The position numbers and the translations under genes were made by a program. Of a stretch of DNA of 64,000 bases, positions 1 through 64,000 are shown in pieces. Location of the stretch: contig JABSRN010000002.1 in assembly GCA_013214025.1 (NCBI GenBank), forward strand, positions 62,001 through 126,000, written 5' to 3'. The number at the start of each line of letters is the position of its first letter. Positions within the stretch are counted from its first letter, which is position 1. The DNA comes from Polyangiaceae bacterium (GTDB lineage: Bacteria; Myxococcota_A; Polyangia; Polyangiales; Polyangiaceae). The notes beneath the pieces are model-generated. The model was not told the DNA's origin. It saw nothing but the letters and a program-made list of their open reading frames with translations, and ran no database searches.

Positions 1-887
1 GGTTGACCGACAATAGATCTGCCATGAACCCCATCATGAAAGTGTTGAAACCCATGATCAGGAGGACCGAGCCAAGCAGTAGCGATTGAATGTGTCCGCC
101 GCCGTCACCGTGGAAATAGTGCCAGAGGAAGCGGAGCCCGATCGCGGCGCCAGTACCGAATAATACGGCGCCGACCATCAGAAAGAAGCGGAAGGGCCGA
201 TACACGACGAGGATCCGAAATACCGTGAGCACGGACTTGCGGATGTAGGACGGGATGCTGCGCACCAATCGAGAAGGCCGTAGATCGCCGTTTACCCGAA
301 TGGGCACGGACACCACGCTCAGGTTCTTTTGCCCTGCCTGGACGATGGTTTCCAAGGTGTAGGTGTGGTCGCTGAACACGTTCATGCTGCAAGCGGCGCT
401 CCGGCTGTAGGCGCGGAATCCACTGGGGGCGTCCGCTACGGACGTGCCGCTCATCACACGCACAAAAGAGCTGCCCAGACCCTGCAGGCGTTTCTTGATG
501 CCTGAAAAATGCTGGATGTTCGAGATGGGGCGCGCCCCGATCACGATGTCGGCTTCTTGAGCGACGATGGGCGCGACCAATTTTTCGATGTCGGCGCCGT
601 TGTATTGGTTGTCCGCGTCTGTGTTGACGATAATGTCGGCGCCTAGCTCGAGGCCGGTACGGATGCCGAGCATGAAGGCCTTGGCCAATCCCTGATTGCT
701 CGGGAATCGCACCACGTGGTGCACGCCGTTTTGACGGGCGACCTCGGAGGTGTTGTCTTCGCTGCCGTCATCGATCACCAGCCACTCGACGACGTCGACT
801 CCTGGCAGCGTCTTGGGTAGATCCCCCAGGGCGATGGCCAGGGTGCCGGCCTCGTTGAGACAGGGAATTTGGATGATCACTTTCATG
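1..887 (-). CDS. GT2-family glycosyltransferase (DPM1/polyprenyl-phosphate type), 3'-truncated by window edge
   Basis: The protein reads inward from an ATG at 887 and is still open at base 1, with about 295 codons visible. The N-terminus is a GT-A fold of the GT2 family: MKVIIQIPCLNEAGT, then VIDDGSEDNT and NTDADNQYNG (the two acidic nucleotide-sugar/metal motifs), then SGFRAYSR. After about residue 230 come two hydrophobic segments (FFLMVGAVLFGTG and LLIMGFNTFMMGF), as in dolichol-phosphate-mannose synthase-like membrane enzymes that load a sugar onto a polyprenyl phosphate. It is divergent from the nonulosonic-acid genes to its right, so a role in the same surface glycan is inferred. The donor sugar cannot be read from sequence. 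The ATG is the natural start because the family begins directly with the first beta strand. Confidence 0.85.
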
Positions 888-1099
888 GGTTCAGCGCTCG
901 ATCATTGCGCAAATCCCTTGAATTCAGGCGCGCAAGGAGCGCTGTGTATCAGTGCCGCTCGTTCCCGGCAACTCCGAGCCGGGGACGCCTGGCGGGGGCT
1001 AAGTGTGCGACTTTGGGAGTCCCGGGCCGGCGCGCCCCGACGTTGACGCCAACAACCTTTCGGGGAATCATCGAGGTCTCCCGAGTGGATAACGATTTC

Positions 1100-2734
1100 A
1101 TGAGCGTATTGGCCGTCATTCCCGCCCGTGGCGGGTCCAAGGGGATCCCGAGGAAAAACCTGCGGCCGCTGGCCGGGAGGCCACTGTTGGGCTGGGTCAT
1201 CCAAGCCTGTCAGCAGTCAAAATCTGTGGACCGTGTGGTGGTGTCGACCGACAGCGAGGAGATCGCCGTGGTGGCTCGACGCTTGGGTGCGGAGGTCATT
1301 CTGCGAGATCCCAAGCTTGCCGAGGACGTGGTCACGCTCGATCCTGTCATTCACGACGCGGTGACTTAGCTGGAGGCGGCTGGCGGACGGTTCGACCAGG
1401 TGCTGACGGTGCAACCGACGAGCCCGATGCTGCGGCCCCGCATCCTCGATCGCGTCGTTGCAGAGCTGAAGGCGGAGGGCGCACCGGATACCGTTCTGAC
1501 CGCCGTAGACGATACTCATCTGGCCTGGGAAGACGGGCCAGACGGTCCGGTACCGGCATATGAAGCTCGGCTCAACCGGCAGCAGTTGCCGAAGAGGTAT
1601 CGAGAGACGGGCGCAGTTCTCGGCGCTCAGCGCCACGCGGTGCAGCCGGGATCGCGGATCGGTAAGCGGGTGGGCCTGGTGCTCATGGATCCCCTCGACG
1701 GGATCGACATAGATGGCCCCGACGATTGGCTGATGGCGGAAGCCGCCCTAGGTCAGCGGCGCATTGCGTTCTGGGTGATCGGCAACGCTCGTCAGGGATT
1801 GGGCCACGTGACGCGAGTGATGACGCTCATCGAAGGGCTCAGCGGGCACCACTGTCGGATATTTTGCGAGCCCGACCAAACGCTGGCGATCGAGCGCCTT
1901 CGCTCTGCATTTTTTCCGGTTGTCGTCGTGGAAAAGAACGCACGTATAGCGGCGCTGGCCGATTTTGGCGCTCACCTCATTGTGCACGACGAGCTCGATA
2001 CCGATGCGTCCACGATTTGTGCGGAGAAGGATGCAGGTTACCAGGTGGTTTGTTTCGAGGACGCCGGGACCGGGGCGGAGGAGGCACATCTCGTATTCAA
2101 CGCGCTGTACGCGGCCGACGAGAGTGAACCCGCCCGCGGCCGATACTTCGGCCCCAGTGTTTATTGCTTGCGCCCCGAGTTTCGAGGCGTTCAGGCGCTG
2201 GACTGTCGAGATCAGGTCCAAGAGATCCTCGTTACTTTCGGCGGCACGGATCCATCGAGGCTAACGTATCAAGCCTTGACCGCCCTGCAGTCGGTATCCT
2301 GTCATGTGACGGTGATCGCGGGTCGTGGTTTCGAACCCTACGAAGAACTCGAAGAGCGTTGCTCAGCGCTACGAGCAGGCGGTATGAATCTTACGCTGGT
2401 GCGAGATGTACCTCTGATGAGTGAGCTCATGCGTAGAGCCGACTTTGCGATCAGCTCGTGCGGACGGACGCTTTATGAACTTGCGGCTCTGACCGTGCCC
2501 ACCATCGCGCTGGCGCAGAATTCCTTGGAGCTAAAACATACGTTCGCTTCAGCTGAAAACGGGTTTGTGTTCCTCGGATTGGGGAGCCAAGTACGACCCG
2601 AAGCACTAGAGGCGGCGATCGGTAGCCTGCTTCACTCGCCAGAATTGCGGCGTAGCCTACGCGGATGTATGGCAGCACACGATTTGGTGGCCGGCTTGGA
2701 GCGGGTGACCCGATCCATGCTGGAACTGACATGA
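1100..2734 (+). pseudogene. Fused CMP-sugar synthetase (NeuA/PseF-like) + PseG-like hydrolase, interrupted by an in-frame TAG
   Basis: The N-terminal domain starts MSVLAVIPARGGSKGIPRKN, the CTP-binding signature of CMP-nonulosonate synthetases. It reads in one frame to a TAG at 1367-1369. The same frame continues with LEAAGGRFDQVLTVQPTSP, the conserved next segment of that family (VLTVQPTSP is a hallmark). From about base 1755 the protein becomes a GT-B domain like PseG, the UDP-sugar hydrolase of pseudaminic acid synthesis (GNARQGLGHVTRV, VTFGGTDPS, ISSCGRTLYELAAL). So one 545-codon gene is broken by one stop; CAG to TAG would explain it. The downstream 1370-2734 piece could be made alone only from an internal start. 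A GTG at 1085 is an alternative start. The end overlaps the next gene by ATGA, which implies translational coupling. Confidence 0.85.
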
Positions 2735-3810
2735 CCAAAAATAGCCTACCAGACCCCCCCCGACACCCGCTTTTTCGTCGCGATGACGGCGGGCCTTTCG
2801 TGATCGCCGAAATTGGCGTGAACCACGAGGGCGATCTAGACACCGCCTTTCGTCTCATCGATGAGGCCGCTCGAGGGGGCGCCGACGCCGTCAAGTTTCA
2901 AACCTACAAGGCGAGCAAACTGGCTTCGAAAAATTCGCCGTCGTACTGGGACTTGAAGTCTGAGCCCACGACCAGTCAGCGGGAGCTATTCAGCAAGTAT
3001 GACGGGTTCGGGGACGCCGAATACAAAGCGTTGGCGGAGCACGCCGGCAAGCGGGATGTGATCTTCTGTTCGACACCCTTCGATCTGGACGCTGTGCGCT
3101 TGCTGGCGCCGATGATGCCCTTTTTCAAGATTGCCTCCGCTGACATCACGAATCTGCCGTTACTCGATGCTGTTGTGGCTTGTGGCAAGCCCGTGTTGCT
3201 TTCGACGGGGGCTTCGCACCTTTCCGAGATCGAAGAGGCGAACCGCCACGTACGCAAACACTTGCCAGCGGAACAAGTGGGCTTGCTGCAGTGTGTGCTG
3301 GAATATCCGACGCCTTACGCTGATGCGAACATCGCAGCCATTGGACATTTGCGGGAAATATTTCCCGACCAGCCTATTGGTTACAGTGATCACACACGAC
3401 CGGATCCCGCCATGTTGGTCTTGCTGCGATCCTGGATGCTGGGCGCGACCATCATCGAGAAGCACTTCACGCACGACAAGACGCTTCCAGGCAACGACCA
3501 CTATCACGCGATGGACGAGTCCGATCTTCGGAGATTTCGTGAGGGGGTAGCATTGCTACAATCGACGGAGGGCAGCCCGATCAAACAGGTGCTGCCGGCT
3601 GAAGAAATCGCTCGTCGCAACGCGCGGCGTTCCCTCGTGGCCTCCCGTGATTTGCCAGTCGGGCATGTGCTGAGCGCCGTTGACCTGGCAGTCAAGCGTC
3701 CGGCCTTCGGGTTGCCCACAGCGGAGCTACCGACGGTAATTGGTAAGGCGTTGGTTACGCCGCTGGCGGAAGATGATTTCTTGACCTGGGATCACCTACT
3801 GAAACAGTAG
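2731..3810 (+). CDS. N-acetylneuraminate/pseudaminate synthase family protein (NeuB/PseI-like)
   Basis: A 359-residue protein that condenses phosphoenolpyruvate with a six-carbon amino sugar to give a nine-carbon sialic-acid-like sugar (known for the family). Visible: IAEIGVNHEGD near residue 25, DAVKFQTYKA near 52, a TIM-barrel core, the metal-binding GYSDHT (about 217-222) and EKHFTHDK (about 243-250), then a C-terminal antifreeze-like (SAF) segment from about residue 290. Length is normal for the family. The start ATG overlaps the stop of the synthetase gene (ATGA), so the two are one transcription unit. Whether the product is neuraminic, legionaminic or pseudaminic acid cannot be decided; the adjacent PseG-like domain favours a 2,4-diamino sugar. 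It ends in a natural TAG. Confidence 0.92.
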   Translation: MTKNSLPDPPRHPLFRRDDGGPFVIAEIGVNHEGDLDTAFRLIDEAARGGADAVKFQTYKASKLASKNSPSYWDLKSEPTTSQRELFSKYDGFGDAEYKALAEHAGKRDVIFCSTPFDLDAVRLLAPMMPFFKIASADITNLPLLDAVVACGKPVLLSTGASHLSEIEEANRHVRKHLPAEQVGLLQCVLEYPTPYADANIAAIGHLREIFPDQPIGYSDHTRPDPAMLVLLRSWMLGATIIEKHFTHDKTLPGNDHYHAMDESDLRRFREGVALLQSTEGSPIKQVLPAEEIARRNARRSLVASRDLPVGHVLSAVDLAVKRPAFGLPTAELPTVIGKALVTPLAEDDFLTWDHLLKQ

Positions 3811-3913
3811 CGGCGGCGCGGTCAATCTCTGAGTCCCTCATTCTCGGAATACCCAGGGGACCGCCTCGAGGCACTTGACTCGTGCCAGGCTCCATCTGTT
3901 AGGCTCCGCCCTC

Positions 3914-5044
3914 ATGTCGACCGGAGGGCATTACTTGGTTCTTTCGGGGGCGATGGGCAACGCCGGCGACTTTCTGATTCGCGAGCGTACCTTAGCCCTG
4001 TTGGGCGAGCTGCGACCGGATCGCGATTTGGTGCTTCATGACCGTTGGCGCTCTCTGGACCCCGAGTCACCGGAAGTAAAAGACGCCGCAGCGATTGTTC
4101 TGGCCGGGGGACCCGCGCTGCAACGAAGCATGTATCCGGGCATCTACCCACTGAGCTCCCCCTTAGCTCAACTGGCGGCCCCTATTGTGCCATTCGGTTT
4201 GGGCTGGAAGGGGCGTGTCGCGAGCAGCAGCGAGGTGTTCCGCTTCCGTTTCGACCGCTCCAGTCGGGAGTTGTTGGCACGGATTGAGGCGGACGGGCTA
4301 GTGGGCACGAGCCGCGATGCGCCCAGTGTTCGCGTGATGCAGAGGGCGGGGCTTACGCGCAATGTATTAGGAGGCTGTCCTGCCTGGTACGATATGGATG
4401 CCATGGGCCGGCCGACGCCCGAGCTTCGGACGGTCGAGCATCTGGTTGTCAGTACCGGGGTGTTGCCCGTCCGTTCGCCGCTGTTCTTTGAGCAGCAGGT
4501 TGACGTACTTCGCAGTCTGGCCGCGCGTTATCCGAACGCTCAGCGTGTGGCGGCTTTTCATCACGCCTTGAGTCCGGAAGAGCAAGTCAGCGTCGAGCAC
4601 GGTTCCGCTCTGCGCTTGCTGGCTCGGGAAGCGGAGCAGCTCGGTTACGAGATTGTAGATGTGAGCGGCAATGCGCAGGGAATGGAGTCGCTGTATGGGC
4701 GAACGGATCTGCATATCGGATATCGGGTACACGCTCACATCTTGCGGTCGTCTTTGCGCCGCCCCAGTGTGCTGTTAGCAGAAGATGCGCGAGCTTACGG
4801 GGCCGGTGAGGCTCTCGGCAGCCCGTGGTTGACGGGAGTGAGGCTCCAGCGAATTGCTGGCCGTCTGCGTAGATTTTCTGGGCACCGTTTGGGCGCTGTT
4901 GTTCCCGTCGCCAATCTGTCGGCGCAGCTCAGCCGTCTGCTGGACGAGCAGGAGTCTTCAGGCTGGTCGTACTTGCGGAAACTACCCGAGTTGCAAGACC
5001 GCCATCTGGCTGTCTGCCGTCGGGCGGTGGAGAGCTGGCCCTGA
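3914..5044 (+). CDS. Polysaccharide pyruvyl transferase family protein
   Basis: About 376 residues from the ATG at 3914; an upstream TTG at 3875 is also open, but its extension is not family-like. The N-terminus GAMGNAGDFLIRERTLALL and the later IVLAGGPALQ, IVPFGLGWKG, LVVSTGVLPV and LHIGYRVHAHI fit the PF04230 GT-B-like fold, whose members add ketal-linked pyruvate or sugars to surface polysaccharides. The last motif, an RxHxH near the C-terminus, is the family's usual active-site signature. It follows the nonulosonate genes after about 100 bp and is convergent with the flippase gene. The exact acceptor is unknown; the family assignment is by motif pattern only. Confidence 0.78.
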   Translation: MSTGGHYLVLSGAMGNAGDFLIRERTLALLGELRPDRDLVLHDRWRSLDPESPEVKDAAAIVLAGGPALQRSMYPGIYPLSSPLAQLAAPIVPFGLGWKGRVASSSEVFRFRFDRSSRELLARIEADGLVGTSRDAPSVRVMQRAGLTRNVLGGCPAWYDMDAMGRPTPELRTVEHLVVSTGVLPVRSPLFFEQQVDVLRSLAARYPNAQRVAAFHHALSPEEQVSVEHGSALRLLAREAEQLGYEIVDVSGNAQGMESLYGRTDLHIGYRVHAHILRSSLRRPSVLLAEDARAYGAGEALGSPWLTGVRLQRIAGRLRRFSGHRLGAVVPVANLSAQLSRLLDEQESSGWSYLRKLPELQDRHLAVCRRAVESWP

Positions 5045-5095
5045 TCTAAGGGTCGCAGATCCCGACCGGAATCGAGCTGCGGCCGGAAGCCCATG

Positions 5096-6583
5096 TCAAG
5101 GGGCGTCGCCGTCAGTCGGATCAGCGGGCGGCACGCCGTTCCGGCGCTCCCGTAGCTGGCGCTGGAGCGATTGAATCGCCCCCATGATGTCGCGGAAGTC
5201 GAGCAGCAGGAGCCCCCCGACATAGGCGAGCAGAAGTGCCACTTGTACGAGCCAGCTGAGCTGTTGTCCGACGCATACGCAGCCGGCGACCATGAAGAGC
5301 ACCGCTACAGCCTTGCCGAACTTGAACGGCACGCGCCGGGTACGGCGGGCGAGAATCCATCCGCCTAGCGCCAGTAGGCAGGTGGAACAAAGCGTGGAAT
5401 AGGCTGCTCCCATCATGCCCCACTGGGGCACAAAATGCTGGTTGAGCCCGATGTTGATGATGGCAGGGGGAATGGAAACGAAGGCGATCAGGCGGGTCGC
5501 GCTCGTCTTGCTAAATATGACGGCCGAAGCGACCAGGTTGTACGCCTGAACGAAACCCGCGAGCGCGAGTATGCTGATCACAGGAATCGCGCTTGCGTAG
5601 TCGGCATTGCTTGCGAGACCCACGAGAAGGGGCGCGCTGAAGGCGGTTGCGATGGTCACGGCACCGATGGCAGCGATGGAAAAGAAGGAGAGGCGTCGTA
5701 CCGCGTCCCAGCCGGTCACGGCTTCGTCACGGACCTGGTTGAGGAAGAACGGGGTCCAGGCGCGGTGCATGCCTATGGCGAACACCGTTACGACCGACGC
5801 CAGATTGGCAGCTAGTGTGTATCTTCCGACCTCAGCCAAGCCTGGCCCGGCGGCGAGGGCTACGCGATCGGCGCTTTGCAGCAGGATCCCGGAAAGTGCG
5901 TGGGGCACGATTGGCAAGCCATAGATAAGGCTCTTTTTGAGTATCTCCGGATTCAGCTCGATACGGCTGCCGGTTGGTAGCTTGCGGAACGCTAACACCG
6001 TCCCTCCGAGGAAAGAGAGACTGATAGCGATCAGCAGGCCGTGGGCACCCCACCCCAGGGCAACGACGAACACACCGACTCCCGCCAACAGAAACCCCCA
6101 GCGTTGGAGGTTGAGCTTCGTGTACTCGGCCGCTTGTTGGCGGAGGCGGACGCTTGCCAGCCCCACCTCGAACATCGCCATCGTCATGACCGCGCTGAGC
6201 GCTGCTATTCCGATGGGCCACAGGGGAAGGTCATCCAGAAAAGGCTTGAGCAGGGGCCACAGCAGAGCCACCCCAGAACTGAGAACGAGCCCAGCGACTC
6301 CAACGTAGGTGAACAGCGAGCCAGTGAGCGTCGCTTGATGTTTGGAATCCGGGGAATCGAGGATCCCCATCTTCAGAAGTGCAGGCCCTTGCCCGGCCAT
6401 CGCTAGAATCATCAGCAGCTGCGCCAGCTGTTTTAGGATACCGATGGCGCCGTACTCGGTGGTGGTGAGGAACGCCGTGTAGACCGGAATCAACAAGAAG
6501 TTGCCCCCGCGCATCAGCACGGTGCCCAACATGTAGGTCGCGCTCTGGGCCATTAGGCGCACGCCAGCAGAGGAGCCCGACAT
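5096..6583 (-). CDS. Wzx-like oligosaccharide flippase (MATE/MVF superfamily membrane protein)
   Basis: A 495-residue, strongly hydrophobic protein with about 12-14 predicted membrane helices. It begins with the typical Wzx entry LMAQSATYMLGTVLMRGGNFLLIPVYTAFLT, followed by TTEYGAIGILKQL. Proteins of this type move lipid-linked repeat units across the inner membrane. A short basic tail (LQRQLRERRNG) ends the protein. Its ATG overlaps the TGA of the upstream glycosyltransferase by one base (TGATG), so the two are coupled. Gene order with a glycosyltransferase, pyruvyl transferase and nonulosonate genes supports export of a surface glycan. Confidence 0.88.
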   Translation of the reverse strand: MSGSSAGVRLMAQSATYMLGTVLMRGGNFLLIPVYTAFLTTTEYGAIGILKQLAQLLMILAMAGQGPALLKMGILDSPDSKHQATLTGSLFTYVGVAGLVLSSGVALLWPLLKPFLDDLPLWPIGIAALSAVMTMAMFEVGLASVRLRQQAAEYTKLNLQRWGFLLAGVGVFVVALGWGAHGLLIAISLSFLGGTVLAFRKLPTGSRIELNPEILKKSLIYGLPIVPHALSGILLQSADRVALAAGPGLAEVGRYTLAANLASVVTVFAIGMHRAWTPFFLNQVRDEAVTGWDAVRRLSFFSIAAIGAVTIATAFSAPLLVGLASNADYASAIPVISILALAGFVQAYNLVASAVIFSKTSATRLIAFVSIPPAIINIGLNQHFVPQWGMMGAAYSTLCSTCLLALGGWILARRTRRVPFKFGKAVAVLFMVAGCVCVGQQLSWLVQVALLLAYVGGLLLLDFRDIMGAIQSLQRQLRERRNGVPPADPTDGDAP

Positions 6584-7992
6584 CAGGTCTCCAGCTGTCT
6601 TCGATCGGACTGTACGCGATCTATCAACGCGGAAAAGTCGAGGGGCGGGGCCCCAGCACCAAACAGGTCGGAGGCAACGCTAGATGACGTCGGAGCCCCG
6701 GCGGCTCGCGCCATCTCTGCAATGTCTGCAGCTGAGCTCGCTTCTGTGAGAATGCCTTGATCGACGAAGTCTTGGAGTGCGTCCGAGCGCGAATCCGAGG
6801 GCAAGAGCACGCTTTGACAGCCGGCTGCCAGTGCCTCAATGGACACGGTCGAGTGAAGCCCGACGGCGATCCGCGTGGCGGGGAGAATTCGGTAGGTGTC
6901 GTCTCGAGGGCCTGCGAGTTTGGCTCCGGCTTGGAGCGCAGAACGGTAGACCGTCTCGGTGTCGCGCTCCTGGGGGTGAGGTTTGATCAATACCTCCCAG
7001 TCCGGCAGCATGGGCGCGAGCTCCGCTGCGGTTTGGGCGATGACTTTTTGAACCGGGGTGTCGTATTGCCCGATGAGGACCACGCGGTCCGTACGGGATT
7101 GCTCGGCGCTTAGATGCTTTAGCAGCCATGAGTGGCCGCCGACGCTCCAACGGGACTTCCAGATGGGCGAGGCGGCTTGCAACGACTCGCCGAAGGTTTT
7201 GCCGAACACCACGAGATGGTCGGGCACGGAGGGGGGCAGTTGAGCCTCGTCTTGAACAAATACGTAGCCCGGGTGGCTTCCGTGAATGATGCCATGCTGC
7301 AGCTCGATGACTGGGATTCCGGCCTCGCGTGCCGCTTCCTGGACGGGTTGCCACAGTCCATAGGCGCAGACGACGAAGATCGCCTTGGGTCGGGTGCGGC
7401 GGATCCAGCGTCTTGCAGCACTGCGCAGGGTTCGCTGGTAGACCGCGCGCTCGTAAAGCAATAGCGACGGATGTCGGTCCCCCCAGGGGGCGGCCCGGCC
7501 CGGGAAGCGCTTGCACAATTCTGCAGCGGCTCGTGCCGCCCACATCATCGGGCGATGTAGCCCGTCAACGAAGATGGTGTCGGAAGTCGGCGCACTGAGA
7601 CCGGCGGTGTTCATCTCAAGGAAGAGCAGCCGGTCGCCCAATTGCGCTCGCAGGTCCTCGCTGAAAATGCAGCGAAACACGCCGTCGTCGTCCTTTCGCC
7701 GATACGAAGAGGAAGACAACACCCAGATGTCACGATGAGAGTTGGCTTGCACTGCGCCCGATAGCTGGCCCAGCGAGGCTAACATTCGCCCCGCATGGCT
7801 TCTGGTTCGCGCGATCAGGGGTGCTGTGGTGGCGCCCCCATCTCCCTCGCCTGCGCCACCGTCTAGATACTCGGAACGATAACGCCGAAGGCGAACCAGT
7901 GGCCATACACGTTCGCCGAGGACACGGCGTGTCCACAACCCCTGTTCTTCTTCCATCTCGAGCAGGCGCTGGAATGCGTCATTGTAAGTCAC
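6583..7992 (-). CDS. Capsule/surface-polysaccharide GT-B type transferase, hypothetical specificity
   Basis: 469 residues, soluble. The C-terminal half carries patterns of capsule-synthesis or poly-glycerolphosphate/sialyl-type GT-B proteins: KAIFVVCAYG, then IPVIELQHGIIHGSHPGYVF, then DHLVVFGKTFGESL, IKPHPQERDT, and VGLHSTVSIEALAAGC with SVLLP. The QHG and KPHP motifs are characteristic of that superfamily and line the nucleotide-sugar pocket. The N-terminal 130 residues are unrecognised. It lies upstream of, and overlaps, the flippase gene. A function in building or capping the exported chain is inferred; donor and acceptor are unknown. Confidence 0.75.
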   Translation of the reverse strand: MTYNDAFQRLLEMEEEQGLWTRRVLGERVWPLVRLRRYRSEYLDGGAGEGDGGATTAPLIARTRSHAGRMLASLGQLSGAVQANSHRDIWVLSSSSYRRKDDDGVFRCIFSEDLRAQLGDRLLFLEMNTAGLSAPTSDTIFVDGLHRPMMWAARAAAELCKRFPGRAAPWGDRHPSLLLYERAVYQRTLRSAARRWIRRTRPKAIFVVCAYGLWQPVQEAAREAGIPVIELQHGIIHGSHPGYVFVQDEAQLPPSVPDHLVVFGKTFGESLQAASPIWKSRWSVGGHSWLLKHLSAEQSRTDRVVLIGQYDTPVQKVIAQTAAELAPMLPDWEVLIKPHPQERDTETVYRSALQAGAKLAGPRDDTYRILPATRIAVGLHSTVSIEALAAGCQSVLLPSDSRSDALQDFVDQGILTEASSAADIAEMARAAGAPTSSSVASDLFGAGAPPLDFSALIDRVQSDRRQLET

Positions 7993-8344
7993 GGATTAAA
8001 GCGCCCATATTGCCGCCGACCGTGCCTGCCGGGGCCGTCGAGAGCAGGCGTCGGGCCCGATTTACGGTCTGGATTCAGCAGGATGTTCCAGCGGCCGTCG
8101 GCTTCCGAGAAACGGAATGTTGGCGTAGGCGGGACGATGGCTGACATGGCATCGGAGCCTACCAGATTGCGTGTGGGGGGTATCGGCCCGGCTGTGTGCG
8201 CCGCTCCTTAATGCCTGGGCATGCTGGGTGTCGGCTATTGAACTCTAACGATCCGTATAGGCGAGAGCAGGCCGGCCCACGTATTCGCACATATCAAAAT
8301 GGGCGCGTGCGTCGGTGTCGAGTTGCAGACGCTCCAGGATGCCA
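7993..8344 (-). other. Non-coding gap inside the polysaccharide operon
   Basis: About 350 bases between the true end of the methyltransferase gene (8345) and the next start on the same strand (7992). No open frame here looks like protein and I see no strong hairpin or T-run. It probably contains the promoter for the 7992-5096 pair. The short open frames across 8196-8450 on either strand are shadows. Confidence 0.5.
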
Positions 8345-9115
8345 TCATTTCAGAATGACAATGCCCTTGGACGCCAGATCCATCGAGACCGCGTCGTCTG
8401 GCTGCTGGCGAATGTGCTGCTATGCGGCGAGCATTCCACGCGACCAATAGATGTCGTCGAAGATCAGTACACCGCCCGGCTTGAGCAATGGTCGGACGCG
8501 CTCCGCGTAGTGGATCGTCGCCTTTTCCTCGTGCTGACCGTCGACGAAGACAGCGTCGAAGCGGGCTCCTTCGGAAACTAGGGTATCAATCGCCTCGTCG
8601 AAGAGTGCGTTCATCTGCCGGAACTGGCTGGATTGTTCACCCAGGCAGTGGGCGGCTACGGCACACAACTCGGCCGAGCCCTCGACCGTGGTCAAATGAG
8701 GTCGTCGCTCGGCGGACAACATGTAGGCGCCAGACATGCCGGTGTTGGTGCCAAGCTCAAGAATATGATCCATTCCGAGACCGTCCACGAGACGTCGCAG
8801 GAGCAAGCCGCCGGTCGCTCCGACGCCGGTTTGGGCATGGGCGCTTACGGACGCCTCTTGCAGCGGCGCTCCCTGGCTCCGCCCCTCGTCATCGAGCTCG
8901 AAGCTGCCGGGCATGGGCGATGACATGCTGGTCAGGGTTCCGTTCGCGGCGAGGGATGCTATGCCACCGCGAAAGCTTTCGATTTGTTTGGCCAGCTTTC
9001 GTTCGCGCTGGTTGTAGTCCTTGCGAAACACCCATTGAGCTGATGGTGCGAGTTCTTTGGGCAACTCAGCGAGCAGATTGTCGCGGAAGAGGTCAGTATT
9101 GATCCAGCGGATCAC
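8345..9115 (-). pseudogene. Class I SAM-dependent methyltransferase, interrupted near the C-terminus by in-frame TAG
   Basis: The open part (9115 to 8420) is a Methyltransf_24-type domain: ILELGTNTGMSG (SAM-binding glycine loop), LTTVEGSAELC, FDAVFVDGQHEE, LLKPGGVLIFDDIYWSRGM. The frame meets TAG at 8420-8422. It then continues for 24 more codons as QHIRQQPDDAVSMDL and SKGIVILK before TGA at 8345-8347. That tail is exactly how this family normally ends (an Arg/Gln-rich helix, then a D-L...GIV strand), so the TAG replaces one residue; Trp TGG to TAG would fit. The product would lack the last helix and strand. Substrate unknown; position in the glycan locus suggests sugar O- or N-methylation. 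It is divergent from the gene at 9352. Confidence 0.82.
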
Positions 9116-9351
9116 CCGACGGCCGATGGCGCTTCACTAGGAGCTTCTTACGTGCGGCCTCGAACATAGCAGCACCTGTGACACACTCACTCCGGCCCGT
9201 CAACGCCAACACTTTGGGCGGACTGCGGCTTGAGGCGCGCGTTGATTTGAACAAGCTGGCGGTATGCGGCGAAGGCGGGCACAGGCCTCTGAGAGTTTAG
9301 CGAGAGGGCAGGTCCCGGCCATGACAGCTTCCTGATATGCTGCCGTGACGC

Positions 9352-11010
9352 ATGTCGACGCCAACGCCGCGCCTCGGGCTCAGAGCCCTGCTCCCCTGCG
9401 TGGCGATCAGTGTCGTCACGGTTCTTATCTACGCTGGCAGTCTCGATTCGCCCTTCGTGAACTTGGACGATCTAAATCAGATCGTCCGAAATTCGTTGGT
9501 GGTCGCGCCCGCGCAGGCCGGTTGGCTTGACCTGCTACTGACCCCCGCCGCTGGCTACGTGATCCCCGTCACCGTTGGCGTGAATGCACTGCTTTGGAAG
9601 CTAGGAGGGGGTACCGCGGCGGCGTTTCATTGGGCAGGACTGGCTTTGCATTTATTGTTCTGCGGAGGCCTGTGGTGGGCGGCACAGCGGATCACCGGCG
9701 ACGTTCGGCGGCCTTGGCGTGCGGCGGCGCTGGTTGCCCTCTTCGCCTGGCATCCCTTGATGGTGGAGCCCACCGCCTGGGCCACCGGGCTCAAGGACTT
9801 ATTGGCAGCTAACCTCGTATTGGGCAGCGGGCTGCTGTTCGGGTCGGTGCTGGGGCAAGCGAGGCCTACGCGAGCGGCCCTGGTGTGGGCAGTCGTGCTC
9901 GCTATGTTGGCGATGCTTTGCAAACCCAACGTGGCGTTGGTCGGTCTGGCTTTCTGTGGCGCCTTGTTCGTTGAGCACAAGTTCGGATCGCGGCCGGTTC
10001 CCGTTAGCGCGGTCTCTACAGCCGTCATTCTAGTCATGCTCGGCATGACGACGGGTGCGGTGACACGTTCGATGCAGCATTTGCTGATCCGGGACGCTGT
10101 GGAGGCGCCGTTGCTCGCACCCCTGCAAACCTTGGGGCATCAACTGTCTCACTGGTTCTGGCCGGTGAACCTCCACCCTGTGTATCGACTGGCTCAGCTA
10201 CCCCCGGGTGGCGATGTTCACACCCTCTTCGGCGCTGTTGCCGTGTTGGCGGTGATAGCCTTTGCCGTCTCCCAGCGGCGAGCGCCGCGAGCTTTTCTTT
10301 CCCTGTGCGTAGCCGCTTGCGTTTACTTGCCCGTAAGCGGCGTCATCGCCTTTCCGCGGCGTATCGCCGACAGCTACATGTACGTCCCGGTGGCGGGTGT
10401 CCTGCTCGCCTTGGTTCCGGCGATAGACGCGGTGAAGGCGCGGCGATGGCAGCTGCCCGTAGTTGGCGTGTTGCTCGCGGCTTTGGCGTGCCAGAGTTGG
10501 CAACAAAGCCAGCGCTGGAGTTCCAGCCTCGGCCTCTGGTCACCGGTGAGCGACGCCTACCCAGCGTGGCCGCGTCCGCGACTCGGTCTCGCCGGGGCGT
10601 TCGCGGAAGCCGGAAACTATAGCGCGGCAGTTGAGCAGTACTCGGCTGCCTTTGCGCGAGGGTACTCGGCGGCCAGTGTGGGGGATTTTGGCGCGGCCCT
10701 GGCCCAAGCCGGGAGATGGGACGACGCTGAATGTGTGCTCGCTGAAGCGGCACTGGGCGAGAAAGATCGGGAATTTTCGGCGTTGCGCAACTACGTCGTC
10801 TTGGCGACTTCGGTTCGGCGCCCCCTGCGTCACAGAGCTGCTGCGAGCTTCTTGCTGCCGGCGGCTCTCGGTGTACCGTTGGGACTGAGCCCCGCGTCTC
10901 TGGTGCGGTTGCAGGGGGCGGTGGCGGATCTTCCGCAATTGACCGCTGTGCCCCCGCCGTGGCCACAAGCGTCGTGCGATCTCCTGCGACCCTCACCGGA
11001 GTGGCTCTGA
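9352..11010 (+). CDS. Polytopic membrane protein with C-terminal TPR-like region
   Basis: 552 residues. The N-terminus has a membrane helix (LLPCVAISVVTVLIYAGSL) followed by FVNLDDLNQIVRNSLV, the acidic loop typical of GT-C/TMTC-like proteins. About ten further hydrophobic helices follow, including WHPLMVEPTAWATGLKDLLA. The last 170 residues are soluble, with TPR-like helices (RLGLAGAFAEAGNYSAAVEQYSAAFARG, then DFGAALAQAGRWDDAECVLAEAAL). This layout matches bacterial TPR membrane proteins related to O-mannosyltransferases, but the catalytic activity is not proven by any motif I can see. The start ATG lies beside an overlapping out-of-frame ATG at 9345; the chosen frame is the only protein-like one. 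Confidence 0.7.
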   Translation: MSTPTPRLGLRALLPCVAISVVTVLIYAGSLDSPFVNLDDLNQIVRNSLVVAPAQAGWLDLLLTPAAGYVIPVTVGVNALLWKLGGGTAAAFHWAGLALHLLFCGGLWWAAQRITGDVRRPWRAAALVALFAWHPLMVEPTAWATGLKDLLAANLVLGSGLLFGSVLGQARPTRAALVWAVVLAMLAMLCKPNVALVGLAFCGALFVEHKFGSRPVPVSAVSTAVILVMLGMTTGAVTRSMQHLLIRDAVEAPLLAPLQTLGHQLSHWFWPVNLHPVYRLAQLPPGGDVHTLFGAVAVLAVIAFAVSQRRAPRAFLSLCVAACVYLPVSGVIAFPRRIADSYMYVPVAGVLLALVPAIDAVKARRWQLPVVGVLLAALACQSWQQSQRWSSSLGLWSPVSDAYPAWPRPRLGLAGAFAEAGNYSAAVEQYSAAFARGYSAASVGDFGAALAQAGRWDDAECVLAEAALGEKDREFSALRNYVVLATSVRRPLRHRAAASFLLPAALGVPLGLSPASLVRLQGAVADLPQLTAVPPPWPQASCDLLRPSPEWL

Positions 11011-11115
11011 ACAGCGTGCTCAGTTTGCCGTCAGCGTGAGGACCCTCGTATGTTTTTTTCGGCGTCCGGACAAGCTAGCGCACGTGCTCTAGCGCTCACC
11101 GCCGTGTCCTAGCGC

Positions 11116-12201
11116 TCAACAACAGGGCGCGGCGGCTTCTCCGGTCGCGATACGAAGCGCCGCCGCCAGGGTAGGCTCGCAAGGAAACAGACCATAGTGA
11201 GTGTCCTTAGTTCCGACACTGTCGAACCAGGGGGCGAAGCGACTCTGGCTCAGCATCGCCGCGGTATTGGCGCATACTCGTTCGGGGCGTCCGACTTCAA
11301 AGGCGTGATGGTGGTCCAGCCAGAAGACGGATTCGGCTCCGATGATGCCGCCGCGGTAGGTGGCGAGCTGCCCGTAGTCTTCGCACTGGGCATCGAGCCC
11401 CTTGAGCTTAAACAATCGATAGGTCACTGAATCGAACCGCGCCGCCCCAGTTTTTTCGGCGATGGAGTCATTCTGGATCGTGATGACGCCCGAGCTGACG
11501 ACTCGGGGATCGAGGAAGCCCGTCGTTTTGGCGAGATCGACGAAGTCAGCTTGGTACATGGCACCCCCGAGACACTCCGCGTACAGAATTGGATCGTGCC
11601 GGATCTGATGGGGCAGACGGCGGTCGGCGAAGACATCGCTGATGTACAGCTCGCCTCCAGGCTTCAGCACACGAAACGCTTCGGCCAGTACGAGATCTTT
11701 ACGCGGGCTGAGGTTAACGACGCAGTTCGACACGACGACGTCCAGACTATTGTCGGCGATATCGAGGCTCTTCAGATCTTCGATGTAGCCGAGCTGAAAG
11801 CTGGTGTTGGGCCGCTCAAAGCCGAACTTGTGGGCGTGCCAATCGGAAGCATCGCGGGCCAGCTGCAGCTGCTCCTCCGTCATGTCGATACCCGAGACGT
11901 GCCCTTCGGAGCCGACGAGTTGGGCGAGCACGTAGACATCGCGCCCGGTACCGCAGCCGAGATCGAGCACGCGGGCGCCGGAGAGGCCATGGGGAATAGG
12001 GAAACCGCAGCCGTAGAAACGACTCTCCACGTCGGGGTGCACATTCGCCAGGCGCTCGGCGATCCACGGCGGGGGCGCGCCGCCCGCGCAGCACGCGTTG
12101 GTCTTCAGATCCTCACTCGAGGCGAGTTGTTTGCCATAATACTCACTGACGAAGCGTTGCAGTTCATCGACAGAACTGTCGGACGGAGGCGGCGGGGCCA
12201 T
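11116..12201 (-). CDS. arsM: Arsenite S-adenosylmethyltransferase
   Basis: 361 residues. It methylates As(III) using SAM (family knowledge). The Rossmann core is clear: ARVLDLGCGTGRDVYVLAQ, then GIDMTEEQL and LKPGGELYISDVFADRR. The conserved arsenic-binding cysteines are in place: NACC near residue 37, SNCVVNLSP near 160 and YAECLGGAMY near 209. A C-terminal AAPCC pair may also bind metalloid. There are no arsR, arsC or arsB neighbours, so this is an isolated arsM. It is convergent with the membrane TPR gene. The ATG at 12201 is followed by a Pro-rich leader, then the helical N-terminus usual in the family. Confidence 0.92.
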   Translation of the reverse strand: MAPPPPSDSSVDELQRFVSEYYGKQLASSEDLKTNACCAGGAPPPWIAERLANVHPDVESRFYGCGFPIPHGLSGARVLDLGCGTGRDVYVLAQLVGSEGHVSGIDMTEEQLQLARDASDWHAHKFGFERPNTSFQLGYIEDLKSLDIADNSLDVVVSNCVVNLSPRKDLVLAEAFRVLKPGGELYISDVFADRRLPHQIRHDPILYAECLGGAMYQADFVDLAKTTGFLDPRVVSSGVITIQNDSIAEKTGAARFDSVTYRLFKLKGLDAQCEDYGQLATYRGGIIGAESVFWLDHHHAFEVGRPERVCANTAAMLSQSRFAPWFDSVGTKDTHYGLFPCEPTLAAALRIATGEAAAPCC

Positions 12202-12531
12202 AGGGGTTCACCTTATCGAGCCTCTTTGGGTTTTGGGGGCATTGTTTGGGGAGCACTATTTAGCGCCGCATTTCGTACGCCGGGTTGGCGCGAGTTTCGT
12301 GCTGACGACGAAAGAGACACTTGTCCAGTGCTTGCCGCGTTTGGAGGAAGGGCGTGGAGCTGTAGCGTTGCTCGCCGGCTCGCGTGGCGCTGCCACTTAC
12401 CCTATGGCTGCCGCGCTCAGTTCGTTCAGCTCGAAGCTTGGGGGCCCCAGGTTCGGTGATGATGTGGGTCGGCGGCTGGCTCGTTGCCCAGCGACCTTGC
12501 TCGTTGCCCAGAGAGGGAGTGCGGCTCAGGC
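12202..12531. other. Intergenic stretch, no recognisable gene
   Basis: About 330 bases between two leftward genes. Open frames here on both strands have no protein-like pattern. It presumably carries the arsM promoter; no regulator-binding repeat is obvious. Confidence 0.5.
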
Positions 12532-13194
12532 CTAGGTCCACTGGATCGTGATGCGCAGCTTGCCACCGGCTAATCGGCGTACGTCCGATTTTACTTTGCA
12601 GGGCAAGTTCATGAGATCGAAGGAGCCTAGAAAGGTGCCTTCCCATGCGGCGACGCGACCTTCGGTGCGGTGCGAGTGCGGTATGTTTGTGACGACGAAC
12701 TTTGCGCTACGTGCGGTCTTGCCGACCGTGAGTTCTTGATCGCCGAGATCCTTAGTAACCAGCGATGCGGCGTGGATTACCGATTTGAGCAGACGTTCCG
12801 GCGTGCTGAGCATGCGAATGAGGGTCTTCACGAACGAGCGAAATATCTGCAGCTCAGCGAAATGTAGTGTTTGTGTCCGCCAAAACTCGACAGCGCGCTC
12901 ACGACCGAGAACCTCCAAGATGGCTTCAGCGATGCAGTCGCCTCCCGGCATGCGGATCCATTCCGGTGCCAGGGCGTTTTTGATCTCGTGAACGAATTGG
13001 TCTGGCAGCTGGGCGAGAATGGCGCGGCCCTCTTCTCGCGAGAGAGCGCGATCAATGCCACTTAACTGAGACTTGAGAATGCTAGCGCGATACCGGGGGC
13101 TCGATAGCCCGACGTCCACTACTCCTGAGCCGAAATCCGACTCGTAGGGGATCGGCATGTCCTTCGTTATTATGTTGTCGGTGTTCCCCGCCAC
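12532..13194 (-). CDS. Hypothetical protein, resembles the myxobacterial DUF2378 (TIGR02265) type
   Basis: 220 residues, soluble, no signal peptide. The layout (a short N-terminal strand region, a helix with LAQLPDQFVHEIKN, a middle ILEVLGRERAVEFWRTQTLHFAELQIFRSFVKTL, and a C-terminal beta-rich part ending KLRITIQWT) resembles the deltaproteobacterial DUF2378 group of unknown function, in which a helical bundle precedes a sheet. This is a resemblance by shape and pattern, not a secure match. It ends in a natural TAG. No operon partner is adjacent, and the gene is flanked by more than 300 bases of non-coding DNA on both sides. Confidence 0.6.
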   Translation of the reverse strand: MAGNTDNIITKDMPIPYESDFGSGVVDVGLSSPRYRASILKSQLSGIDRALSREEGRAILAQLPDQFVHEIKNALAPEWIRMPGGDCIAEAILEVLGRERAVEFWRTQTLHFAELQIFRSFVKTLIRMLSTPERLLKSVIHAASLVTKDLGDQELTVGKTARSAKFVVTNIPHSHRTEGRVAAWEGTFLGSFDLMNLPCKVKSDVRRLAGGKLRITIQWT

Positions 13195-13546
13195 CCATAG
13201 AGGGTACCGGTTTCTGGTGCGGGGTCGAGCTGGTTCGTCGTTAGAGCTATGCGCACACGGGACTACCTAAGCTCCGGACGCGGAGTGACTGACGAGTCAG
13301 TGTGTCGGAGCACGGCTGGACGCTGTGACTGTTTCACTAAGCGATGGCGCCGAAGTCCATAACCCGCGACGCTTCGCTTAATGGGAACACTCTGGGTTGG
13401 CCGGGTTCCCATCATCTGGCCCCAGCTAGCGTTGGCATGGGTTCAGCACGCACACAGGGGCCCCTCGGCGCTACACCTATGGCTAGCGCACGATGGGGCA
13501 CGGCTCTGCGCGGGCTGAAGCCGTGCCGGCAACGCTGCCTCGAGTC
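13195..13546. other. Intergenic stretch, nothing recognised
   Basis: About 350 bases between the hypothetical gene and the end of the AIM24 cluster. The rightward open frame from 13344 is not protein-like. No terminator hairpin with a T-run is evident. Confidence 0.45.
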
Positions 13547-14230
13547 TCAGTTCGATTTTTTGACGGGGCGAAACGGGTGCAGGAAGCCAGCTAGACTCGC
13601 TGCGCTTCGCGTCTGCATCATCAGGCTGCCGTTGCCACTGAAATCGCAGACCAGCCCTTCTCCGCTAAAGAACAGTCCCTTGAAGCCGCCGAAGGCGCGC
13701 ACGTTGTAGTTGAGCCCGTCGGTGAAGCCGACGATGTGCCCTGTGTCGCAAGTGTAGCCCGCCGCCGTGACCGCCACCTCGTGAATGGCGCCGTAGCTAT
13801 TGTAGAAGACGCGGCCCGGACCCGTGAGTCGCAGCATGAAAAAACCGACGCCACTGAAGAAAGACTTTACGCCGCCGAACTTGGTATCGATGTCGAGCTC
13901 GTCGCCGACATGGGCCACGTAAGCACCGCTCTGTAAGAAGAAGCTCTCTCCTGCCGCGAGATCGAGGGACCGCAAGTCGCCCTCGGGGGCGGCCGCTAGG
14001 TACAGCTCCTGGGCTCCGGCCTTCGCCGTGTACGTGTTCTGAAACAACGATTCGCCGCCGAGTAATTTGCGCTTGGCCGCCGCGAGCATGCCACCGCGCA
14101 TGCTGGTCTCGATGTCGAGCTCCGGGCTCATCGCCACCATGGCGCCGGACTCGGCCACGACTTTTTCTCCGGCCTCAAGAGTGAATTTGACTAGCCCAAA
14201 ATCGGGCGCATCCATAATTTCGTGTTGCAT
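13547..14230 (-). CDS. AIM24/TIGR00266 family protein, copy 3 of 3
   Basis: 227 residues. It starts MQHEIMDAPDFGLVKFTLEAGEKVVAESGAMVAM, the standard AIM24 opening (a beta strand, then a Gly-x-x-x-x-x-ESGAM turn). Later hallmarks are GGESLFQNTYTA, FFLQSGAYVAH, KSFFSGVGFFMLRLTGPGRVF and CDTGHIVGF. The family forms a double-stranded beta-helix trimer of unclear function; yeast Aim24 is mitochondrial. It is the last gene of a tight three-gene run (2 bp after the preceding stop). The C-terminal RPVKKSN basic tail is absent from the other two copies. Confidence 0.9.
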   Translation of the reverse strand: MQHEIMDAPDFGLVKFTLEAGEKVVAESGAMVAMSPELDIETSMRGGMLAAAKRKLLGGESLFQNTYTAKAGAQELYLAAAPEGDLRSLDLAAGESFFLQSGAYVAHVGDELDIDTKFGGVKSFFSGVGFFMLRLTGPGRVFYNSYGAIHEVAVTAAGYTCDTGHIVGFTDGLNYNVRAFGGFKGLFFSGEGLVCDFSGNGSLMMQTRSAASLAGFLHPFRPVKKSN

Positions 14231-14232
14231 GC

Positions 14233-14922
14233 TCAGTTATTCCGGGGAGGGAGTTTGCGACCGACGGCTTGGCCGTATTCGCTGGGGTTGCGGGACTGAA
14301 TGTACAGGCGACCCTGGCCTTGCATCTTGAGCACGAGACCTTCGCCGGAAAGATAGCTGGCGATCCAACCGGAAGCGGCCTTGGTGACAGAGTATTGAAT
14401 GCCGGAGCTGAAAGCCACCAGGTGGCCCGTGTCGACGATCATCTCACCGTTCAGATCGAGAGTTTCGATGGCGCCAAAGGCGTTCATCAGTACGGGACCC
14501 TGCCCGGTAGCGGACAGAAAGAACAATGACTCTCCGCTGAAGAAACCTTTGAAGCCCTGAAACTGGGTGTCGATGGTCACGGTGTCCGGGGCGGCAACAT
14601 AGCTGCTGCCCTGAATGAGCAATTCTTCGTTGGGAGCCAAGTCGTGCACTACCATGTCGCCGCACAGGGTGGGGGCGAGGGTGACGTGACCCGGCCCGCC
14701 GCTGGCAGTGAAGGTGTTCGTGAAAAAGGACTCGCCGCCCAGCATGGCGCGCTTGAGACCCTTGAATAGGCCGCCGGTTTTCTTCCGCGTGGCGTTGGTT
14801 TGTACCTGCACGTTAGAGGTCATGCTGACCATGGCGCCGGATTCTGCCCGAACCATTTCGCCTGCACCCAATTGGGCGATGGCAAGAGAGTGTGCGGGTT
14901 TGTATTCGATGTCGAAATGCAT
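14233..14922 (-). CDS. AIM24/TIGR00266 family protein, copy 2 of 3
   Basis: 229 residues with the same architecture as its neighbours: MHFDIEYKPAHSLAIAQL, then GEMVRAESGAMVSM, GGESFFTNTFTA, LLIQGSSYVA, FKGFFSGESLFFLSATGQG and VDTGHLVAFSSGIQYSV. Compared with copies 1 and 3 it carries a Lys-rich insertion (ATRKKTGGLFKGLKRAML). Spacing of 10 bp from the upstream copy and 2 bp to the downstream one indicates a single transcript. The paralogues are diverged enough to be old duplications, which suggests a hetero-oligomer rather than redundancy (inference). Confidence 0.9.
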   Translation of the reverse strand: MHFDIEYKPAHSLAIAQLGAGEMVRAESGAMVSMTSNVQVQTNATRKKTGGLFKGLKRAMLGGESFFTNTFTASGGPGHVTLAPTLCGDMVVHDLAPNEELLIQGSSYVAAPDTVTIDTQFQGFKGFFSGESLFFLSATGQGPVLMNAFGAIETLDLNGEMIVDTGHLVAFSSGIQYSVTKAASGWIASYLSGEGLVLKMQGQGRLYIQSRNPSEYGQAVGRKLPPRNN

Positions 14923-14932
14923 GGGACTTCCT

Positions 14933-15628
14933 TCAGCTCGGCAGCATGGGGGTGAGCCAGCTAACCAGCGCTCCCATGTTCCTCGATTGAATGTAGATGG
15001 TGCCGGTACCGGAGAACTCGCAAACGAGGCCTTCCCCGGAGAAGAAGAAACTCTTGAGTCCGCCGACGCTCTTCACCTTAAAGTCAAGATTGCCGTCGAA
15101 GGCAACGATGTGACCGGTGTCGACGATGAACTTGCCGTTGACCGTGACGGGCACGATGCTGCCGTAAGCGTTGACGAATACGTCGCCCTGGCCGGTGCAT
15201 TTGAGCAGAACCAAACCTTCGCCGCCGAACAAGGTGCGCAAGCCGCCGAACTGGATCTTGGTGTCGACGGTGCCGGTGCTCGCCAGGTAGCTGCCGGTCT
15301 GCACGAAGAGCGTCGCCCCTCCGTCTAAGGTCTGGTGCAAGATATTGCCCGCAAGGGATGGGGCCAGCACGACTTCGCCGCCCTGCGGAGCCGAGAAATC
15401 GTTGACGAACATGGTCTCGCCGCCGATGAATTTGCGCATGATCGCGACCAGAAAGGCCCATAGCTTGCGCAAGACGCCAGGATCGTGTCCGGCGTTGAGC
15501 CGGGTATCCATCTCGACACCGGGAGTGTGTCGCACCATGGCACCCGCTTCGGCCCGGATGGTGTCCCCGGGCGCGAGCAATATTTTTAGCCAGGCAAAGG
15601 CCGAACCGTGCTCAATCGTATGTTGCAT
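14933..15628 (-). CDS. AIM24/TIGR00266 family protein, copy 1 of 3
   Basis: 231 residues from the ATG at 15628. The reading frame stays open upstream to 16072, but that extension is antisense to the M48 protease gene and has no AIM24 character, so I reject it. Signatures: MQHTIEHGSAFAWLKILL, GDTIRAEAGAMVRH, GGETMFVNDFSA, LFVQTGSYLAS, LRTLFGGEGLVLLKCTGQG, VDTGHIVAFDGNLDF and CEFSGTGTIYIQSRN. First gene of the three-copy operon and divergent from the M48 protease gene (15697), with only about 70 bp between the two starts. Confidence 0.9.
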   Translation of the reverse strand: MQHTIEHGSAFAWLKILLAPGDTIRAEAGAMVRHTPGVEMDTRLNAGHDPGVLRKLWAFLVAIMRKFIGGETMFVNDFSAPQGGEVVLAPSLAGNILHQTLDGGATLFVQTGSYLASTGTVDTKIQFGGLRTLFGGEGLVLLKCTGQGDVFVNAYGSIVPVTVNGKFIVDTGHIVAFDGNLDFKVKSVGGLKSFFFSGEGLVCEFSGTGTIYIQSRNMGALVSWLTPMLPS

Positions 15629-15696
15629 GAGCCTCGAACGCTGCCGCACTGAACTCCGCCTTTCAAGGGAAATCGAAATCAGGCACAGTGGGGACA

Positions 15697-16974
15697 ATGT
15701 CGGACTCCGATCAGCCTGATCCCCGCGATCCGCCCAAGCGCGCCGAGCCCTTCTTAGGAGCGGACTCTTCCAAGCAGTCTGGCCCTGATGGTTCCACGCC
15801 TGCCGCGGAGGGAAACTTGCCGTCGGTGTCAGATGCCTATGGAGCGCTGCCGGGTGCGCCTGCTCCGGGATCTGTGCCTCCATCGTCTGAGGCAGCTGGC
15901 TCATCAACGGGGCCAGCGCAGATCCCAGGGGTGCAGTCCTTCTCGCTGCCGATGTCAGCGGATCCGTCGTCCGTTCCGGCCTCGTCATCCCCGACGGCCT
16001 CGTCGTTGGCAGGGGAGCAGGCAGATGCGAGAGTTCCCGCCGAACGGGGGCCAGTGCCACCCCCGCCGGCAATTGCGGCTAGTGGAGAAGGCTTCGGCAT
16101 GTCTGGCAATCGCATGGGCGTCGAAGTGGTAGTGGCCATTGTCGCGCTTATTGGCTTGGGTTGGGGAGTATTGGCAGGAGCCGGCACTCTGGCAGCTTGG
16201 TTGACGCCCTATGTACCGCCCGCCGTCGACGTCGCCATCGGTGAGCAAGCGGCCAAGCTCGGGCAAATGGGCCAGCTCTGTGAAAACCCCGAGGCCCAAG
16301 CCTACGTAGAGCGTTTGGCCCAACCGATGCTGGACCAGATCGAAGACTCTCCTTTTGAATTTTCCTTTGTCGTCAGCAAAACGGATCAAGTGAACGCTTT
16401 CGCGTTGCCCGGAGGTTTTGTAACGGTCAACTACGGCTTGCTCACGACAGCGGACACAGGCGAAGAGGTCGCGGCGGTGATCGCCCATGAGCTGCAACAT
16501 GTCCTGCAGCGCCACGGCACTCGGCGTGTATTGCGGCAACTGGGGGGCTGGGCGGTATTGTCGGCGTTGGTGGGCGGTACCGATCTCGCGGTGCCCACCT
16601 TCGCTTTGGCAGAGCTGACGGATCTCAGTTACGACCGCGGCGAAGAGAGTGAAGCGGACGTACTGGGCCTAGAGCTGCTCGGCCGCGCGGGCATCGATCC
16701 CATCGGCATGGCGACCTTCTTCGACCGCCTAGACAAGCTAAACAAGATCCGTGGCCTCGAGCTCTACAGCACCCACCCAGATCCCGGCGACCGCTCCGAA
16801 CGAGCCCGCATAGCCGCCAAAAAACTTGGCAAAGGCAAACCCCTCCCATCCCCCCAAGGCATCGAATGCAACAACCCCACGGACCCGTCCGACTCGACTG
16901 AAGACGACAACTCGAAGTCCGAAGACACCCCAGAGCCCTGGAAACCGCGTCCCCACCCGGATCTAGAGGACTAA
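15697..16974 (+). CDS. M48-family membrane metalloprotease with long Pro/Ser-rich cytoplasmic leader
   Basis: 425 residues from ATG 15697 (GTG 15688 also in frame). Residues 1-140 are Pro/Ser/Ala/Gly-rich and likely disordered. One membrane helix follows (EVVVAIVALIGLGWGVLAGAG, near 144-165), then the peptidase. The zinc site is HELQH near 264-268 (HExxH) with the third ligand in EESEADVLGLELL downstream; FALPGGFVTVNYGLL is the family's conserved strand. This resembles BepA/Oma1-type M48C proteases, which trim periplasmic or membrane proteins, here placed after a transmembrane anchor. The tail is charged and low in complexity (DSTEDDNSKSEDTPEPW). Shares its promoter region with the AIM24 operon. 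Confidence 0.88.
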   Translation: MSDSDQPDPRDPPKRAEPFLGADSSKQSGPDGSTPAAEGNLPSVSDAYGALPGAPAPGSVPPSSEAAGSSTGPAQIPGVQSFSLPMSADPSSVPASSSPTASSLAGEQADARVPAERGPVPPPPAIAASGEGFGMSGNRMGVEVVVAIVALIGLGWGVLAGAGTLAAWLTPYVPPAVDVAIGEQAAKLGQMGQLCENPEAQAYVERLAQPMLDQIEDSPFEFSFVVSKTDQVNAFALPGGFVTVNYGLLTTADTGEEVAAVIAHELQHVLQRHGTRRVLRQLGGWAVLSALVGGTDLAVPTFALAELTDLSYDRGEESEADVLGLELLGRAGIDPIGMATFFDRLDKLNKIRGLELYSTHPDPGDRSERARIAAKKLGKGKPLPSPQGIECNNPTDPSDSTEDDNSKSEDTPEPWKPRPHPDLED

Positions 16975-17001
16975 GTCGTCGACTTGACGCCGGAAACCGC
17001 A

Positions 17002-17046
17002 GGAGCGCGAGCTCCGAGGACGCCGCAGCCGCATAGCGGCGAGGAC
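17002..17046. repeat. Two short hairpin-GAGGAC modules
   Basis: Two consecutive units of the form small hairpin followed by GAGGAC. The first is GGAGC-gcga-GCTCC-GAGGAC (17002-17021). The second is GCCGC-ata-GCGGC-GAGGAC (17028-17046). The same design, with different but still base-paired stems, recurs in the repeat field at 38.8-39.1 kb. The units lie in the convergent gap after the protease gene. Confidence 0.6.
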
Positions 17047-17184
17047 CTAAGAGAAAACTCCAGTAGAGCCAGAGCGGTGTGAAGCCCGACATGCAGGACT
17101 GAGCACGTCGACTTAACACCGGAGTCGCCGAAGGCGCGACGCCGGGCGAGGGGGGGGAAATGACCAGCGGTTCACTCCGGCTCG

Positions 17185-17234
17185 TTCAATATCCAAGCAG
17201 CCGGCTACTTGTAGCCGGCTGCTTGGATATTGAA
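17185..17234. repeat. Perfect 24-bp inverted repeat with 2-nt loop, folding back the end of the ABC exporter gene
   Basis: The left arm (17185-17208) and right arm (17211-17234) are exact reverse complements around TT. The right arm is the last coding part of the ABC exporter on the minus strand (codons FNIQAAGY) and the left arm mirrors it beyond the stop. It could act as a terminator-like hairpin for the leftward transcript, though no U-tract follows. It could also be a foldback copy made by template switching, or an assembly artefact. Confidence 0.75.
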
Positions 17235-19040
17235 GAGCTTTGCGTAGTGGCCGTCGTGATCCATTAACTGCTCGTGGCTGCCCTCTTCCAGGATCCGGCC
17301 GTCGTTGAGTACGACGATTTGCTCCGCCATGCGCACGGTAGAAAATCGGTGGGATATGAGTATGGCCATCTGGCTTTTGGTGACATCGCGGAAGTGATCG
17401 AAGATACGCGCCTCGGCAGCGGCATCCATGCTCGCAGTGGGTTCGTCCAGCACGAGAATGTCCGCGTCTTCTTTCATGAAGGCTCGGGACAGGGCGATTT
17501 TCTGCCACTCCCCCAGAGAGAGCTCGCGACCATTGCGGAACCAGCGTCCGAGCTGGGTCTGATACTGGGAGGGCAACTGGTCGATGAAGGAATCGGCCAT
17601 GCCCTTTTTGGCGGCGGTTTCCCAGTTCTGGGCGTTTTGCATCTCGTCCGCATCGCCGGCGCCGATGTTTTCGCCCACCGTGAACTGATAACGCACGAAG
17701 TCTTGAAAGATCACCGCCGTGCGGCGGCGCAGGGCCGCGACATCCCACTCTTGTAGATCTTTTCCGTCTAGGAGGATGCGCCCGGAGCTTGGGGAGTACA
17801 GTCGGGTGAGCAGTTTCACGAGGGTGGTCTTGCCGGAGCCGTTCTCGCCGACGACCGCTAGTTTGTGCCCTGGTTGAAGGTGAAAACTGACGCCTTTTAC
17901 CGCGGGTGTCTCCGAACCTGGGTACACGAAGCTGACATCCTCGAAGCGAATACCGTCTCGGGGTGTGGGTCCCGAAGTGATGGTACCGGATGTGCTGATG
18001 ACGTCCTCTTCCAAGAACTCGTAGAGATTCGAAAGGTACAGATTGTCTTCGTACATGCCACCGACGGCACCGAGGGCGGCGGCCAGTGCTTGTTGACCCT
18101 GCTTGAAGACCAATACATACATGGTCATCTCGCCGAGACTGATCTGTCCGTTGACGGCGGCGTAGACGATCCACGCGTAGGCTCCGTAGAAGGCGCCGGT
18201 GGCGAGCAGACCGAGGAAGTATCCCCACACGCCGCGGCGCAGCGTCAGGCTGCGGTCTTTGGCGTACAGTCGATGAAAGATCGCGTTGTAGCGCTTGAGC
18301 AGGATCGCACCGAGATCGAAGAGTTTGACCTCCTTGGCGTAATCCTCGCGCGCGATGACCGCTTCGAGATACATCTGCTGGCGGGTCTCTGGCGTGCGCC
18401 AGCGGAATAGTCGGAACGCTTCGCCGGAATACTTCGCTTCGGCAATGAAGGCCGGCACCGCAGCGACAGCCAGCAAGCCCACGGCGAGCGCCGAGAACTG
18501 GAGCAGCAGCGCGCCATAGGTGACGAGGGAGAGCATATTCTGCGCGAGTCCGAAGGTTCGCATCACCAAGCTCAGCGGTCGAGAGGAAGCCTCCCGGCGC
18601 GCTTGCGTCAACTTGTCGTAGAGCTCGGAGTCCTCGAAGTGCGTGAGCTCGAGGGTGAGTGCTTTCTCCAAAATGAGCACGTTGACGCGATTGCCGAGCT
18701 GGGCCCGCAGCAGCGACTGACAAATGCCCACGCCTCGCATACAGCCCGCGGCCAACACAACCAAGGTGGCTTCGATGCTGACGTAAAAGAACGCCAGTTC
18801 GCGGTCGACTTCCGCTTGATGTGCCGCGGCACTGACCACGGCGTCCACCAACCATTTGCCGACGTAGGCGATGCCCGCCGGTAATATACCGCTGGCGATA
18901 CTCAACACCACGAGCGCGAGGGTCAACGCACGGCTGGTGGTCCAGACCAATTGCAGCGCCCGACCGCTGTACTGAAACACCCCGAAAAATTCCCGGATGG
19001 GCTGGCGCGGTCCAGACCTCGGTTCCGGCGGGGGAGTCAT
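17205..19040 (-). CDS. ABC transporter, fused membrane and ATP-binding domains
   Basis: 611 residues: an ABC_membrane exporter domain (about residues 20-330, six helices, first one LTLALVVLSIASGILPAGIAYVG) followed by the nucleotide-binding domain. Visible are Walker A GENGSGKTTLVKLL, Q-loop VIFQDFVRYQF, a variant signature ELSLGEWQ (LSLGE for LSGGQ), Walker B ILVLDEPTASMD and H-loop ISHRFSTVRMA. No C39 peptidase domain is present. A half-transporter, expected to work as a homodimer exporting an unknown substrate. It is divergent from a LytTR regulator, and three direct repeats sit between them, so transcriptional control by that regulator is likely (inference). The gene ends TAG inside a perfect palindrome. 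Confidence 0.92.
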   Translation of the reverse strand: MTPPPEPRSGPRQPIREFFGVFQYSGRALQLVWTTSRALTLALVVLSIASGILPAGIAYVGKWLVDAVVSAAAHQAEVDRELAFFYVSIEATLVVLAAGCMRGVGICQSLLRAQLGNRVNVLILEKALTLELTHFEDSELYDKLTQARREASSRPLSLVMRTFGLAQNMLSLVTYGALLLQFSALAVGLLAVAAVPAFIAEAKYSGEAFRLFRWRTPETRQQMYLEAVIAREDYAKEVKLFDLGAILLKRYNAIFHRLYAKDRSLTLRRGVWGYFLGLLATGAFYGAYAWIVYAAVNGQISLGEMTMYVLVFKQGQQALAAALGAVGGMYEDNLYLSNLYEFLEEDVISTSGTITSGPTPRDGIRFEDVSFVYPGSETPAVKGVSFHLQPGHKLAVVGENGSGKTTLVKLLTRLYSPSSGRILLDGKDLQEWDVAALRRRTAVIFQDFVRYQFTVGENIGAGDADEMQNAQNWETAAKKGMADSFIDQLPSQYQTQLGRWFRNGRELSLGEWQKIALSRAFMKEDADILVLDEPTASMDAAAEARIFDHFRDVTKSQMAILISHRFSTVRMAEQIVVLNDGRILEEGSHEQLMDHDGHYAKLFNIQAAGYK

Positions 19041-19127
19041 GTCGACAGCCTAGCGTGCCTCGGGCGGGAAGGTTGCTTACATAACCGCGCATTGAGGGAA
19101 CGAGTGCTCGGCGGCTTAAACGATATG

Positions 19128-19181
19128 CGGACCTCTCAAGGCTGAGTTCGGACCTCTTAATCGACATACGGACCTGTCGCT
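19128..19181. promoter_or_regulatory. Three direct repeats, likely LytTR operator
   Basis: Three copies of CGGACCT begin at 19128, 19149 and 19169, extending as CGGACCTCTCAAG, CGGACCTCTTAAT and CGGACCTGTCGCT. The 20-21 bp period puts them on one face of the helix, as for LytTR-domain binding sites, which are direct repeats about two turns apart. They lie 30-80 bp upstream of the LytTR gene start and about 90-140 bp upstream of the divergent ABC exporter start. Confidence 0.7.
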
Positions 19182-19210
19182 GTTTTTTAATTTGGCCTAG
19201 TCTAGACGTC

Positions 19211-19588
19211 ATGACAGCCATTCTTTTGGATCGTTTCGTCGTCCACACGACGCCCGACGTGCGCCGAGTGCTCGATCCGGCCGACGTGTATTGGATAGAA
19301 GCCGAAGGCGGCGACAGCTTCCTGCGTTTCCGCGGAAAGAAACGCCTGCCGGATGTACGCACTCTCGGTGAGCTCGCCGATGCCTTCGCGCCTCACGGTT
19401 TCTTGCGGGTGCATCGCAACCATCTGGTGAACGCGCGTAAGATCCGAGAGATCCGTCGGCGCACATCTCGCGACTACGAGCTGCGTCTGGAGGCTCCCGT
19501 CAACACGGTGTTGCCCATCGGCCGTTCCTACATCGACCCGCTGTTGACCTTGCTCGGCGATCACCGCCCGGCGCCGCTACCGGACTAG
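19211..19588 (+). CDS. Stand-alone LytTR DNA-binding regulator
   Basis: 125 residues that are essentially one LytTR domain: DVYWIEAEGGDSFLRFRG, TLGELADAFAPHGFLRVHRNHLVNARKI and LEAPVNTVLPIGRSYIDPLL. The RVHRNHLVN and PIGRSY motifs are the domain's typical DNA-contact and core elements. There is no receiver domain, unlike AlgR or AgrA; the 20 residues before the domain are too short to be a sensor. Divergent from the ABC exporter across the three direct repeats, so it may regulate the exporter and itself. It ends in a natural TAG. Confidence 0.88.
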   Translation: MTAILLDRFVVHTTPDVRRVLDPADVYWIEAEGGDSFLRFRGKKRLPDVRTLGELADAFAPHGFLRVHRNHLVNARKIREIRRRTSRDYELRLEAPVNTVLPIGRSYIDPLLTLLGDHRPAPLPD

Positions 19589-20111
19589 GTCGGCGCGTCG
19601 TCGCCGTCGGCGCTGGCGATGACGCGCACGCGCCGACGATTAGGAAACAGACGATGGGGGCAACCGGAAGGTGGCGGGGCGGTGCGGGAAGTTTGTGGTT
19701 GATGTCCGAGGTGGTCGGGCTGGTGGCTAGTACGGTCATGGTGAATCCTGTCTTTCGGTGGCCAGGCTTCGTTGGCGGCGACAAGTACAGAATGCGTTTT
19801 CGAGACGCCTGGTGCTGTTAACCCGCGTACAAAGGAAGCGTTTGTAGGGAAGGTGTTGAGGGGCCTATAAGCTCTCGGAATTAACCGGATTATCGGGGCT
19901 GCGGGGCGCTGCTGGGCAAGCGGCTTGGGCGGTGTTGTAAAGCGCCTGACAGCCGAGGGACGGAGCGGCCAGTGGCGAGTCCGTTTGGCGGGCTTGTTCG
20001 GTCGCGGATTTGGGCGGTCAGAGAGCTACGGGCTGGGGTGAGCTGTTTTGGGGGAGCTGCCGAGCCTGGTCTCCTAGTCAACCCCGGATAAATGGGGGAT
20101 GTTTAGTGACT
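19589..20111. other. Intergenic stretch with one doubtful small leftward ORF
   Basis: About 520 bases. On the minus strand an ATG at 19739 has an AGGA about seven bases upstream and opens an 79-codon frame (MTVLATSPTTSDINHKL, then a hydrophobic VCFLIVGACASS stretch, then Thr/Pro/Arg-rich) that runs back over the end of the LytTR gene to 19500. It is hard to tell from a shadow and I give it no product. The rest shows no gene or clear terminator; the promoter for the 20112 gene presumably lies here. Confidence 0.3.
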
Positions 20112-21182
20112 ATGTTGCTTAGCGTTCGAAACTCCACCGCCGCGCTTTTCCTAGCTCTCATGGCGACTCCGGGCGTGGCCAATGCCGCAGCTACCGCGTC
20201 CGAGCGGGCAGCGGCTGAAGCGCTGTTTGATTCGGCCATCGTGCACATGCAGGCAGGCGAATACTCCATCGCCTGTCCCGAGTTGCAGGACAGTCAACAG
20301 ATCGATCCCGGGGTGGGAACACTGCTGTACCTGGCTCAGTGTTACGAAGAACAGGGCCGTACGGCCAGCGCGTGGGCGACCTTTCGCGAAGCCGCGTATC
20401 TGTCCAAACGTACCGAGGGTGGCTCCCGCGAGTCTGTGGCGAAAGAGAACGCAGATCGATTGCACAAGATCATCAGCTTCTTGCACATCAAGGTGACGCG
20501 CCCCTACCCGGCGGGCATGAGCCTCACTCGGCTGGACCGCTTCTCCACCGTGCCGGAGAGTTTGTCTGAGGTGATGTGGACACGGCCTATTCCGATCGAT
20601 CCGGGTGATCACGTATTCGAGGCGTCTGCCTTGAACAAGAAACCTTGGAGCCAGACTATCACTGTGCCGGCCGCGTCGAGCGCGGATTCTGGGCATAAGA
20701 TCGAACTCGCGGTGCCCCAGTTGGAGGACACCGCCGAACTCGCGGTGCCCCCGCCGCCCGCCGGCGCGACACCGGCAACTGAGCCGGAATCGGCGCAGCC
20801 GTCCCCAGCCAAAGAAGCGGATTCGAGCTTGAAGACGACGGGCTACATCGTCGGCGGTACGGGCATCGCGGTGTTGATTGCCGGTGGGATGACGACGGCC
20901 ATGGGACTTTCCTTGAAGAGCGATATGGAAGAGCGCTGTCCGGATAACTTTTGCGTGGCGAACACGCCGTCGGAGCAGCTTGCTTTTGAGTCCGACAAAG
21001 ACAGCTTGAGCACCTATGGCACGATGACCACAGCATTTTTTATCGGCGGCGGTGTGCTGACGGCTGTGGGGTTCACCCTTGTGATGCTGGGTGGCGACAC
21101 TCCCCAGGAAAAGGTGGCCTTAGAAATATCACCGATGGCGAGTCCGGGCTTTCAAGGCTTGGGCGCTCGGGGGACATTCTAA
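20112..21182 (+). CDS. Exported TPR-like protein with C-terminal membrane segments (myxobacterial-type)
   Basis: 356 residues from ATG 20112. The frame is open upstream to 20010 without protein character. A signal peptide (SVRNSTAALFLALMATPGVANAAA) is followed by a TPR-like block: AAEALFDSAIVHMQAGEYSIACPELQDSQQIDPGVGTLLYLAQCYEEQGRTASAWATFREAA. A beta segment, a Pro-rich linker, and two hydrophobic stretches (GYIVGGTGIAVLIAGGMTTAMG and TTAFFIGGGVLTAVGFTLVML) follow. This layout is common in Myxococcota as unannotated exported proteins. The stop codon overlaps the start of the next gene, indicating coupling. Confidence 0.75.
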   Translation: MLLSVRNSTAALFLALMATPGVANAAATASERAAAEALFDSAIVHMQAGEYSIACPELQDSQQIDPGVGTLLYLAQCYEEQGRTASAWATFREAAYLSKRTEGGSRESVAKENADRLHKIISFLHIKVTRPYPAGMSLTRLDRFSTVPESLSEVMWTRPIPIDPGDHVFEASALNKKPWSQTITVPAASSADSGHKIELAVPQLEDTAELAVPPPPAGATPATEPESAQPSPAKEADSSLKTTGYIVGGTGIAVLIAGGMTTAMGLSLKSDMEERCPDNFCVANTPSEQLAFESDKDSLSTYGTMTTAFFIGGGVLTAVGFTLVMLGGDTPQEKVALEISPMASPGFQGLGARGTF

Positions 21183-22630
21183 TGCAGCGCTTGGCTTTCG
21201 TTTCGTTCACGACGCTGTGTGTTGCGCTGGCATGTAATTTTGGTGCCGGCGATTTTAAGGTCGCGGAGTTGGGGGCTTCCGCAGGCGCCACCGGGAGTGG
21301 AGGCGCCAGTGCCGGCTCCGCAGGTATGACCGGCGGCACTTCGAGTGTAGATGCCAGCACTGGCTCGGGCGGTGTATCGGGTGGTGTGACAGGCAGCGGC
21401 GGACTTGACGGGGGGCCGGTGGACGCCACTCCCGACGGCCCGGCGGTGATCCCCTACGCTTGCGATACTCTGAGTCCGACCTTTGACGTTTTCGATAGCG
21501 CCGATCTCAGCGGACTGACGTGGAGCGACCAGACGGGCATGTATCCGTCCATCACGTCCTCCGGCAACAGCGATGCTATTTACATTCACCCCTTCCACCG
21601 TGCGGTGGACGGCGGCGGCGACGAGATGGTCATTCTGATGCGACTGCTCAGGGACCGGAACGGAGATCCTCTCGGCGAGATCGGATTGTATGCTCCCCCG
21701 GGGCTCAATTTTGTCGCAGGCGCAACGGTTAACGGCGACACGCTCACCATCATCGGAGAGGCGAACGACTACATCGTCGAATTCGACTTCGACCTCAGCA
21801 GCGAGCAGGATCCGTTCAAATACCTCGCTGAGCGAACCACCAAGATGCCCTGCGCGGATCCCATGCGAGTGCAGGGGCTGAAGCCGAATTTCTATGGAGG
21901 CACCATCCGCTACGCCGTCAGTTGCGAGGACAACAACACGGAAGATGGCGCGATCTTCGTCGGCTCCCAGAACAGCTTCCTTCAAGTCGGTGGAGCGACC
22001 CAAGGGCGAGAAGGCAGGTTGCGCGACTATCACATCATGGGGGACACCACTTTCATCGAGATAGGTGGTGGTTTTGGTGACAATTATTTCCGAACCTATT
22101 CGGGCGATCCGAACGGGAGCGAAGTGAGCCACTACTTCTCTTTAGACAACACGAAGATTTCCGCAGGTAGCTCGGTCGTCAACTCAGCTGGTAACGGCTT
22201 GTTCATCTCTGGTGCCTCGTTGACGGGCCCGGATGACAGCGGTCAGGAGCAGATCGTGCCCGCCACCTGGTTCACCGGCACGGTACCCGCGGCTGAGCTC
22301 GCGACCTTCGCTGACACGGTTCCGCCGGGCTACTTGATCGAGCGGAGGGTGTTCACGAAGCTGAGCGATATTGTGATCGGGGATCAGTTGTTGCAAAAGG
22401 GCGGTCGCTACTATCAACCGGGGGTGCCATTCCTCGGCAAGCACGATGTGATGCTGACGGTCCTGAATAGCGATGGGCTCGATCTCATTCGAAATTACGT
22501 TCTGCACACTGACGAGAGCGACGAGATGGCTGAAGCTCTTATTTCTCGCCTCGGGCTCGGGGATGTTGTCGTGTTCAAGCAGGGTGACATTTATCGAGCT
22601 CGTCGAATCATCTGTTACGAAGACAACTGA
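21182..22630 (+). CDS. Putative lipoprotein, unknown function
   Basis: 482 residues. Signal peptide MQRLAFVSFTTLCVALAC, with LAC as lipobox, then a long Gly/Ser/Ala/Thr linker (GASAGATGSGGASAGS and similar) to about residue 90, then a soluble domain of about 390 residues. That domain is beta-rich with many Asp/Gly turns (DRNGDPLGEIGLY, NGDTLTIIGEANDYIVEFDFD), reminiscent of a beta-propeller or sandwich, but I cannot name a family. Start overlaps the preceding stop (TAATG), so both proteins are probably made together at the cell envelope. Confidence 0.75.
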   Translation: MQRLAFVSFTTLCVALACNFGAGDFKVAELGASAGATGSGGASAGSAGMTGGTSSVDASTGSGGVSGGVTGSGGLDGGPVDATPDGPAVIPYACDTLSPTFDVFDSADLSGLTWSDQTGMYPSITSSGNSDAIYIHPFHRAVDGGGDEMVILMRLLRDRNGDPLGEIGLYAPPGLNFVAGATVNGDTLTIIGEANDYIVEFDFDLSSEQDPFKYLAERTTKMPCADPMRVQGLKPNFYGGTIRYAVSCEDNNTEDGAIFVGSQNSFLQVGGATQGREGRLRDYHIMGDTTFIEIGGGFGDNYFRTYSGDPNGSEVSHYFSLDNTKISAGSSVVNSAGNGLFISGASLTGPDDSGQEQIVPATWFTGTVPAAELATFADTVPPGYLIERRVFTKLSDIVIGDQLLQKGGRYYQPGVPFLGKHDVMLTVLNSDGLDLIRNYVLHTDESDEMAEALISRLGLGDVVVFKQGDIYRARRIICYEDN

Positions 22631-22755
22631 TGATTCGGTGGAGCGCATGCGGGTAGTCGCTAATTCTCGGTGTTTGTTCGAGGCGCGCCTCGGGGCTGTT
22701 TGTCGATATTGATCCTTGCGGCCGGACGGCCCCTGGCGTCATAGGTGGAGAACTT

Positions 22756-23529
22756 ATGTCCACCCCTGAAGATCTTCCCGAGCCGCCGTCGACGCGTAGC
22801 GAGCTGGGTTGTTTGCGTATTCTGGTGACCAACGACGACGGGGTTGCGGCCCTGGGTATGGACGTGTTGGTGCGTGCCCTGCGTGCCATGGTGGCTGTGC
22901 AGGTGACGGTGTTTGCTCCGGCCAAGAACCAGAGTGGTACCGGGGGGCAAACCAGCGAAGGGCAATTGACTGCTGCGCCCGCGAAGACGGTGAGTGGTTC
23001 GCACGCAACGGCCGTGGACGGATTTCCGGCTGACGCTGTGGTCTACGCGCTCGACGGCGGTCACGCGCCGTGGCGACCGCACCTCGTTGTCTCCGGCATC
23101 AACGACGGACAGAACCTCGGCCCTATCGTTAACGCGTCGGGTACCGTGGGCGCCGCGCGAGCTGCCGTGCAGCGGGGGATCCCGGCGGTGGCTATCAGCC
23201 AAGGTTTTTCCGAGGAACCCGCCTTTGACGCGGCCGCGCAAGTGGTGACCGCCTGGATCGAGCGGCACCGGGACGTGTTGATGACGTCAGAAGCCCAGCC
23301 AAAACAAATCGTCGTCACCAACATCAATGTGCCGAGCTGCACTCGTGGGTGTGTGCGCGATTTGGTGGAGGTATCCCTTGCTAAGGATCTTGAAGGATCG
23401 TTTGAAACGCCGAACTGTTTGTCGACTTTGGCCTCGCCCCAGACCGACGTCGAAGCCTTCCAGAACGGCTTCGCCAGTTCGACTGTGTTGGGTCCGGCGC
23501 CGACCGAAGAAGATCCGATGATATTGTAG
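22756..23529 (+). CDS. surE: SurE-family 5'/3'-nucleotidase
   Basis: 257 residues. SurE hydrolyses nucleoside monophosphates with a divalent metal and is linked to stationary-phase survival (family knowledge). The N-terminal metal site is LRILVTNDDGVAALGM (adjacent Asp pair), followed by VTVFAPAKNQSGTG and VVSGINDGQNLG, which supplies the conserved Asn. GTVGAARAAVQRGIPAVAIS is the family core. The 15-residue leader before LRILVTNDDG is acidic and Pro-rich. The C-terminus is shorter and more diverged than in Escherichia coli SurE, ending EEDPMIL. It ends in a natural TAG. Confidence 0.88.
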   Translation: MSTPEDLPEPPSTRSELGCLRILVTNDDGVAALGMDVLVRALRAMVAVQVTVFAPAKNQSGTGGQTSEGQLTAAPAKTVSGSHATAVDGFPADAVVYALDGGHAPWRPHLVVSGINDGQNLGPIVNASGTVGAARAAVQRGIPAVAISQGFSEEPAFDAAAQVVTAWIERHRDVLMTSEAQPKQIVVTNINVPSCTRGCVRDLVEVSLAKDLEGSFETPNCLSTLASPQTDVEAFQNGFASSTVLGPAPTEEDPMIL

Positions 23530-23644
23530 ACCGTGGATATTGCAGGATAAACTACGCTCGGCAGGGGGCCTTCGACAAGTTATTATATGCACGCGCAATA
23601 AGTGCTAGGTCGCTACTCGTCCGAATCGCCGCGTCAGCATCGCC

Positions 23645-24901
23645 ATGATCCCCTCCGAGCCCGTGAGTTCAACGCGACCGAGTCTGCTTTCGCGACTCTG
23701 GAACGGGGAGCTGCCGGTGTTCTCGCCTGGGGCGTATCGCGTGCCGGCAGCTTGTCTGACGTTGTTCCTGGGCAGCTCCTTGGCCATCGCACTATTGCTC
23801 GCCCCGCATAACGATTCGCTCTTTCTCGGACCCGGTCTTGGTCTCGAGTCGGACCCTGAGATGCTGCCTAGGTTTTACGCCTATATCAGCGCCCAGCATG
23901 CTTGGCTCGGATACGGACTCATCGCCTTGGCTCTCGTCAGTGCCAGTTGCATCGTCGGTCTGTCTGCCGCTGGTTACTTCGGTCACAAAAATGCGCTCGG
24001 CGAGCACTACCCCCTGCGGGAGCATCTGACCTTTCCTGCCATTGCCTTGATGGAGCGCGTGCTCTTCGCTGCGGCGGTTGTCGGCTTGGGTGTAGTGGGC
24101 TGGGCCTTGGGTTGGGATTTTGGGGTGGGCATTCGTCTCGTGAATGAGTGCGCTGTGCAAACCGATCGCTGGGTAAACGCAACCGTGCCCACATTGATCG
24201 AGTTGCCCTACGCGCTCGCCTTCTTTGTGTCCTACGGCTTGGCGGGTTTTGTCCACTACGGGCTTCACCGCGCGAGTCACGAGTCACGTTTGTTGTGGCT
24301 GATGTTTCATCGCTTTCATCACATGCCCACGGTGATGTTCTCTGCGTCGGTGCCGCCCGTATTCTTCTCGGTGCCCTTGTTTGCAGTGTTGATCATCCCC
24401 TACCACCTCGCCTTCGCCATGTTGACGAAGCTCGTGTGTGACCAGCCGCTGTACTTTGCGCTCATTGTTTACAAGCTCGTTTATTACGTGCCGGACATAT
24501 GGGCGCACAGCACGGCCCTTTTCGAGAGCGGGCGAAAAAGCCGTTGGGTGCGCTGGTCGGGCTTCTTTTTATCGAACGGGATTTATCATTACCGTCACCA
24601 CTCCTCCATAGAGGGCGACGAGATGGCGAACCTCGGCGGTAGTTTTTGTTATTTGCCGGACCTCCTGTTTGGCACCTTTCGGCCTGTGCCCGACAAGTTA
24701 CCGCCCATCGGACTGACCAATCAGCCTGAGCTCTATTACAATCCGATACGTCTGGCGCTGTCGGGCATGGCGCAGATTGTCTACGAGCTGCGCCACAACC
24801 CGGGTATCGCCAGTTGGTTGCGGATTGTTTTCGGCTCGGTGTACTACGTGCCGCCGAACTCACGGAACTACGCCATCAAGGGTTACGGACCCGCGCTGTA
24901 G
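23645..24901 (+). CDS. Fatty acid hydroxylase / sterol desaturase family membrane protein
   Basis: 418 residues with about six membrane helices, the first near residues 35-55. The di-iron histidine clusters of the family are present: HYGLHR, LMFHRFHHMP and HYRHHSSIEGDEMANLGG. Such enzymes hydroxylate or desaturate lipids (sterols, fatty acids, carotenoids) with O2; the substrate is unknown. The N-terminal 100 residues with two extra helices are longer than in minimal family members. It stands alone between SurE and a small lipoprotein gene. The natural TAG stop is repeated downstream because of a 15-bp duplication. Confidence 0.88.
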   Translation: MIPSEPVSSTRPSLLSRLWNGELPVFSPGAYRVPAACLTLFLGSSLAIALLLAPHNDSLFLGPGLGLESDPEMLPRFYAYISAQHAWLGYGLIALALVSASCIVGLSAAGYFGHKNALGEHYPLREHLTFPAIALMERVLFAAAVVGLGVVGWALGWDFGVGIRLVNECAVQTDRWVNATVPTLIELPYALAFFVSYGLAGFVHYGLHRASHESRLLWLMFHRFHHMPTVMFSASVPPVFFSVPLFAVLIIPYHLAFAMLTKLVCDQPLYFALIVYKLVYYVPDIWAHSTALFESGRKSRWVRWSGFFLSNGIYHYRHHSSIEGDEMANLGGSFCYLPDLLFGTFRPVPDKLPPIGLTNQPELYYNPIRLALSGMAQIVYELRHNPGIASWLRIVFGSVYYVPPNSRNYAIKGYGPAL

Positions 24902-24923
24902 TGCCGGGCGCTGTAGTGCCGGG
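24894..24923. repeat. 15-bp tandem duplication over a stop codon
   Basis: The unit CGCTGTAGTGCCGGG occurs twice back to back. The first copy contains the stop codon of the sterol-desaturase-family gene and the second repeats it out of the gene. Probably a recent slippage event. Confidence 0.8.
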
Positions 24924-24946
24924 CGTCAGCGGAGTATCAGTCGTAG

Positions 24947-25240
24947 CTAGCGCGGCGACATACACACATAGGCTTGCACCTGTTCGACGGCGCCGGTGTG
25001 TTTGTCGATAAGATCGGCGTTCACGAGGGTGCAAGAGTTCGGCGGCCGGCAATCGCCGCAGCGATTCAGTATGCGCTGATTGCCGGAGGGTCGCTCCTCC
25101 CGGTTGCGGGCTTGTCGCTCGTCATCGCTTTCGTAGTCGAAATTATCGTTACTGGGGGACTCGGGATCCAGATCGTGCCAGCAGCCGACCAGCACTGATG
25201 CGCTCAAACAGATCGTGACGAACGTGCCTATCGCTTTCAT
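24947..25240 (-). CDS. Small cysteine-containing lipoprotein, hypothetical
   Basis: 97 residues from the ATG at 25240, which has a good GAGGGG ribosome site five bases upstream; the frame is open to 25282 but lacks such a site. Signal peptide MKAIGTFVTICLSASVLVGC, with LVGC as lipobox. The mature part is acidic and Asn/Asp-rich, then has four cysteines (NRCGDCRPPNSCTLVNADL and later YVCMSPR), which could form disulfides. No known family recognised. Convergent with the sterol-desaturase gene. Confidence 0.7.
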   Translation of the reverse strand: MKAIGTFVTICLSASVLVGCWHDLDPESPSNDNFDYESDDERQARNREERPSGNQRILNRCGDCRPPNSCTLVNADLIDKHTGAVEQVQAYVCMSPR

Positions 25241-25561
25241 GTTTTCCCCTCGCGCGACGGGCTCGCAGGCGTAGCTTATCATGTTGCTGTAAGCGAAAAC
25301 TGGTCGGCACCACTGGCGGAAAGTTGTAGCCCGAAAGGAGGGCGCCCTCTTGTCTGTGCGTCGCCAGGCCGCGCGGCACGGACGCCACCCTACGGTCGCG
25401 TTACGGCGCGTCGCGTAGCCCGATGTGTAGCAGAGGCATGCTCGGCACGACGCCGGGGGTTGTCGAGGCCATGGGCTGGTCGTCTTTCACGGACTTGAAG
25501 ATCCCTACCTGGACTGAGGAGATGGTGTATTCACCGGACTCGCAGTTGAAATCCTGCAGGA
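25241..25561. other. Intergenic stretch, possible remnant of a leftward gene
   Basis: On the minus strand, bases 25562 down to 25401 read LQDFNCESGEYTISSVQVGI and continue to a TAA. This has protein-like composition but no start of its own. It stops making sense exactly where the rightward pseudogene begins (about 25562), which may mark a rearrangement junction. Nothing else was recognised. Confidence 0.3.
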
Positions 25562-26334
25562 TGTCGCGCGGCCAGGTGCGAGCCCAGCGACAATGATGCG
25601 AACGCCTACGGCTGTGTGCCGGCCGACCCGCCCTGCGAGGACTAGCAACTCTGCGAGGAGGCCGCGGACAGCTGCTCTCGAGACTGTGTGCCCAGTGCCG
25701 ATGCGAACGAAGACGGCGAGAAGCACATCGTCTGCGGCGGAATCGACTGCGTTGACCAGGGGGCGTCCACTGTGACGAACCATTTGGGGGCTGGGGGCAC
25801 TGCATCGGTTGCGACATTGCTTGCAGTACTCAACCGTCTTGTGACGGTGGTAGCTGTGTGCCTCGCGGCGGGTGGTCGTGTCCAGCACGCGGCAACAGGC
25901 GGACTTCGGCGGCGTGGCTGGCGCCGATGCCATCTGTCAGAATTTGGCAGACGGCGTGAGCCTGGGCGCATTTGGAAGTCGTTCATCATGGAGGACAACA
26001 GCCCGATCACACGGCTCGAGCAAGCGACGGCGCCTTATGTTCGCTTGGACGGCGTGAGGATCGCTGACAACTTTAGCTACCTCACGGATGGGAGCCTAGC
26101 GGCCCCGTTGAACGTCACAGAGCTGGGCACGGTCGCGGGATACAACGCCTGGACTGGGCCGATCGCTATGTTTGACACGACCTTGAACTGCAACAATTGG
26201 ACGGTCACGACTAGCGACTGTAGCGGTGGTGGCTTTTGCGCACCGGAGGGCAGGTGGCTACGATAGATAGTAAATGGGACGGTTGGTTCGTTTACGACTG
26301 CAGCGACAAATTTCATCTTTACGGCATCGAATAA
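25562..26334 (+). pseudogene. Degraded cysteine-rich protein with DUF1554-like lectin domain
   Basis: Recognisable protein runs left to right but hops frames. A Cys-rich part (CEPSDNDANAYGCVPADPPCED) meets TAG at 25643-25645 and continues QLCEEAADSCSRDCVPSAD in the same frame. Near 25770 the Cys-rich text moves frame (VHCDEPFGGWGHCIGCDIAC). Near 25875 another frame gives QADFGGVAGADAICQNLADG, the diagnostic opening of DUF1554 lectin-like domains. Near 25975 the frame returns for APYVRLDGVRIADNFSYLTDG. Near 26250 it shifts again to DGWFVYDCSDKFHLYGIE and a stop at 26332-26334. At least four indels and one nonsense change; no start found. Originally an exported Cys-rich/lectin-like surface protein (inference). 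Confidence 0.75.
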
Positions 26335-26444
26335 TGACCAGCACCGCGACGTGAGCTCGGCCCTGGTGTTCAGTGCACCCTGCGGATGGTTAGCCCAGTC
26401 GGCGTGCGGCCTAGGGCGTCTAGGTGGGGCTTAGATCCACTAGC

Positions 26445-27206
26445 TTAGATCCAATTGGGATCTCGTTTTTGAACGAAGGCCTGGAAACCTTCACGGACTT
26501 CGTCGGCTCGCAATGAGTCCGTGAACATCTCTGTATCTAGCGCGGGCAGGGAGCGGTTGAGATCTCGTTTCAGTGAGGTTCGGGCCTTAGGGGCGGTGCG
26601 ACGCAGTTGCTGAATCATTTCGTCTGTGGCTGCCTGCAGTGAATCGTGGGGAACCACGCGACCGATGAGCCCCATGTCCCAAGCTTCTTGGGCGCCGAAT
26701 TCCCGCGCCGTAAACAACAAGTCCTTCGCGCGGGCGATGCCAATACGAGCTGTGAGTCTCGCCCCCAGGTAACAGTCCGCGATGCCTCGCAGCAATTCCG
26801 GAACACGGAAGGTCGCCTTGTCCGACGCGATGGAGAGATCGCCCATGAGCGTCATCACCAAGCCGCCGCCTTGGCACATGCCGTTGATTTCGCAGATGAC
26901 CAACTTGCTACAGCGTTCCAACTGGACGAAGGGGGTGAGATCGATGCCATCGGTGAAGGTGTCCAAACCGGAGTCTTCGTGTTGGCCGCCCATCTCGCCG
27001 CCGACGCAAAAGGCGTCTCCTTGTCCGCGCAAACGTATAGCTTGAACGTTCGGAGCTCGCTCTGCGATCGCGCAGGCCTTTTTGACCCCGTGGTACATCT
27101 CGACGGTCATGGCGTTTTTTCGCTTCGGCCTGGCGAGGGTAATGTTGAGCGCGCCGTCCGCGATATCGGCGAGCAAGTAGCGGGATCCCAGATCGACTTC
27201 GGTCAT
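26445..27206 (-). CDS. Enoyl-CoA hydratase/isomerase family protein
   Basis: 253 residues from ATG 27206; the frame is open to 27317, but that extension is not family-like. The crotonase core is intact: NITLARPKRKNAMTVEMYHGV, DAFCVGGEMGG (first oxyanion-hole glycine), INGMCQGGGLVMTLMGDLSIAS (second oxyanion-hole loop), FRVPELLRGI, LFTAREFGAQEAWDMGLIGRV. The usual hydratase Glu positions are not obvious (Leu-Arg at the second), so the reaction (hydratase, isomerase or thioesterase-like) is uncertain. Length is typical. Divergent from the decayed YCII/sigma pair. Confidence 0.88.
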   Translation of the reverse strand: MTEVDLGSRYLLADIADGALNITLARPKRKNAMTVEMYHGVKKACAIAERAPNVQAIRLRGQGDAFCVGGEMGGQHEDSGLDTFTDGIDLTPFVQLERCSKLVICEINGMCQGGGLVMTLMGDLSIASDKATFRVPELLRGIADCYLGARLTARIGIARAKDLLFTAREFGAQEAWDMGLIGRVVPHDSLQAATDEMIQQLRRTAPKARTSLKRDLNRSLPALDTEMFTDSLRADEVREGFQAFVQKRDPNWI

Positions 27207-27354
27207 GGGCGCATCTTGCCCGAGCGGGCGCCGAAGAGGGGTGAGTAGATATTTGCTCCGGCCGCGAAAAAAGATGTCGGATTCGGAGGGGGCCGCGCGT
27301 CTACAAGCTAACAACATCCAGAACAGCGCGCGAGGCGCGGCTAGGAACGATACA

Positions 27355-27700
27355 ATATCTGATTATATCTGCGTTTTTCGCGGCAGACAGCCAGGACCGG
27401 AAGCGTCCCCGGAAGACATGTAGCAACATATGGCCAAGTGGGGCACGTGGATCGAGGTTTTGGCCAAGGAGGGTAAGTTCAAAGGGGGCGACCCCCTGAG
27501 CGACGGCGGCAAGGTGCTGCGCGGGACCAAAAAGGGTGTCACCGACGGCCCCTACGCCGAGGCAAAAGATGTAGTCGGTGGTTACCTACTCGTTACCGCA
27601 GCCATCTCTAGATGCTGCGACGGAGATGGCCCGCGGCTGTCCGATTTTCGGCGACGGTGGCAGCCTGGAGGTCCGAGAGGTCCGCTCGATGAAGCCCTGA
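27355..27700 (+). pseudogene. YCII-family (YciI/DGPF) protein, decayed: lost start, in-frame TAG, frameshift
   Basis: One frame reads ISDYICVFRGRQPGPEASPEDM, then TAG (27421-27423), then QHMAKWGTWIEVLAKEGKFKGG, DPLSDGGKVLRGTKKGVTDG and PYAEAKDVVGGYLLVTAA, the classical YCII/DGPF pattern. The codon where the family starts (before SDY) is ATA at 27355, so ATG appears to have become ATA. After about 27601 a one-base insertion is needed to reach SLDAATEMARGCPIFGDGG and VREVRS, ending at TGA 27698-27700. Three separate lesions in 115 codons. Such proteins usually sit upstream of SigJ-type ECF sigma genes, as here. Confidence 0.88.
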
Positions 27701-27820
27701 GAATCCCGTGGTGGCTAGAGCGGCGAGCGTCCCGAAGGGGGACAGCGCCGCCAGCCCGCGCGCTTGGAATCGGTCGCGTTGGGTCTTCGCACGGCCTCAA
27801 AGTGACCCTGGGGTGATTCG

Positions 27821-29082
27821 GTGGACGCTCAAATTTCATGATTAGTGGCGCATCTGTTTCGCCACGAGGCGGGGCGCATGGTGGCGGTGCTCACGCGAAT
27901 GCAGGGAGTTCGCCATGTGGATCTTGCGAAGAGATTGTTCAAGAAACGCTATGTCGAGCCCTAGTGACATGGAAGTTTGGTCGCCTACCGGAGAATCCCC
28001 AGGCGTGGCTGATGTTAGCGGCCAAGAACCGGGGGATCGATGTGCGGCGGCGGCGCAAGACCGAAGACCGATTGGCTCCGGAATTGATCAGCATGATCGG
28101 GGGGGGGGATGGGCGGAGGAACGCTTCGACGCGATGTTTAGCGCACACGAAATGCAAGACGAATCAGTTGCGCATGATGTATTCATGCTGCCAACTGAAC
28201 GTACCCAAGGCGTCACGCACCGCCTTGGTGCTCAAGACGTTATGTGGTTTCAGTGTACGGAAAATCGCTCAGTCCTTGTTGCTGACCGAGCTCGGCGTTC
28301 AGAAGCGGATTGAACGAGCTAAGAGCCAGTTGCGGGAGTCCGAGGGCTGGCAAATAGCTTCGGGCAAGGACGAACTCACGAGGCGAACGGGCGCGGTGCA
28401 TGACGTGCTCTATCTATTATTCAACGAGGGCTATCACTCAAGTCATGACACGCTCACCGTCCGAGAAGACCTGTGCGCGGAAGCGATACGCCTCGCGTTT
28501 TTGCTGACGGAGTACGAAGCGACTCGCACGCCTGCGAGTCACGCTCTGTTGGCTTTGATGTGTTTGCACGCTGCACGGTTGAAGGCGCGCATGGACACCG
28601 GTAGCAGTGTTGTTCTATTGGCGGAGCAGGATCGTCAGCTCTTTGATCGACGGATTATCGCCCAAGGCATGTTGCCTTTGGCTCTGGCCGCGGAGGGCGA
28701 CGAGCCGTCCAGCTATCATCAGGAAGCTGCTATCGCCGTGGAGCACTGCACAGCGCCTAGTTTCGAGCAGACCAATTGGGAACGCATTGTCACGCTCTAC
28801 GAACATCTATACGGACTCGATCCGAGCCCCGTGGTGCGGCTGAGTTATGCCATTGCCTTGGGGGAATGGCGGGGGCCAGAGAGCGCTCTCGATGTCCTAG
28901 TCAAGTTGGAGGAGTCCCCCCAACTCGCGAACTACCCGTTTTTTTCGATCGCTTACGGGGAGTGGCTCCGCAGGGCGGGCGACAAGCTTCAGGCCCGATC
29001 GCAATTCGATCGAGCCAAACAATTGGCGCGCAACGAATCGGCAATTCGCTTCATCGAGACGCGTCTCGCCCTCTGCAACTGA
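27821..29082 (+). pseudogene. ECF sigma factor (DUF6596/SigJ type), decayed by nonsense and frameshifts
   Basis: Protein text starts VDAQIS from GTG 27821, meets TGA at 27839-27841 and continues LVAHLFRHEAGRMVAVLTRM in the same frame. A one-base loss near 27927 shifts to EEIVQETLCRALVTWKFGRLP, the sigma region 2. A run of ten G at 28099-28108 shifts again (WAEERFDAMFSAHEMQDE), and near 28165 the frame returns (QLRMMYSCCQLNVP, then LKTLCGFSVRKIAQSLLLTE of region 4). The long C-terminal domain is intact: AVHDVLYLLFNEGYHSSH, LCAEAIRLAFLLTE, HALLALMCLHAARLKAR, VRLSYAIALGEW. So a full-length gene once existed downstream of its YCII partner. The longest remaining open frame (27838-29082) lacks a working region 2. 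Confidence 0.88.
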
Positions 29083-29134
29083 ATCGCGATACGGTAGACA
29101 GCTGGCCTGCTGCCTGTGCCTAATGAGCCAGCCT

Positions 29135-30025
29135 TCAGACTGTGCCTTCTGGGACGGCTTCTGAACAACGAGTGTCGGACGGTTGGGGCGTGATCTCGTC
29201 ACGGGAATCTTCCGGATCGAAGCTGCGCGATAGGTTTTCTCCCATGGCCCCCGCGCTGAGTGGTTGCCCGTTCGCGTCCAATGGGAGGGATGATGAGCGA
29301 AGTTGTTGGGTCGTGAGCCCAAAGCGGCGCTCGCGGTTGGCAAACCATTCGAAGGCTTGCCGAAGAACGTCTTCGTTCATCTCGGGCCACATGATTGGCA
29401 AAAAGAGCAATTCTGCGTAGGCGGCTTCATACAGCAAAAAATCGCTCATGCGCGACTCGCCGCTGGTGCGAATGAGAAGGTCGACGTCTGGCAGCGCGCG
29501 CGTGCTGAGCTGTGCTCGAAGAAACGATTCGTCGATGTCTTCCGGCAACAACAGGCCGGCGCGGGCTTGTGCTGCGATAGCTTTGGCGGCGTGAACGATG
29601 TCTCGGCGCCCGCCGTATGAAAGAGCGAGGGAGAGGGTCATTTCTTCACCGCCTGCTGTGTACTCGATCGCACTCTCGATGGCGCGTCGGGCAAAGGTCG
29701 GCAGCTCGTCGATCTCTCCGACGACCGATAGACGAATGCCTTTTTCGCGAAGCTCGACCTTTTCCTTGCTGGCAAAATCGGCGAGTAATGTCATCAACGC
29801 GCGCACTTCAGGGCGGGGACGGGACCAGTTGGCGACGCTGAAGGCGTACAAAGTGAGAAACTTCACACCGTCGTTGCGACAGGTGCGCACCACGGAGCGA
29901 ACGGCTTTGGCCCCTTCGGTATGACCCTTGATGCGCGTGAGCTTTCGCTGTTTCGCCCAGCGCCCGTTGCCGTCCATGATCATGGCGACGTGATTGGGAA
30001 TGGCACTCTTGGCGTTCGTGGTCAT
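29135..30025 (-). CDS. uppS: Isoprenyl transferase (undecaprenyl diphosphate synthase)
   Basis: 296 residues. It adds cis-isoprene units to farnesyl-PP to make the C55 lipid carrier for peptidoglycan and surface glycans (family knowledge). Motifs: HVAMIMDGNGRWAKQR (catalytic Asp and substrate loop), GHTEGAKAVRSVVRTC, TLYAFSVANWSRP, SLALSYGGRRDIV, and DVDLLIRTSGESRMSDFLLYEAAYAELLF. The C-terminal 45 residues beyond the family end are a Ser/Asp/Pro-rich extension of unknown role. It has its own promoter region; the flanking two-component genes are on the same strand. Confidence 0.94.
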   Translation of the reverse strand: MTTNAKSAIPNHVAMIMDGNGRWAKQRKLTRIKGHTEGAKAVRSVVRTCRNDGVKFLTLYAFSVANWSRPRPEVRALMTLLADFASKEKVELREKGIRLSVVGEIDELPTFARRAIESAIEYTAGGEEMTLSLALSYGGRRDIVHAAKAIAAQARAGLLLPEDIDESFLRAQLSTRALPDVDLLIRTSGESRMSDFLLYEAAYAELLFLPIMWPEMNEDVLRQAFEWFANRERRFGLTTQQLRSSSLPLDANGQPLSAGAMGENLSRSFDPEDSRDEITPQPSDTRCSEAVPEGTV

Positions 30026-30198
30026 AACTGAAACGGCGGTCGGCGTAGCCGATGGGGTGCGCGCTTTGTTTACTGTGGCGCGTGCCGGGGAGCAATCATG
30101 TGGAGGTTCCGGGGAGATTGTAAGTCGCTGTAATTACAGGTGGATTATCTCCGACAAGGGCGGGCACGGGGAGCCTCCCGGGCGCAGCTTCAGCGGCT

Positions 30199-31569
30199 CT
30201 AGGCTGTGTGGGCAGCTGGCAAAGTGAGCCGAAAGCGTACGGTCGGGGGGCCGTCCTCCCACAGCTCGGCCTGTCCGCGGTGGGATTCAGCGACGGCGCG
30301 TACGATCGCGAGCCCCAGTCCGGTTCCGCCCTTGTCCGCTCGAGTGGTCACGAAGCGACGAAATAGCTGCTCGCGAACATGTCCGCGAATTGCGCCGGGA
30401 CAGCTCACCGTTACTGTTACGCTCTCATTTTCTCGGACGACGGAAACCTGGATGGCTCCTGTGCTGTGTATCAGGGCATTGTCGAGCAAGTTGGCGAGGG
30501 CCCGGGACAGCCAATTGCTGTCACCTCGAACATGAGTGTCGCCATTTCGCTCTAGAGTGACCCGGTCACTCTGTATGTTGGCGCACACGGTTTGGGCTAG
30601 ATCGGCGATGTCGATGGGCTCGAAATCGACGACGCCGCGGGCCTCGATGTGAGCCAGGCTGAGCAGCTCACTGAGCAATCGTTCGATTCGTGCCGTCGCT
30701 TCGCGGATCCGTGCGACGAAGCGACGGGCTTCTTGGGGCTCCTCCAAGGCGCCTTCGTCAAGAACCTCGGCGCTGGCACGAATCGCCGCGACGGGGTTCT
30801 TGAGTTCGTGTGACAGATCGGCTGCAAATGTTTCCACGAAGGCGCGCCCCTCCAGGGTCTTGCGCATGGAGTCGATGGATTCGGTCAGTTGAGTGACTTC
30901 GCGTCCCCCCACGGTGGGTGGCGATACCGGAACGCCGTTTTTTACATCCTCGGCGAATCGGCTGAGGGCTTCGATGGGTGCGGCGATCGCCCGTCCGATC
31001 CACGCGGCAGCCAAGGCGGCCGCGGCGCCTAGCACTAGGGTGATCACCAATACGATAGGCGCGAAGTCTTCGAGCATTCGGCGCAGCATTAGAGTGGGCT
31101 TAACGACCCGCACTGTCCCCACCAGGGCGTCGGCACCCTGAATGCGAGCCTCTGCGCTTACCGATGCATCGGGCTTGTGGGCTTCGGGGACGGCCGCGGG
31201 GAAGAGCCGCTTGCCTTGGACGTCGAAGAGCTCAATTCCCTGGGAGCCGGTGTGCTTTCTGAGGCGAGCGGCGATCTGCGACAGATCCGTCTGCCCAAAG
31301 CGAATCTCTTGGCTCAGTATATGGGCGACGGCGTGGGCCTCATCTGTCGCCGCCTGAGTGGCGAAGCGAACCGCTCGGGACTCGATGCGATCAATCACCA
31401 TGATGCCGAGTCCAAGGGCGAAGGCGCCGACAATGCTGCCGAGGGCGAAGAACACTTGCAGGCGGATAGACACTCCGCTGTGGCGACTTCGGGCGACCCG
31501 CGCCGCCACGAAGGCGACCAATAGGATGAGGCCGATAGCGGCACTTGCGACGATGGTGAGCCGGAGCAC
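30199..31569 (-). CDS. Membrane sensor histidine kinase
   Basis: 456 residues: helix at 1-25, second helix near 38-60 (FFALGSIVGAFALGLGIMVI), a periplasmic sensor of about 110 residues, third helix near 175-195 (VLVITLVLGAAAALAAAWIG), HAMP (APIEALSRFAEDV), HisKA with phosphoacceptor AADLSHELKNPVAAIRAS, and HATPase_c with LANLLDNALIHS and GGTGLGLAIVRAV. Complete. The sensed signal is unknown. Immediately downstream of its likely partner, the OmpR-type regulator at 31602-32297 (32 bp gap, same strand, regulator first), so it forms a standard two-component operon. Confidence 0.92.
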   Translation of the reverse strand: MLRLTIVASAAIGLILLVAFVAARVARSRHSGVSIRLQVFFALGSIVGAFALGLGIMVIDRIESRAVRFATQAATDEAHAVAHILSQEIRFGQTDLSQIAARLRKHTGSQGIELFDVQGKRLFPAAVPEAHKPDASVSAEARIQGADALVGTVRVVKPTLMLRRMLEDFAPIVLVITLVLGAAAALAAAWIGRAIAAPIEALSRFAEDVKNGVPVSPPTVGGREVTQLTESIDSMRKTLEGRAFVETFAADLSHELKNPVAAIRASAEVLDEGALEEPQEARRFVARIREATARIERLLSELLSLAHIEARGVVDFEPIDIADLAQTVCANIQSDRVTLERNGDTHVRGDSNWLSRALANLLDNALIHSTGAIQVSVVRENESVTVTVSCPGAIRGHVREQLFRRFVTTRADKGGTGLGLAIVRAVAESHRGQAELWEDGPPTVRFRLTLPAAHTA

Positions 31570-31601
31570 GGGGGGAGCTTACGCGGGAGGGCGACTGCTG
31601 G

Positions 31602-32297
31602 CTATTTGGAAGCCGTGGGCTCGGGCGGTGAGCTGGGACTCACCCGATAGCCGACACCCCGCACGGTCTCAATAGTATCGGCAGAGGTACCGGCTTCGTT
31701 GATCTTGCGGCGCAACGACTTGATATGAGAATCCACCGTGCGGTCTGTGATGGCGTAACCGTCCCCCCACACACTTTCAATGAGTTGGCTGCGGGTGTAC
31801 ACATTGCCGGGCGTACCCAACAGGGCGCTGACCAGATCAAATTCGACCCGCGTCAGATCCAGCTCGGACTGCCGAGCAAAGGCCCGCCGAGTGGCGGGCT
31901 CCACGCGTAATTGACATCCGGTCGCCCCCCCAGACGGCTTGACGCGACGAAGCACCGCCCGCACACGGGCTACCACCTCCCGCGGGGAAAAGGGTTTGGT
32001 CACGTAGTCGTCGGCGCCAGCTTCCAGCGCGGCGATCCGGTCGCTTTCGCCATCGCGACTCGACAGCACGATGATGGGGGTCCGTTGCCCGTTGGCACGT
32101 AACCGTTGCAGGAATTCCAAGCCGCTGCCATCCGGCAGCATCACATCGAGGATGACCAAGTCTGCCAGATAGGCCAGGGATCTCGCCACCTCGAGGGTCG
32201 GTGCCGCCTCCGTCTCGAATCCGTTGTGTCGGAGTGCGTAGGCGACCGACTCCAAGATAGCGGGTTCGTCTTCAACGACAAGTATGCGTTCGGTCAT
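31602..32297 (-). CDS. OmpR/PhoB-family response regulator
   Basis: 231 residues. Receiver: RILVVEDEPAILESV (acidic pair), DLVILDVMLPDGSG (phosphoacceptor Asp near 52), PIIVLSSRDGESD and ADDYVTKPFSPREVV (conserved Lys near 102). A winged-helix effector domain follows: LRVEPATRRAFARQSELDLTRVEFDLVSAL, then RTVDSHIKSLRRKI. All phosphorylation residues are present. First gene of the pair with the histidine kinase at 30199-31569. Target genes cannot be read from the sequence. Confidence 0.94.
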   Translation of the reverse strand: MTERILVVEDEPAILESVAYALRHNGFETEAAPTLEVARSLAYLADLVILDVMLPDGSGLEFLQRLRANGQRTPIIVLSSRDGESDRIAALEAGADDYVTKPFSPREVVARVRAVLRRVKPSGGATGCQLRVEPATRRAFARQSELDLTRVEFDLVSALLGTPGNVYTRSQLIESVWGDGYAITDRTVDSHIKSLRRKINEAGTSADTIETVRGVGYRVSPSSPPEPTASK

Positions 32298-32589
32298 GAT
32301 TTTGTCCGCGCGGGGCGGATGTTTAGATGAATAGCATTGGAGCTTGTTATCTCAAGGTGGAACACATCTACCGCTGTTTGAACTCCTTAGATGGGCAGTT
32401 CGTCAAGCTGTATTGAACTGACCGGGGAGGAGTCCCGACCATCTCAGGAAAGTCCTCAAAACTTCCTTTTTCGTGCCGCTCTTGGGGCATGGCTGCCCGA
32501 AAAATACTGAACGGGATGAGGGCTTTGATAGGCGCTTAGTCGAACTAAAAGCACGTCTCTCTGGGTGGATATCTTCCAGCTTAGGGGCT

Positions 32590-33198
32590 ATGGATAGAGG
32601 GGTGATGGGCTCTCCACTTCCTCCGAAAAAAGAAGTCGCTCTGGCGTTGTTAGAACAGTCTTCACTGTTCATTCATCTCGACCCACGAGTCGCCAGCGTT
32701 CAGGTGCCCCGGTGGTTCAAGAAGCAGTCTCAGTTGGTGCTCCAAGTTGGGTTGAATCTAGCTGTGCAGATTCCGGACTTGGAACTCGACGACGATGCGG
32801 TGTCCTGCACGTTGAGTTTTAACCGATCGCCTCACTACTGCTACATGCCGTGGGACGCAGTCTACGCGCTCGTTGGTGACGACGGGCGCGGCATGGTGTG
32901 GCCAGAAGACGTGCCTGCGGATGTGGCTTCTGACAACGGCACCACCGGCGTCGGACAACACGCGGACCGACGGGCGCCGCTTCGGGTTGTCCCTGAAGCG
33001 GCCGTCGACTCGGAACTGGTCGACGCGGAAGCCGCGGCTGACTCGGAAGCCGCCGTCGACGCGGCACCGAAGCCCGCGCTGATGGAAGCCGCGCCTCCAG
33101 CTAGTGGGGCGGACTTTCCCGCCGACAAGAGTTCTGAGATTCCGCCACCGGCTCGCAGTGCCGCGGAGCGGGCGCCTCATCTCAGGCTCATCAAGTAA
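32590..33198 (+). CDS. sspB: SspB-like ClpXP adaptor with acidic Ala-rich tail
   Basis: About 202 residues from ATG 32590 (ATG 32605 is equally possible and has an AGAGGGG just upstream; the frame is open to 32473). SspB delivers ssrA-tagged substrates to ClpXP. Core: PPKKEVALALLEQSSLFIHLDPR, VPRWFKKQSQLVLQVGLNLAV, CTLSFNRSPHYCYMPWDAVYAL, then GRGMVWPEDVP. From about residue 115 a long Ala/Asp/Glu-rich tail (SELVDAEAAADSEAAVDA) ends in a basic RAPHLRLIK, the position where SspB proteins carry their ClpX-binding peptide. Divergent from the response regulator gene. Confidence 0.88.
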   Translation: MDRGVMGSPLPPKKEVALALLEQSSLFIHLDPRVASVQVPRWFKKQSQLVLQVGLNLAVQIPDLELDDDAVSCTLSFNRSPHYCYMPWDAVYALVGDDGRGMVWPEDVPADVASDNGTTGVGQHADRRAPLRVVPEAAVDSELVDAEAAADSEAAVDAAPKPALMEAAPPASGADFPADKSSEIPPPARSAAERAPHLRLIK

Positions 33199-33261
33199 TA
33201 GCGACCATCAAGTAGGCGGCGAAGCGGAAGACGCGGTTCGCGGACTGCGGTGCGGAGATCT

Positions 33262-33945
33262 CTAACCGTCCGTTGTGGCGTCGGACACCGCTCCGTCAGC
33301 GGCATCAAGACTGGCGCCATCGCCGCTGGCGCCGTCACTGCTAGCAGTCGTGCTGTCGCCGTCGCTGGCGTCATTGATGTTGCCCGCGCCATCCGCTGAC
33401 GCGTCGACTCCGATGGCTCCGTCCAAACTGGCGTCATCGGATGTCAAAACTTCGGAAGTCGCGTCAATAGGGCCGTCGGTTGCCGCGTCGCCGGCGTCGC
33501 TAGGGGACGCGTCCGGGTTCGGGATGCATTGGTGCAGATCGCTCACGACGCCGCAGTAGTACCCGTCGATGCAACCGTGCTGATAGCAGCTGCCGGGGCG
33601 GCAAACGCCGGTGGCCGAGCAACTCTCGCCGCCGGCGCAATCTTCGGGTGCCGAGCAACTGGTTTCGGTCACCGCCACGCAAGCCCCATTCTGGCACTCG
33701 TAAGCAGACGCACAGGCGAGCTTTTCGTTGCAGCTGGTGGCGTCGCCGTTAGTGCACGAAATCCCCAGGGCGATGACGGCGGTGACGGCCCAGGCGAGCA
33801 GCCGGGAGGCCTGCCGGCTCGAGGATCGGACTCTCGGGAGGCTTGCGCTCTCGGGGTGGATACGGAAGTCGGATTGGCGTGGGGAGAAGGGCTCTGTCAC
33901 GGGCCCGAATCCTGGCATACCTTTGTCCCAAATCCGACGGTCCAC
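33262..33945 (-). CDS. Cysteine-rich putative lipoprotein with Asp/Ala/Ser tail
   Basis: 227 residues from ATG 33945 (ATG 33918 also in frame). A hydrophobic stretch (LLAWAVTAVIALGISC, cysteine near residue 64) looks like a lipoprotein signal with an unusually long N-terminal part, so the true start may be internal. The next 90 residues have ten or more cysteines in EGF-like spacing (CNEKLACASAYECQNGACV, then CSAPEDCAGGESCSATGVC). The last 85 residues are a repetitive Asp/Ala/Ser/Gly tail (DASADGAGNINDASDGDS). Typical of Myxococcota surface lipoproteins; no function assigned. Confidence 0.68.
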   Translation of the reverse strand: MDRRIWDKGMPGFGPVTEPFSPRQSDFRIHPESASLPRVRSSSRQASRLLAWAVTAVIALGISCTNGDATSCNEKLACASAYECQNGACVAVTETSCSAPEDCAGGESCSATGVCRPGSCYQHGCIDGYYCGVVSDLHQCIPNPDASPSDAGDAATDGPIDATSEVLTSDDASLDGAIGVDASADGAGNINDASDGDSTTASSDGASGDGASLDAADGAVSDATTDG

Positions 33946-33984
33946 CGTGCTAAATTCCGGTCCGCTACTTTGAGGTACCCCTGA

Positions 33985-36624
33985 ATGGATGTTCGCTGCG
34001 GCCGATGCGGGGCCGAGTACGAGTTTGACGACGCTCTAGTGTCGTCCCGCGGGACGACCGTGAAGTGCACGAGCTGTCAGTTCGAGTTTCGTGTGCACGC
34101 GCCGGCACCGACCAACGCGCCTGAGCGTTGGACGGTGCACAAGGCGTCGGGTCGCGAGCTGATCTACATGTCCTTGCGCGATCTGCAGCGAGCTATCTCG
34201 GCCCATCAAGTTGGCGGAGATGACCTGTTGGCTCGCGGGAACGAAGAGGCGCGCGCCATTCGCTCTATTCCTGAACTCGACGCTTTGTTGGATTCCCTCA
34301 GCACAGGCGTTCCACGGCACAAAGATACGCTCTCTGGCATCACGGCGGCGGAAGCCCCTCCTGAGCCTGCCTCCGCCCCCACTCGCCCACAGAATCTTCC
34401 CCCGGCTCAAGACTTTGCATCGACGATGGAGTCCGCGGCGCCGAGGGTTCAAGCCGGTGGCTCCCTGGTCAACATTCCGACCCGGACTCCGTTTCCTCCG
34501 GCTCCCGTGTTGGATCGTCCGCCCGATCCGCTGATCCCCAAGGTGCCGCCGCCTCCCGTCATTCCGGATGAGGACGCCACCCGAGTGGAGGTTCCGTCCC
34601 GCTTGGAGAACGAGGTTCCCACCAAACCCCGAAACGAACGACCGGGTCCGGATCCCCACGCCGCACCCGAGATACTGCTTAGCAAGATCGAAGCCCTCGA
34701 TTCATCCGAATTGGTCAGCGATGTGTCGGCGCCGTCCCGTTCCCTTCGGGACTTGCTGACGACGGATGTCGCTGCCCCCGCGACCGTCCCCGATTCGAAT
34801 TCCCCGGAGACTCAGGCCCCGCATACGGACGCTGATGTTGCAGAGTTGGATTCCAATATCTTGGATCCAACATCTTCAGCTACCAACGCTGCGCCACCGT
34901 CAGAGTTTGAAAACACACTCACGGCTGCGGGCAACCAAGACGTCGTCGGCGCCCTGAAAAATCGCCCTGCACCGGCGGCTGGGGCGCCAACGCCGGATCT
35001 CGCGCCTAGTGCCGATCCGCCAGTGACGTCTCTGCCGCCGGTAGAACCAAAACCACAGGTCGCGAGACCGATCGCCAGCGCTCCCACTTTGGTGGAGGTC
35101 AGCGCTCCCATCACACCCACTCCCAGTGCCGTAGCTGACGGCTATCACGCGGAGGAGCACATCTACACCGATCCTCGTTTCACCAGCATGACCCCTGGGT
35201 CTCGCCGGGCCAGCTCACGCTTTATCGTGATGGTGGTGATGGTCGGAGCCATCGGGCTACTGGTGATGACAGTAGGTAAGGCCTATCTAGAGGGATACCG
35301 CGGGAAGAATAAGCCATCGGCCGTGGCTGATGACGGTCGTACAGAGACCATGCTGCGCGCGGGCCGCAATCTATTGGCTGACGGTGATCTTGAGGGTGCC
35401 AAGGCTGAGTTCGATAAAGCGTCGGTGCTGGCGCCAAAGAACCCAGTCGTGTTGGGGGAACTCGCACAGCTCGCGGTGATTCGCGCGGACCAGCTTTGGC
35501 TCAAGCTGCGACTGATATCCTCTGGGGCTGCAGCCGCTCGGGTGGACATCCAACACGCTCTGGACAAACAAGTGGCTAGGGCGAACACCGCTGTGCAGCA
35601 AGTTACAGCCGTAGCCCCCGACGCCGACGTGGTGCTGCGCGTTCGAGTGGACAGCTTGAGGATGTCCGGGCAAATCGCTGCAGCGCGGGCTTTGGTGACA
35701 CCACTGGCGGCCAAGCTAAGTCAGCCCGAAGCGGCCTATGTCTTGGCGATGTTGGATCTCGCTGAAGACGAACCGGGGTGGGCGACGGTTATCGATCGCT
35801 TGAACAATGCGGCGGGAGCCGAGCGCGGACTCGGACGAGCACGATCCGCATTGATCTATGCCCTAGTTCGTGACGGGCGCACCGCGGACGCTGAATCCGA
35901 GCTCGAAAAACTCGTAACAGCTCAAGCGGCTCACTTGCTGTTGCCTGGGCTCAGAGCCTTCGTGAGCCGTGGCACGCCTGACGGTGGCGCATCGGATCCG
36001 GAGTCGGAGAAAGATACAGAGCAGGCTGCAGCTGAGGCCGAAGTCGCCGAGCCAGCTGACGTGACCGATCCTGTGGCGGCAGCCGAGCTTGCTAAAGCTA
36101 AGACCAAAAAACGTGGCAGTGGCGGAGGCTCCCTGTTGACGCAGGCGCAAGAAGCGAAACTCTCCGGCGAGCCCGCGAAAGCCAAATCGCTGTATCAGCG
36201 CGTGTTGCGGTCGTCTCCCGGCAGCGTCGAGGCCTTGGTCGGCATGGGGGACCTCAGTCGCAACAGTGGCAACACTTCAGCGGCCCGTGGCTTTTATGGT
36301 CGCGCGCTGGCTGCAAGCCCGAGCCATGTGGCGGCCATGATGGGCCTGGCAGACATCAAGTGGAACGAAGGCAACCGAAAGGGCGCTGTCGGTCTATACA
36401 AACGGGTCGTGGGGGCAACAGGTGGCGCGGGCTCCTACGGCAAACGTGCTGCGCGCCGTATCAAACAAGCGGCTCCCGCGCCCCCTCCCGACAATACAGC
36501 GTCACCGGCGACGACGACGGTCGGTGGACCGAGCTCACCGACCGTGGCGGAACCCGTAGCGCCCACTGCGCCCACTGCGCCCACTGCGCCCCAGATCGAC
36601 ACGAGCGACTTACCGGGTCACTGA
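33985..36624 (+). CDS. Zinc-ribbon/GYF/TPR membrane protein
   Basis: 879 residues. The N-terminal MJ0042-type zinc ribbon VRCGRCGAEYEFDD with TVKCTSCQFEFRV has CxxC pairs near residues 4-7 and 31-34. A GYF_2-like segment follows (WTVHKASGRELIYMSLRDLQRAISAHQV). Then come about 290 residues of Pro/Ala/Asp-rich linker, one membrane helix (FIVMVVMVGAIGLLVMTVG, near 413-431), and a periplasmic part with TPR repeats near 450-700 and 715-830 (AKSLYQRVLRSSPGSVEALVGMGDL, FYGRALAASPSHVAAMMGLADI). It ends with triplicated APTAPTAP. This architecture is frequent in Myxococcota, but the function is unknown. The SppA gene follows after one base. Confidence 0.85.
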   Translation: MDVRCGRCGAEYEFDDALVSSRGTTVKCTSCQFEFRVHAPAPTNAPERWTVHKASGRELIYMSLRDLQRAISAHQVGGDDLLARGNEEARAIRSIPELDALLDSLSTGVPRHKDTLSGITAAEAPPEPASAPTRPQNLPPAQDFASTMESAAPRVQAGGSLVNIPTRTPFPPAPVLDRPPDPLIPKVPPPPVIPDEDATRVEVPSRLENEVPTKPRNERPGPDPHAAPEILLSKIEALDSSELVSDVSAPSRSLRDLLTTDVAAPATVPDSNSPETQAPHTDADVAELDSNILDPTSSATNAAPPSEFENTLTAAGNQDVVGALKNRPAPAAGAPTPDLAPSADPPVTSLPPVEPKPQVARPIASAPTLVEVSAPITPTPSAVADGYHAEEHIYTDPRFTSMTPGSRRASSRFIVMVVMVGAIGLLVMTVGKAYLEGYRGKNKPSAVADDGRTETMLRAGRNLLADGDLEGAKAEFDKASVLAPKNPVVLGELAQLAVIRADQLWLKLRLISSGAAAARVDIQHALDKQVARANTAVQQVTAVAPDADVVLRVRVDSLRMSGQIAAARALVTPLAAKLSQPEAAYVLAMLDLAEDEPGWATVIDRLNNAAGAERGLGRARSALIYALVRDGRTADAESELEKLVTAQAAHLLLPGLRAFVSRGTPDGGASDPESEKDTEQAAAEAEVAEPADVTDPVAAAELAKAKTKKRGSGGGSLLTQAQEAKLSGEPAKAKSLYQRVLRSSPGSVEALVGMGDLSRNSGNTSAARGFYGRALAASPSHVAAMMGLADIKWNEGNRKGAVGLYKRVVGATGGAGSYGKRAARRIKQAAPAPPPDNTASPATTTVGGPSSPTVAEPVAPTAPTAPTAPQIDTSDLPGH

Positions 36625-36625
36625 C

Positions 36626-38464
36626 GTGGGAAGACTGGCATGGATTTGTTGTCTGGGCGTCATCAGCACGTCCCAGCTCGGGTGCGAGGGACGCGAGCGG
36701 ATCGAATCGCTGCAGTCAGTCAAGAGCGATAAGGGCTCAGCCCAATCCGACGATTCCTCAGAAGATGGCGATCTGCTCGAGTTTGATTTGACCGCCGGCG
36801 CTCCCGAGTCACCGGCAAACAATCCGCTATTCGCCCAACCGGCTTCCCGTACTTTCGTCGGTCTGGTCCGCGCTGTCGAGCGCGCCCAAAAGAACGAAAA
36901 GGTCAAAGGCGCGTTCATTCGATTTGGTTCGGACAGTATGGATTGGGCTCGAAGCGAGGAGTTAGGTCGCAATTTCGCGGCCTTCCGAAAATCTGGGAAG
37001 TTTGTCGCGTGTCACGCTAACTCGCTATCGAATAAGAGCGTGTGGCTAGCGGCCCACGCCTGCGATGAAATATGGCTCAGCCCCGCTGGGGAGGTGGACA
37101 CTGTGGGCATCGCGGGCCAGGTCATTTATCTGCGTGGTGTGCTCGACAAGTTCAAGATCCGAGCGGACTTCCTCAAGATGGGTCGATACAAGAGTGCGGC
37201 GGAGACGATGACTCGCACGGGACCGACGCCGGAGGCCCGGGAGTCCTTGGTCGGCGTGCTCGCGAGCATTCGTGGCACCTGGTTGGACAGCATGGTCAGG
37301 GTGCGATCTGACGCTGGCATCAAGAAAGCATTAGAAGACGGGCCCTGGGACGCGAACGGCGCGAAACAACAAGGGCTGATCGATAAGATCGGATACGCCT
37401 CGCAAGCTCGCGAGGCCATCAAAGAACGATTGGGTGCGACCAAGGTTCGCTCCGGATTCGGCGCTAGTGAAAAGGGCTTGAATATCGCTAGCATTATTCG
37501 GTCCCTAGCGGGATCGGACCTCGGCGAAGACGGGGCGGATTCTATCGCTGTGCTGGCGGCTCAGGGTGCCATCTCCATGAAGGCGGGGGGCGTGATGTCG
37601 AGTGGTGGGATTGTGGCCAGTTCGATCACCAAGACTATCCGGCGACTCGCCAAGGACAAGTCGGTCAAGGCGGTGGTCTTGCGCATCGATTCACCGGGTG
37701 GCTCTGCGCTGGCGAGCGATCTCATCTGGCATGAGTTGATGGAGCTTCGGAAGAAGAAACCGCTCATCGCATCGGTTGGAGATATGGCGGCGAGTGGCGG
37801 CTATTATCTCGCATGCGCCGCAGACAAGATCGTGGCGGAACGAACGAGCATTGTGGGTTCTATTGGCGTGGTCGGAGGCAAAATTGTCATTGGGGAGGCT
37901 TTGCGTGAGTTCGGCATCAACACGGTGACTTTCAGCGCTGATCCGAACACGGATGCCGGTGCGATCCCTCGGGGCGCGTATATGTCCGCCCTCACACCCT
38001 GGGACCCCGCCACCCGCGCGAAGGTGCAGACTCAGATGGAAAGCATCTACGAGTTGTTTCTCGCTCGAGTGGCGAGCGGCCGTCGCACCCCCGTCGACGA
38101 GATTCGAAAGATAGCTGAAGGGCGAATTTGGTCTGGCACCCAGGGCTTGAAACGAAATCTGGTGGATAAGCTCGGAGGTGTGAGCGCTGCGATCGCTTTG
38201 GCGCGGACCCAGGCGGATCTGCCGGAGGATGCTCCGGTGCGTTTGGAAGGGGCGAGCGAAAGTTTGCTCGAACGGCTATTTCTGACGGGGGACGAAACCG
38301 CCGAAGACGACGTCCGGCTCGTCCTTCGCCGTTTTGAGGCATCGCGCTCTGAGCTGCTGGAGATACTGCCTACCGATCTCCGGGCCTTTGTTGGCAGCTT
38401 CGGTCCGCTGGCGGACGGCGAGCGCGTGCTCACCGCCCTCCCGCTCGGCCTGCGAATCCACTGA
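36626..38464 (+). CDS. sppA: Signal peptide peptidase SppA, 67K type
   Basis: 612 residues, GTG start at 36626, one base after the preceding stop. N-terminal GVISTSQLGCEG looks like a lipoprotein or signal anchor. The two tandem S49 domains are present. The first contains LKMGRYKSAAE (general-base Lys). The second contains RIDSPGGSALASDLIWHEL and GDMAASGGYYLACAADKIVA (nucleophile Ser in MAASGGY), followed by GSIGVVGGKI. This matches long SppA, which degrades cleaved signal peptides in the inner membrane. Residue positions near 190 (Lys) and 390 (Ser) agree with the family. Coupled to the zinc-ribbon/TPR gene, so a shared envelope role is likely. Confidence 0.93.
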   Translation: MGRLAWICCLGVISTSQLGCEGRERIESLQSVKSDKGSAQSDDSSEDGDLLEFDLTAGAPESPANNPLFAQPASRTFVGLVRAVERAQKNEKVKGAFIRFGSDSMDWARSEELGRNFAAFRKSGKFVACHANSLSNKSVWLAAHACDEIWLSPAGEVDTVGIAGQVIYLRGVLDKFKIRADFLKMGRYKSAAETMTRTGPTPEARESLVGVLASIRGTWLDSMVRVRSDAGIKKALEDGPWDANGAKQQGLIDKIGYASQAREAIKERLGATKVRSGFGASEKGLNIASIIRSLAGSDLGEDGADSIAVLAAQGAISMKAGGVMSSGGIVASSITKTIRRLAKDKSVKAVVLRIDSPGGSALASDLIWHELMELRKKKPLIASVGDMAASGGYYLACAADKIVAERTSIVGSIGVVGGKIVIGEALREFGINTVTFSADPNTDAGAIPRGAYMSALTPWDPATRAKVQTQMESIYELFLARVASGRRTPVDEIRKIAEGRIWSGTQGLKRNLVDKLGGVSAAIALARTQADLPEDAPVRLEGASESLLERLFLTGDETAEDDVRLVLRRFEASRSELLEILPTDLRAFVGSFGPLADGERVLTALPLGLRIH

Positions 38465-38512
38465 ACGTCCGATAAATCCCGGAATTCCTGATACTTAAGC
38501 CAGCAATTAGCC

Positions 38513-38540
38513 TTGACGGAAAACCTCCGCTAGGTAGGTT
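38513..38540 (+). promoter_or_regulatory. Sigma70-like promoter of tRNA-Ser
   Basis: TTGACG (38513-38518), 16 bases, then TAGGTT (38535-38540), 13 bases before the tRNA 5' end. The GC-rich stretch after the -10 (CCCGCAG) is typical of stringently controlled stable-RNA promoters. Confidence 0.55.
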
Positions 38541-38553
38541 CCCGCAGCCACTT

Positions 38554-38689
<136 letters not shown>

Positions 38690-38710
38690 TCCGTCTGACG
38701 AGCCCCTGTC

Positions 38711-38770
38711 GGATCGCTGCGTCACCCGCACCCCCATTTGGGTGAGGGTGCGGGTGACTTCGCTCGATCC
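38711..38770. repeat. Second long hairpin downstream of tRNA-Ser
   Basis: GTCACCCGCACCC (38721-38733) pairs with GGGTGCGGGTGAC (38746-38758). An outer GGATCG (38711-38716) pairs with CGATCC further right after a small internal bulge. The apex contains CCCATTTGGG, which can pair further. No T-run follows, so a terminator role is uncertain. Confidence 0.65.
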
Positions 38771-38805
38771 GCGGCAGTGAGGCTCTGACGGAGTTGTTTG
38801 TTGGG

Positions 38806-39113
38806 GTCCTCGACTCCCTTGGGGAGTCTGCGGCGTCCTCGACTCCCTTGGGGAGTCTGCGGTGGTCCTCGCTGCTTTGCAGCATTGGTGTCCTCGCTGC
38901 GCTGCGGTTTGTCACCGCAGCGCAGCGAGGACACCAATGCTGCAAAGCAGCGAGGACCACCGCAGACTCCCCAAGGGAGTCGAGGACAAACCGCAGCGCA
39001 GCGAGGACACCAATGCTGCAAAGCAGCGAGGACCACCGCAGACTCCCCAAGGGAGTCGAGGACAAACCGCAGCGCAGCGAGGACACCAATGCTGCAAAGC
39101 AGCGAGGACCACT
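38806..39113. repeat. Palindromic repeat field: 76-bp units as one 73-bp inverted pair plus tandem copies
   Basis: A 76-bp unit occurs rightward from about 38912, 38988 and 39064 (the third stops near 39113). It occurs once leftward at 38835-38910, preceded by a 29-bp partial leftward copy at 38806. The leftward copy and first rightward copy form a perfect 73-bp inverted repeat (38835-38907 and 38915-38987) around a 7-nt loop. Each unit has sub-hairpins GCTGC-aaa-GCAGC and GACTCCC-caa-GGGAGTC, both followed directly by GAGGAC. All six frames are open through it because the unit lacks stops; these are not genes. It sits between tRNA-Ser and the hydrolase gene. Confidence 0.9.
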
Positions 39114-39140
39114 TGTCTGGGGAGTCGGGTAGGGTGGGGG

Positions 39141-40094
39141 ATGCACATTGTTGACCCCGTACGTGTAGCGCTTCCGGATGTTTCGCTATCTGTGCATCAG
39201 CAGGGTGAAGGGTTTCCTGTGGTCCTGTGTCATGGCTTTCCGGAGCTGGCTTGTTCTTGGCGGCACCAGATCACAGCATTGGCCGAGGCTGGGTATCGGG
39301 TGATCGCTCCGGACATGCGGGGGTACGGCGCTAGTGATTGTCCGGCCGGGGTTGAGGCCTATGGGATGAAACAACTCGCTGGCGACATGGTGGCGTTGCT
39401 AGACGCCCTGGATCTCGAGAAGGCTGTGTTTGCGGGTCACGATTGGGGCGGCTTTGTGGCTTGGGCGATGCCGGTGCTGCATCCGGAACGCACGGCTGGA
39501 GTCATTGGGGTGAACACGCCCTATATGCCGTTTCCGTCTACCGCGTTTCTTCAGGCGACGTTCCAGAATCCAGAAGACATGTACATTCTGTGGTTTCAAG
39601 AGCCCGGCACAGCCGAGGCCTTTATGGATCAACACACCGCGCTAATTTTCGACAAGCTCATGCGAGATAGCGAGCGAAAGAGTGACCACACCCCGGCGGA
39701 CATCAGCGCTGGTGGGCAGTTCAATCCCTTCTTGAATATCGTGGAGCTGCCGGAGATGGGGGCGCCGTTGCTCTCTACGGCGGAGCTCGCGTACTACACG
39801 GCGGCTTTTCAAAGGAGCGGCTTCGCCAGCGCCATCAACTGGTACCGCAATATAGACGCAAATTGCGCGAACTATCCGACGCTGGGCTTTGCGCCGCTGG
39901 AGTTGCCGTGCCTCATGGTGACCGCCGAACGGGACCGAGCGTTGCCCCCCGTGATGGCGCAGTCCATGCCAGAGCGTGTCTCAGATCTGGAGATGCACAT
40001 GATCAAGGGCTGCGGGCACTGGACGCAGCAGGAGAAGCCGGAGGAACTAAACCGACTGATGCTTGATTTCCTGCAGAGGTGTTTTCCCAGCTGA
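39141..40094 (+). CDS. Alpha/beta hydrolase, epoxide-hydrolase type
   Basis: 317 residues from ATG 39141. The frame is open back to 38862, but that part is the repeat field and is rejected. Motifs: VVLCHGFPELACSWRHQI (HGxP oxyanion hole), VFAGHDWGGFVAWAM (nucleophile Asp in GHDWGG), TAERDRALPP (acid) and IKGCGHWTQQEKPEEL (catalytic His). Cap-domain residues NWYRNI and GQFNP are like soluble epoxide hydrolases. It hydrolyses an epoxide or ester of unknown origin. No operon partner; the following gene is a broken ExbD on the opposite strand. Confidence 0.9.
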   Translation: MHIVDPVRVALPDVSLSVHQQGEGFPVVLCHGFPELACSWRHQITALAEAGYRVIAPDMRGYGASDCPAGVEAYGMKQLAGDMVALLDALDLEKAVFAGHDWGGFVAWAMPVLHPERTAGVIGVNTPYMPFPSTAFLQATFQNPEDMYILWFQEPGTAEAFMDQHTALIFDKLMRDSERKSDHTPADISAGGQFNPFLNIVELPEMGAPLLSTAELAYYTAAFQRSGFASAINWYRNIDANCANYPTLGFAPLELPCLMVTAERDRALPPVMAQSMPERVSDLEMHMIKGCGHWTQQEKPEELNRLMLDFLQRCFPS

Positions 40095-40098
40095 GAGC

Positions 40099-40530
40099 TC
40101 AGTTCATCGCCGAGCTCGCGGCAAAGGTGGAGCTGCCAGCGCGAGTCTTGACTGATGAAATGACATCGATCACGGTAATGACGTGCTCGTAGGAGAGGTC
40201 GTTCGCCGCGTACACGACGGCAGCACTCCGGATGTCTACGTCGTTGTGGGCGTTCCATTCCGCGCTGAGCTCGGCTCCGAGCGCGGCACCGTTCTCGGGG
40301 AGGGGTTGGTGATTTAGCTTCCGGGAGTGGACGACGACGCCGCCTTGTTTTCAGCGCACGGCGACGCCCCGGGAGTCGGCTTCAACGTGCATGGTTAGCC
40401 CTGGGGGCTCAGCCATGGTCGCCGAGTCGCCGATGACTTGAGCTGCAGCGTCCAATCGCGCCATGTCGGTCCAAACTGCTGTGACCAAGAGGGCGGCCAC
40501 TAAACACAGTAGGAAATCGATGAATGTCAT
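40099..40530 (-). pseudogene. ExbD/TolR-like protein, interrupted by in-frame TGA
   Basis: 144 codons from ATG 40530. One membrane helix near the start (MTFIDFLLCLVAALLVTAVW), then AAQVIGDSATMAEPPGLTMHVEADSRGVAVR, TGA at 40351-40353 (codon 60), then in the same frame KQGGVVVHSRKLNHQPLPENGAAL, VDIRSAAVVYAANDLSYEHV and ITVIDVISSVKT. The order of short periplasmic strands and the final VITVID helix are those of ExbD/TolR, the proton-channel partner that transmits force to outer-membrane systems. One change (CGA or TGG to TGA) explains the stop. No ExbB is in the window. The start codon lies in a 14-bp tandem triplication. Confidence 0.78.
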
Positions 40531-40563
40531 GAGTGGAATGTCATGAGTGGAATGTCATGAGTG
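40522..40563. repeat. Three tandem 14-bp repeats over the ExbD start codon
   Basis: GAATGTCATGAGTG is present three times without a gap. On the minus strand each copy supplies an ATG, but as 14 is not a multiple of three only one is in the ExbD frame. Probably a slippage expansion that also disturbed the ribosome-binding region. Confidence 0.85.
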
Positions 40564-40750
40564 AGGGAGCGCCGAGCACCGTGCACCGATGCGATGCTGA
40601 TGCCTGCCATTGATTCTCCGAAGGTGCGTGATCAACGGATAGAACCCGGGCGGCTGAGATCCTTGGGACCGTTTCGAAACTACGTCCTGTGGGAGTTTTG
40701 TAGGGCGGCGACGTTGTGGTGGATCCGAGTCACTCGACTCTGGTGATCGG

Positions 40751-42139
40751 TTATTCGACTCTGCTGATGACCCGTGTCTGAGAAAATTGCCGCCAGCCGT
40801 CGGGTGAGCCGTGGTAACCGAAACCGCTTTGTTTGGCGCCGACCCAGGGCACGTCGCCGACGCCGAAGATGCTGCGATTGATTCCGATCATGCCGGCGTT
40901 GAGCTGGGCGGCGGCTTCTTCGGCGGCTTGGGTTGCGCCGAAGACCACGGCGCCCAGCCCATAGGGGCCGGCGTTGGCGGAGCGAATGGCCTTCTGAGTA
41001 TCTGTGAAGCGGGAGATACTCACCACGGGCCCGAAGGTTTCTTCCTTCGCGATGTCCATTTCGTCGGTTACGCCTGTGATGACTGTAGGGTCCACGAAGA
41101 ATTTACGTGGGGTGGTGGTACCGAGCAATAGCCTGGCACCCTGAGAAACTGCATCGATCAGCTGACTCAGCACGTGTGCGCGTTGAGTACCGTGAATCAT
41201 GGGGCCCATCGTAACGCCATCTTCGTCCCAAGGCCCCGCGCGGTGCTGCTTGGCGGCAGCTACGACCTTGTTTTCGAACTCATCGGCGAGGGACTGGTGA
41301 ACCAGCACGCGCTCGGTGGAGACGCACATTTGCCCGGTGTTGTCGAAGCTGTTGCTTACCGCGAAGTCGGCGGCGGCCTGTACATCGGCCCCCTTGAGTA
41401 CCAGTAAGGGATCCTTGCCACCCAGCTCTAGAATGAGTCGTTTCATGCTGGTGGCTGCGGCGGCCATGATGTGAACGCCGACGGCGCGGGATCCAGTGAA
41501 CGCGATGAGATCGACCGTCGAATTGACGAGGGCACGTCCCTGCCCGTCTCTGCCATGAACGATGCGTAATATGCCAGGGGGCAAGAACTCGTTGAGTGTG
41601 TCGACAAAGGCTTGTGCGATCAATGGCGTCTCCTCTGACGGTTTGAGTACGACCGCGTTGCCGGCCATGAGCGCCGGCACGACCATCCACTGAATCATGT
41701 TCATCGGGTAGTTCCACGGCGCGATGACTCCACAAACGCCCACGGGATCATGCACCACTGTGGTGGCGACTCCGTGTTTTGTTGTGGTGTGGGGCGCGAG
41801 TGCCGCGGAAACCCGAGCGACCTTGCCCTGGATGCTCTTTCCGGAGCTTTTTACCTCGCCCCGCCCGCTCGCTCTTGTTTTCCCCATTTCGCGGCTGAGC
41901 AACTCGCCGAGGGCTTCGGCTTTACCCATCAACATCTCGCCACCTTGGATTAGAAGCGCGCCGCGTTCCTCGAAGCTCAAGGCCCGCCACCCCGTTGCGG
42001 CTTCTCGCGCCTCTTCGACAATCCGTGGAATCCACTCGGCAGGAGTGACGGGTACTGTCCCGATAAAATCGCCGTTGGCGGGGTTGGTGGAGGCCAACAT
42101 CGCGGCCGTGGTGGATTCCGGAGAAGGAGTGGAGGGCAT
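40751..42139 (-). CDS. NAD(P)-dependent aldehyde dehydrogenase
   Basis: 462 residues, ALDH superfamily, oxidising an aldehyde to the acid. Motifs in order: GVCGVIAPWNYPMNMIQW (cofactor-binding Asn), VVLKPSEETPLIA, AFTGSRAVGVHIM, LILELGGKDPLLVL (general-base Glu), DNTGQMCVSTERVLV (catalytic Cys), EETFGPVVSISRF. Resembles succinate-semialdehyde-type dehydrogenases by layout; the substrate is not determinable. The N-terminus begins MPSTPSPESTTAAMLASTNPANGD; a later ATG is possible. Monocistronic as far as I can see. Confidence 0.93.
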   Translation of the reverse strand: MPSTPSPESTTAAMLASTNPANGDFIGTVPVTPAEWIPRIVEEAREAATGWRALSFEERGALLIQGGEMLMGKAEALGELLSREMGKTRASGRGEVKSSGKSIQGKVARVSAALAPHTTTKHGVATTVVHDPVGVCGVIAPWNYPMNMIQWMVVPALMAGNAVVLKPSEETPLIAQAFVDTLNEFLPPGILRIVHGRDGQGRALVNSTVDLIAFTGSRAVGVHIMAAAATSMKRLILELGGKDPLLVLKGADVQAAADFAVSNSFDNTGQMCVSTERVLVHQSLADEFENKVVAAAKQHRAGPWDEDGVTMGPMIHGTQRAHVLSQLIDAVSQGARLLLGTTTPRKFFVDPTVITGVTDEMDIAKEETFGPVVSISRFTDTQKAIRSANAGPYGLGAVVFGATQAAEEAAAQLNAGMIGINRSIFGVGDVPWVGAKQSGFGYHGSPDGWRQFSQTRVISRVE

Positions 42140-42347
42140 CTGATTCGCTTCGAGTGCAGAGGGGGATCGGTCGCGGCGTCCTAGCGGCCGCCGTGTAGCG
42201 ATAGCACAGTCGTGTGCGAAGGCTCCACGCTGGCCAAATCCGCTCGAGTCGTTCCTGCCGGGCGTGCACTGCGTACTGGAGCTGACACTCAGCTGAGAGC
42301 CCTGCCGTGCACCCGCCTCGCTCCCCTGATGGGCTAACTTTTACTCT

Positions 42348-42830
42348 CTAGCCACTCACGTAGCGTTGAAATTCCTCCAGCATGGTGTTCTGCTGCTCCA
42401 TGATGGAGCCGGCGACGTCACCGAGAGACAACACGCCCACTACTGTTTCGTTCTCCATCACCGGCAGATGTCGGATTCTGTTCTTCGTCATCAACTCAAG
42501 GCATTCTCGCGTTTCCATTTCCGGCGATGCCGAGATGATGTCGACTGACATTATTTCTGCGACCATCGTGTCTTTGGATGCACGCCCTTCCAGGATGACT
42601 TTTCGAGCGTAGTCCCGTTCGGAGACAATGCCTTGGAGGTCGGATCCGAGCATGACCAAGAGCGCACCGCAGTGCTGGTCTGCCATTATCTGGATGGCCT
42701 CGAATACAGACGACTCAGGATCGATGGCCCAGATCTCAGTGCCTTTGCTCTGCAAGAGCTCGGACACGTGTTTCACCGGTACGGAACGACTCGGTGGTGG
42801 ATACGAAGTTCGTAGTGCTGGCTCCCCCAT
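42348..42830 (-). CDS. Two-CBS-domain protein
   Basis: 160 residues from ATG 42830, preceded by a strong AAGGAGGG site; the frame is open to 43133 without protein character. After a 20-residue leader come two CBS domains: TEIWAIDPESSVFEAIQIMADQHCGALLVM with GIVSERDYARKVIL, and SVDIISASPEMETRECLELMTKNRIRHLPVM with VVGVLSLGDVAGSIM. CBS pairs bind adenosine nucleotides and regulate partners; this is the stand-alone type. The tail MEQQNTMLEEFQRYVSG is helical. No partner gene is adjacent. Confidence 0.9.
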   Translation of the reverse strand: MGEPALRTSYPPPSRSVPVKHVSELLQSKGTEIWAIDPESSVFEAIQIMADQHCGALLVMLGSDLQGIVSERDYARKVILEGRASKDTMVAEIMSVDIISASPEMETRECLELMTKNRIRHLPVMENETVVGVLSLGDVAGSIMEQQNTMLEEFQRYVSG

Positions 42831-42976
42831 TGGTAGCTCCCTCCTTTTGTTATTTTGATGCGAATCGACGTTTCGATTCAGCACTCTGAAAACTAGCTCA
42901 ATCTGAGTTTGTCGCAACGTTCGGTGTCGCAATTGTTGCGTCAGAAAGTTGGCGTATCCGTCTTCTGACGCGCGTT

Positions 42977-43896
42977 TCAGCCGGCGAACTTGATGCGAAT
43001 TTGTTCGCGAAATTGTTGAGCGTTCACGAACAGGAACCGTCCACGTCCGACGTCCGACGACCGGAGTCGAACGCGCAAGTCCCGCCGGATCATCCCGGCA
43101 CTCGCGTGACTCCGGCGTTCGCCCCGTTCGCATGTTTGCTCCGAATCGATGAATCTAGGTAGTTCCACCTTCAACTCTGCGTCGAGCATCCCGCCCAGAC
43201 TGGAGAGGCATGCGTTCAGGATGACGTTCCCGACCTCCTGGAGGCTGCCCGAGCTCTGGTCCTCCAGTTCCTAGGAGGAGGCGCCTGGCAAAAGGGCCTG
43301 GAGCAGGGCCAGTAGATGTTGATTCTGGAACATCAACATCACGGAGCCGTCGCCGAGTGTGCCTGAGAACTCGATACACTCTCCACAGGCTTGGTCGCCC
43401 CGCACCAGCTGAGCGCCCCGGGGCGCCGGGCACGGGGGCAAGGCCGGGAGGTTCAGCACCACTTCGTCTGACACCTTCTCGCTGAGAGCCGCAGCAGAGG
43501 CACCGATGCCCACGTTGAAGATCTCCAACAAGGCGTCATTGGATTGGCGACGCTCGGGGTCGAGGGCTTTGACGAGTTCTGCGGCGTTCAATCGCGACCG
43601 GGATCTTGGCAGCAGACGAATATGGCGTTGTCTTGCTTGATGCGAAGCAGCTGGGCGAGATCGAAGCCGCCGATGCGAGGCGGATACACGTCTAGCAAGC
43701 TGAGATCGAATGGATCCGATTGGGCGCAGATAGCCAGGGCGTCGTCGGTGCCCGCGGAGACGCTACGCTCGCATTCCGGGGCCACCTCATGCAGTAAGGC
43801 GCGGATCTGACTGCGCGCGAAGTCGCTGTCGTCGACGATCAGGATGCGAACGCAGAATTCATTGCGCCACCCAGTTCGGGTACGGCGGCGTATCAT
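42977..43896 (-). pseudogene. Receiver + CheC-type phosphatase, broken by a deletion/frameshift and an in-frame TAG
   Basis: From ATG 43896 a receiver starts (VRILIVDDSDFARSQIRALL, FDLSLLDVYPPRIGG with the phospho-Asp) but ends at TGA 43588-43590 after about 100 residues, before the conserved Lys. Overlapping it, from TTG 43591, another frame reads NAAELVKALDPERRQSNDAL and LEIFNVGIGASAAAL. The NAAELVKALDP part looks like a receiver's last helix, so I infer one fused gene that lost about 20 codons and its frame. The CheC frame meets TAG at 43271-43273 and continues ELEDQSSGSLQEVGNVILNACL and GGMLDAELKVELPRF to TGA near 42977. Both CheC active-site E..N motifs survive, one on each side of the stop. 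Confidence 0.8.
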
Positions 43897-43986
43897 CTGT
43901 GGCATGATGCCCTGCCGTGTGTGGCGGATACCGGGGCGAGCTCTTGCGACCCCAAGCGGAGCAGAGCAGAGCATTTGGAGGGCATT

Positions 43987-46104
43987 CTAGGCCGCGTCCT
44001 TTTTATTGGGCTGGTGCGCGGGTTCCGATAGCCACGCGAACGTGTCCTCGGGGGCCATTGGCTTGGAGAAAAAATAGCCCTGTATCGTTTCGCAGCCCTC
44101 CGCGATGAGAAAATCCAGCTGCTCTTGAGTTTCGACGCCTTCGGCCACCACATCGAGGCTCATTCGTTTTGCAAGAGTGATGACAGTCGCGGCGATGGCG
44201 CCGGCGTCCCGATCCTCAGGTAGATCTTTCACGAAGGACCGATCGATCTTGAGCGTGTCTATGGGGAGGTTTTTTAGCAGCCCCAAGGACGAGTAACCGG
44301 TGCCAAAATCGTCGAGGGAGATACGAATGCCGAGTTCCCTCAGTTTTTCGAGCACGTCTTGGGAATGGGCGCAGTCTTTCATCATCACACTTTCGGTGAC
44401 TTCGAGTTCCAACCACTTCGGATCGATACCGGTGGTTTCTAGGGTGTGCTCTACCGTGCTCACAAAATCGGAGCCCTCGACCTGCCTGCCCGAGACGTTG
44501 ACTGCGACGTGAACCGCCATATTCAACTGTTTGCCCCACTCGACGGCGTAGTTGCAGACGGTTCGGAGCATCCATTCGCCGACGGCAACGATAAGCCCGC
44601 ACTCCTCGAGCACAGGGATGAATTCTCCCGGCGATACCATGGAGCCATCCCGCTTTTTCCAACGGATGAGCGCCTCGAGCCCGACCACTGTGCCGCCGGG
44701 AACTTTGATCTGCGGTTGGAAGAAAGGCACGAACTCGTTCGCCGCGAGGGCGAGTTCGAGGTCTTGTGCGAGCTGGGCGCGGCGGACAGCGCGCTCGTGC
44801 AATTCTTCGCTGAAGAATTGGTAGTCGTTTCTGCCGGTTTGTTTGGCGCGATACAGCGCGGAGTCTGCCGACTTGAGAAGACGCTCAATATCTTCTCCGT
44901 TTTCTGGGTAGAGGGCGATGCCGACGCTTGTGCTAGTAGCAACGGTGGTGCCGTCCAGAACAAATGGGGTGGCAAAGCTGTTGAGTAGCCGGCGGGCGAG
45001 CAACACGACTGTGTTTGAATCGGCCAAATCTTCCACCAGGATCGCAAACTCGTCACCTCCCAATCGCGCCACGGTGTCGGCGGTACGCACTGTGTCCAGC
45101 AATCGTGTAGCCACTTCCGTCAGCAACAAATCGCCGATGTGGTGCCCCAATGTGTCGTTGATACCCTTGAAGCGATCCAGGTCCAAAAACAACACTGCGA
45201 TCAGAGTCCCATTGCGTTCCGCTCTCCCGATGGCTTGGTTCAGGCGCTCCAGTAGTAGCGTGCGGTTGGCCAGATTCGTCAGTTGGTCATGGTGGGCGAT
45301 GTGCGCGAGCCGGTCTTCTCCTCGTTTACGCTCAATCGAATAGCGAATTGCCCGGTTGAGGCTCTCCGCGTTGACGTCACTTTTTGAGAGGTAGTCTTGG
45401 GCGCCCTCTTGCATTGCGGCGAAGCCCAGCTTTTCATCGTCGCGACCCGTTAGCACGACGATGGGAGCGCCCCCGCACAACGGCTTGAGAGCTTGTACGC
45501 TGGCGATGCCGGTGGCATCCGGTAGGGTCATATTTACCAACAGCGCGTCGAACTTCCGTTCGCTGAGTTCGGCAATGGCATCGCCCAAGGATTCGCGGAC
45601 TGTGACATCATGAACGCCGGCTTTCCGTAATAGGCGCGTGATGAGTTTGGCGTCCGAAGCACTGTCCTCCACCATCAAGATGGCGGTGCGGGGCGTTAAC
45701 GGCGGGATCGATACACGGGTGACCTGAGCTCGTTCGAGGTGGATGCGGATCGCGTCCTTGAGTACTTTCTCTAGGTGGTCGTTGTCCCACGGTTTCTGAA
45801 TCACCGCGATGATGCCCAACAGTCCAATGGATCGCGGCTCTACATCGGCGGCGGCCCCGGAGACGAGAATGCAGCTGACTCCGGGGGTCTTGTCCCGGAC
45901 TTGTTGAATCAAATGCAACCCGGTAGTGCGAGGCATTTTCCAATCGGATGCCACCACCGCATACGGGTAGGTTCGTGCAAATTCGAGAGCTTCTTCGGCG
46001 TCCTGGGCGATATCGACGATGAAGCCCCTCTGGCGCATCGCGCGTGCGAAGGCCTTCCGAGCCAACGGGTCGTCGTCGACGAAAAGAACGCGATTGTCTT
46101 TCAT
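43987..46104 (-). CDS. Double receiver-GGDEF-EAL cyclic-di-GMP protein
   Basis: 705 residues. Receiver 1 (about 1-120): VLFVDDDPLARKAF, VVASDWKMPRTTG (phospho-Asp), VIQKPWDN. Receiver 2 (about 145-265): ILMVEDSASDAKLI, but ALLVNMTLPDATG has Asn where the phospho-Asp is expected, so it may be unphosphorylatable. GGDEF (about 290-450) has an intact ARLGGDEFAIL. EAL (about 460-690) has GLEALIRWK, VTESVMM, DDFGTGYSS and KIDRSFV, all catalytic positions present. It could make and/or degrade c-di-GMP. Divergent from a lipoprotein gene; upstream of the broken receiver-CheC gene on the same strand, which suggests a former chemosensory-like module. Confidence 0.93.
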   Translation of the reverse strand: MKDNRVLFVDDDPLARKAFARAMRQRGFIVDIAQDAEEALEFARTYPYAVVASDWKMPRTTGLHLIQQVRDKTPGVSCILVSGAAADVEPRSIGLLGIIAVIQKPWDNDHLEKVLKDAIRIHLERAQVTRVSIPPLTPRTAILMVEDSASDAKLITRLLRKAGVHDVTVRESLGDAIAELSERKFDALLVNMTLPDATGIASVQALKPLCGGAPIVVLTGRDDEKLGFAAMQEGAQDYLSKSDVNAESLNRAIRYSIERKRGEDRLAHIAHHDQLTNLANRTLLLERLNQAIGRAERNGTLIAVLFLDLDRFKGINDTLGHHIGDLLLTEVATRLLDTVRTADTVARLGGDEFAILVEDLADSNTVVLLARRLLNSFATPFVLDGTTVATSTSVGIALYPENGEDIERLLKSADSALYRAKQTGRNDYQFFSEELHERAVRRAQLAQDLELALAANEFVPFFQPQIKVPGGTVVGLEALIRWKKRDGSMVSPGEFIPVLEECGLIVAVGEWMLRTVCNYAVEWGKQLNMAVHVAVNVSGRQVEGSDFVSTVEHTLETTGIDPKWLELEVTESVMMKDCAHSQDVLEKLRELGIRISLDDFGTGYSSLGLLKNLPIDTLKIDRSFVKDLPEDRDAGAIAATVITLAKRMSLDVVAEGVETQEQLDFLIAEGCETIQGYFFSKPMAPEDTFAWLSEPAHQPNKKDAA

Positions 46105-46244
46105 AGCTGCCCAAGCGGATCGATGGATCCTATCTAGCCAAGCGGCCGCTCCGTATGGAAGTTCAGTTCGCCGACTGGCGACTTTTCGTCTCGGGAGGCA
46201 GCCTAGATCTGTTGTGCTGTTGTGGTACGCTGTTCACTCAAGCA

Positions 46245-47153
46245 ATGGATCTGCGGATTTTCTCATGTTTCTTGCTGTTCTGGAGCGTTTCGTCCTGCGA
46301 CTCGTCGGAGGGGTCACGTCGGGCCGAAGATGCCTCTTCCGGTAGCGCAGGGTTGCTATGTGAAGTGTCGGACTTCAGTGGTTTGGCGATCACTCAGGAT
46401 TTCCTCTCCACAACGGCGTTGATAGTCGATCTTTCAGGGGTGGCGCTGGCGGGGCTGAGGGCGCAGACCTGTGGACTCAATCTCTGTATTTCTGATGTCA
46501 CGAACGAGAATGGCCGTGTATTCACCGAGAACCCGCAGACTTTGGTACAACCTGCGTTTAAATACGCCCGCGGCGTAGATTTTGTGGAGTTGGCTATTCC
46601 CTTGCCCGACACGCCCCGTCACGAACTGGGGGTGGTCGTCACTGCGCGTTTCCCAGGACTCTCCGAGGGTCAGGCGCTGCTCACTGGCGAGCGAGCTGAG
46701 TCGAGCGGGGTCGCTGTGAGCCTGCCTGTCGACGGGGTAGCGTTGGTGGACAAAATCAGCTTCCGCGACGACGAACAATTGTTTCGGGCGGTGGCGTTTC
46801 CTGTTTCAGAGCTTGGGGCGGTGGCCGGAGCTCATAGCTTCGAACTCGCCTTCGGCACTACCCCGGTCAACACGACTTTTTGCCCTCCAGTGGCAATGAG
46901 TTTTCCCAACGTTCATGCCTGGCCGCCAGGGACGCAGATAGAGCTCTGGATCCACGGTGTCAGTGTGCGAGAGGACTACGCTCCGTACGGAGGTTGGGAG
47001 CTCACATCGCTGGCTGTAGTGGACGGGAGCGGCGATCGCATTGAAACTCTCGAGGGGGTATCCGCGCTTTCCCTTTTCGGCCTGCGCCGAGTGAGCGGTT
47101 TGACGGATGCAGCCATTGAAGCATCGCCTCGCGACAGCGCCGTCGACCGTTGA
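46245..47153 (+). CDS. Putative lipoprotein, unknown function
   Basis: 302 residues from ATG 46245; the frame is open from 46155 but the internal ATG gives a proper signal: MDLRIFSCFLLFWSVSSC with lipobox VSSC, then DSSEGSRRAEDASSG as linker. The mature part is beta-rich (FSGLAITQDFLSTTALIVDLSGVAL, GTQIELWIHGVSV) with a few cysteines and an ending rich in Ser/Arg/Asp. No family recognised. Convergent with the Popeye/cNMP gene. Confidence 0.7.
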   Translation: MDLRIFSCFLLFWSVSSCDSSEGSRRAEDASSGSAGLLCEVSDFSGLAITQDFLSTTALIVDLSGVALAGLRAQTCGLNLCISDVTNENGRVFTENPQTLVQPAFKYARGVDFVELAIPLPDTPRHELGVVVTARFPGLSEGQALLTGERAESSGVAVSLPVDGVALVDKISFRDDEQLFRAVAFPVSELGAVAGAHSFELAFGTTPVNTTFCPPVAMSFPNVHAWPPGTQIELWIHGVSVREDYAPYGGWELTSLAVVDGSGDRIETLEGVSALSLFGLRRVSGLTDAAIEASPRDSAVDR

Positions 47154-47196
47154 GTGCGTCTGACCGGAGTCATGACCCAAGAGGATCCGATCTCGG

Positions 47197-47919
47197 TCAC
47201 TCAGCAGAGGGTTTGGGCGAACGGGATTGTTTGGAGTGGTGGTGTCCTCCCACGGTTCGAAACAGTTCCGCTGGTCCCTCATGCTGTTTGGAAGCGCGGA
47301 GTTTTTCGACTAGCTCCGATCCGATCAACTGCTGCATGGCGGATTGAACGGTCGGTTCCCGAGCGAGGAAGCTCTTGAGGATCTCGGTAGGCCACACCAC
47401 GTAACGCGTTTCTTCTAGTGCTGTGACGGACGCGGATGTGGTCGCGCCAGTCATGAAGCTCATTTCGCCGACAAGGGAGCCGGGGCCTAAGCGCGCGACT
47501 TCGTTGTCGTCGACCTGCACCGAGACCTTTCCGGCGACCAACACGATAAATCGCTCAAGACTTTCTCCCTGCTCGACCAGCGTGTCGCCGTTCTCCATAC
47601 GGCTCCAGTTGGCGAAGACCAACAATCTTTGAAAAGTACGTTTGTCGAAGGCTTGAAACGTCAGGCGATAGAGCAGGTCTTCATCGTTTTCGAGCAGTAC
47701 GGGGCGCCGCTCTCGGAGCAATTTGTGGACGTGGACCACGTTGACAGCGATGAACAGGAAGTTCCAACATACGGCGGCGCCGTCGGGAATGCTGCGAGTC
47801 CCGAAGTATCCGATCATCGCGGCACTGGCGACGATGTTCAGCAGGCGTAACCACAGAATATCCGGGACCAGGAAGGAGCCGAGTAGCAAGATGTACGCGA
47901 TGTGGATGAGGATTTCCAA
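47197..47919 (-). CDS. Popeye-like membrane protein with cyclic-nucleotide-binding domain
   Basis: 240 residues. Three N-terminal helices (ILIHIAYILLLGSFLVPDILWLRLLNIVASAAMIGYF, then AAVCWNFLFIAVNVVHVHKLL) followed by FQAFDKRTFQRLLVFANW, which is the Popeye (POPDC) linker pattern. A cNMP-binding beta-roll comes next: LVEQGESLERFIVLVAGKVSVQVDD, ARLGPGSLVGEMSFMTGATTSASVTALEET. The phosphate-binding cassette Arg typical of CRP (ER.A) is not evident (VGEMSFMTGATTSAS), so ligand binding is uncertain, as in POPDC proteins, which use a different pocket. C-terminal His-rich basic tail. Bacterial members are known but poorly studied. Confidence 0.82.
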   Translation of the reverse strand: MEILIHIAYILLLGSFLVPDILWLRLLNIVASAAMIGYFGTRSIPDGAAVCWNFLFIAVNVVHVHKLLRERRPVLLENDEDLLYRLTFQAFDKRTFQRLLVFANWSRMENGDTLVEQGESLERFIVLVAGKVSVQVDDNEVARLGPGSLVGEMSFMTGATTSASVTALEETRYVVWPTEILKSFLAREPTVQSAMQQLIGSELVEKLRASKQHEGPAELFRTVGGHHHSKQSRSPKPSAE

Positions 47920-48028
47920 AACAAGTCGACGCTCAGCGCTCCCAATTGCTCTGAGTATCCCTCCACCGTCGCGCGGTTTCTAGTCAAATGTAGGCGCATG
48001 CCTACTGGGTGGCGAGGGTCCTTCAATA

Positions 48029-49111
48029 GTGCGCGCGGAGCGACGCTGCTACGGGAAGCAGGAGCGAGAAGGGGCCAGGACGAGCCCGAAGGATGTGCCC
48101 ACTGTCATGGTGCCGCTGATGGAAGGTTCCGATGTCGAGGGATACCTGATGCTCCTGGGCAAACGGGCGGAAACTGCGTTTCTGGACCGGCAGGAGAGAT
48201 CCGAAAGTCTTGCAGAAGATCTAGCGCAGCTGATTCGCGAGCGTCGCCTGTCACGCTGGCGCCACGATACTTGGAAGCCAGCGGGGGGCATGCTGGTAAA
48301 AGGCGCGAAGGAGGAATCGGAGAATCTCGTTGAAGGCGTCCGGGCCGCAGTTGAAGAGGCTGTGCCTGTTCAACACCTCGATGAAAAATGCACCGGTGGG
48401 CTGCTATACGTTGACTCTTTCGGTGACGTTCGAATTTTGGGTCGTCGTTTTCTCGAGTGGTTGCCAGCTCTGGGGGTGGACGTCAGCGCCGCGATGGGGG
48501 GAGGAGCCGTGCCCTCCGGGGTATTGACCCTGGCTCAACGGAGGAACGGCTTCGCCGAGGAAGCGGGCGCCGAGCTGCCGTCGCTGAGCGAAATCGGCGA
48601 GGCGGGAATGCTGTTCGAGGTTGACGCACCGATGGCCGAGAAGGTGCCATCTGGAACGTTGAAGTTCAGTGTGCGACGTCTCGACAAGGTCGCCGAGCCG
48701 GACCGCGCCGCGGGATTCGTAGCATCGCTGCTCGTCATGGAGCATTCCCAGCGGGGAGATCCGGAAAACCTCTCGCGATTGCCTGTTCGCGGTGATCCCC
48801 TGGTGGTTTTTTCTTTAGCTGAGCAGCTGCCGACGATCATGAGATCGGCCGTCCGGCGCTGCAATGGCAACGTGCGTTTGCAAACGCCCAGAGAACACGC
48901 CCACGTTGTGGCGCATCTCGCCGAATTTTCATCTGCGCCAAAGGAACTTCCCGTGGAGGCTGCCCGCCACGATACTTCTCAAGGCGGTCCAGTTATTTCA
49001 GTTCGAGAACGGCGACATCGGGTGGAGCTGAGTGTCCTCGAGCTCAGGACCGAGGGACAGCTGGGGTGTGAAAGTCCCAGCGAGCAGGGTTCGCGCACGA
49101 CCGCGAATTGA
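48029..49111 (+). CDS. Hypothetical protein, possible GAF remnant at N-terminus
   Basis: 360 residues from GTG 48029; the frame is open back to a TAG at 47981. Residues 25-75 (VPTVMVPLMEGSDVEGYLMLLGKRAETAFLDRQ, ERSESLAEDLAQLI) look like the last half of a GAF domain, so the gene may have lost its 5' part. The rest has balanced composition and codon use typical of the window but no motif I can name. No kinase, cyclase or DNA-binding signature is visible. Divergent from the Popeye-like gene with about 110 bp between them. Confidence 0.5.
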   Translation: MRAERRCYGKQEREGARTSPKDVPTVMVPLMEGSDVEGYLMLLGKRAETAFLDRQERSESLAEDLAQLIRERRLSRWRHDTWKPAGGMLVKGAKEESENLVEGVRAAVEEAVPVQHLDEKCTGGLLYVDSFGDVRILGRRFLEWLPALGVDVSAAMGGGAVPSGVLTLAQRRNGFAEEAGAELPSLSEIGEAGMLFEVDAPMAEKVPSGTLKFSVRRLDKVAEPDRAAGFVASLLVMEHSQRGDPENLSRLPVRGDPLVVFSLAEQLPTIMRSAVRRCNGNVRLQTPREHAHVVAHLAEFSSAPKELPVEAARHDTSQGGPVISVRERRHRVELSVLELRTEGQLGCESPSEQGSRTTAN

Positions 49112-49224
49112 GGAGCTCTCGGTCGGCGGAGTGGTCCCCCTCGGAAGAGTTGGATCAAAAGTCGCCTCTTGAGCGCGGGAGGGACACGGCTAGCTGCGCC
49201 CGCCTGATACCCGGAGCTTTGGAT

Positions 49225-50151
49225 TCAGTGTAACGCGGGCGCGGGGTTCGACTCCCCGACAAGCGGCGCGAGCTTCGCTGAGTTGAGAAAAGTTTCAATC
49301 GCAGCATGAGATGCTCCGGGCTCTTCCACTAAGGCAAAATGGGTCGCGCGGGGGACTACAACTAACTGTGCGTCCGGAATGTCTTCGGCCATTTGCTCAG
49401 AGAACTGCAGCGGCGTGACATAGTCCCGTTCGCCGATAATCACGAGTACGGGGACTTGAATGTTGGGCAGCAGCTCACTCGCATCGTGCAAATCCAAGCT
49501 GAGGAAAACAGACGGGTAGATCCGAACGTCGTTGGTGATCCAGCGCTGAATCATCACGGAGAACGCCGGCAGGTTTATGTTTCTTCCGAGGATGCCCATC
49601 TTGGCGCCGGCTTTGGCGAGTCGCTGGAGCATTGGGCTGGGAGCGCTCGGTTCCTTCTGGGTGATCCCGAGGGGCTGCTCACGACGGGCGAACTTGGAGC
49701 ACACGTCGTGCAACTTTTGAGTCCACTTGTCTGACTTCATCAACTTTCGGAGAACGGAGCCGGGCGAGCCGTTGGCTAGTACGAGGGCTCGGCTGCGCTC
49801 CGGGTGTTCCCTCTGCAGTTCGAGGGCGACCTGTACGCCCATGCTCCAGCCGAGCACGATGGCGTTGGGGAGTTCCAGGTGATCGAGGAGGGCGACGAGA
49901 TCCCCGGTGTGGTGTTCAACGGTGTAGCTGTTCTTGTTCGGAGCCTCGCCCGAGCTGCCCAGCCCGCGATAATCCCAACCGATGATGTGGTAATCAGACC
50001 CGAAGTGTTTGAAGAACTCGGCCCATACACTGTGCCCGACGCCTAGACCGTTAGCGATGACCAATGCGGGTTTACGAGGGTTTCCGGTACGCCAGTAGTA
50101 GATGCTGGTTCCATCGAAACTCTCGAATGTGTCTGTATTGGGATTGCTCAT
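49225..50151 (-). CDS. Alpha/beta hydrolase
   Basis: 308 residues. Core motifs: PALVIANGLGVGHSVW (oxyanion hole), GWDYRGLGSSGEAP, IVLGWSMGVQVALELQ (nucleophile Ser in GWSMG), VIIGERDYVTP (acid Asp), PRATHFALVEEP (catalytic His). A small helical cap lies between. Resembles haloperoxidase/esterase-like hydrolases; the substrate is not determinable. It has Ser, unlike the Asp nucleophile of the hydrolase at 39141. The 5' ends of this gene and the rightward lipoprotein gene are about 225 bp apart. Confidence 0.9.
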   Translation of the reverse strand: MSNPNTDTFESFDGTSIYYWRTGNPRKPALVIANGLGVGHSVWAEFFKHFGSDYHIIGWDYRGLGSSGEAPNKNSYTVEHHTGDLVALLDHLELPNAIVLGWSMGVQVALELQREHPERSRALVLANGSPGSVLRKLMKSDKWTQKLHDVCSKFARREQPLGITQKEPSAPSPMLQRLAKAGAKMGILGRNINLPAFSVMIQRWITNDVRIYPSVFLSLDLHDASELLPNIQVPVLVIIGERDYVTPLQFSEQMAEDIPDAQLVVVPRATHFALVEEPGASHAAIETFLNSAKLAPLVGESNPAPALH

Positions 50152-50377
50152 TGGTCTCGGGTATCTCTCGGCTAGGGCATTGCCGCAAGCTTATCGGGCT
50201 GGCTGCGGCGGAGAACGCCAGCATTGCGGCCATGGCGCGCCATTCGGTCCGTGGCTAGACCGGACCAAGCGAGCGCTTTCGCCGCGAGAAACACACTCTC
50301 GGGTGTCGCCTTCGGGGGGATCGCGACGCGCCGGTTCCGAATCGACACGAGAAGGTTTTTTGGTGCATAGTTTCGAG

Positions 50378-52303
50378 ATGAATCGCTTCCAGGCTTCTCT
50401 TCTGCTTGTCATTGGCTCTTCGTTCCTCGCGGGTTGCGGCGGGTCGGCCCAGAAGGGCGGGTCGACTGCAGTGGTGGAATCAGCGCAGGGGGCCGCTGCG
50501 GCGACTCCTTTGGAACATTCGCTACCCGGCAAATTAGTCTTCGCAGGCAGGCTCCGGAGTAGCCGGGAACTCTTGGGTGTGGGTATGGACAGTCCAGCGA
50601 TCCGTGCGTTGTGGGCTGAGGCGGTCAGGAACGAGCCCTTTTTAGAATACGTCGATCTGGACAAACCCATCGATGTGATCGTTGCGGTGGACGAACAGGG
50701 GTTTGCCGATCTAGCGAAGGCCAATGGTCCTCGATCTTCGTCCATTCACGTTGGCGTGGCTGTCGGTTTGACGCAGTTCAACGACGCCATGTTTCAGGGG
50801 TCGCCGTTCAAGTTGCAGCCTGATGGCAGCTACGCAGATAAACAATGTGTCGCGTCCGCCGCGGTCGGTCCGGCGCCGGGCCGTCTGGTGTGCGGCGATG
50901 GTGATGATGCGAAAAGATTGTCCCCGTACATGACCCAAGCATTGCCTCTCAAGAAATGGAGCGAGGCGCCGTTTTTCGCAGAGTTTCACCTCGCAGGTTT
51001 TCGGCCACTCGTTGCGGGTGCGGTTGGGCAAGCTCGAGAGAAACTGCCAGAGCTACTGAAAGATGTGCCGCCGCCGATGGCGGGTCTGGCTGAACAGGGC
51101 GTAGCGATGTTGGACGACATGCTCACCGAGGCTTCGCTCTGGTCGGACGGCATGCACAGTCTGACGATGAGTGCTTATTCCGGTGAAGCGGGCGCAGCGG
51201 ACGTGTCCTTCGCCTTCCATATGGACAACGATCGACCGTTTCTAGCGGAGGCCCTGATGCGCGCTCAAAAACGTGTCACAGGTCCGCCCAAGCGATTCTT
51301 CGACTTGCCCGGCGACGCCAAGGAGGGGGGGTTTTATCACGGCCTTCGCACGGCCGATGTGGCTCACATTCAGAACCCAATCGTTGAACTTTGGGACGGC
51401 GCCAGTCGTCTAGCGCTCAGCATGCAAGTACCAATGGTGAAACCCATGGTGGAGGGCGGCGACTTGCTCGTTCGCTCCAAGTGCTGGCAAGGGGAAAACA
51501 TAGTTTGGGCTGGGGGCAGGCTCCCCGGCGCTACGAAAAATGCGGACGCCAAGGTGCAGCCAGCCAACGTCATCTGGAATGACTACGTCGGCTGGGTCGT
51601 CATGGGCGCGCCGAAGAGCGCTCAGTGCGGAGAGCTAGTCAGCGACAGCATCGATTGGGCATTGCGCATGAAGTCATTGCCCAAGCTCAAGCAGCTAAGC
51701 AGCGAGATGGACGGCATCACCTTTTCCCCGATTAAGAGCCCCTTGGGTCAGCAGCTTCGCGGATACCGCTTGAGCGTAAAGAAGGAGTTGCTCAACGAAG
51801 CGACCAGCGATGAAAGGTTTGCTGCTGCCGAAGGCCCGTTGGAGATCAGCTTGCTCATCATGGATCGGGGGGACACCACCTGGATTGGCGTTTCGTCGGA
51901 CCAAAAATTATTGGAGAGCAAACTATCATCCCTGGGGACAGGGGCTACTCTCAAGGGCCGTTCGGACGTAGCGCGGGTGGTGGTTTCCCAAGCGCTAACG
52001 GCGCAATTCGACAGCATCGATCGTTTGTTGGCATTGGTGGAAGACTTAGTTCCGGAGTCGCGCAAGCCAATCTCTCAGGTTCCCTCGGGGATTCGGACCG
52101 TACCCTTTGTCACTGAGGTCAGCGTCAAGCCCGGCGGGCGCGGCTCCGGTGCCAACGCCATGACCATGTCGTGGCAGGTGCGTGTTCCGCCTCCAGTAAT
52201 GGCAGGCCTGCGAAAAATCGCCGATTGGACGGAGTCCGACTACAAACGTATGAAGGAAGTTTTCGCAGGCAGCGACGCTGTGAAGGTGCTCGAGAAAAAG
52301 TAG
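50378..52303 (+). CDS. Large putative lipoprotein, unknown function
   Basis: 641 residues from ATG 50378; the open frame from 50102 is antisense to the hydrolase gene and is rejected. Signal peptide MNRFQASLLLVIGSSFLAGC (lipobox LAGC), then a short linker and a long mature part. That part has two related halves in style, each with VDLDKPIDVIVAVDEQG-like or VIWNDYVGWVVMGAPKS-like strands and repeated pairing of helices, suggesting an internally duplicated fold. Composition is typical of myxobacterial outer-membrane lipoproteins of unknown role. No enzyme motif recognised. Stand-alone. Confidence 0.75.
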   Translation: MNRFQASLLLVIGSSFLAGCGGSAQKGGSTAVVESAQGAAAATPLEHSLPGKLVFAGRLRSSRELLGVGMDSPAIRALWAEAVRNEPFLEYVDLDKPIDVIVAVDEQGFADLAKANGPRSSSIHVGVAVGLTQFNDAMFQGSPFKLQPDGSYADKQCVASAAVGPAPGRLVCGDGDDAKRLSPYMTQALPLKKWSEAPFFAEFHLAGFRPLVAGAVGQAREKLPELLKDVPPPMAGLAEQGVAMLDDMLTEASLWSDGMHSLTMSAYSGEAGAADVSFAFHMDNDRPFLAEALMRAQKRVTGPPKRFFDLPGDAKEGGFYHGLRTADVAHIQNPIVELWDGASRLALSMQVPMVKPMVEGGDLLVRSKCWQGENIVWAGGRLPGATKNADAKVQPANVIWNDYVGWVVMGAPKSAQCGELVSDSIDWALRMKSLPKLKQLSSEMDGITFSPIKSPLGQQLRGYRLSVKKELLNEATSDERFAAAEGPLEISLLIMDRGDTTWIGVSSDQKLLESKLSSLGTGATLKGRSDVARVVVSQALTAQFDSIDRLLALVEDLVPESRKPISQVPSGIRTVPFVTEVSVKPGGRGSGANAMTMSWQVRVPPPVMAGLRKIADWTESDYKRMKEVFAGSDAVKVLEKK

Positions 52304-52585
52304 TTCATTGTGACTAGTGAACCGATTTCTCAGCGATCGCGATCGCTTCCGGACTGTTCGGCGTGAGCTCGAAGCGTTTGACGCTGTCGCCTAGGGATCC
52401 GTACCGGCGCACTAAGAATCGGCGCAATATTTAGTCATTGGGTCACACGGTCCTGGCGCTTGCGGCCATGCGTGATCGCGAACGTGGGAGCAGGTGCGAG
52501 GAGTGGGTGTCTGTGGGCAAGTCCGCTGACGACTCGGTGCTTGCCGTCCGCTTGCAGCGCGGTGCTACACTCCCCTGTGGGGGAT

Positions 52586-54121
52586 ATGGAAGAGGCTGGT
52601 TGTAGTACACGTCCGCCGTCGCCGGGCTATAGCAGCGGTACGACGACGGAGAGCTTGGCGCCGTCCGTGGGGGCGGCAAGGTTGACGGTGATCGCTCATG
52701 GGCGCGTCTGCCACACCCAAGTTGTTTCCACAGACACCGTAATCGGTAGAGATTCGGAGGCGGACATTGTGGTGGAGGACCAGCAGGTTTCTCGACTGCA
52801 TGCGCGCTTCAAACGCATCCCCATCGGGTTTTCCGTAGAAGATATGGCGAGCCGCAATGGCACCACGGTGAACGGCGTCCCGGTGCGTCGGCGCAAACTG
52901 GAGTTCGGTGATCGAATTCAGATTGGCGCCACCATTCTGCTGTTCACTCGGCACGATGCCGCTGAAGACCAAGTCTTCGAGCTGCAAAAGATGGAAGCCA
53001 TGGGTCGGCTTGTGGCAGGGGTCGCTCACGATTTTAACAACCTGCTCGGTGCGATTGTGGGGAATCTCGCGTTTCTCCGTCGATTGCCGCGGGACGGCGA
53101 GCTCGGAGATGCGCCGGTTCGCGAAGCGCTATCGGACGCCAACGATGCGGCGCACCGCGCAGTGGACATCGTTTCCCAATTGCTGGGATTCGCTCGGGTG
53201 GGCAGTTCCGACTTCCGTGCTCTGAATGCTGAGTCTCTAATGTCGGAAGTGGCGCGGCTGCTCCGTCGGACTCTCGATCGGTCCATCGCAATCGTAACGG
53301 ATTGCCCTCCGGACCTATTGATCAAGGGGGACGCGACTCAGCTGCACCAAGTACTCATGAACTTGTGCCTGAATGCCCGGGACGCCATGTCCCAGGGAGG
53401 CGTCTTGACCATCAAGGCCCAACCAGCAGTGCTAAGTCAGTCGGAAGCTCGTTTGTTTGCGGGTAGCCAGGATATGGTCCAGCTCAGCGTCGAAGACACG
53501 GGGATGGGTATGGATAGCATCACCCGTCAGCGGATTTTCGAGCCGTTCTTCTCGTCCAAGGCCACGGGCAAGGGCACGGGTCTCGGTCTCGCCACTGTAT
53601 ACGGTATCGTGAAGAACCACGGCGGCATCATCACAGTGGATAGCGAGCCGGGGCAGGGGAGCTTATTTCGGGTCTATATTCCCAGCGGTCAGGCTGGGCA
53701 GGAGCAGCCGGAAGTCACTCGGGTCCGTCAGGAGATACCAGCGGAAAGCGATCGGCGCATTCTGATCGTCGACGACGACGGCTTGGTGCGAAGGTCGAAT
53801 TATCGACTGTTGGGGCAGCTCGGCTATTCGGTTCGGGATGCTGGAAGCGGACAGGAAGCGCTCGATTTGCTCAAACAGGAGCGGTTTGATCTAGTCGTGC
53901 TCGACTTGATTATGCCGGACATGAGCGGCGAAGAAACCTTCCATGAGCTTAGAAAGATGATTCCCGAACAACGGGTGTTATTCGTTTCGGGATACTACGA
54001 CGACGAGAAGGTTCGGGTGTTGCTGCAAGAAGGCGGTGCTCACTTTCTACGAAAGCCGTACTCCTCGGATGTGCTCCACGAACACCTACTGGCCGCTTTC
54101 GGTTCCACCGTCGGAAACTAG
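52586..54121 (+). CDS. FHA-histidine kinase-receiver hybrid
   Basis: 511 residues from ATG 52586 (the frame is open to 52460). FHA domain: TVIGRDSEADIVVEDQQVSRLHARFK with SRNGTTVNG (about 60-135), a phosphothreonine-binding fold. The kinase core has the H-box VAGVAHDFNNLLGAIVGNL, N-box LHQVLMNLCLNARDAM and G-boxes SVEDTGMGMD and GTGLGLATVYGIVKNHGG. The C-terminal receiver is ILIVDDDGLVRRSN, LVVLDLIMPDMSGEE (phospho-Asp) and FLRKPYSS (Lys). All residues for autophosphorylation and relay are there. No membrane helix, so a cytoplasmic integrator. Two bases before the Ser/Thr kinase gene: the FHA could read that kinase's phosphothreonine output (inference). Confidence 0.93.
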   Translation: MEEAGCSTRPPSPGYSSGTTTESLAPSVGAARLTVIAHGRVCHTQVVSTDTVIGRDSEADIVVEDQQVSRLHARFKRIPIGFSVEDMASRNGTTVNGVPVRRRKLEFGDRIQIGATILLFTRHDAAEDQVFELQKMEAMGRLVAGVAHDFNNLLGAIVGNLAFLRRLPRDGELGDAPVREALSDANDAAHRAVDIVSQLLGFARVGSSDFRALNAESLMSEVARLLRRTLDRSIAIVTDCPPDLLIKGDATQLHQVLMNLCLNARDAMSQGGVLTIKAQPAVLSQSEARLFAGSQDMVQLSVEDTGMGMDSITRQRIFEPFFSSKATGKGTGLGLATVYGIVKNHGGIITVDSEPGQGSLFRVYIPSGQAGQEQPEVTRVRQEIPAESDRRILIVDDDGLVRRSNYRLLGQLGYSVRDAGSGQEALDLLKQERFDLVVLDLIMPDMSGEETFHELRKMIPEQRVLFVSGYYDDEKVRVLLQEGGAHFLRKPYSSDVLHEHLLAAFGSTVGN

Positions 54122-54123
54122 CT

Positions 54124-55443
54124 ATGGTCCGGATCACTGAAGCCGCCATTCGGCGGCCGTCCCTAGTTAGCATTCCACCGGTTGGCCCGGAGCGGGATGT
54201 CTTCCGAACCGGCGACATGCTGAGCGGAATATATGAGATCCGGGAGGAGCTGGGCTCCGGCGGCATGGGGCAAGTGTTTGAGGCTTACGATCACAGTTTG
54301 GAGCGCCGGGTGGCGATCAAAGCCGCCTGGCCGGGGGCAGAGAGCCAGCGTTTGTGTCGCGAAGCCAAGGCACTCGCGGCGTTTCAGCACCGCGGGCTGA
54401 CCACAGTTTATTCCATCGGTACTCACAACGAGCACGACTACATCGTGATGGAGCGCATGTGTGGTGTCACCCTGGCCGATGACATTGAGTACCGCCATGG
54501 TTCTCAAACCCCCTATAGCGTTGGCGATGCCATCAAAGTCTTGGGGGCGATTGCCGAGGTGCTGAATGTCGTTCACGACGCAGGTCTGGCGCACCTGGAT
54601 GTGAAGCCCGGTAACATCATTCTGGCCTCCGAAAATCGAGTTGTCTTGCTCGACTTCGGCTTGGTGCTTCCGGAATTTGATATGGCCGAGCAGGCCCGAG
54701 TGGCAGGCACGCCCCGTTACATGGCCCCGGAAGTAGTGGGGGAGTTCCTTGGTCCAGGCGCAGGCCGTTTCGTAGACATTTATTCCTTGGGCGTCACGGC
54801 ATACGAAATGTTGTGTGGCCGAGTTCCCTACCCAGTGCGTAACTTCAGCCAATTGTTTGAAGTGGAGGAGGACCAGCGGCCCCCCTTGCGGAGTTTGCGT
54901 CCGGACGTGCCGGCGGCTCTCGATCGACTCGTGAGCGAGATGCTTTCCTTAGATCCCGGACTACGTCCGCCGAGCACTGAGGCGGTTCTTTGGCAGTTGC
55001 GCGGTGCGGACTTGCCCGATCGCCAGTCGGAGCCCGCGGAACTACTGATTGTTGATGCCGATGCCGGTCAGCGGCGCCTCATTGCAGACACTGCCAAACG
55101 GGTGATGCCAGGAGCCGTGATTCGCACAGCCGAGAGCGGAGAGGCCGCGCTCGCAGCTATCCGAGAGACTGCGCCGGATATCATGCTGCTCGACATCAGC
55201 TTGCCGAAGATGAGTGGCGTGGAGCTCTGCATGTGTATGTTGGGCGAAGGGCTGGCACCGGACTGCACGATAGTTTCTGTGACCGCCGCCGCCGGCGCCG
55301 ACGATGACAAGTTGCTTCGCCAGCTCGGGATCCGGCACTTTGTCGGGAAGTCCTCTCGCTTGGACACGGAGCTGCGGTGCGTACTGGCGCAAGTTTCCGG
55401 TCGCCAGAGCGACTCCCCTCCTTCCCCGGCTCTGCTCCGCTAA
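54124..55443 (+). CDS. Ser/Thr protein kinase fused to a receiver domain
   Basis: 439 residues. PKN2-type kinase (about 35-300): ELGSGGMGQVFEAYD (P-loop), RRVAIKAAW (Lys), AGLAHLDVKPGNIILA (catalytic loop with HLD for HRD), VLLDFGLVLPEF (DFG), AGTPRYMAPEVVG (APE), DIYSLGVTAYEMLCG. Then a receiver (about 310-420): LLIVDADAGQRRLI, DIMLLDISLPKMSG (phospho-Asp), SVTAAAGADD, IRHFVGKSS (Lys). Both halves look active. A kinase under direct control by phosphotransfer is the natural reading. It is encoded 2 bp after the FHA-hybrid histidine kinase, in one operon. Confidence 0.93.
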   Translation: MVRITEAAIRRPSLVSIPPVGPERDVFRTGDMLSGIYEIREELGSGGMGQVFEAYDHSLERRVAIKAAWPGAESQRLCREAKALAAFQHRGLTTVYSIGTHNEHDYIVMERMCGVTLADDIEYRHGSQTPYSVGDAIKVLGAIAEVLNVVHDAGLAHLDVKPGNIILASENRVVLLDFGLVLPEFDMAEQARVAGTPRYMAPEVVGEFLGPGAGRFVDIYSLGVTAYEMLCGRVPYPVRNFSQLFEVEEDQRPPLRSLRPDVPAALDRLVSEMLSLDPGLRPPSTEAVLWQLRGADLPDRQSEPAELLIVDADAGQRRLIADTAKRVMPGAVIRTAESGEAALAAIRETAPDIMLLDISLPKMSGVELCMCMLGEGLAPDCTIVSVTAAAGADDDKLLRQLGIRHFVGKSSRLDTELRCVLAQVSGRQSDSPPSPALLR

Positions 55444-55508
55444 CAGGTTCGCGGCCGCGCTCCGCTGCTCCGCCGCGCTGCCGGAGGGAAGCTAAGCGCG
55501 CGAAGGTC

Positions 55509-55748
55509 TCAGCGCCGACGGTCGGCTTCGATCAGTGGATCGAGCATGCCTCCGAGACCGTTGGCGCGAATCTCGTACATACTGCGCAGCTGCATACCCA
55601 GCTCGCCGCTGGGGAAGCCTTTTTGTGCGAACCAGACCAGGTAGGCCTCGGGCAAGGCGTAGAGGGGCCGACCGGTGTATTTTCCGAACGGCATGCGAGC
55701 GCGCACTAATTCAAGCAATAACTGAGGATCGGGCTCGGCGAATTCCAC
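55509..55748 (-). CDS. DUF3820-type small protein
   Basis: 79 residues from GTG 55748; an ATG at 55817 gives a longer form with a Gly/Ala/Arg-rich leader. The core RARMPFGKYTGRPLYALPEAYLVWFAQKGFPSGELGMQLRSM is the DUF3820 signature (MPFGKYKG, LPEAYLVWFA..GFP, G.LG). Members are small cytoplasmic proteins of unknown biochemical role. Convergent with the Ser/Thr kinase gene and divergent from the PFK2/FBPase2 gene. Confidence 0.78.
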   Translation of the reverse strand: MEFAEPDPQLLLELVRARMPFGKYTGRPLYALPEAYLVWFAQKGFPSGELGMQLRSMYEIRANGLGGMLDPLIEADRRR

Positions 55749-55948
55749 GGTGACTAGGCTAGCAGCTCCGGCTGCACGGGGCGCCCGAGCTAGTCCCAAC
55801 CCCGGGCTCGTCCCCACATCGCCCTGTTATGAGGCCACGTCAGCTCAAAATGAGGCCAGCCCTGGCGCCTTGGCCCAGGTCGTGGGAATTTGTCTGGCCC
55901 TACCGAAAAGCGGTTCTGACCTGCGTCGTTCGGTACTACGGAGCATCC

Positions 55949-57199
55949 ATGTCGCGCGGACCTTTTGTTACCCCCAAGCTGGCTCTTGTCATGGTCGGCT
56001 TACCGGCTCGAGGCAAGACGTATACGGCCCAGAAGCTGAGTCGTTACCTGGCATGGTTGGGTCACCGGACCCGGATATTCAACCTGGGGGAGTACCGTCG
56101 CGCCAAACTCGGTCCCAGCGCACCCAACGAATTCTTCAACCCGGATAACCCCGAGGGGCGTCGCGTTCGTTTGGAGTTGGCGATGGCCGCTATCGACGAC
56201 GTGTGTGCCTGGTTTGGCAAAGAGGGGGACGTGGCGATCCTCGACGCGACTAATAGCAGTCGCGAGCGGCGGCAATTTGTCCAAGCGCGATTCGACAGCG
56301 AGGGCATCCAGGTGCTGTTCGTTGAAGTCTTGTGTGACGATTCCGAGATGATCGAGGCGAACATTCGTCAAACTAAGCTGGCTTCGCCGGACTACGCGGG
56401 CATAGATGCGGACGAAGCGGTACGGGATTTTCGCGCGCGAATCGCGCACTACGAGAGGGTGTACGAGGCGATCGGCGAAGATGAGGCGAGCTACATCAAG
56501 CTGGTAGACGTGGGCCGACAGGTCGTGGTCAATCGGGTGGACAGTCATTTGGGCGGACGCCTCGTCTCGTTTCTGATGAAACTGCACATCAATCCGCGCC
56601 CGATACTTCTGACCCGACACGGGGAAAGCGAGTTCAATATTCGTGCTCTGATCGGAGGGGATCCGCCGCTTTCGGCCCTGGGTCGTGGATATGGACGCGC
56701 GCTGGGCGATTACTTGCGCGAAGAGTTCGATGGCGAGGATTCACCGGAAATTTGGACGAGCGCTCTGGAACGGACTGGGGAGACGGCTAGTTTCTTTAGT
56801 GACGATACCGTCGTGCTTCGGCAGCTCGATGAGATCGACGCAGGGATTTGCGATGGCCTGAGTTACGAGGAAATCGCGGCTCGCATGCCGCTGGAGTTTG
56901 GGGCGCGCGCGCGCGACAAGCTGCGGTATCGCTATCCTCGCGGCGAATCCTATGTGGACGTCATCAACCGTCTGGAGCCGGTGATTGTAGAGCTAGAGCG
57001 TCAGCGTCGCCCGGTGGTCGTGGTAGCTCACCAGGCGGTGATCCGTGCCCTGTATGCCTACTTTCGGGAGCTGCCACGCGAGGCTTGCCCCCATCAGTCC
57101 ATTCCGCTGCACACGGTGATCAAGTTGACGCCTGGGCCTTATGGCTGCGCCGAGGAACGAATCGATCTGATCGAGCAGGCCCGAAACCGTGCCAATTAG
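55949..57199 (+). CDS. Bifunctional 6-phosphofructo-2-kinase/fructose-2,6-bisphosphatase-like
   Basis: 416 residues from ATG 55949; the frame is open to 55829, but family homology starts at MSRGPFVTPKLALVMVGLPARGKT. The N-terminal 2-kinase domain has P-loop GLPARGKT (17-24), RIFNLGEYRR, FFNPDNPEGRR, VAILDATNSSRERR. The C-terminal histidine-phosphatase domain has LLTRHGESEFN (His-Arg catalytic pair near 223), WTSALERTGETA and VVAHQAVIRALYAYF. This fusion is common in eukaryotes and sparse in bacteria. It makes and removes fructose-2,6-bisphosphate, or a related sugar phosphate. A small zinc protein gene follows after 23 bp. Confidence 0.92.
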   Translation: MSRGPFVTPKLALVMVGLPARGKTYTAQKLSRYLAWLGHRTRIFNLGEYRRAKLGPSAPNEFFNPDNPEGRRVRLELAMAAIDDVCAWFGKEGDVAILDATNSSRERRQFVQARFDSEGIQVLFVEVLCDDSEMIEANIRQTKLASPDYAGIDADEAVRDFRARIAHYERVYEAIGEDEASYIKLVDVGRQVVVNRVDSHLGGRLVSFLMKLHINPRPILLTRHGESEFNIRALIGGDPPLSALGRGYGRALGDYLREEFDGEDSPEIWTSALERTGETASFFSDDTVVLRQLDEIDAGICDGLSYEEIAARMPLEFGARARDKLRYRYPRGESYVDVINRLEPVIVELERQRRPVVVVAHQAVIRALYAYFRELPREACPHQSIPLHTVIKLTPGPYGCAEERIDLIEQARNRAN

Positions 57200-57222
57200 C
57201 GGGAACCGAAACGGAGAGCGAT

Positions 57223-57399
57223 ATGCCCATATGCAAAGAATGTGAAGACGAAGTCGATGAGCTATTTTCCGTGAAGATCGATGGACGGCGAAAAAAGATA
57301 TGTGAAGAGTGCATGGACATTGCGCGCGAGCAGGACGAAATCGCTGAAGAGAGCGAAGCCGTTGTTCAGAACATGATGGGCTTCAAGGGTCGCCGATAG
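57223..57399 (+). CDS. Small acidic zinc-ribbon protein
   Basis: 58 residues from ATG 57223 with GGAGAG five bases upstream. Two CxxC pairs, PICKECEDEV and KICEECMDIA, about 24 residues apart, make a compact zinc ribbon. The rest is acidic (EQDEIAEESEAVVQN) and ends GFKGRR. Not a known named family to me. Probably co-transcribed with the PFK2/FBPase2 gene. The stretch upstream in this frame from 56848 is antisense-type shadow and is not included. Confidence 0.7.
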   Translation: MPICKECEDEVDELFSVKIDGRRKKICEECMDIAREQDEIAEESEAVVQNMMGFKGRR

Positions 57400-57454
57400 C
57401 TCAAGACTGGACAGAGCCGGCGAGAGCGCGGCCTCCAGAGCTACGAATACGCAC

Positions 57455-58885
57455 ATGTTGGATTCCACTATTGAATTGCCCCGGCCGAGCCCGGCTGTGA
57501 TGCAGAAGGCAACGCTGTCCTTGGAGCATGCTTTAGGCGATAGCCGAGTGATGGGTCCCGGCGAGGCCATCGCCGCCTATGCACGAGATGATTCCGAGAC
57601 CTCCGTGCCGCCACCGGATCTGGTGGTCTTGGCCGAGTCATGGAGTGATGTTGTCCAGACTTTAGCGATAGCGGAGAAGCTACGGGTGCCGGTCACGCCG
57701 CGGGCGGGCGGCACTGGCAGAACCGGAGGGGCGGTCCCGTTGGCGGGCGGCATTGTGTTGTGTACTCGGGGCATGGATCAAATTGTCGATATCGATCGCC
57801 GGGAAGGCACGGCGGTGGTGGGGCCGGGAGTGATCCTGGGGGATTTTCATGCGGCCGTGGAGGCTGAAGGTTTATTCTATCCTCCGGACCCCAACTCTTG
57901 GGAATCTTGCTGCCTAGGAGGCAACGTCGCGGAGAACGCCGCGGGGCCGCGTGCCTTCAAGTACGGCCCTACCCGGGATTACGTCTTGGGCATGAAGGCG
58001 GCACTGATGGGTGGGCAAGAGTTGTTTCTCGGCAAACGAACGGTCAAAGGGGTCACCGGTTACGATCTCACATCGTTGGTGGTCGGGAGCGAAGGCACCT
58101 TGGCGCTGATCGGCGATATCCACTTGCGATTGATCGCGGCGCCGCCGGCGGTCATGACACTGGTGGCACTGTTCGATAACGTGGGCAAAGCTGCCCTCGC
58201 TGCCTCGGAGATCACTGCCCGTGGTGTTCGACCACGCTGCATCGAGTTGCTGGATGCTGGCACCCTGGAGGCATTGCGGGCGGCCGGCAATGCGGTGAAC
58301 CCGCGAGCGGAGGCCCTATTGCTGATGGACGTCGACGGGGACGACACAGCGTGTGAGCGCGATGCCGAGCGGGTTGCGGATGCGGCTGACAGTATCGGAA
58401 CTATCGAAGTGCTCGTGGCCCAGAGTGCGGCCCACCGGGACCGCTTGTGGGCGGCGCGGCGGCAAATGAGCGGAGCTGTGCGCAAGATGGCGCGGCACAA
58501 ACTCAGCGAGGATATTGTCGTGCCTCGGCAGAAGATTGCCGAACTGCTGACCCGCGTGCAGCGTAGCTGTGAGAACTTTGGCACTCGATCCGTGAGCTAC
58601 GGGCACGCCGGTGACGGCAACCTGCATGTCAATTTTCTATGGGACACGGATAACGAACGTCCGGCGGTCTCCCAGAGTATCGAGCAGCTTTTCGTTGATG
58701 TTCTGGAGCTGGGCGGGACCCTGAGCGGAGAGCATGGCATCGGCGTGCTCAAGGCGCCTTATCTGGGCTTGGAACAATCCGACGCTCTGATTGGCCTGCA
58801 AAAACAACTCAAGAGCATGTTTGATCCGCACTCATTGCTCAACCCAGGCAAGATTTTTCAGCCCAACCGCCACGGCAATTGTTGA
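57455..58885 (+). CDS. FAD-linked oxidase (GlcD/D-lactate dehydrogenase type)
   Basis: 476 residues, the PCMH-type FAD-binding and FAD-oxidase C-terminal domains. Motifs: VTPRAGGTGRTGGAVPLAGGIVL (pyrophosphate-binding), DPNSWESCCLGGNVAENAAGPRAFKYG, LTSLVVGSEGTLALIGDIHL, and C-terminal VSYGHAGDGNLHVNFLW and TLSGEHGIGVLKAPYL. Such enzymes oxidise 2-hydroxy acids such as glycolate or D-lactate. No GlcE/GlcF partners here, so it may act alone or with partners elsewhere. Its stop is duplicated by a 16-bp-period direct repeat. Confidence 0.92.
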   Translation: MLDSTIELPRPSPAVMQKATLSLEHALGDSRVMGPGEAIAAYARDDSETSVPPPDLVVLAESWSDVVQTLAIAEKLRVPVTPRAGGTGRTGGAVPLAGGIVLCTRGMDQIVDIDRREGTAVVGPGVILGDFHAAVEAEGLFYPPDPNSWESCCLGGNVAENAAGPRAFKYGPTRDYVLGMKAALMGGQELFLGKRTVKGVTGYDLTSLVVGSEGTLALIGDIHLRLIAAPPAVMTLVALFDNVGKAALAASEITARGVRPRCIELLDAGTLEALRAAGNAVNPRAEALLLMDVDGDDTACERDAERVADAADSIGTIEVLVAQSAAHRDRLWAARRQMSGAVRKMARHKLSEDIVVPRQKIAELLTRVQRSCENFGTRSVSYGHAGDGNLHVNFLWDTDNERPAVSQSIEQLFVDVLELGGTLSGEHGIGVLKAPYLGLEQSDALIGLQKQLKSMFDPHSLLNPGKIFQPNRHGNC

Positions 58886-58909
58886 TTCAGCCGGGTGTTG
58901 ATTCAGCCG
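58881..58909. repeat. Short direct repeat over a stop codon
   Basis: GTTGATTCAGCCG occurs at 58881 and again at 58897. The first copy covers the TGA of the FAD-oxidase gene. Like the 24894 and 40522 repeats, a short duplication at a gene boundary. Confidence 0.8.
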
Positions 58910-59491
58910 CTAGGCCTGGGGCAGGAACAACTGTTTTCGGTAGTGGGCGAGCTCGTCGATGGAGTTCTTGATATCAACGAGGGCGTCGTGGGCGCCAGCG
59001 GAGGGTTTGGTGAAGGCAGTCGAGGGGCCATACCAGAGCTTGGCTAATAGTTTGAGGCTGCTGACGTCGATCATGCGGTAGGTGAGATAGCTGCCCAGCC
59101 CTGGCATGTAGCGATCGATGAATTTTCGGTCCTGACCGATGGTGTTGCCGCATAACACCGCGCCGTAGGGGCACCAGCCGCTGACGCGTTCGAGCAGCTC
59201 AGATTCAGCGGCTGGCACGTCCATTCGGGAGTCCGCTAGCCGCGTGAGCAGGCCGGTTTTGGTGTGCATGTCCCGCACGTAGGGGCCCATCAGCGCTAGC
59301 TTGTTCGCTGACTGCCAGATATCGCAGACGTATTCTTCGAGCACGTTGAGATCCGCATCGGTCACGATCAATGCGGCCTGGAGGATCACATCCGAATTGA
59401 CGTTCAGCCCCGTCATCTCAAGATCTAACCAGGCGAGGTTTCGGGGGTCTTGTTTTCGTTCGACCATGCTGAGAAGGGTAGCCTGATTCAT
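58910..59491 (-). CDS. orn: Oligoribonuclease
   Basis: 193 residues. DEDDh 3'-5' exonuclease that clears short RNA (including pGpG). The active site is complete: NLAWLDLEMTGLN (Asp23, Glu25), CGNTIGQDRKFIDRYMPGL (Asp), and SAGAHDALVDIKNSIDEL (His and Asp). YRMIDVSSLKLLAK and HTKTGLL are family-typical. Two possible starts, ATG 59491 and ATG 59467 (MVERKQDPRN). Given the c-di-GMP protein in this window, Orn would also finish c-di-GMP breakdown (known for Orn). Confidence 0.95.
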   Translation of the reverse strand: MNQATLLSMVERKQDPRNLAWLDLEMTGLNVNSDVILQAALIVTDADLNVLEEYVCDIWQSANKLALMGPYVRDMHTKTGLLTRLADSRMDVPAAESELLERVSGWCPYGAVLCGNTIGQDRKFIDRYMPGLGSYLTYRMIDVSSLKLLAKLWYGPSTAFTKPSAGAHDALVDIKNSIDELAHYRKQLFLPQA

Positions 59492-59591
59492 TCATGAAGG
59501 CACCTCGGGAATGCAGCGGCTTGGACTACCCCTCGGCCGGTATCTACTGGGCCGGTACCCAGCGACCGTGCCCTGTGCTGCTTCGGCGGTC

Positions 59592-60944
59592 TTAGGGGAG
59601 CTGAAGCACGTGGTGGGCCGCGCGGGCGCCGGCCATGCCCCAGGCATGGGCGCTGTCGTTTTGATGACGGCACAAAACCACTGTCGGGCTCTGGGACGGA
59701 GTGAACGACGAACCCCGCCCGTTGGTTTTTTCTTCCATCTGTACAGTCCGGTCGAGCACTCGCCGTGAGAAACCAGGGGCATAGGCGTTGAGCACGGAAA
59801 CGATTCGGTCCGCCTGGAGCTCCCTGCCCTGACGATCTTTGCCCACGGACGGACTGACCCAAGTGAAGGCGGAAGCGAGGTGTTGCTGCCCAGGCGCGCG
59901 CGATGAGTCGTGCTCGGACGGCTGTTCAATCCAGAAGGCGGGCTGCTCGGCGGACTGGCCATCCCGCAAGCGGTGGGCAAATTCCCGAAGACTCGCCGAG
60001 CTGTGAGTTAGATAGACTCTGGCTGCGTCCTGGGCGCCGGCCGTCTCCCAGGGGATCGGAGAGTTTAACACCCAGTCAATTCGTAGCCCGCTGATGCCCG
60101 GACCGAGGGGCACGGGCTCGGGGGTGTCCACAATCACCGCTCGACTGAAGCTGATTTCTTCGCCAGATTCGAGAGCCAAACGATGGGGGCCGAGAATTTT
60201 CCGGGGCACGGCGTTCAGACGAAGTTGTCCACCGAAGCCTTCCAGGGTGCGCAGTAGACCGTTGCTGACCTGTTGGGCGCCGCCCCGGGGCAGTTCGGGT
60301 GATTCGCAGAGCAACAGCAATAGGCTGCTCGCCGCCGGTCCCAAGGATCTGTCCGGAGGCAGGCCGAGGCTCAAGGCCAAATCGGATACCACTCGTTGTC
60401 CAAGAGCCGTGCGAAACCAGCGACGCCCTAGTTGTTCGGGCGTCGTTGATTGCAAGGACCGAGAGCGCATCCAATGCAAAGGGTTGCCGAGTTTTAGGCC
60501 CGGAGGCGCCAGTTGGGAGTTCCAATGGCGGCTCAACAAGGAGGGCAGCTGGGTTCGGCACCACGTCCGCAGGGCTTCGTACTCGGGGATTCCCACGAGG
60601 TTGGGAGCCGACTTGTCTGCAGAATCACTCGCTCGCAAGGCGATGCTGTTGTGGTCCTCTCCTAAATGCAGATGGGCGCATGTGCCGGCGTGCCACTCGA
60701 TCCCCTGCTGGTAAAGCTCAAGGCCGTGGAGGGCGGGGCTCATCGGCAGTCCAAAAAACCAACTGAAACCGCGGTCTTGGAGAATTCCAGGCAGGGAGTG
60801 GGGCGCCGTGGAGAGGCCCTCACCGGGCCGGATGCTGTCCGCTTCCAGAACGACCACGGAAAGGCCGCGACGGGCCAGTTGACATGCGGCAACCAGACCG
60901 TTCAATCCCGAGCCGACGACGACTACTTCGGCATTCCGCGCCAT
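59592..60944 (-). CDS. FAD-dependent oxidoreductase, phytoene-desaturase-like
   Basis: 450 residues. The N-terminal dinucleotide fold is VVVVGSGLNGLVAACQLARRGLSVVVLEADS. Hallmarks of the NAD(P)/FAD desaturase group follow: ALDSGEEISFSRAVIVDTPEPVPL-like substrate domain, ASAFTWVSPSVGKDRQGRELQADRIVSVLNAYAPGF, and the FAD-binding tail AWGMAGARAAHHVL. Compared with typical members the stretch between YAPGF and the tail is short. Substrate unknown (carotenoid, fatty acyl or amino acid). Divergent from RuvC with about 80 bp between starts. Confidence 0.82.
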   Translation of the reverse strand: MARNAEVVVVGSGLNGLVAACQLARRGLSVVVLEADSIRPGEGLSTAPHSLPGILQDRGFSWFFGLPMSPALHGLELYQQGIEWHAGTCAHLHLGEDHNSIALRASDSADKSAPNLVGIPEYEALRTWCRTQLPSLLSRHWNSQLAPPGLKLGNPLHWMRSRSLQSTTPEQLGRRWFRTALGQRVVSDLALSLGLPPDRSLGPAASSLLLLLCESPELPRGGAQQVSNGLLRTLEGFGGQLRLNAVPRKILGPHRLALESGEEISFSRAVIVDTPEPVPLGPGISGLRIDWVLNSPIPWETAGAQDAARVYLTHSSASLREFAHRLRDGQSAEQPAFWIEQPSEHDSSRAPGQQHLASAFTWVSPSVGKDRQGRELQADRIVSVLNAYAPGFSRRVLDRTVQMEEKTNGRGSSFTPSQSPTVVLCRHQNDSAHAWGMAGARAAHHVLQLP

Positions 60945-61024
60945 AGCGTAGATGATATACCGAGCTGGTAGCAGACGGGGGGAGCGAACTTTCCATTCGC
61001 CGTCCCTCGCGGTATGAACTCATC

Positions 61025-61576
61025 GTGCGGATCCTTGGCGTCGACCCCGGTACTCTTCACCTTGGCTGGGGTTTGGTCGACAGCGCAGGCAATCGGATGC
61101 GTCATGTCGCTCACGGCGTGATCGACCTAAATGCCAAAGAGCACCTCGCTACCCGCCTGGATCAAATGGAACGAGAACTGAGCGCTGTTATTCGGGAGTT
61201 CCGTCCAGAGGGGGGATCTGTGGAGACCCTGTTTTTCCACAAGGATCCTCAGGCCGCTTCCAAGCTGGGCCATGCACGGGGAGTGGTGTTGTTCACGCTG
61301 GCTCGGGCCGGTCTCCCGGTGTTTGAGTACGCCCCCACCAAGGTCAAACAGACCGTGACGGGTCGGGGTCGTGCGGACAAGAAGCAGGTCGCGATGATGA
61401 TTCGCACCTTGTTTGCCCTAGAACGCCCCCCCAAGAGTGATGCGGCGGACGCCCTCGCTTTGGCCGTCACCCACCTCCGCAGGGCCCCCCTGGACGCCAT
61501 GCTTCAAGCAAACCCAGCCCTCCGGCCGAAAAAGACGTCGCGTCGCAGTCCCCCGGCTAGGAAAAAATCCCTGTAA
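61025..61576 (+). CDS. ruvC: Holliday-junction resolvase RuvC
   Basis: 183 residues, GTG start at 61025. Catalytic acidic residues are at the expected positions: RILGVDPGTLHLGWG (Asp7), SVETLFFHKDP (Glu67), and SDAADALALAVTH (Asp139, Asp142). It cuts Holliday junctions with RuvAB, which are not in this window. The C-terminal 20 residues are Lys/Arg/Pro-rich. Upstream of LolA with about 125 bp between. Confidence 0.96.
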   Translation: MRILGVDPGTLHLGWGLVDSAGNRMRHVAHGVIDLNAKEHLATRLDQMERELSAVIREFRPEGGSVETLFFHKDPQAASKLGHARGVVLFTLARAGLPVFEYAPTKVKQTVTGRGRADKKQVAMMIRTLFALERPPKSDAADALALAVTHLRRAPLDAMLQANPALRPKKTSRRSPPARKKSL

Positions 61577-61700
61577 TTCTCATCTGTTAACGGGAGTTTC
61601 CGCTGGGGCAAGCCAATCGGGCCCAGCTTTTCTGGAATCTTTGATCGGTTCTCGGGGTCTGAGCTAGAAGCTCAGAAGCCGATCTCTCGTAGGACGTTCT

Positions 61701-62390
61701 ATGACCGTTTCCCCCTCTCGCATCCTTGCTCTCTTGCTGGCTCTCGCCGCACTGCCCGCCGGGACGGCCCTAGCCAAGCCCGCCAAAGCCCCCGCCGCCC
61801 TACCGGGACCGAGCGCTGTGACCATCGCCACCCGCGTCCAGGCCTTCTACGATCGCACCCAGACCTTCCGCGCGGACTTCAAGCAGCGCTACACCATGCG
61901 CGGTTATGGTAAAAAGAAGGACAGCCGCGGCACAGTGTTCTTCCAGAAACCGGGCAAGATGAGCTGGCACTACTCAAACAATGCCAACCGCGTGGTGTCC
62001 GATGGCAAGCAGCTGTCGGTGTACGAGGCGGACAACAAGCAGCTCTATAAACAGGCGGTGGACAAGAGTCAGTACCCCGCGGCGCTGTCGTTTCTTGCCG
62101 GTGCTGGCAAACTCACTGACGAGTTCAACCTCAGGCGTCTGGACTCCGCTAAGTTGAAGTTCCAAGGTGGCTACGTTCTCGTCGGCACACCGAAGACGCC
62201 GACTCCCGCCTATCAGAAGGTGCTGATGTACATCGATGCCAAGACCTTTCAGGTACGGCGCATGATGTTGATCGATGCCCAGCGCAATCGGAACCGATTC
62301 GACTTCATCAATACGATCGTCAACAAGCCCATTCAGGCTAGCGAATTTCGTTTTCAGGCCCCTCCCGGGACTCGAATCATCAAACCCTAG
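61701..62390 (+). CDS. lolA: Outer-membrane lipoprotein carrier protein LolA
   Basis: 229 residues. Signal peptide ILALLLALAALPAGTALAKP, then the LolA fold: VQAFYDRTQTFRADFKQRYTM, GTVFFQKPGKMSWHYSNNANRVVSDGKQLSVYEADNKQLY, LSFLAGAGKL, and YIDAKTFQVRRMMLIDAQRNRNRFDFINTIVN. The unclosed half-barrel carries lipoproteins from inner to outer membrane. In line with the many lipoproteins encoded in this window. Ends just before the ABC exporter pair (38 bp gap), possibly co-transcribed. Confidence 0.94.
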   Translation: MTVSPSRILALLLALAALPAGTALAKPAKAPAALPGPSAVTIATRVQAFYDRTQTFRADFKQRYTMRGYGKKKDSRGTVFFQKPGKMSWHYSNNANRVVSDGKQLSVYEADNKQLYKQAVDKSQYPAALSFLAGAGKLTDEFNLRRLDSAKLKFQGGYVLVGTPKTPTPAYQKVLMYIDAKTFQVRRMMLIDAQRNRNRFDFINTIVNKPIQASEFRFQAPPGTRIIKP

Positions 62391-62428
62391 CCCTGCGCCA
62401 CCGAGCACTACCCCTCCCTATTAGCTCG

Positions 62429-63466
62429 ATGATCGAAGTCAAAAATTTATACAAAGACTACGGCACAGTGGTCGCCGTGCACGATGTTTCCTTCGAAGTG
62501 AAGGCCGGAGAGGTCGTTGGTTTTCTCGGTCCGAACGGGGCAGGCAAGAGCACGACTTTGCGCATGCTCGCCGGTTTCTTGGGTGCCACTTCGGGTGAGA
62601 TTCGGATCAATGGTTTTGACATCGTCGAAGACGCAATGTCCGCTCGAAAATCTATCGGCTACATGCCAGAAATGTGCCCGCTCTACGGCGAGATGCGTGT
62701 CGGCGAGTATTTGCGATTTCGGTCGGAACTCAAGGGCGTGCCGCGCCGTGACCGCAAGAGCGATGTGGACACTGCCATGACCGATGCCCGCGTATCCCAC
62801 ATGAGCGAGACACGCATCCAGCATCTCTCCAAAGGTTATCGTCAACGTGTCGGTCTGGCCGACGCACTGATTGGTCGTCCTCCGTTGCTGATTCTCGACG
62901 AACCCACGGCTGGTTTGGATCCGAATCAGATTCGAGAAGTCCGCCGTTTGATCCGCGGTCTGGCTGGAAAACACACGGTGCTGGTCTCGACTCACATTCT
63001 TTCGGAGGTGGAGACCACTTGCGACCGGGCTGTGATCATCGACAAGGGCCGGACGGTCGCCTCCGGCACCATCGACCAGCTCCGCACGGAGCGGCGCACC
63101 CTCGGCGCCGTCTTGCGGCTTCACGATCCCGTGGACACTCTGGCTGCGGTGTTGGATTCAGCAGGAGGGCTGTCTTCCTGGAGTCAAACCATCACTACGG
63201 AACTGGGCGTCGAGCTCAGCGCCAATGAAACGTCCCCCTACTCCAGGGTAAGCGTCGAGTACGCCCCGTCTCCGCTGCCCACTCAAGATGTGCTTGAGCA
63301 GATTGTAAAAGCCCTGGTCGCCTCCGGCGTAGGAGTGCGAGAAGCTACGGAAACCAAGGCGAGCTTGGAGGACGTATTCGCGCAGCTCACCCGAGATACC
63401 GGAGGTGGGCCGACGGAGTCGCAGCCCGCGACCGTGGTGGACGATTCAGAGGAGGCCTCGACATGA
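62429..63466 (+). CDS. ABC transporter ATPase, GldA/ABC-2 type
   Basis: 345 residues. NBD: VVGFLGPNGAGKSTTLRMLAG (Walker A, 34-42), ARKSIGYMPEMCPLYGEM (Q-loop), LSKGYRQRVGLADALI (signature), LLILDEPTAGLDPNQ (Walker B), STHILSEVETTCDRAVIID. A C-terminal DUF4162-like regulatory part follows (VSVEYAPSPLPTQDVLEQIV, ASLEDVFAQLTRD). The stop overlaps the permease start (ATGA). Resembles GldA of gliding-motility or exporter systems; its partner permease and adjacent lolA suggest envelope transport, cargo unknown. Confidence 0.92.
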   Translation: MIEVKNLYKDYGTVVAVHDVSFEVKAGEVVGFLGPNGAGKSTTLRMLAGFLGATSGEIRINGFDIVEDAMSARKSIGYMPEMCPLYGEMRVGEYLRFRSELKGVPRRDRKSDVDTAMTDARVSHMSETRIQHLSKGYRQRVGLADALIGRPPLLILDEPTAGLDPNQIREVRRLIRGLAGKHTVLVSTHILSEVETTCDRAVIIDKGRTVASGTIDQLRTERRTLGAVLRLHDPVDTLAAVLDSAGGLSSWSQTITTELGVELSANETSPYSRVSVEYAPSPLPTQDVLEQIVKALVASGVGVREATETKASLEDVFAQLTRDTGGGPTESQPATVVDDSEEAST

Positions 63467-64000
63467 GGGGTTTTGTCGCCGTCTTCAAGCGAGAGATGCT
63501 CGGCCTGTGGGTGACACCGCTGGCATGGATCGTGACCGCGGTGTTCCTCACTCTCCAGGGCTGGAGTTTCTACACGCTGGTGGAGTACTACGCGAAGTTC
63601 ACCACCGTCTCTGTCGACCAGGGCCCCTTGCAGGCCTATTTCGTGTCGCCGTTCATCGTGATGTCGTTGATGATGATCTGCCCGGCCCTCAGCATGCGGC
63701 TCTTCGCCGAAGAGCGTCGCAGCGGCACCATCGAGGCACTGCTGACCGCTCCGGTGTCCGCCGTGGGCGTGGTGTTCGGAAAATACGCAGCGGTGCTCGC
63801 GACCTACGGGCTGATGTGGCTCCCGACTTTGGCTTACCCCATCATCCTGCGTAACACGGGGCACGTGGACTGGCCGGTGGTCGCTTCCAGCTACCTGGGG
63901 ATATTCGGCATCGGCGCGAGTTACTTGAGCATCGGCATGTTCATGAGCGCGATGACACGCAGCCAGCTCATCGCGTTGGTGCTCACCATCATGGTGCTGT
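63463..64000 (+). CDS. ABC-2 type permease (GldF-like), cut by window end
   Basis: Starts at ATG 63463, overlapping the ATPase stop; 179 codons visible to the edge. N-terminus MRGFVAVFKREMLGLWVTPLAWIVTAVFLTLQG gives the first helix; then FIVMSLMMICPALSMRLFAEERRSGTIEALLTAPVSAVGVVFGKY, which is the ABC-2/NosY/GldF signature (EER..GT.E.LLT.P). Further helices TYGLMWLPTLAYPII and YLGIFGIGASYLSIGMFMS follow. With the 345-residue ATPase it forms an exporter of GldA/GldF or ABC-2 type. Confidence 0.92.
   Translation, partial: MRGFVAVFKREMLGLWVTPLAWIVTAVFLTLQGWSFYTLVEYYAKFTTVSVDQGPLQAYFVSPFIVMSLMMICPALSMRLFAEERRSGTIEALLTAPVSAVGVVFGKYAAVLATYGLMWLPTLAYPIILRNTGHVDWPVVASSYLGIFGIGASYLSIGMFMSAMTRSQLIALVLTIMVL

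Follow-up and report, generated by a model that had tools for sequence, protein, structure and literature searches.

The window analysed here is a stretch of 64,000 nucleotides from the draft genome of a Polyangiaceae bacterium (5.77 Mb in 184 contigs, 97% complete) with a gene content of myxobacterial appearance, and statements below about the whole genome rest on searches of this draft and on 863 kb of sampled sequence. A tRNA-Ser (GCT) gene, found by both ARAGORN and Rfam, occupies positions 38554-38644 of the forward strand, beside the long palindrome, as the first-pass annotation had said. No other part of the window scored above the gathering score in a search with Rfam 15. Further along lies an alpha/beta-hydrolase gene whose longest frame (38862-40094) extends back through the repeat array; because the Pfam match starts at residue 119, we place the true start further downstream, probably near 39142. 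Downstream of the hydrolase gene, a 14-bp unit (GAATGTCATGAGTG) is repeated three times in perfect tandem at 40522-40563.

The 3' end of the tRNA gene forms part of a 26-bp perfect hairpin with a loop of 3 (38635-38689, here hp0), which the first-pass annotation had not recorded. Its left arm consists of the last 10 nt of the tRNA-Ser gene and a short trailer, and its right arm is the inverted copy of these. The copy stops at 38689, and at 38690 begins the head of a repeat element (38690-38792, forward strand), in which an outer stem formed by 38690-38704 (TCCGTCTGACGAGCC) and 38781-38792 (GGCTCTGACGGA) surrounds a hairpin at 38721-38758. Homologues of this head are dispersed in the genome. 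Next on the same strand come hairpin module H1 (38806-38834; GTCCTCG, stem ACTCCC/GGGAGT, foot CTGCGG) and a segment, 38835-38913, made up of modules H1b, H2 and H3 and the pentanucleotide TTGTC. A predicted fold of 38554-38689 pairs the 3' end of the tRNA-Ser with its inverted copy instead of in the acceptor stem, which could make the processing of this tRNA unusual.

The first 74 nt of this segment (38835-38908) form the left arm of the palindrome and are 100% complementary to 38914-38987, around the 5-nt loop TTGTC. The first-pass annotation had arms of 73 bp and a 7-nt loop between the same outer limits, 38835-38987; the limits are right and the two lengths are not. Only three perfect hairpins with arms of at least 14 nt and loops of at most 10 nt are present in the window, and since the arms of the other two measure only 24 and 26 nt, a perfect match of 74 nt is far beyond chance.

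All 199 bases to the right of the loop (38914-39112) turn out to be three inverted copies of the segment 38835-38913, each on the reverse strand. The first (38914-38987), which is the right arm of the palindrome, is the reverse complement of 38835-38908; the second (38985-39063) is that of the full 38835-38913; and the third (39061-39112) is that of 38862-38913. At both junctions, successive copies overlap by the same 3 nt, GAC. The block is edged by TTGTC, with the loop (38909-38913) on one side and a direct repeat of it (39113-39117, forward strand) on the other, while no obvious homology was seen at the first switch point. Read as direct repeats, the same 199 bases are the tandem copies of a 76-bp unit that had already been noticed beside the palindrome (2.6 units, 100% identity), and they contain a 123-bp exact direct repeat (38914-39036 and 38990-39112). 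Since short-read assemblies tend to collapse repeats longer than this one, the tandem copy number may be under-counted. None of the three copies differs from the template at a single base, so the array appears to be recent, in agreement with one of the suggestions of the first-pass annotation.

The pattern is what replication template switching would be expected to leave: an intact template with exact inverted copies close to it, three of them here, and short homology at the jumps, in the form of GAC at both copy junctions and TTGTC at the boundary. In quasipalindrome and template-switch mutations (PMC7202029; PMC8794818), too, inverted copying in a single event makes or perfects the arms of a hairpin, with short matches at the jumps. 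Unlike those cases, the event here spans 199 nt in three rounds on one template, and similar events recur at the gene-end copies of one repeat family. One inverted duplication combined with ordinary tandem slippage would give a sequence identical to that left by three switches, and would explain it equally well. The predicted ancestral site, lacking the array, would run from GCGGTTTGTC directly into TGGGGAGTCGGG. In other members of the repeat family the palindrome centre corresponds to GCTGCGGTTTCTTGCAGCG, which already carries a small CTGC/GCAG hairpin, a plausible seed for the palindrome. A state without the inverted copy is seen in relatives, at both tRNA-Ser and the ABC-transporter gene discussed below, but these relatives are distant (50-66% identical in the ABC transporter).

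A foldback made during assembly had been offered as one account of the palindrome, and we considered more generally that a fold-back chimera, from assembly or amplification, together with a mis-resolved repeat, might have produced the array. The draft is broken into 184 contigs, several of which terminate near members of the repeat family or its insertion sequences, the unit and the palindrome are unique in the genome, and the array is known from one assembly only. Against this, the array lies inside an unbroken contig of 210 kb, microhomology is present at both jumps together with a TTGTC boundary, copies that differ in sequence have an inverted layout as well (C22, C32 and C164), and similar perfect hairpins turn up elsewhere, both at the ends of other genes and in randomly sampled parts of the genome. 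We regard an artefact as unlikely.

A second copy of the element is present in the window on the reverse strand, with a core of two hairpin modules at 16997-17056 (a covariance-model match, G000:C97:78997-79056). Its host is an ABC-transporter gene (17205-19040, reverse strand) ending in ...LFNIQAAGYK*, and its hp0 (17185-17234) is a 24-bp perfect hairpin in which the 3' coding end of that gene is matched by an inverted copy of itself, with the stop codon at the loop. The three ABC-transporter homologues with a readable end (LFQLQAAGYR*, LFTLQAAGYR* and LFSLQAQGYL*) have no hairpin there. As these homologues have similar ends without the hairpin, the left arm of hp0 appears to be ancestral at this locus. 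Likewise, no inverted tail is present at the tRNA-Ser genes of relatives, even in two where the adjacent SppA-type gene is retained. A second tRNA-Ser of the genome is followed by a 33-bp perfect hairpin that includes its own 3' end (L255, 14835-14902; G000:C152, ~174.8-174.9 kb; also in L033), and the perfect hp0 stems at three other copies measure 20 bp (C86), 27 bp (C93) and 13 bp (C22).

To describe the family as a whole, we aligned 19 two-module copies and built a covariance model from them. A half-element consists of a head, which abuts the 3' end of a gene, and at least two modules of the form GTCCTCG-stem-CTGCGG. The typical order begins with hp0 and an outer stem (TCCRGT...GAGCC/GGCTCTACYGGA) that encloses a GC-rich hairpin; a T-rich stretch leads to two modules, and GCAGCGTGGGGCCCC comes last. 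At some loci (C22, C32 and C164) two half-elements face each other in inverted orientation, and many loci appear to be single. The simple pattern of GTCCTCG, 6-30 bases and TGCGGCGTCCTCG (GTCCTCGN{6,30}TGCGGCGTCCTCG) has 21 exact matches in the genome, against one for a reversed-pattern control, and the covariance model found 37 copies at E<1e-6, with scores of 39-77 bits. A genome-wide count of the 76-bp unit, which the first-pass annotation had proposed as a check, has a divided outcome: the exact unit occurs only at the window locus, while its component modules occur at dozens of sites. Because the exact unit is unique, we rejected a classical interspersed repeat by itself as a description of it.

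When 58 relatives from the same family or order were searched with the model, the best score was 30 bits, and the four best matches were unlike the element on inspection. Twelve matches in a scan of GTDB r220 contigs, a set that may omit this genome and very near ones, looked on inspection like chance or unrelated repeats. As far as these searches reach, the hairpin-array family is new and genome-specific, without convincing copies in the 58 related genomes. One Hydrogenedentota draft and one Spirochaetaceae draft contain a short, similar-looking unit in tandem (TGCGGCGTCCTCG...; L163, ~1897-1939, and L161, ~6501-6547), probably by convergence.

Copies of the element begin directly after genes and in the sense orientation, and the window copy follows a tRNA while most others follow protein genes. 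Upstream sequence was sufficient for this comparison in 31 copies. In 15 of them a same-strand ORF of at least 250 codons stops 88-142 nt before the core, at the start of the head, compared with 2.2% of random positions (p 3e-17), although the random positions include genic ones and the intergenic background is thus higher. With the cut-off lowered to 90 codons, the count becomes 23 of 31 against a background of 13%. Given the position after stop codons we considered integron attC sites, but saw no attC-type core sites by eye. Nor does the idea of an integration scar at a tRNA, raised in the first-pass annotation, fit the family: protein genes precede most copies, and the hairpin beside the tRNA holds a copy of the tRNA end in inverted rather than direct orientation. 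A mobile hairpin element might itself copy the neighbouring gene end, inverted, into its own terminal hairpin during insertion or upkeep, renewing its stems by fold-back copying; we rate this as improbable. If it were true, host sequence would be turned into a perfect terminator-like hairpin at each insertion, and a true copying of host gene ends at insertion would be an unusual route to such hairpins.

The stems of the element vary greatly in sequence and remain paired. In the two-module alignment 96.5% of cells are paired, compared with 34-63% when the partners are slid, and we counted 33 two-sided stem changes and no one-sided change. Stems found in a set of 53 modules include GGCGC/GCGCC, GGAGC/GCTCC, GCTCC/GGAGC, GCGCC/GGCGC, GGCCC/GGGCC, GCCGC/GCGGC and GGTCCCC/GGGGACC, and the outer stem has the variants GGT/ACC, AGT/ACT and GTC/GAC. 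In the outer stem 45 of 48 cells are paired, a level reached by 0.02% of shuffles, although the kinship of the copies weakens shuffle tests. Template switching is described as both making and keeping perfect stems and multi-base compensatory changes (PMC8794818). The wholesale exchange of stems without intermediates is a prediction of that process (PMC8794818), although selection on RNA could yield the same result, and recombination between family copies could also account for the two-sided changes.

An alternative is that the array is a functional 3'-UTR RNA, such as a terminator or an RNA-protecting structure, in which selection on the RNA maintains the pairing of the stems. The sense position after stop codons, the strong covariation and a very stable predicted fold (z -23) are all consistent with this. 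The z-score, however, is inflated by the perfect inverted copies, no Rfam family matched, and a scan of 38400-39400 for terminators with a T-run was empty; the absence of one-sided changes and the long perfect hairpins also exceed what RNA pairing needs. (The T-run of the tRNA trailer falls within the extended hp0 stem.) We therefore consider selection on an RNA doubtful as the main explanation. For the structured RNA proposed in the first-pass annotation there is strong covariation but no Rfam family, and the covariation might also be a product of template switching.

The genome has nine genes or remnants for transposases of the Tn5 type (PF14706), several of them near copies of the element, and Tn5-type insertion sequences are found at two fixed positions in 16 of the 37 copies (L054, L042, L056, L135 and others), with an insertion-sequence end directly after the element's GGGGCCCCANCC in ten and in the head hairpin in six. 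Either the elements are ends of Tn5-type transposons, or they are hairpin sites that these insertion sequences prefer. The first possibility, extended to the whole family, would make the elements structured transposon ends and internally deleted, MITE-like derivatives, with the palindrome arising where two inverted ends meet. Inverted half-elements flanking a transposase remnant at one locus agree with this, as do the abutting ends. Yet at least two different insertion-sequence ends are seen at the two positions, which insertion into hairpin tips would explain equally well; the majority of copies have no transposase; and no target-site duplication was recognised by eye at L054. Since the exact triple inverted copying and the inverted host gene ends are also left unexplained, we think it rather unlikely that the elements are transposon ends. 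A related precedent is IS1272, which transposes by replacing inverted repeats, targeting inverted-repeat structures and making no target-site duplication (PMC5678879). The present case would be similar in having a mobile element that targets inverted-repeat structures, with no target-site duplication recognised, but the insertion sequences here are of the Tn5 type, and the arms of hp0 correspond to host gene ends, not to an inverted repeat that was replaced.

The closest resemblance is to the REPINs of Pseudomonas fluorescens SBW25, yet two defining REP features, the foot and the RAYT, fail (PMC3116915). Like REPs, REPINs and BIMEs, the element is a short extragenic palindrome with many copies per genome, at some loci in inverted pairs, with conserved parts and a variable paired interior showing compensatory changes; the 37 strong copies are dispersed and mostly near gene ends. 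Unlike them (PMC3116915), it has a multi-hairpin head and arrays of modules directly after stop codons, it has perfect inverted copies of host gene ends, and its invariant foot is GTCCTCG...C..CGG (GTCCTCG...CTGCGG), with GTAG/GGAG absent. The first-pass comparison to REP-like or BIME-like elements therefore holds in kind, for a dispersed, extragenic palindrome with inverted pairs at some loci, and not for a true REP. A search of this 97%-complete genome for the RAYT Y1 transposase (PF01797) gave no match, while control genomes gave matches, and we rejected mobilisation by a RAYT on this basis.

BOX/MITE-type repeats are modular; their hairpin units vary in number, and they may have originated as non-autonomous mobile elements. 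Likened by description, the element shares their modular composition, variable unit number and possible origin, but differs in that its stems are exchanged wholesale between copies. It is best described as a dispersed palindromic repeat that template switching has probably shaped, and belongs to no described RNA family.

From the family, its structure, its position bias, the two-sided changes and the copying pattern we infer a process of replication stalling and switching: the feature belongs to a genome-specific, dispersed hairpin-array repeat in which replication template switching probably creates and perfects palindromes. Hairpins would stall replication, and the growing strand would switch to a nearby complementary stretch, copy it and resume. 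In the window, 38835-38913 would thus have been copied three times in inverted orientation, with a 3-nt GAC/GTC match at each of the two jumps from one copy to the next, to give the 74-bp palindrome and the tandem copies. At the head edge, similar fold-back copying would have made perfect hairpins out of host gene ends, here the 3' end of tRNA-Ser. The spread of the elements was probably that of non-autonomous mobile repeats. Once transcribed, the arrays would fold into 3'-UTR structures, which might, at a guess, act as terminators or stabilisers.

On this reading, the window array would be a natural record, clean and recent, of template switching that took place repeatedly in a bacterium. The family provides dozens of natural hairpins whose arms change together without visible intermediates, so that the choice between selection on RNA and copying error becomes directly testable. 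It also cautions that covariation, when seen in a dispersed repeat, is not necessarily proof of RNA function.

Perfect hairpins appear to be more frequent in this genome generally. With arms of at least 16 nt and loops of at most 10 nt, there are nine in 799 kb outside the window and one in 800 kb from ten relatives, small counts that suggest that fold-back copies arise more often, or survive better, in this lineage. The link between element and hairpin is not exclusive: in the wider sample, many perfect hairpins are not near any copy. The first-pass annotation had noted that SbcCD usually removes such palindromes. No canonical SbcD scored above the cut-off in this genome, but neither did one in 13 of the 20 genomes searched, which makes its absence an insufficient explanation. 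We rejected the idea that the palindromes survive because SbcCD has been lost, as six sampled relatives lacking SbcD have no excess of hairpins. We also rejected perfect gene-end hairpins as a general terminator style of this genome: both examples in the window are at copies of the element, although in the wider sample, as noted, the link is not exclusive. A loopless perfect palindrome of 23 bp (L190, 2758-2803) lies across the stop codon of a 743-codon ORF with no module core near; it may be an element that has degenerated or a fold-back copy of independent origin.
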